Positions 1 through 22,581 of a stretch of 22,581 bases of DNA are shown piece after piece. Each line of letters begins with the position of its first letter. Position 1 is the first letter of the stretch. The DNA comes from a virus: the IMG/VR virus record IMGVR_UViG_3300009605_000163, positions 1-22,581 of that record. One strand, 5' to 3'. Both the position numbers and the translations under genes were made by a program. The notes beneath the pieces are model-generated. The model was not told where the DNA came from. It saw only the letters and a program-made list of their open reading frames with translations, and made no database searches.

Positions 1-708
1 AACTTCAATGTCAAAATTTTCTTTTAAAAAATCAGTATTTTCTTCTAATACATCCACAAACAAAAAATCTGGCACAATTTGAAACAATGAAGAGTCATCA
101 AAATCTATTTCATCTTCGTCGTCTATTTGCCCACGAAATCTCTCCGGAATGTAATCTTTAACTAAGTCTCCTTCATCGTTAAAAAATGTCACATAAGTTT
201 TATAGTTTATATCACTATCTAATTGAGGTATTTTAACAATTGAATAATTTGAACCAGATATAAACTGAGATGAACCTGTTAATGTCCCATTAATATAATC
301 AATGTTCCAAGCTGGGGCATACTTATTTGATAAACTCGATTCTCCTATAGGCAGAGATAACGAATAATTTTTTTCTGGACCATGTTGTGCAATTCCAAAA
401 TCCAACCAATCATTACTTGGCCCTGTAAACGGTTCGTCTGTGCTTTCAAACTTTCCTTTTAATGTTTGAAATTGTGTTTCGATACCACTAAAAACGTATT
501 GTGTTTTAACTCTAGGAGTGTTAAACTTAATCCTTGAAGCTGAATTATTCTGTTCTTCTGAACCACGTGCATAGCCAACATCATATAATATATCATCATC
601 AAAAAAAGCATAACCATCTGGCTTAAACTCACCTATAGATAATAAATATTTACCATATTGCGTAAGCTGAATGTCAATAACATCTTCTTTTTTATTAAAA
701 AATTCCAT
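1..708 (-). CDS. Virion structural protein of unknown function, N-terminal part (runs off left edge)
   Basis: An open frame of 236 codons starts at an ATG at 706-708 and continues past the left edge without a stop, so only the N-terminus is seen. It begins MEFFNKKEDVIDIQLTQYGK, followed by a FFDDDILYD-type stretch near residue 38. From memory, this N-terminus resembles proteins encoded beside baseplate genes in uncultured marine T4-related phages; I know no assigned function. An acidic stretch (DDEDEIDFDDSS) lies near residue 200. There is no signal peptide or membrane segment. It follows the 3620-aa gene after a 34-nt spacer holding a purine-rich GAGAG about 10 nt before the start, and it is presumably the next cistron of the same late operon. 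An ATG at 713-715 is out of frame. The frame and start are well supported; the structural role rests on context. Confidence 0.8.
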   Translation of the reverse strand, partial: MEFFNKKEDVIDIQLTQYGKYLLSIGEFKPDGYAFFDDDILYDVGYARGSEEQNNSASRIKFNTPRVKTQYVFSGIETQFQTLKGKFESTDEPFTGPSNDWLDFGIAQHGPEKNYSLSLPIGESSLSNKYAPAWNIDYINGTLTGSSQFISGSNYSIVKIPQLDSDINYKTYVTFFNDEGDLVKDYIPERFRGQIDDEDEIDFDDSSLFQIVPDFLFVDVLEENTDFLKENFDIEV

Positions 709-726
709 TATTCATAACTCTCATTC

Positions 727-734
727 ATAAATAG
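727..734 (-). promoter_or_regulatory. CTATTTAT element upstream of the left-edge gene
   Basis: On the coding strand CTATTTAT ends 18 nt before the ATG at 708, in the short spacer after the TAG stop of the 3620-aa gene. The same octamer precedes the gp6-like gene by 19 nt. Its reverse complement, ATAAATAG, contains seven of the eight bases of the T4-type late-promoter octamer TATAAATA, but on the strand opposite the genes. Whether it is a phage-specific promoter, an antisense promoter or chance in AT-rich DNA cannot be decided here. Confidence 0.35.
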
Positions 735-742
735 TTCAACCT

Positions 743-3700
743 CTAAAATCCATAGCCGCCGCCTCCGCCGCCGCTGCCTCCGCCGGAGAAGTCGTCACCC
801 ATATCTGATGTATCCTTCAGTTTTGCTTTCGGCGGTTTGGTTTTGGTCTCCGTCTTTTTTCTGGATCTTTTTTCTTGCTTGTCTTCCCCCGGGATGACAA
901 TGACTACGCCCGCTGCTTTCGCTTTCTTCACCGCAGCCTCCTCTCTCTCTTTTCTATCAGCCGGGCTCGTTTCAGAAGGATCCTCAAACTCCCATTGGGC
1001 TTGCTGCTGTCCTGCGAGTTCAGATTTTTTATATGTAAATTCTCCTCTCTTTCGCGCCGATTCAGCAAGGCCTGCAGCCAGGTTCAAACCAGCTTCTTTT
1101 TCTTGAGCATCCAGCGCTGCTAAAGAGAGATTAGTTATTCTAGCTAGTTCAAGCGCAAGAGACTCGGGCGGAAGACCGCTTTGCCAAATGCCCTTCTCTG
1201 CTGCTTTTTGTGCCTCTGCAATATATTCTTCTTGTAGGTTGTCAGGAATTTCGGGACCTTCCCTTATAAGAGTTGGATCAATATACTCAACACGAGCATC
1301 AATTTTTGCCAATTCTATAAGTGAGAAATAATCATATGGCCAATTAAAACTATAATTAGGCCTTTCCCCTTGAACGTTAAACTTCGCTTGATCAACCGAA
1401 TCACTTTGAGGATCATTGGGAGTTAATAACCTTGCGCCATATGAATCTTCTAACATTCTAAAATAACTGCTTTCCGCTCTTTGCTTCACTTTGAATACCA
1501 TCCATCGCAAGTTATCCGGTAAACCATCCAAATTAAAGAAATCACCAAATAAGCCCAAAGGATGTTCAACAACTGCCTCAACTAGCTCTGCTTTTCTCGC
1601 AACTTTTGGCATTAAATTCTGCCATATATCTGAAAGATCATCTTGATCAAAGGTGTGATTGAATTCAAAAACGTACATTACAATTGGTTTTACATCTCTA
1701 TTCGTAACAAAGTCCAAGTGCGGCGGAAATACATATTTTTTCTGCGCTTCTACCAATTTCCTTATTGAAGTAGCACCTTTTCCAGCCAAAGCGAAACTAA
1801 CTTGTGATTGCAAGAAATGATAATATGGATCTGCTGAGCCTTGCTTTATTGGTATTGCAACAATGGCTTCAGAAACTGTTTTTCGATTAGCAACTTCTCC
1901 TAATTTTCTAAATGGAGCTTTGGCGCCTTGTACTTGATCAAATCCAAGTTTTTTCAAAAGAGAGCCAGATCTATGAGGCGTGGGCCAGCCATGCGGGCTT
2001 CGCAAAGATTCATTTCCGGTTCCAATTCCATCAATGACGGCTGCCTTGGCTTGGCCAGTAAGGTTTTTCGGTGGCGGAAACGATTCTTTAAGCTTCATAA
2101 AAATTCCATCTTTAATAGATGGAGGATGCCCATATTGCATCCACATAACGCGTGGATATCTATGATCGTGAGGACTGTTCGCCCCATCAGACCCTTTCTT
2201 AAGACTGCCTGTAAAATTTAACGCTGGGCATTCAAATTTTGTTCCAATTGACCACAAGTCAACAACATCTGAAACCGAATCTTTTAATCGAGTTACTTCA
2301 AATTGACCATTATTTGGGTTTTTCTCAAATTCAGCTTCTGGAAGTCTTATTTTGTTAAACATATTTATGCTTGCCGCTACCTGCATAGAAGCCGTGTGCG
2401 CAAACATTCTATGATCCGGACAATAAGGTGCGCTAGAAAAGCTTGCAGTTGCGCGTAATTGTTCAAACCTGTCTCTAAAATCAACGCCGTGGACGTGATT
2501 ATGCAGACTTGTTTCTTTTTGGGAGAATTGAATAATTTCGCTAATTGAAAATTGTTCGATATCTCCTATATCCATTACTCTATGTTTGTCTGGGCTAAAT
2601 CTAATTCTTTCTGTTTTCTCTCCATAAAAATATGGTGGAGTAAAGGCTGCCCAAGCAGGATCTTGCATACTAACATAAGTGCCTCGTGACGGGGCATTGA
2701 AAGTCTCCGTGCCCGCTTCTTTTACCGCCAAGGTTGCGTTAAATTTAACTTGTCCTGATGGTCCATAATATATGCCTCTAGCTCCACCTGTTAAGTTAAC
2801 ATTAACCCCTGGTATATAATAGCCGCGTAAGTCAGGCCCTTCAGAAATAATCATATCATCCGACTTTGCCAACGCCACATCCATAAAATATGTTGTGCCA
2901 GAAAGCATCCAAAACGGGCCTGGTTTGGAAGCAAACGACTTAAGTCTTTCATCTTTAAGGAAAAATTTTGGAACTTCGCCTAAGAAATTATTCATGGCTA
3001 GTTCGTATTTTTTATGATCCCCTTTGCCATCCCACGCCATGGCATGTCCTTCATGATTTTGGTAAGACCCCATTGACATATCTAATAGTAGCCTCCAAGC
3101 AGCTCCTTCCTCCGCATCTTCAAGATCCCCAGACGGGAGGAGGGCATTTGGCAAATAACTAGTCGGCTGAACTAACCCTTCAATAGGCAGCCTTATATTA
3201 GGCAATACTGGATCTTGCATTGAAGTTACAGTATAGTCGTGAGTGACGTGGGGTGAGTTGGTGGGAGAAAATGGGAATCTAACAGGAGCAATGTTACTCC
3301 AAACGCTTTTTTGGCCACTATTCCCTACAGCCCCTGTGGTTAAATAACCAGATATTGCCAAAGGACTGCCAGTAAACTGTCTATAAGATGGTATATATGA
3401 ACCTGTATATATAGGCCAATCAACTGCAATGCCCGCCTTTATTGTATTAAACAACACACCAGGCGCCATCATCGGCTGCAACATTGCTTGCAACCTGGAC
3501 GCATCAGAAGTCTTAATTGGTCCATATTCAGATCCATCCGTGGCGACATCAATAAATCTTTGGTGTTGAGCTGTGTTCGTTTTATCAACCAAATGAGGAC
3601 CAAAGGATTCTGATAACAGGTTCCCGAGCTGAATTGTTCTCAAAACAGGATAGAACCCATTATAAGGAAGAAGTTTTTTAATTCCTTTACATTTTAGAAC

Positions 3701-6700
3701 AAATCTACCCTGTTTTCCTCGTGAGTAACTTCCCTCGGGCCCAGCGGACTCATAATCTTCTTTGACAACGTCAATGAATTTTATAAAATCGGAATGTGAA
3801 TAAAGATTATAAAATTTTCCATTTCTATATGCCGGGCGGCCTCGACCTGGATAACGAGTCGAACTAGATGTAACTTCTACCGCTCCGTCTATAGTCATAA
3901 ATTTTGTATTTACACTTTTTGGTGAAAAATCATTCTGCAAATAAAAATCCATATGTTCAGAAATTCTAAATTCCGGAATAATTGAATAATCTTTTGCTAT
4001 ATAACGAATGTCTTTTGAGAACTCTTCATATGAATCATACCAAGGAGCATTGTTCGAGAATTCACTAGCACTATATGCCGGCCTAAAATGGTGCATTCCA
4101 GATGCAGTAGCATAACTATGTTTTGCAGAGCCAGATGCGGTTTCAAGGCCGTAAATGTTGTTTGTAGTTACTCTTTCCGCTCCATCGACAGTTTGGTCAC
4201 CGTACCCAATAGTACTATTGTAACTACCATAAAAATTGAACCATGTATATTTTAAAGAAGCTGTATGTTGCCACCAACCACTATTATAAAGCTCAGTTAA
4301 ATCTGCAAAATTATAGTCATCACCTTGTTGAAAACAAAAATCTGTAGAAAAAAGTTCGCCACCTATATGCGGATTCCCTTCAGAATTATCGTTAATGTTA
4401 GAGTCTAACGGCCACATGCTTAAGCATATTGGATTAACTTGAAAAGCAAATCTCTTATTAAAGATACCTGAATCTCTAGCTGAAAAAAGAGGAAAACCTT
4501 GTGAATTTCGTGCATTATTAAATGGGTTGGGGTAACCTGGCTCCCACGCATCTGGTGTACGAATTACTAAACTTTGGTCGCTTCTTAAGCGATTAACATT
4601 TTCATCTTTCCAAAAAGTTCTATGTTTGCCATGAATTCTATCAAGCCCATTAACTCCTCTTCCTAGAACTTCTGTATAATTTATTCTTCCGCGAGTTCCA
4701 CTGAGATAAGTATTTTCCTCTTTTGGCCAAATTGTTTCTTGATAACCGAAATTTATAAGAGAAAATCCTTCGGTTGCTACATATAATGACGTTGGATCGG
4801 GGTTATTCCATTTAGTGGTATTAACAGCAGGATGTCTAATAAGATTCGTAATATTATCATAAATTTGTTGCTGGTTTCTTATTTGTTCAACCTTATCTGG
4901 AATCATTTTTAAATCTAAGGTTGTTGTTCCGGCAAGTTCTGAGCCATGAGGATTTTTTGGAAAAAAACTTTTTATATTTCCATAAGAATGTCTAAGTGAA
5001 TATTCTTTGCTATTTTCATCTGAAACCACATAACGAAGCTTGTGATGCATTGGTTTGAATTTACTTGTTACGGGCGGCATTCTAAAAGAGTTGATTATTC
5101 TATCTTTATCTGAAAAGACTTCGAAAGGCGATTCAGGGTCCCGCCCGCCGCCTTGCACAAATCTATATGGTTCCTTTCTTACATGAACATATTTATCTCC
5201 ACGTATAGTTTTATAATTGTCAACTAACTGCAGTATATTAGATTTCCTAAGATGTCTGGCAACTGCATGTTCTGATGTTCTGACTTGTTTCCAAATTGGC
5301 CAGCCATATACTCCGCCGCGATTTATGAGTAAGGCGTTTAAAAAACCTATTGAGCCAGGAATTGAGCCCTGTGAATAGGCGGTGTTAGCAGCCAAAGAAG
5401 ATGAATTAACAAATAATTTATTTAGCCCTCGATATGCGGTTGATTGGCCGGTCGGCGTGTCCGTTGTACAAGAGGTGGCCGCATCCTTGTCCATCACCCT
5501 GGAGTGCCCTGTGCCGTCAAAATAAAAATCTCTATTTACAGCTTTTGAGCCCATATCTTGACCATACCCCAAAAGATTACCAGTGATAGGTTCAATAATA
5601 ACAGTATTTAATCCAACAAAATCAACAAACGTTTGATCATGGGTTCCAACATCTCCAAATGTTGCCATACGTTTGCCTCCTTTTTTTCCGAAAGCGTATG
5701 TGATGAGTCCGGGACCGTTATAAACAACAATATCTGATGCACTTACAAATTGTAAATCTGTTGAAGGGCTGCCTTTGATTCCATGATTCGGCTGAGCATA
5801 TCCAAACGGTAAGCTTTTAACCCATGTTTCTCCATCGAAACCATAGTGGCCTAAATTCTTATAAAGAAAGGTGCCAACTGTTCCGCCGGCCGTACCATAT
5901 AGATAACCACACTGACTAGTCCAATACTCTTTAGCCTGGCCAGGGACGGCCCAGCCTAGACCTGTTCCCTCATCAATTGATCCAGTGATACCTCCAAAAT
6001 TTTCATCGGTTCCCCAAAAGCCCAGCAAAGTTCCGCCACGTATATGAGATTTTGGCATCATTGAACTAGAAATACCAACAAGAGAATCTCTAATCCATTT
6101 ATATTGAAGATCGCTTTGTGGAATTGGTCGTGTTATAAATGCATTATCATAACGAACTGAAGCTGTTAGAAGACTAGTACCTTGACCATGAAGATGTTGT
6201 ACATGATAATGGCTGTTACCTTTGAAGAATCTTTGTGGATTTCTATTAACTTTATGAAACGATGCCGAGACCGTATAATGGCCAGGAGATGCAACGTTCC
6301 CACTAAAGAGGCCAAACTTTGCGGATGGGGTGTTTAAAAATCTATGAAGCGGTTCTCTAACAGTCGAATTTCTATAATTCATAGAATTGTAAGCCGAATA
6401 TTCTTCTGAGGAGATGTCTAAGAATCCGCGAGACATAACTTCTGGGCCGCCGGGGGCAGAAAATCTTTCTACAAAAACATATTCATGCCTATCACGAGTA
6501 GGTAATGTCCATTCTGAAATGCCGTGAAGAAGCGAGGCAGTGCCTTCATTAGTTACTATATTTCCATCTTTCTCGACAAAATACCTATTGTTATGTTTTC
6601 TTCCAGAAGTTTGCACAAATTGATATCTTTTATCAAAATTACCAATCTTTGTGAATCCTAGTCCATCGCCCGCGTAGACGACGTCGGCGGTGGCGTGGGC

Positions 6701-9700
6701 GCCCGGGATTGTTCCAGTTGTATGATGTATGTTTGCAATATTAACCGGTCTTTTTGCAACACCGTCACGGAAGAACTGAGATCGAGCCTGATGAATTGTT
6801 CTAGGCTGAATCAGTATCTTTCTTGGCTTATCTGTTCTCCCATCTAATTGATCGCCAAGTTCAATATTCCAAGCTTCAATACGATCTTCTGAGCCAGTTG
6901 TGAATAGAATTGCATGCCTGTATGCCGATCCTCCAACATGTTTCTCTGTGAATGGGCCCTGCATTGGTACTTCACCGTTAAGATTGTATGTGTCATGATG
7001 AATATTTGTAACGACTGCAATTGGTTCATTATCATTATAGATGCTGCCGGCTCCCTCAACAGATGCACTATAAAAACTAAACGGTGCTAATAAATCTCCT
7101 TTTCCAACAGCATAATCTCCAGCAAGTGTGCCGCCGGCCAATGGATAAAATGTACTGTCAGTGGTTCTTGCAACATCATATGCGTCAACTTTGAAAGAAT
7201 ATTGAAAATTCTTCGATGGTTCCATTTCTGGAGCGTCATGATTCCATGTTTCTTCTCTAACCATATCACTAGAAGTGATTTGGAAATATCTTTGATTTCC
7301 AATTCTTAATGCTTGTTTTAGAAGATCTCGATTTTTGTTTCCTTTTCTATTTGGTCCGCCATGTATATCAAGAGGAGGACTGTTACCGACATCTACTTTA
7401 AATGAATATTGTCGACTTCTATTGAAATATTGAGGATTTCGACCAAGCCCATCTGTTTCATTCTGTATAGCTTTCAGTAATCGATCTCTGTTGTCATCAA
7501 CATATTGGTTTGTCCCAATTGCAGACCCAGATCTTACCGCTCTTTCCTTCCACCATAGAGAGTTTTTGTAAAGAAGATCGATTTCGCGTGGTGCTTCTGA
7601 CTGCCCTTGGCCGCCAGTGAAGGCGTCTTCAAGAATTTTAGTTCCCGAAAACCCATTTGTCCCTGCAAGCACATTCTCATGTCCATTTCCTTGCGCTCCC
7701 TTGTTCGCGAATTCCAGATCGATAGTTGCACCGCCACCAGTTCCCGGGACCTTCGCGAGGAGTCTGAGGTCGACAGTATTAACAGAATTCACATTTCCAT
7801 CACTGAAAGCAGCATTCGTATTTGCAACTCCATTAATGGCATCGGCGCAGACAGCAGCGCGTTGGGCGTCAGTGAGGCCATCACGAGCAATATAGTATAC
7901 ATTTCCAGCCGCTCCAGCATCGACAGTAGTTGTGTTGTGCACGAATTTGAATGTATAGGTAACGCCATCCCCTCCCATCGCAGTAGGAGATGTTAGCGTA
8001 AATGTGTGATCGTTTTGCACGCTGGCACAGTTAATCGCGTTGGCCAATGATGCCGCAATTGACTTAACCTCTGTTATTGGTGGATGACCGAATTTCCAAT
8101 TATACATCATTTCTCTGCGGCCTCGAATAGACGCAATTGGATCCCCTTGTTTCATTTCAAGAGTGGGAAATTTAGTCCAATATTTGTTTCTCTCGAGAAC
8201 ATGACTCTCTATAATCGTGTTTATATCTCCAGATGCGTTAGCGGATATTGGCATTAATTGCATCAATAATTTGTTTATCGAAGAATCAACCCACTTATAA
8301 TAATCTACATATCTGTCCAGATCTGGAGTATTTCCAATTCTGTCGAAAAATAATTGTCTAAGTTTTGCTAGAGCTTTATATTCCTGTCTATATCTGTTGA
8401 CAGGTTCTCCAATTAAATTGTTAAAATCTTTAATTGTGGCAAATAAATTAAGAATTTCCTCTGAAATTGTCTGATACATACTCTTTTCAATGGAAATAAA
8501 ATGGGTTATTGGTCGACTTTCTTTTGTAAAATTAATGTCATCCTGAGTTCTAATTTTAACCATATCAGAACTACCGATCATCTCCGGAAGCTTTTGTTTG
8601 GCTGCCGCCAGATAATTTTTGTCTACCGCCTTATTAAATGGTCTTCCTTTGGGAAAAAAATGTCCTTTACCAGTGTGCTGCGCCGAAAGTCTTCTCGTAA
8701 GCCATCCATATTTATTAGTCGATTCTGCAAGGGACCCAGAAGATAAATCCTCGACGTCAAATGTGCCGTTCTCATTTGAGCCGGTTACATTACCAAAGTC
8801 CCAATGTAAAACAAGTGTGGCCGCTTGTGGGACATAAAGATTTTTAAGATTTCTTGCCGGCTTTGATGTCGGTAACAAAAACGCATTTCTGGAAGGGTGT
8901 AATGTGCCATAATTTGTAGGATCTTTGGCATGTATATTAACTTCTTCATTTGAAATATTTCCATACCAAAATCTAACAGAAGATATCTTTGCATCACATC
9001 TTGCTATAACGGATCCAGTAAAGTTTGTTCGATGTGCACCGATATACAATCTTTTTGAACCGCTTAGCCAAGGACTTAACTTATCTGGTCCGATAGCTCC
9101 CGTTAATTTAAAAACAGTTTTTATAATTCCCTGTTCTGTGTTAACGCCATAAAAGTCAACCATACCAGGACTGCTATGTGAGCCACTTACGGCAGGTGCC
9201 CATGGATATGCTTTTGGGCGAACTCGTACAGCAAAATTCCATCTATTATCATCGTAAACACTATCATAAACGGATGTTGTCAAGTTTAGCTGCAAGGCGC
9301 TAGAAGTTAATTTAAAATAAGCACTGGCGTCGCCATGGCCTATACCTTTAATAGCGTAAACTTGGAAATCTGATGTTTCGTGATCGAATGCCCAACTAAG
9401 TTCGTCTACTTCATCTCTATGTTGCCAATCTTCAATTGCATCATGAGCGCCAAAAAGTGAAACAGTGTCAAAATTTGCATATGCATAATTATCTGAATCT
9501 ATATTTAATGTTTTTGGAAATATAACTTCCGCTTCAATAGTTTGAGCGTCTCCGGCGTCAAACAAATTTGAACTTCCGGAGACAAAAGAAACTGTTTCGG
9601 AGTTATTGCTTCCGGTCATTTGATATACAGTGGCTTCAAAACTACCGGTGTGATTAAAAGCTGCATAATTCTTTTTTATAACTCGATAATTATAATTTTC

Positions 9701-11605
9701 TTTGAAATCGTAAACTGTATCACTAGCAAAAATATTAATTTTTATCAATTCATCATCAATGCCAAAACAACGAATTGCGTTTCTAAAAGCTTTTTCTGTA
9801 CCCTTTGATTTGTAAATATATGAAAGATTGTTATAAATGTTTTGATAAATTAAATTTTTAACATCTTGAAGGTCTTCTTTAAATTCTCTGTTTTCACTTC
9901 TTTCTAATATTTTTTCAATTATATCTGCATCAACAAATAGTTCCGGAACATTAAGCCCTCGCATCTCCAAAAGTCTATTTGCAAATGGGATCGGCTTGTG
10001 AGTCCCACTTACATAAGCTGTGTTTTTAAGCTTTTGGAACATGCTAATTTGTAATGCAAGTTGATCAAAATAGCTTGACATAACTTGTGTAAGTTTTTTA
10101 AGATTTTTGGCGCCATCTTGATCTTCAGAAGTTATCCATTCCGGTATTGATTTATAAATCGCGGCATTATTTCTATAATCATATGTTCTTCCGAAATCTT
10201 TTTTTTGCGTAAGAACATTGCTGACATCTGGATGTTTAGAATAAATAATTGGATCTTTAAATTCAAATTTTGCAGCTCTAGCCTCAACCATGGCGGAGCC
10301 TGTTTGGCGAGATTTTTGAGCATAACCTTGCCACTCACCATTAGAAACTCTTCCAGAATAATCTAGAACTTTCGCATCTATACTTGAACTCCCAACTATG
10401 CCTTCATTAAATTTATAATAAACGCCTAATTGCGTATTTGCTGTATCTGTATTTGTGCCGCCGCCTACTTGTGCAAACCAATATCTGCCGATGTCTCGGG
10501 CGCTTCGCGCTGTTTTCCAGAATCTAAACTCATCCATAGAAGCAGATAATTTGCCCCAGCCTCTTTTGGGTATTGTGTCTGCTATATGATCTGTGGCAGT
10601 GCCGCCGCCCATGGAATTGTCAATCAAATACAACGTACCGGATGGTCTTGCTGCCAAAGCTCCAATTGTTGCCACAAGTGCACCGCTAACGTACCCAACG
10701 GTCGAGCCTGTCATCAAGACTTGATTTCTTATTCCGTCAACATACAACGTAGTTCTAATATGGCTACCAGAATTAATAAAAGAAAATGCATAATGGTGCC
10801 AATGATTGTCTGCTATCAACGATGGTGTCAAATTGGTGCCGATGGCTGTAGGTCCAAAGCCTTTACTTCCAGATTGGTATGTTGCATAAAAAGGTGTTCC
10901 GCTAACTCCTCCACTCATTTCAATTCTTAATCTGGCATAATCTGCACTAGCAGATAAACTTTCGGTCATATGTAAATCAAAAATTACTTCTTTTTGAGTT
11001 TTTGATGTATCAAATGCATCTTTCTTCAACCAAAATTCAACCGTGTTTCCGTCAGTGCCGCCTATTTTAAGATTGGACTCTCTATTCTGCGCAAAACTGA
11101 ATACATTGGATTTTCCATCGGATGATGGAAACATTTTGGGTAAAGTGGCGACGTCCGGATCTCTATGGGGACCACCTTTAATTAAGATGTATTCATAAGA
11201 TGCGGTGGCTGTAGCTCCATATCCCTGAAAATCTGCCACTTGCGTTCCCCATGAACCATGAGAAAAAACAATATATCCATTTGTTCGAGGATAAATATTT
11301 TCAAAAATATGCTCATCTAAATACGATGAACTGTTGTGCCAGGTTATTTTTTCGTATTTTGAACCATCATATGGATAAGTTCGATATATCCTTTTAATTG
11401 ACTGTTCATAATATTCTTCAGCTGAGCCAAATCTTACAAACGTATTTGGGTCATCATAATTTGCATATGGAATAATTTTTTGGTCATCGTGAACTTTTGC
11501 TTCAAGAACTTTATAAGATTCTATTTCTTTGCCAAGTTCTTCAATTGAAGTATTTGATAATACCTTTTCTTTCTTATTTTTATTAAATAAATCTTTAATT
11601 GGCAT
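743..11605 (-). CDS. Giant (3620 aa) baseplate/tail protein, gp7-like position, with lectin-like domains
   Basis: A single uninterrupted frame starts MPIKDLFNKNKKEK and ends with TAG. Domains inferred by eye are: residues about 175-395, a concanavalin A/laminin-G-like module (TVEFWLKK, HHYAFSF, TTLYVDG, MDEFRFWKTA); about 500-630, a helical region with YKSKGTEKAFRNAIRCFG, resembling the KGT motif of P2 gpI / T4 gp7-type tail proteins; about 680-895, a second LamG-like module (ISSVRFWYG); about 1035-1120, helical; about 1183-1340, a GC-rich inserted domain ending in FTGGQG; then some 2,100 residues I cannot assign. The last 60 residues are charged and end in a poly-Gly tail (GGGSGGGGGGYGF). 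It begins 2 nt after the 525-aa gene. T4 gp7 is 1032 aa, so if this is its counterpart it is over three times larger. A peripheral baseplate wedge protein with glycan-binding modules is my best reading; a tail fibre or adhesin is the alternative. Confidence 0.8.
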   Translation of the reverse strand: MPIKDLFNKNKKEKVLSNTSIEELGKEIESYKVLEAKVHDDQKIIPYANYDDPNTFVRFGSAEEYYEQSIKRIYRTYPYDGSKYEKITWHNSSSYLDEHIFENIYPRTNGYIVFSHGSWGTQVADFQGYGATATASYEYILIKGGPHRDPDVATLPKMFPSSDGKSNVFSFAQNRESNLKIGGTDGNTVEFWLKKDAFDTSKTQKEVIFDLHMTESLSASADYARLRIEMSGGVSGTPFYATYQSGSKGFGPTAIGTNLTPSLIADNHWHHYAFSFINSGSHIRTTLYVDGIRNQVLMTGSTVGYVSGALVATIGALAARPSGTLYLIDNSMGGGTATDHIADTIPKRGWGKLSASMDEFRFWKTARSARDIGRYWFAQVGGGTNTDTANTQLGVYYKFNEGIVGSSSIDAKVLDYSGRVSNGEWQGYAQKSRQTGSAMVEARAAKFEFKDPIIYSKHPDVSNVLTQKKDFGRTYDYRNNAAIYKSIPEWITSEDQDGAKNLKKLTQVMSSYFDQLALQISMFQKLKNTAYVSGTHKPIPFANRLLEMRGLNVPELFVDADIIEKILERSENREFKEDLQDVKNLIYQNIYNNLSYIYKSKGTEKAFRNAIRCFGIDDELIKINIFASDTVYDFKENYNYRVIKKNYAAFNHTGSFEATVYQMTGSNNSETVSFVSGSSNLFDAGDAQTIEAEVIFPKTLNIDSDNYAYANFDTVSLFGAHDAIEDWQHRDEVDELSWAFDHETSDFQVYAIKGIGHGDASAYFKLTSSALQLNLTTSVYDSVYDDNRWNFAVRVRPKAYPWAPAVSGSHSSPGMVDFYGVNTEQGIIKTVFKLTGAIGPDKLSPWLSGSKRLYIGAHRTNFTGSVIARCDAKISSVRFWYGNISNEEVNIHAKDPTNYGTLHPSRNAFLLPTSKPARNLKNLYVPQAATLVLHWDFGNVTGSNENGTFDVEDLSSGSLAESTNKYGWLTRRLSAQHTGKGHFFPKGRPFNKAVDKNYLAAAKQKLPEMIGSSDMVKIRTQDDINFTKESRPITHFISIEKSMYQTISEEILNLFATIKDFNNLIGEPVNRYRQEYKALAKLRQLFFDRIGNTPDLDRYVDYYKWVDSSINKLLMQLMPISANASGDINTIIESHVLERNKYWTKFPTLEMKQGDPIASIRGRREMMYNWKFGHPPITEVKSIAASLANAINCASVQNDHTFTLTSPTAMGGDGVTYTFKFVHNTTTVDAGAAGNVYYIARDGLTDAQRAAVCADAINGVANTNAAFSDGNVNSVNTVDLRLLAKVPGTGGGATIDLEFANKGAQGNGHENVLAGTNGFSGTKILEDAFTGGQGQSEAPREIDLLYKNSLWWKERAVRSGSAIGTNQYVDDNRDRLLKAIQNETDGLGRNPQYFNRSRQYSFKVDVGNSPPLDIHGGPNRKGNKNRDLLKQALRIGNQRYFQITSSDMVREETWNHDAPEMEPSKNFQYSFKVDAYDVARTTDSTFYPLAGGTLAGDYAVGKGDLLAPFSFYSASVEGAGSIYNDNEPIAVVTNIHHDTYNLNGEVPMQGPFTEKHVGGSAYRHAILFTTGSEDRIEAWNIELGDQLDGRTDKPRKILIQPRTIHQARSQFFRDGVAKRPVNIANIHHTTGTIPGAHATADVVYAGDGLGFTKIGNFDKRYQFVQTSGRKHNNRYFVEKDGNIVTNEGTASLLHGISEWTLPTRDRHEYVFVERFSAPGGPEVMSRGFLDISSEEYSAYNSMNYRNSTVREPLHRFLNTPSAKFGLFSGNVASPGHYTVSASFHKVNRNPQRFFKGNSHYHVQHLHGQGTSLLTASVRYDNAFITRPIPQSDLQYKWIRDSLVGISSSMMPKSHIRGGTLLGFWGTDENFGGITGSIDEGTGLGWAVPGQAKEYWTSQCGYLYGTAGGTVGTFLYKNLGHYGFDGETWVKSLPFGYAQPNHGIKGSPSTDLQFVSASDIVVYNGPGLITYAFGKKGGKRMATFGDVGTHDQTFVDFVGLNTVIIEPITGNLLGYGQDMGSKAVNRDFYFDGTGHSRVMDKDAATSCTTDTPTGQSTAYRGLNKLFVNSSSLAANTAYSQGSIPGSIGFLNALLINRGGVYGWPIWKQVRTSEHAVARHLRKSNILQLVDNYKTIRGDKYVHVRKEPYRFVQGGGRDPESPFEVFSDKDRIINSFRMPPVTSKFKPMHHKLRYVVSDENSKEYSLRHSYGNIKSFFPKNPHGSELAGTTTLDLKMIPDKVEQIRNQQQIYDNITNLIRHPAVNTTKWNNPDPTSLYVATEGFSLINFGYQETIWPKEENTYLSGTRGRINYTEVLGRGVNGLDRIHGKHRTFWKDENVNRLRSDQSLVIRTPDAWEPGYPNPFNNARNSQGFPLFSARDSGIFNKRFAFQVNPICLSMWPLDSNINDNSEGNPHIGGELFSTDFCFQQGDDYNFADLTELYNSGWWQHTASLKYTWFNFYGSYNSTIGYGDQTVDGAERVTTNNIYGLETASGSAKHSYATASGMHHFRPAYSASEFSNNAPWYDSYEEFSKDIRYIAKDYSIIPEFRISEHMDFYLQNDFSPKSVNTKFMTIDGAVEVTSSSTRYPGRGRPAYRNGKFYNLYSHSDFIKFIDVVKEDYESAGPEGSYSRGKQGRFVLKCKGIKKLLPYNGFYPVLRTIQLGNLLSESFGPHLVDKTNTAQHQRFIDVATDGSEYGPIKTSDASRLQAMLQPMMAPGVLFNTIKAGIAVDWPIYTGSYIPSYRQFTGSPLAISGYLTTGAVGNSGQKSVWSNIAPVRFPFSPTNSPHVTHDYTVTSMQDPVLPNIRLPIEGLVQPTSYLPNALLPSGDLEDAEEGAAWRLLLDMSMGSYQNHEGHAMAWDGKGDHKKYELAMNNFLGEVPKFFLKDERLKSFASKPGPFWMLSGTTYFMDVALAKSDDMIISEGPDLRGYYIPGVNVNLTGGARGIYYGPSGQVKFNATLAVKEAGTETFNAPSRGTYVSMQDPAWAAFTPPYFYGEKTERIRFSPDKHRVMDIGDIEQFSISEIIQFSQKETSLHNHVHGVDFRDRFEQLRATASFSSAPYCPDHRMFAHTASMQVAASINMFNKIRLPEAEFEKNPNNGQFEVTRLKDSVSDVVDLWSIGTKFECPALNFTGSLKKGSDGANSPHDHRYPRVMWMQYGHPPSIKDGIFMKLKESFPPPKNLTGQAKAAVIDGIGTGNESLRSPHGWPTPHRSGSLLKKLGFDQVQGAKAPFRKLGEVANRKTVSEAIVAIPIKQGSADPYYHFLQSQVSFALAGKGATSIRKLVEAQKKYVFPPHLDFVTNRDVKPIVMYVFEFNHTFDQDDLSDIWQNLMPKVARKAELVEAVVEHPLGLFGDFFNLDGLPDNLRWMVFKVKQRAESSYFRMLEDSYGARLLTPNDPQSDSVDQAKFNVQGERPNYSFNWPYDYFSLIELAKIDARVEYIDPTLIREGPEIPDNLQEEYIAEAQKAAEKGIWQSGLPPESLALELARITNLSLAALDAQEKEAGLNLAAGLAESARKRGEFTYKKSELAGQQQAQWEFEDPSETSPADRKEREEAAVKKAKAAGVVIVIPGEDKQEKRSRKKTETKTKPPKAKLKDTSDMGDDFSGGGSGGGGGGYGF
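7580..8060 (-). other. Inserted GC-rich domain within the 3620-aa protein (residues about 1183-1340)
   Basis: This segment encodes a Gly/Ala/Thr/Asn-rich domain running from SLANAINCAS to FTGGQGQSEAP. It has markedly more G/C-ending codons than the coding sequence on either side. The pattern (a short beta start, an A..C.DAING helix, a GGGATIDLEFANKGAQGN strand pair, then a terminal FTGG) resembles, from memory, small accessory domains inserted in tail sheath and other virion proteins of marine phages. The flanking text, NWKFGHPP before it and NSLWWKERA after it, reads like one continuous host protein split by the insert. The boundaries are approximate. Confidence 0.55.
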
Positions 11606-11607
11606 GA

Positions 11608-13185
11608 TTACTCAACCCTAAATTTAAATATCTCTGGCTGTTCACGATATGAATTATTGACACGATAAACAAATTTTACTCCATAGGCATAGTCTTTTTC
11701 CAACATATCCATATCTAAATCAAAATAATTTCCAGAAACATCAAAAGATAATTTTGTATGCTGGTCGCTCCCAGTGCCATAATTAATAATTGTTTTATTA
11801 TCAATAGTTCTTGTTAACTTGTAATAAGCATCTTCAATAATTTTATTTTCTGGTTCGGTATTAACAACTGTGTAGGCACTTGGGTTCCAATTTTTATCTC
11901 TTATAAACAATCTAAACGTTGGAACTTCGTCCTTTGAATAATTTGATTTTAAATTTGTTATTTTAGTAACATATTTTGGGCTTGGATTATAAGTCGCAGC
12001 ATTCATCGCCTTGATCGTGACAGCTGATCCGGTGTGAAGACTCCCACTAGCGCCGGTATACCATCTGTCGTAAAACGCGCTAGCCGTAGTGTTTAAGGCA
12101 AATGATGCAGTATACACCCCCTTGGAGCTATATCCACCAGTTACAGTAGTACCTGCGGTGCTTAAATAAGACAAAGCGGTAAACGTGCCGCTGCCGGCAG
12201 GGGCAAAAATATCACCAGCGGATGCAGAATTATAGAGCCTAACATAAATTTTTCCCGTATGACCGGTCCCCGTAGTACCAACGTTGGGAATGTTTTTAAG
12301 TTGCCCTCTTACGAAATTGTACAAATATAGTGTATTAAGATTATCATTTGCATCTGCCAAAGAACTACTTCTAAAAAAGTTTCCTCGGTCATCTTTCGTG
12401 GCAGAATCCCATCTCGCTTCAATCATAGGCCGTTTAAAATAGTATTCAGAACTTCTTGCGAAAAACTTTTTAGTATAATATGACCTTCTAGAGCCAGTTA
12501 TATTCTGCATCCAGGAGGCGCTATTAATGCCAGTCAAAGTTTTAAAATATGCTTCTTGAGAACCTGAAAGGTATAAGCCAATGCCATAATTACTTTTTGT
12601 GCCGGCAATCCATTGTTCAACTATAGTTGTCACATCAGCTTCAAGATCTTCGTCGCCTTCATGAAATCCAACAGAAACCGCCGGGTTTCCCGCAACGTCT
12701 GGTGGGTGAAAGTCTCCGCCGAAATTACTCCATTTTGATAATTGGCCACCAGAACTACTCATGGCATTGACCCAATTGGCCCCTTCACCATCTTTTGTTA
12801 TATCTTTATACTGTTCCATATCGAAGCCGTGACCTTCTTGCCACTCTTTTGATACTGGAACAATTGTCAAAGTGTAGTTCGAAGGTAGCGTGAAGGCGTG
12901 ACGTGCATTAAACATACGAAGATGAAATTTTACATTATCTTTTGCAGGAATATCACCAGCATTTCTATCAGAAGTTATCGCTTCAATTGGAAATTTGATC
13001 AATACTCTAGAAAGTTCTGCAGAATATCCTAGCGATGAAGATGCTTGTCCATAAATAGAAAACACCTCTAAAACATCAGACTGACCCATAGAAGAGCCGG
13101 TTCCTCTATTACTGGTCATTAAGCTTGCATCAAAAGCATTAGTAATGGTTGTGTCTGCGTCAGCTATGTATCTTTTTATCGACAT
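11608..13185 (-). CDS. DNRLRE-like beta-rich virion protein (525 aa)
   Basis: The ATG at 13183-13185 shares its A with the TAA stop of the gp6-like gene (TAATG), so translation is probably coupled; AGAGG lies 12 nt upstream. The N-terminus is MSIKRYIADADTTITNAF. Residues about 55-110 (SRVLIKFPI, then FHLRMFNARHA) followed by VPVSKEWQEGHG and, near residue 190, ADVTTIVEQWIAGTKSNYGI match the layout of DNRLRE-type beta-sandwich modules: a beta strand, a W.EG motif, then a DVT..V..W..G..NYGI strand. That family occurs in extracellular and wall-associated proteins. The C-terminus (YGVKFVYRVNNSYREQPEIF) is also beta-rich. No membrane segment or signal peptide is visible. It lies between gp6 and the 3620-aa gene, so a baseplate-peripheral or fibre-attachment role is likely. 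Virion membership is fairly sure; the fold call is moderate. Confidence 0.8.
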   Translation of the reverse strand: MSIKRYIADADTTITNAFDASLMTSNRGTGSSMGQSDVLEVFSIYGQASSSLGYSAELSRVLIKFPIEAITSDRNAGDIPAKDNVKFHLRMFNARHAFTLPSNYTLTIVPVSKEWQEGHGFDMEQYKDITKDGEGANWVNAMSSSGGQLSKWSNFGGDFHPPDVAGNPAVSVGFHEGDEDLEADVTTIVEQWIAGTKSNYGIGLYLSGSQEAYFKTLTGINSASWMQNITGSRRSYYTKKFFARSSEYYFKRPMIEARWDSATKDDRGNFFRSSSLADANDNLNTLYLYNFVRGQLKNIPNVGTTGTGHTGKIYVRLYNSASAGDIFAPAGSGTFTALSYLSTAGTTVTGGYSSKGVYTASFALNTTASAFYDRWYTGASGSLHTGSAVTIKAMNAATYNPSPKYVTKITNLKSNYSKDEVPTFRLFIRDKNWNPSAYTVVNTEPENKIIEDAYYKLTRTIDNKTIINYGTGSDQHTKLSFDVSGNYFDLDMDMLEKDYAYGVKFVYRVNNSYREQPEIFKFRVE

Positions 13186-14978
13186 TACCTAATTGTACCT
13201 CTAATATCATCTGTTGGAAATTTAATTTCAAATATATGATCTTCTGGGATGTCTAATCTTCTACCATCAGCTGATAAATAAAAATTTATTGGGAACACCA
13301 CTTCCGAATGACTGCCACCATTTTTGTTAACAATATTAACATTTATAGTGTCCACTACCCCTTCAATAAGATTTAAAGTTTTATAAATTTCTGTTATATA
13401 TATTGGTTCTGAAATATTGTATGATTTATTATATTTTGTTTTTAATGCACTTGTTGCTCTTTCCAGTATCGAGTATCTATTGGCTTCAGAATCAACAATT
13501 ATCTCAAAATTGATACCAAAGTTGACAATTCTAGCGTCTAATATGTCAATGGTGTCATTTATCATTTTATGACGATTTAGCCAAATTTTTAAATTTTCTT
13601 TGATAGAATTGTTAGTTTGGGTCAATTTCCCTGCCTTGGTTTGAGAAATGACAAAAATATTTATATTTCTTTTAAAAGAATCATTATCTTGTATTATATT
13701 GGCTTTCTTTACCGCGCCAAATTGAGAAGGCATATTATAAATTACTGAAAGGTAATCCTGTCTTGTGACAGCTCTATTTTGAGCAGCGTAGTGATCTTTA
13801 ATTCTAATTTTTAACTCTTCTTGACCCGGCCGTGTTATATCGCCCACGATTTTATTTTCATTAGATACCTCTAAACTATCTCTTACGTCCTGCATCTTTG
13901 TTGAGTCTAGTTGTGCACGATTAGGAAATTCAAAAAAACTTCTAACAACGTTATTGATAGAATTAATTGTTGCATTTGAATCTGATGCCGTGTTCCTTCT
14001 ATAAGTCACAACCAAGGATGTGTCTGATGGAGCAATTCCAAACTTATCCGTTGAGATCAAATTAGAAGGATCGAAAGAATCGTCTGTTATGAAATCTTTA
14101 CCATGCATATTCATAATAATTTTGCTTGGGTCTACGACAGAGTCGTTAAATATTTCAGAATCTGAGCCGTAACCGAATTGCAAAAAAGTCTGATATTGTG
14201 CTTGTTCAACTGTAAAACGTCTTGCAACCGGCACTGGTTTCAAAAGCCTTGGTGCATATTCTCTTTCTTTGGCATTCTGATTTGTCACCGGCATATAAAT
14301 AACATTTTGAGATAAAAAATCAACTTCATAATATCTATGGCCTTCGGTGTCATAAACTGATACGATCTCAGTTACACTTGATTCCCCTAAACCAATTCTC
14401 AAAAACCTCTGAAACGGACCAACATCTATAACTTCTCTTTCAAGTCTACCAGATACCACTTGGCCGTGTGTTTTTACTGCATAATATGTGGGGACGCCCG
14501 TGGTTGTATTAACGGCTGCAACAACAACTTCATTATCTGGATTTGAAAAATCAATATTTTCGTTTAATACGTAAACCCCGCCATCAGCAGAAGCAAATTC
14601 AGTTCCCTGTTTCAACAAAGGCATATAAGATTTATCTGGGCCAATTCCAGACGTAACCGATGGCACCATTAAATACATATCTATAACTCCAAAAGACGCT
14701 GCACTTTGTTTAAATTTGTAACCGACTTGATGACCATGTCGTATTATGTTATTATATTCAATTGAACTATCTAAAAATGACTCATTTACTTGATAATCTA
14801 AATAAAAAGACAAAATATCCCCAACATAGGCGACAGTGTCAAGCATTAACGATCCAAAAGAAGCCTCATTAAAGTCTTTAAAAGTATTTGAATAATATCT
14901 TCTAGTATAGTCAACTAGATCATTTTTAATTGATTCAAAGTCTCTATTAGTATACCTTATTAATGGTTTTTTTGGCAT
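13185..14978 (-). CDS. Baseplate wedge protein, T4 gp6 / baseplate J-like
   Basis: This 597-aa protein opens PKKPLIRYTNRDFESIKNDL, continues with DFNEASFGSLMLDTVAYVGDILSFYLDYQVNESFLDSS, then HGHQVGYKF. This is the classic N-terminal signature of T4 gp6 / Mu gp47 (baseplate J) proteins: a tyrosine-rich start, a membrane-free helical core and a L..A..VGY motif. In T4, gp6 dimers form the inner baseplate ring and join wedges, next to gp25, gp53 and gp7. The length is close to T4 gp6 (660 aa). A later KIRIKDHYAAQNRAVTRQDYLSVIYN stretch (about 385-410) matches the (T)..DY motif of the family. The start has AAGGGA 9 nt upstream. It lies 32 nt after the gp25-like gene and overlaps the next gene by one base. 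Confidence 0.95.
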   Translation of the reverse strand: MPKKPLIRYTNRDFESIKNDLVDYTRRYYSNTFKDFNEASFGSLMLDTVAYVGDILSFYLDYQVNESFLDSSIEYNNIIRHGHQVGYKFKQSAASFGVIDMYLMVPSVTSGIGPDKSYMPLLKQGTEFASADGGVYVLNENIDFSNPDNEVVVAAVNTTTGVPTYYAVKTHGQVVSGRLEREVIDVGPFQRFLRIGLGESSVTEIVSVYDTEGHRYYEVDFLSQNVIYMPVTNQNAKEREYAPRLLKPVPVARRFTVEQAQYQTFLQFGYGSDSEIFNDSVVDPSKIIMNMHGKDFITDDSFDPSNLISTDKFGIAPSDTSLVVTYRRNTASDSNATINSINNVVRSFFEFPNRAQLDSTKMQDVRDSLEVSNENKIVGDITRPGQEELKIRIKDHYAAQNRAVTRQDYLSVIYNMPSQFGAVKKANIIQDNDSFKRNINIFVISQTKAGKLTQTNNSIKENLKIWLNRHKMINDTIDILDARIVNFGINFEIIVDSEANRYSILERATSALKTKYNKSYNISEPIYITEIYKTLNLIEGVVDTINVNIVNKNGGSHSEVVFPINFYLSADGRRLDIPEDHIFEIKFPTDDIRGTIR

Positions 14979-14997
14979 CGCATATTATCCCTTTTTT

Positions 14998-15005
14998 ATA
15001 AATAG
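14998..15005 (-). promoter_or_regulatory. CTATTTAT element upstream of the gp6-like gene
   Basis: The coding strand reads CTATTTAT ending 19 nt before the gp6-like ATG, after the TAG stop of the gp25-like gene. On the plus strand the overlapping bases 14997-15004 are an exact TATAAATA, the T4 late-promoter octamer, but pointing away from the gp6-like gene and into the gp25-like gene in antisense. It shares octamer and spacing with the copy at 727-734. Confidence 0.4.
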
Positions 15006-15010
15006 TATTT

Positions 15011-15394
15011 CTATAAAGTTATATTCAATATATCTGATATATTAAGTTGTGCAACGCTATATTCAATTTTAACATTAAGGGCGTTTCTATCTGTCTCAAC
15101 ATTCTCTCTTGTCCCTGTAAACTTTATTGATTTCAATTTTATAAAAGGCATATATAATTTTGCTTGTTCATGAATCTTTGCTGAAATATTTTGTCTTAAA
15201 GCAGGATTATTATTTTCAAACAAGAAACGCAAAATTCCGACACCAAAATTTGTATCCATAATTCTTTCACCAGGATTTGTTAAAATTAAATTTTTAAAAT
15301 TTTGTTTGATTGCTTCTCTAAGAGTTTTGTTTAATTTGTATGGCCCTAGTTCTTTATCAAGAGACAAAGGTAATTTTACTGAAATTCCTGACAT
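15011..15394 (-). CDS. Baseplate wedge protein, GPW/gp25 family
   Basis: This 127-aa protein contains TLREAIKQNFKNLILTNPGERIMDTNFGVGILRFLFE (about residues 24-60), the family-defining block of gp25/GPW proteins, followed by a helix (NISAKIHEQAKLYMPFIKLKSI) and terminal strands. The T4 relative is 132 aa, so it is full length. In T4 and in related contractile injection systems, gp25 sits at the inner baseplate, binds gp6 and contacts the first sheath ring, starting sheath assembly. The ATG at 15392-15394 has a strong AGGAG 9 nt upstream. It is the first gene after the only sizeable gap in the window, so it probably opens a transcription unit that includes gp6 and the genes that follow. It ends in TAG. 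Confidence 0.96.
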   Translation of the reverse strand: MSGISVKLPLSLDKELGPYKLNKTLREAIKQNFKNLILTNPGERIMDTNFGVGILRFLFENNNPALRQNISAKIHEQAKLYMPFIKLKSIKFTGTRENVETDRNALNVKIEYSVAQLNISDILNITL

Positions 15395-15403
15395 TTTTTT
15401 GTA

Positions 15404-15408
15404 CTCCT
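15404..15408 (-). promoter_or_regulatory. Ribosome binding site AGGAG of the gp25-like gene
   Basis: The coding strand has AGGAG followed by nine bases, TAC plus six A residues, and then the ATG. This is the best Shine-Dalgarno match in the window. It confirms the start codon at 15394 and suggests the gene is translated independently of its upstream neighbour. Confidence 0.75.
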
Positions 15409-15416
15409 ATCACTAA

Positions 15417-15425
15417 ATAAATATG
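15417..15425 (-). promoter_or_regulatory. CATATTTAT element upstream of the gp25-like gene
   Basis: This is a variant of the CTATTTAT element seen at the two other spaced junctions. It ends 22 nt before the gp25-like ATG with AGGAG in between. The match to the other copies is TATTTAT (7 bases). It is listed as a candidate promoter or leader element because of its repeated placement. Confidence 0.3.
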
Positions 15426-15522
15426 ATCCTTCTTTAAGATTTGTCCTTATTTTTTTATTATAATATTCTTAAAGGTTTTAAATAAGAATGCCCTTCATTC
15501 TCTTTCTTTGTTTAAGTGTCGG

Positions 15523-15544
15523 ATATGTTATTTTCATAACACAT
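15523..15544 (-). other. RNA hairpin with GAAA tetraloop after the 1895-aa gene
   Basis: Bases 15523-15531 pair with 15536-15544 (nine pairs, one of them a G-U wobble). In the minus-strand transcript the loop is GAAA, a stable GNRA tetraloop. It starts 27 nt after the TAG stop of the 1895-aa gene. No U-run follows it, so it does not look like an intrinsic terminator. An mRNA 3'-end stabiliser or processing site is possible. Confidence 0.5.
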
Positions 15545-15571
15545 TAAGGCGAGGGTGAAGTGATTCATAGG

Positions 15572-18500
15572 CTAAAACGAAAATGCATCTTTCAGCTTCT
15601 TCGCTACTTTCGCCGCGGCAGCCGCGATTTGCTCCGCATCGGCGTCTGCGAGCGGTGGCAAAGGAGGCGGCCATGGAGGCGGCAATGGAGGCGGCAAAGG
15701 AGGCGGCAAGGGTTCAGGCTCGGGTTGATATTCGCCCTTATCATAATATTCTTCAAGATTGTGACTATGCGCGCCTATTCCAGCGCTACTGGCATCTACC
15801 ACATTATAATTTGTAATATTATGATAATGAAATATATATTCGTTGTTAGGAGAATATGCATTTATTGCAACACCATTTCCATTACGATCAATAATAAATT
15901 GATGTGTATGTTTTCCTTTCTCAGTCTTGATGCCATCAGAATCTAAAACCTGTGCACCATCACATGAAGTTACACCAAGACTATAATCAGCCTCATCATA
16001 TAAAGTTGTAAATGTGTTATTAAACACGTTACTAGTGTTGGCGAACAAGTCATCTATGCTGTCTATATCTTTTATAACTTTTCCTCCACCAATCGCTTGA
16101 TCAAAAGTTAAAAAATTATAAAAAGCAAAAAGCATTGCATAATTATGCCTGGGTACAATATTTTCAAATATAAGTTTATATTCACTACTATCTATCAGTT
16201 TCTTCTTTAGGTCGGAAAATTGGGTAGAGCGCTCGTCATAATATGGAAGGTCACCGGTGTTGAGAGTAGGATAAAGAAGCAGCCTCTCCGTGCTCGGCGC
16301 GTTCCCGGCTTGCCCCTGCTTGAGCGCCGCCCACTCGGCATCGTAGCGCTCGTAGAATTCCTCTTCGGTTTCTACTTGGTTCCACCGGACGCGGTCTATG
16401 AGTTCCGCGGGTTCTTCCACTTGCAGAATTGGAAGAATAGCGACATCGGCACCAGGTGGCGGAGTTTTGTCCCCGAAACTTCCAAAGTCTTCATATGTTG
16501 CATAGCCCGGAATTTCTCTTATACTAAATGATTTAAACATTTTATTTTTTAAAAATCTTCCATCATGCGCATGCGGTGGGTAAGCACCATGTTCATCACG
16601 CATTCTGTCAAACTGATCATGAATTTTATCTGCAAAGCCTTCAAGAGACATTCCAACTTGTTTCTCAAGGTCGGACATACTATCTTTCTCTCCTGGTTTG
16701 AGATATTTTCCGGACGGGAGAACATAAGAAAGTCTTAATCCAAATTGAATAGCATCAAAATAATCATGGACATTCGGGGGTGATCCGCCCAACGGGGTGA
16801 ACAGCTCCGGAACATGTTTGAAAATGATTGGCCAATCTTTAACAGAAATATATGTGGACTTGGTGCCTGGGACTCCTTTCCACTCAACTGGCATCTTATT
16901 ATTAAATGTTTCTGTGTCAAGACCTTTGGGAAGATGTCCGATGCTTTTGAACAACACTCTTACATATTTTTCCAAAATAAAAGCGCCCGTGCCGGGGGCA
17001 ATAGAGGCCCCTGGTGGCGGAGTGCTCCGGTTGGCTTCGAAGTTCATGGTCCACCCTCCGGATGGGGGTTTGATGTTGGAGGTGGCATTTGAAGGCGTAC
17101 TGTCGACGAGGGATTTGGCAATTGCCAGTCCCATCTCCGCCGTGGTGTCTGAAGCAAATGATACAAAGCGGTTGTTACTATAGGTCCTAGATATAGCATC
17201 GCTTATATGTTGTGGTTGTAAGAGCGACCAATCTTCCTCTTTTATTGTAAAATCTACGTCTTCGCAGTTGACCTTTTTTCCACCGTGAATAGATGTGCAC
17301 CTCTCATTCTGATAGACTGTCGATGTCATGGTCTCGCGAGGAGAAAAAACAACAACATCATAATGTCTAGGGAGTTGTTCGACTTCATCCGAATGTTGGT
17401 GTTCGAAGGTAAACATATCGTCGCCTCCGGGATGAGCGTAAATGTTGTCTGGCTTAAACAATCCATTGTATCCGGTGAATACCGAATATGAAGGCAGGTC
17501 ATAAATTGGAAAATTCTCTAAATTTAGTTGTTGAATACCTGTTATATCTTGATATGTATCACTCAATTCTCTCGTAACGTCGCGAAACAATTGTTTTCTA
17601 AACTGTTCCGGGTCTGGCCATAAATTAATTTTTTTAAAAACATCTTTATATTCGAAAGATTTACTTATATAATCGTAAATGACGGGATTTGCAAACATAT
17701 CACTTACTTTAAAAATCGACGAAGCATAAAACATTCTAAGCATATTTTTAACTATATCAAATTTCATATATGCTCTAGCTATCCCTGCGGACGGAGCCAA
17801 AAATAAGGCGTTTTGTAAAAACGGCATTGTACTTTGTTCCTCGTTCAAGTCAACCGCATCCAACGCTTCTACATGTTGGTTAATCGCTACTTTTAATAAA
17901 CCTCTGCCTGGATTAGGAGGATCCGCATTAAGATCTGGAGCTTCTCCGACATCAAAAAGCCCTTCTAAATTTAATTCTCCTTCTGTAGCCAGAGTTACTA
18001 AATCTGATAACTGTGTATCAATCATATTTTTTGCGGCATCAACAAAAGATCTTAAATCTTTTTGCATAAGATTTACATAAAATAAATCTGGTCTCTGCTC
18101 AGCATGCTTCCCAGAATGTAATATTTTATACAACATATCTTTAATCCTATTGTCAGAGAGCGTGAATTCTTTATGAGTGTCGTTATATTGAGCTTGGCCG
18201 TCGCCCCCGATTTGCATTTCGTAGTGGGGTTTGATGTGATCTGAGCCGGGGATGCCGGCGCCGGAATCGTCTTGTTCATAGTAGACCCCCTCCGCTCTCT
18301 CACTATAATTTTCGTCAATTAATTTTTTAATAGCTAAATAAATCATGCTTATTTCTGGTTCAGCAGGGACTGTATGAATATCGGCAACAATGTCCAAATC
18401 ATTAAAGTACGACGGGAGGACAGAAGATGTAGAGGCAGAGTATAAAGTTTCGCCGCCGACGCTAACATTAAAATGATATGGAATTGAGTTTTTTCCCTCA

Positions 18501-21259
18501 ACTTGGGTTATCTTCCCCACCTCCAAATTCGCTAAGTATTCAATATCATTTCCGTGTATATCTTTAGCAGACTTTTTAAGAGAATATGCCACATTATTAT
18601 TTGGCAGCATATGTATCCCAACATTAAGATTACTAAACATAGATGCTCCAGTTGCATTTTCGTCAGAGCCAACTGGGTTTTCCATTTCGTTAATCAAAAA
18701 CAAAAACTGCTGCATATCAGAATTAAAAGAAACTTGCATAGCGTCGAACATTGACTTAATTGCCGTTTCCGCAGGTTTTTTAAGCTGCTCAACGAGAAAA
18801 GTTGTATCAATAGTTGGCGTGGGCGCGAAGAATGCGTCAAACAATTCATTCAATTTTAGTTTCTTTTGTGCTTTATTAAGCTTAACTTGTTCATGAACAG
18901 TCTTTTCTGGTATCCCGAGTCCAGAAAGAGATACCATTAAAGGGCCTTCATCAAATCCTTTTGCTTCGCACAAATCTACAATAGAAGGCTTTTCTTCTGG
19001 AATTTCTTCGCAAGCCTCTGTATTTAAATTTGATGCAATTGAAACAAAAAATGAAGATATTTTTGAATTAGTTGATAATCCTTTCGAAAGCTGTGGATAG
19101 CTAAACTTTATAAACTTTTTTACTGCATTTAAGACAGTTTGTGGCGCGGTGCCGACTAATAAAGAACAATATTCTGGTTTAGTTAGCATATTAGACACAT
19201 TAGATAAAAATTCATTTATATCTACAGGTGGAAGTTGTCCTCCACCCGGTGGAGCCGCGTCTTCAGAAGTTAATGACCCCAAATTTCGATTCATATTATC
19301 TTGGGCGGCGATGGATGTTGGTTCTGGGCTGAACGTACCAAAAGATTTAGAGTCGTCGCCGCCTTCTTGATCATAACAACTTTCAATGAGGTACGCTAAA
19401 CTATGGCGAAGTGGAGCTACAACAAGCTCTTCTAAGGCCTCCATCATCTGTTTGTCAATTTCTTCTTTTACATTTTTTAACAAAAAATCTAATCCAGGAA
19501 TGTCATCGCGGATATTCCAACCGGTATCACATCTTTGAAACGGGGGAATATCGTCGTTGGGAGACCTATAATCTGTAGAAATACTAGGAGGTAATGCGCC
19601 GGCTTGGATTGCTCGAACAATTAACATCATTGCTCCGAATCCTCCAGCTACAATGGCTCGACACAAAAGCTTTTTTGCAGACAATGTCATAAAATCTTGC
19701 GATATCATCTCGTCGACTACTTCAACCCGGGTTGGTTTGCCTTCTTTAGTTTTTTTAGCTAAGAACGCTCGAGTTTCATTAATAAGAAGCACGCTATCGA
19801 CTTCAAGAAATTCGGGCCCAAAATATACAGGATCTTTTCCTTCAAGAAAGTTCAAAAGACTTTCAAGTTCTCCATCGGTAAATATTTTTTTTAGCAGAGC
19901 ATCACAAGCCGCGGACTCGATGTCATCAAGAGAAACATCCGCCCCTAAACACGCTAAAGCTTCCGAAACTACAGTAGGAAAGTCAGCCCTGTTCAGAACG
20001 TAATCATATGCATCTTTTATCCCTCTAATTTTTTTTGGCTTGTCTGGTAGATTAGCAAAAACTTCATCACCTACAAAATCAGAAGCTTTTTTGTTTCGAC
20101 GGTGAATGGCTTTTCTGAAAACATCCTCTCTAAGAATTCTGTTTTCTTCTTCTACTTCATCAGCTGTTTTTGCTTTTTTGTTATCTTTGGCTAATTGTTC
20201 AAGTTTTTCAGCCGGAGGGGTTGCCGGCAGTACGAAAATCTTTTCTGGTCTAGGCAAAACATATTTATCAACAAAATCTGTTAAAGACATTTTTGATTCC
20301 GGAGGCGGAGTTGCACCGCATCTTTCAAAGGCGCCGGTGATGCCGGGCTCATTACTAATCAAATCCATTTGTGCTATAATCCAATTTGTCCTAGGATCCA
20401 ACAAATCATCATCTTTAAAGAGGCCCGGGGATGTAGTAGCTTTTTTAAGCCTAACCAATTGTATTAAGTCTGGATTATATATAATAGTTCCGTTTGGTGT
20501 TTTTTCTGGAGGAAATCTAACAACTTTTGCCACATATAAAATAGAAGGAGGCGACATAGTGAGAGCCGCATTTCCTGTGGGTGGCTGTCCCAACGGAGGA
20601 CCACCACTATTAAATCTTATTTGTATACCATCGGTTGACTTTACTTCGTTAACCTCTAAAAATTTTAAAAATTTATCCCAAAACTCTCTTAGTTTTCTAG
20701 CCTCTTCTTTAAAACTAAAATCAAAATAACCTCGTTCCCAAGGCCCACTATATACAAATTTCTCCGCAGCATATTGATCTTCATATTCTTCCATAGCTAA
20801 AGCAATTGTTTCAAGCTTTTTATAAAAATCATTTACTTTCTCTGCTGTTACCTGAACACCAGTTTTTTCAGTTGCACTAATTGGGCTGGGTGCAATATCT
20901 ACCATTGCGTTAATGTAGCTTTCTCTTGTTTCAACAAGATACAAAACGTGTATAGTTTCACCAGAAACGTCATACTGTCTTGGTAAAATATAAGGTCCTC
21001 CTATTACTTCAAATTGTCCCTTATGTAACACACTCGTGGTGTTGATTGGTACTTTGTTATAATGAGATTCTATAAGATTTATTCCAGACAAGAGGGCCGC
21101 TTCCTTCTCGGCGGTCCCGGGGGGACCAGGCTGCATCTCTACTTCCACGGTAACTTGTATCACGTTATTTGAGGTTGGCTTACCTTCTATAGTAGTTGAT
21201 TGCTTTATCACATAAGGATCACCTACTGGTTCTTCTACCCAATTTACTGTAACTGCCAT
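15572..21259 (-). CDS. Giant (1895 aa) tail/baseplate protein of unknown fold, His-x-His and Pro-rich C-terminus
   Basis: I do not recognise a catalytic or named domain. It starts MAVTVNWVEEPVGDPYVIKQ with AAGGAA 8 nt upstream, the site overlapping the TAA of the preceding gene. Visible features are: helical, charged segments (about 125-225, 340-400, 640-670); a hydrophobic glycine-containing helix near 535-560 (AIVAGGFGAMMLIVRAIQAG); scattered Pro-rich loops (ATPPPES, APPGGGQLPP, TPPPGAS, TPPPGAD); and His-x-His pairs near 1560 (HAH), 1780 (HTH), 1808 (HYH) and 1832 (HSH). From about 1842 it has PEPEP, then four LPPP/WPPP units, and finally an Ala/Lys helix ending DAFSF. GC-rich patches near residues 987-1022 and 1600-1674 contrast with AT-rich surroundings. 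Its position between the 331-aa protein and gp25 suggests a baseplate or tail-hub part. A tape measure is less likely because there is no long regular helical repeat. Confidence 0.75.
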   Translation of the reverse strand: MAVTVNWVEEPVGDPYVIKQSTTIEGKPTSNNVIQVTVEVEMQPGPPGTAEKEAALLSGINLIESHYNKVPINTTSVLHKGQFEVIGGPYILPRQYDVSGETIHVLYLVETRESYINAMVDIAPSPISATEKTGVQVTAEKVNDFYKKLETIALAMEEYEDQYAAEKFVYSGPWERGYFDFSFKEEARKLREFWDKFLKFLEVNEVKSTDGIQIRFNSGGPPLGQPPTGNAALTMSPPSILYVAKVVRFPPEKTPNGTIIYNPDLIQLVRLKKATTSPGLFKDDDLLDPRTNWIIAQMDLISNEPGITGAFERCGATPPPESKMSLTDFVDKYVLPRPEKIFVLPATPPAEKLEQLAKDNKKAKTADEVEEENRILREDVFRKAIHRRNKKASDFVGDEVFANLPDKPKKIRGIKDAYDYVLNRADFPTVVSEALACLGADVSLDDIESAACDALLKKIFTDGELESLLNFLEGKDPVYFGPEFLEVDSVLLINETRAFLAKKTKEGKPTRVEVVDEMISQDFMTLSAKKLLCRAIVAGGFGAMMLIVRAIQAGALPPSISTDYRSPNDDIPPFQRCDTGWNIRDDIPGLDFLLKNVKEEIDKQMMEALEELVVAPLRHSLAYLIESCYDQEGGDDSKSFGTFSPEPTSIAAQDNMNRNLGSLTSEDAAPPGGGQLPPVDINEFLSNVSNMLTKPEYCSLLVGTAPQTVLNAVKKFIKFSYPQLSKGLSTNSKISSFFVSIASNLNTEACEEIPEEKPSIVDLCEAKGFDEGPLMVSLSGLGIPEKTVHEQVKLNKAQKKLKLNELFDAFFAPTPTIDTTFLVEQLKKPAETAIKSMFDAMQVSFNSDMQQFLFLINEMENPVGSDENATGASMFSNLNVGIHMLPNNNVAYSLKKSAKDIHGNDIEYLANLEVGKITQVEGKNSIPYHFNVSVGGETLYSASTSSVLPSYFNDLDIVADIHTVPAEPEISMIYLAIKKLIDENYSERAEGVYYEQDDSGAGIPGSDHIKPHYEMQIGGDGQAQYNDTHKEFTLSDNRIKDMLYKILHSGKHAEQRPDLFYVNLMQKDLRSFVDAAKNMIDTQLSDLVTLATEGELNLEGLFDVGEAPDLNADPPNPGRGLLKVAINQHVEALDAVDLNEEQSTMPFLQNALFLAPSAGIARAYMKFDIVKNMLRMFYASSIFKVSDMFANPVIYDYISKSFEYKDVFKKINLWPDPEQFRKQLFRDVTRELSDTYQDITGIQQLNLENFPIYDLPSYSVFTGYNGLFKPDNIYAHPGGDDMFTFEHQHSDEVEQLPRHYDVVVFSPRETMTSTVYQNERCTSIHGGKKVNCEDVDFTIKEEDWSLLQPQHISDAISRTYSNNRFVSFASDTTAEMGLAIAKSLVDSTPSNATSNIKPPSGGWTMNFEANRSTPPPGASIAPGTGAFILEKYVRVLFKSIGHLPKGLDTETFNNKMPVEWKGVPGTKSTYISVKDWPIIFKHVPELFTPLGGSPPNVHDYFDAIQFGLRLSYVLPSGKYLKPGEKDSMSDLEKQVGMSLEGFADKIHDQFDRMRDEHGAYPPHAHDGRFLKNKMFKSFSIREIPGYATYEDFGSFGDKTPPPGADVAILPILQVEEPAELIDRVRWNQVETEEEFYERYDAEWAALKQGQAGNAPSTERLLLYPTLNTGDLPYYDERSTQFSDLKKKLIDSSEYKLIFENIVPRHNYAMLFAFYNFLTFDQAIGGGKVIKDIDSIDDLFANTSNVFNNTFTTLYDEADYSLGVTSCDGAQVLDSDGIKTEKGKHTHQFIIDRNGNGVAINAYSPNNEYIFHYHNITNYNVVDASSAGIGAHSHNLEEYYDKGEYQPEPEPLPPPLPPPLPPPWPPPLPPLADADAEQIAAAAAKVAKKLKDAFSF
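15660..15707 (-). repeat. Four 12-bp tandem repeats encoding (L/W)PPP units
   Basis: On the plus strand four 12-bp units occur in a row: aaaggaggcggc, catggaggcggc, aatggaggcggc and aaaggaggcggc. They differ only in the first three bases. In the minus-strand frame each unit encodes three prolines plus Leu or Trp, forming the polyproline linker of the 1895-aa protein. A perfect 12-bp period that keeps the frame suggests slippage or unequal recombination, so copy number may vary between relatives. Confidence 0.9.
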
Positions 21260-21271
21260 TTATATAATTCC

Positions 21272-22267
21272 TTAATTCGTATTATTGTGTCTACTAAGTA
21301 TATATGTTTCACTTGCTGGATTTCTTAAATAATTGAAAGTGAAAGAAACCAAATTTGCAAATAACAACGCGGCGCCAGGTATCGAATTCCCTCCAAACTT
21401 TGTAATAGCAGAAGTTGCCGCGGCGACGACTTCAGCATTTACTAACGTTACTCCACCAGCAGTTGTTCCAGATATGGGGCCTCCGGAGGCAGAACCGCCC
21501 GTGACAGCCGACGGGGGTATGCCATGCACATGATTTTGAAGGGCCACATTAAGGGCTAGCTGTGAAGTTACAACTCCTTGTACAACTTCTGTTAAATCTT
21601 GAATATAGCCTATAATTTTGTCTAAAGCTTCAACCATATTGTCGCCTTTGACGAACGGCTGCAGACCTACATCATTGTTGCCGGCAATTAAATCAATGCC
21701 GGTAATGGTTTTAATTCTTCCGCCTTGAGAATTTAATCTATCGGTGGTTGTAATTAATTTTATACCTTCGCGAGATATTACTCTAATTCCATCAGCTTTT
21801 AAAGCAATTGCTGATCTGGCTTTGGATTTTCCAACTCTCCCTCTAGCTAGACCAAAATTTTTATCAACGTCCGTCTTCTGACTTATATAAATTCTAGCCG
21901 CATCAATTTTTAAATCCGGCTCTACCAATAATTTTTCACCTGCAGAATTTACTTGTTTAGGGTAGGCGCCCATCCGTCCGACAACAATGTCGATTGCCGC
22001 GGCTTGAGTGTCTCCGGGGCCGCCGTATCCACTAAATCTGTTTCCGGGACGATCTCTACCGAGGACAATAAACGCACCATTTTTATTTGACCATACCTCT
22101 TCAGATTCTGTTTGCAAATACGTTGGAACAGGTTCAAGCAAATAACTTCCACCAATTCCGTTATTATAACGAACCTTGGATTCTTCAGATAGTTGATTTA
22201 TTCGAGTTACTGTTTCCGGATGGAGGCCATCCGTATCTATCGCTTTTTTTTCGTTTGGGTTTGGCAT
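21272..22267 (-). CDS. Probable baseplate/spike-associated structural protein (331 aa)
   Basis: The ATG at 22265-22267 overlaps the upstream TAA by one base (TAATG); AAGG lies 12 nt upstream. Residues about 60-110 (GAFIVLGRDRPGN, GGPGDTQAAAIDIVVGRMGA) are followed by DLKIDAARIYISQKTDVDKNF near 120 and then a run of short strands, SAIALKADGIRVISREGIKL, ITTTD, GIDLIAGNND (about 150-200). That rhythm of alternating K/G and I/V strands resembles gp5 / gpV spike beta-repeats. VKGDNMVEALDKIIGYIQDL (about 208-228) is helical and is followed by NHVHG. I recall similar proteins in marine myoviruses only as virion structural proteins. The C-terminal part is Ala/Gly/Ser-rich. The position upstream of gp25-gp6 fits a hub or spike role, but that is an inference. 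Confidence 0.7.
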   Translation of the reverse strand: MPNPNEKKAIDTDGLHPETVTRINQLSEESKVRYNNGIGGSYLLEPVPTYLQTESEEVWSNKNGAFIVLGRDRPGNRFSGYGGPGDTQAAAIDIVVGRMGAYPKQVNSAGEKLLVEPDLKIDAARIYISQKTDVDKNFGLARGRVGKSKARSAIALKADGIRVISREGIKLITTTDRLNSQGGRIKTITGIDLIAGNNDVGLQPFVKGDNMVEALDKIIGYIQDLTEVVQGVVTSQLALNVALQNHVHGIPPSAVTGGSASGGPISGTTAGGVTLVNAEVVAAATSAITKFGGNSIPGAALLFANLVSFTFNYLRNPASETYILSRHNNTN

Positions 22268-22581
22268 TATGTTTTATCGCCTTTGCTGGGTGCCTGAGCC
22301 ACCATTTGTGCTGAAGGTTTCAGCCTATTTTTAAACATCTTGGCCCATTTTATGGCACTAGGCTGGGCTCTTTTTTTATGCCAAACCCATTTTGTGGACC
22401 AATATCTTATTGAACTAATCGTTGGGTATTCAAGAGATGCTAGAGCTGCAAGCTCCAATCCTTTAATGGCCTGAGCTAATCCTGCTTCAGTTCCATCACC
22501 TGGGCCGGGCCCAATGTCGTCCAATTGACCATCGAGTGGCCAGTGTTGACTATAATTGGCTAAAATTACTCCATCCATATC
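22267..22581 (-). CDS. C-terminal part of an unidentified protein (runs off right edge)
   Basis: This 104-codon open frame enters from the right edge and stops at TAA (22267-22269). The first codon inside the window is GAT; the ATG at 22576-22578 is probably internal, because the frame stays open to the edge and no Shine-Dalgarno can be seen. The visible part has an acidic Gly/Pro-rich loop (DIGPGPGDGTEAG), a helix (LAQAIKGLELAALASLEYP) and a basic, Trp-rich C-terminal segment (RYWSTKWVWHKKR, KWAKMFKNRLKPS). I do not recognise the family. The one-base overlap with the 331-aa gene places it in the same late structural operon. Confidence 0.65.
   Translation of the reverse strand, partial: DMDGVILANYSQHWPLDGQLDDIGPGPGDGTEAGLAQAIKGLELAALASLEYPTISSIRYWSTKWVWHKKRAQPSAIKWAKMFKNRLKPSAQMVAQAPSKGDKT

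Follow-up and report, generated by a model that had tools for sequence, protein, structure and literature searches.

The window, by which we mean the whole stretch analysed (22,581 bases, a complete IMG/VR record), is a viral fragment that derives from an uncultured, probably marine phage. Its genes lie on the minus strand in the 5'-3' order P0007 (cut), P0006, P0005, P0004, P0003, P0002, P0001 and P0008, with tight spacing from gp25 onward (Table 1). P0001 is a single unbroken ORF of 3,620 amino acids from its ATG, encoding a protein of 404 kDa, and its start codon lies 2 bases past the P0002 stop. The giant gene is directly part of the operon that holds the wedge genes gp25 and gp6, in a phage with a contractile tail. 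Based on conservation and on the points at which related proteins are split, we divided the chain into an N module (residues 1-1195), an insert, modules M1, M2 and C, and a variable tail. The window contains a second very large gene, that of the uncharacterized P0005 (1,895 aa), between the spike-like P0006 (331 aa) and gp25; P0005 has H-x-H motifs and a proline-rich tail encoded by a tandem repeat of 12 bases (15657-15709). At 755-785, a 15-base repeat encodes the glycine-rich C terminus of the giant.

Table 1. Genes of the window and segments of the giant protein
Feature	Position	Strand	Evidence or remark
P0001, giant, gp7-position wedge protein	743..11605	-	ORF; aligned relatives
P0002, 525 aa, directly upstream of giant	11608..13185	-	neighbor in 119/119 loci
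P0003, gp6-type wedge protein	13185..14978	-	PHROG 219, 4e-18; tblastn
P0004, gp25-type wedge protein	15011..15394	-	Pfam PF04965, 1e-14
P0005	15572..21259	-
P0008, cut by window end, downstream of giant	1..708	-	conserved in 103/104 loci
N0, residues 1-107, helical, conserved start of putative gp7-type core, FVRFGSAEEYY motif	11285..11605	-	hhalign vs Mel-JY01 family weak: E 0.002, probability 14%
LamG/pentraxin-like domain 1, residues 108-447	10265..11284	-	Pfam Laminin_G_3; model match to PAPP-A LamG
Probable gp7/gpI-type helical core, residues 448-660	9626..10264	-	hhalign to Mel-JY01 family; KGT site; homologous to immuto, Mel-JY01 and LR756508 gp7-position proteins
KSKGT motif, residues 599-603; K599, K601 and G602 invariant in alignment	9797..9811	-
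LamG-like domain 2, predicted, residues 687-884 (sandwich to about 940 in model)	8954..9547	-	model
Closing helical core segment, residues 1036-1142, conserved ESHVLERNK	8180..8500	-	common to Mel-JY01 family
Insert, residues 1200-1385	7451..8008	-	first two thirds missing in ~90% of relatives
Module M1, residues 1390-1870	5996..7438	-	relatives: optional extra LamG near 1800
Module M2, residues 1992-2515	4061..5632	-	start of separate gene in several relatives
Module C, residues 2516-3470	1196..4060	-	conserved in clade; stand-alone gene in L029
Variable tail and stop codon, residues 3471-3620, glycine-rich end	743..1195	-

Relatives with fused and split genes

Searching IMG/VR with the giant recovered 62 loci, and a search with module C yielded at least 583 confirmed stretches that encode it, so the clade is abundant. 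By contrast, tblastn against 50,697 deposited phage records found no clade member and returned a single weak match, to Flavobacterium phage immuto, and none of the papers covered by a literature search described this giant. Over the N module, the relatives share 36-49% identity with the window; for M and C, the figure is about 24-37%. Because relatives align to the giant from residue 1 to ~3,470, the 3,620-codon frame reported by the initial annotation is not a chance frame. The window record is one metagenomic fragment, which might raise the concern that the single frame is an artifact or a recent oddity of this contig; however, 89 further complete single frames occur in independent contigs, with 29-49% identity to the window's protein depending on the module, and this explanation, refuted by the relatives, can be discounted almost entirely. 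The gene order gp25-gp6-P0002-giant-P0008 is likewise conserved, with gp25 in 55/55 and gp6 in 66/68 testable loci (P0002 and P0008 in Table 1).

Of the 104 complete loci left after removal of duplicates, 89 have the giant as a single frame (2,806-4,037 aa, median 3,227), and in the other 15 the same modules are encoded by two to four colinear genes with breaks at module borders. Thus, the modules are separable, and the idea that the window's protein is a fusion is borne out by natural relatives. The split falls after N in L083, L093 and L114 (L103 is partial) and between M1 and M2 in L027, L038, L040, L053, L081, L091, L098, L121, L146 and L147; L029 is split at both M1/M2 and M2/C. Further breaks occur near residue 900 in L108 and near residue 430 in L146, the latter possibly a sequence defect. 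The spacing between adjacent pieces is mostly -11 to +51 bases. In L029, 1.2 kb separates the M2 gene from the C gene, and this interval holds another ORF. That ORF (320 aa, positions 15950-16912 of this 210-kb relative) matches PHROG 240, 'head protein' (2.5e-15), although a head gene would not be expected here. A quick tree of the core columns implies at least eight changes between fused and split forms, with many weak branches, and a gp6 tree places four split loci in one well-supported group, with L029 apart. Having fused and split versions of one chain makes the benefit of covalently fusing wedge parts testable.

Genes for the sheath and for the tail tube were each found in 11 of 12 long relatives, indicating a contractile tail. 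The sheath-like ORFs of L029, L044, L047, L058, L072, L079, L081, L129 and others encode 833-1037 aa, compared with the 663-codon frame of T4. Module C occurs in one copy per genome in nine clade records and was not found in immuto, Mel-JY01, LR756508 or T4. A search for hosts via module C in GTDB contigs gave four MAG contigs from unrelated phyla and no host call. One MAG labeled as a WOR-3 chromosome (L150, CP070664.1) carries, flanked by bacterial genes, the end of the giant, a P0008-like gene and additional tail genes; these phage pieces reflect either a chimeric assembly or a decayed prophage.

The N module: helical core and LamG domains

Proteins of the gp7 type form the least understood arm of the baseplate wedge, with lengths between roughly 180 and more than 3,000 residues. 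Sequence comparisons indicate that residues 448-660 of the giant are probably a core of this type. An hmmsearch with the N module detected the gp7-position proteins of immuto (1.7e-14), Mel-JY01 (3e-14) and LR756508 (1.8e-19), and hhalign against the Mel-JY01 family profile aligned residues 450-1130 with E 9e-22 and a probability of 99.4%. The KGT site is common to the giant and all three of these proteins, and a comparable site is found in P2 gpI (CHKGT) and T4 gp7 (STKGI). The gp7 position and the gp7/gpI character of residues 450-650, both proposed initially, find further support, weak but confined to one site, in Pfam Tail_P2_I (PF09684), which matches 13 of 50 non-P2 records, always at the KGT site of the giant. 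The best of these matches (4.8e-5, 20.9 bits) is the sole record above the cut-off of 20.6 bits, whereas P2 itself scores 8e-58; neither the window's own sequence nor T4 gp7 gave a match in this search. A T4 gp7 profile aligned with the core over the motif only and was not significant (E 0.007, probability 5%). The AlphaFold model of the N module (pLDDT 71.7, pTM 0.47) has low confidence around residues 530-640, and its fold-match lists are filled by LamG.

Great length and lectin-like domains are also what one would expect of a trimeric tail fiber or adhesin that merely lies beside gp6. We consider this very improbable, given the homology of residues 450-1130 to gp7-position genes and the Tail_P2_I matches; moreover, the protein appears globular rather than showing a repetitive fiber fold, and no coiled-coil, collagen or fiber families were found with Pfam or PHROG. 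Hence the combination that would point to a fiber, namely a lack of gp7/gpI similarity at residues 450-650 and a trimeric fiber fold throughout, is not what we observed. gpI, gp7 and TssG are equivalent proteins, and the wedge heterotrimer is (gp6)2-gp7 (PMC6300606). We therefore favor as likely the reading in which the giant is a greatly enlarged gp7/gpI/TssG-type member of such a wedge in a contractile tail. Residues 1-110, 450-660 and 1036-1140 would then form a core that holds two P0003 copies together in the heterotrimer, with six copies of the giant per baseplate, and the LamG domains would be inserted in this core, pointing outward. M1, M2 and C may be extra modules of the wedge or its periphery that extend gp7 covalently, in place of what would be separate peripheral proteins in other phages.

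Of the two LamG-like modules described initially, the first stands, and the second is predicted from the model only. LamG 1 is a concanavalin A-like sandwich of the LamG/pentraxin superfamily: Pfam Laminin_G_3 matches residues 184-316 (3e-8, 34.2 bits over a cut-off of 27.6), and the modeled domain superimposes on the PAPP-A LamG with Z 20.3 over 217 residues (rmsd 3.0). LamG 2 appears as a beta-sandwich in the model, where a neurexin two-domain match spans residues 108-944, and has no Pfam match.

LamG domains often bind glycans, and the initial annotation proposed that receptor recognition had been fused into the wedge protein. In its full form, this reading places a wedge core and receptor-recognition modules in one chain, with LamG 1, LamG 2 and perhaps C binding host glycans or surface proteins. 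It would also fit the strong variation of the linkers and the presence, in 12 of 39 relatives, of an optional third LamG near residue 1800 (detected with Pfam), as well as the precedent of XM1 gp17, a gp7 orthologue that binds tail spikes (PMC10457771). Against it, each of the 90 fused proteins checked carries both LamG 1 and LamG 2, with conservation near that of the rest of the chain, and other large downstream ORFs could be the fibers (996 and 690 aa in L038), though these are without a family match. Receptor-binding proteins usually carry swapped, hypervariable modules, and only the third, optional LamG behaves in this way. This pattern favors a constant, possibly structural, role for LamG 1 and 2 while leaving room for recognition by the third. 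As a description of the whole protein, we regard the recognition reading as unlikely, and the data did not bear out the original form of the proposal.

Modules M1, M2 and C

The initial annotation had left about 2,100 residues unassigned, and database searches leave this unchanged: Pfam, PHROG and the PDB sequences gave no significant match for residues 1200-3620. The whole giant matched no PHROG, and sequence profiles of N, M and C gave nothing useful against the PDB. Comparisons of C, M1 and M2 with T4 gp8, gp9, gp10, gp11, gp12 and gp53 and with the gp8, VrlC and giant proteins of cyanophages all remained at or below 5% probability, a weak negative since single sequences were used. We also modeled M2 and C together using the compact relative L006, which is 34% identical to the window (pLDDT 67.7, pTM 0.76). 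Against the PDB, the best Foldseek E value of this model was 1.3, and the best VIA-align match (Z 5.5, ~130 residues) fell among hits that were mostly viral jelly rolls (IPNV, PM2 P1, geminivirus, PRD1); these scores are too low to claim a jelly roll, which we keep as a lead only. Searching BFVD with the model returned homologous proteins only, one of them named from an uncultured marine virus. Every complete relative, fused or split, has kept module C, so this module more likely plays a structural role in the baseplate than that of an exchangeable receptor-binding part.

A further-reaching version, which we find doubtful, is that the wedge comes close to being a single chain. The gp7-type core would have absorbed several peripheral parts, M2-C would constitute a large, novel baseplate domain whose center resembles a jelly roll, and six copies of a 400-kDa chain would do the work of several separate T4 proteins. 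If so, the fusion could be tested with those relatives in which the modules are still, or once more, separate genes.

Comparison with known baseplate proteins

Over the core, the closest known counterparts of the giant are found in cultured phages: the 'hypothetical proteins' of Flavobacterium phage immuto (1,265 aa) and Microcystis phage Mel-JY01 (1,336 aa) share its place after gp25-gp6 and are homologous over residues 450-1130 (hhalign 97.7-99.4%), but they lack LamG 1, M1, M2 and C and are one third of its length. The 484-kb jumbo phage LR756508 encodes a 1,400-aa gp7-position protein that is homologous over the same residues. P2 gpI, to which T4 gp7 and TssG are equivalent, resembles the giant in the KGT site and in the position beside gp6/gpJ; unlike the giant, P2 gpI (176 aa) and T4 gp7 (1,032 aa) have neither LamG nor a C module. 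Described gp7 orthologues are between 242 aa (XM1 gp17) and 1,032 aa (T4) long (PMC10457771).

The size of the giant is not as exceptional as it initially appeared, since cultured marine cyanophages encode, in the interval from gp6 to gp8, a 'virion structural protein' of 3,048 aa (S-PM2p084), 3,274 aa (Syn1_094) or 3,494 aa (ACG-2014i). These proteins, which belong to T4-like GC 826, are like the window's giant in gp7 position, size class and a KGT motif near the N end. T4 gp7 is seemingly absent from pelagimyophages and cyanomyophages, with VrlC in its stead (PMC7029224). The match of the N-terminal 245 residues of the cyanophage giants to the KGT core of the window family is weak (E 6e-5, probability 65%, 30 columns), and so is their match to T4 gp7. 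In the cyanophage proteins, the core lies at residues 1-240, compared with 450-1140 here, and a separate gp8 follows. The S-PM2 giant contains YHYH and gave no LamG hit, and profiles of M1, M2 and C found no match in the S-PM2, Syn1 and ACG-2014i giants beyond the KGT core. Some cyanophage baseplate clusters (L281, L282, L284) hold several giants, and Syn1 has a 2,757-aa 'virulence associated protein' in addition to its gp7-position gene. Thus, a giant at the gp7 place was already known, if unstudied, from cyanophages, and the novelty here lies in a further clade, whose extra modules differ and which also includes naturally split forms. Together, this clade and the cyanophage giants suggest that, among marine myophages, gp7 has grown beyond 3,000 residues on more than one occasion.
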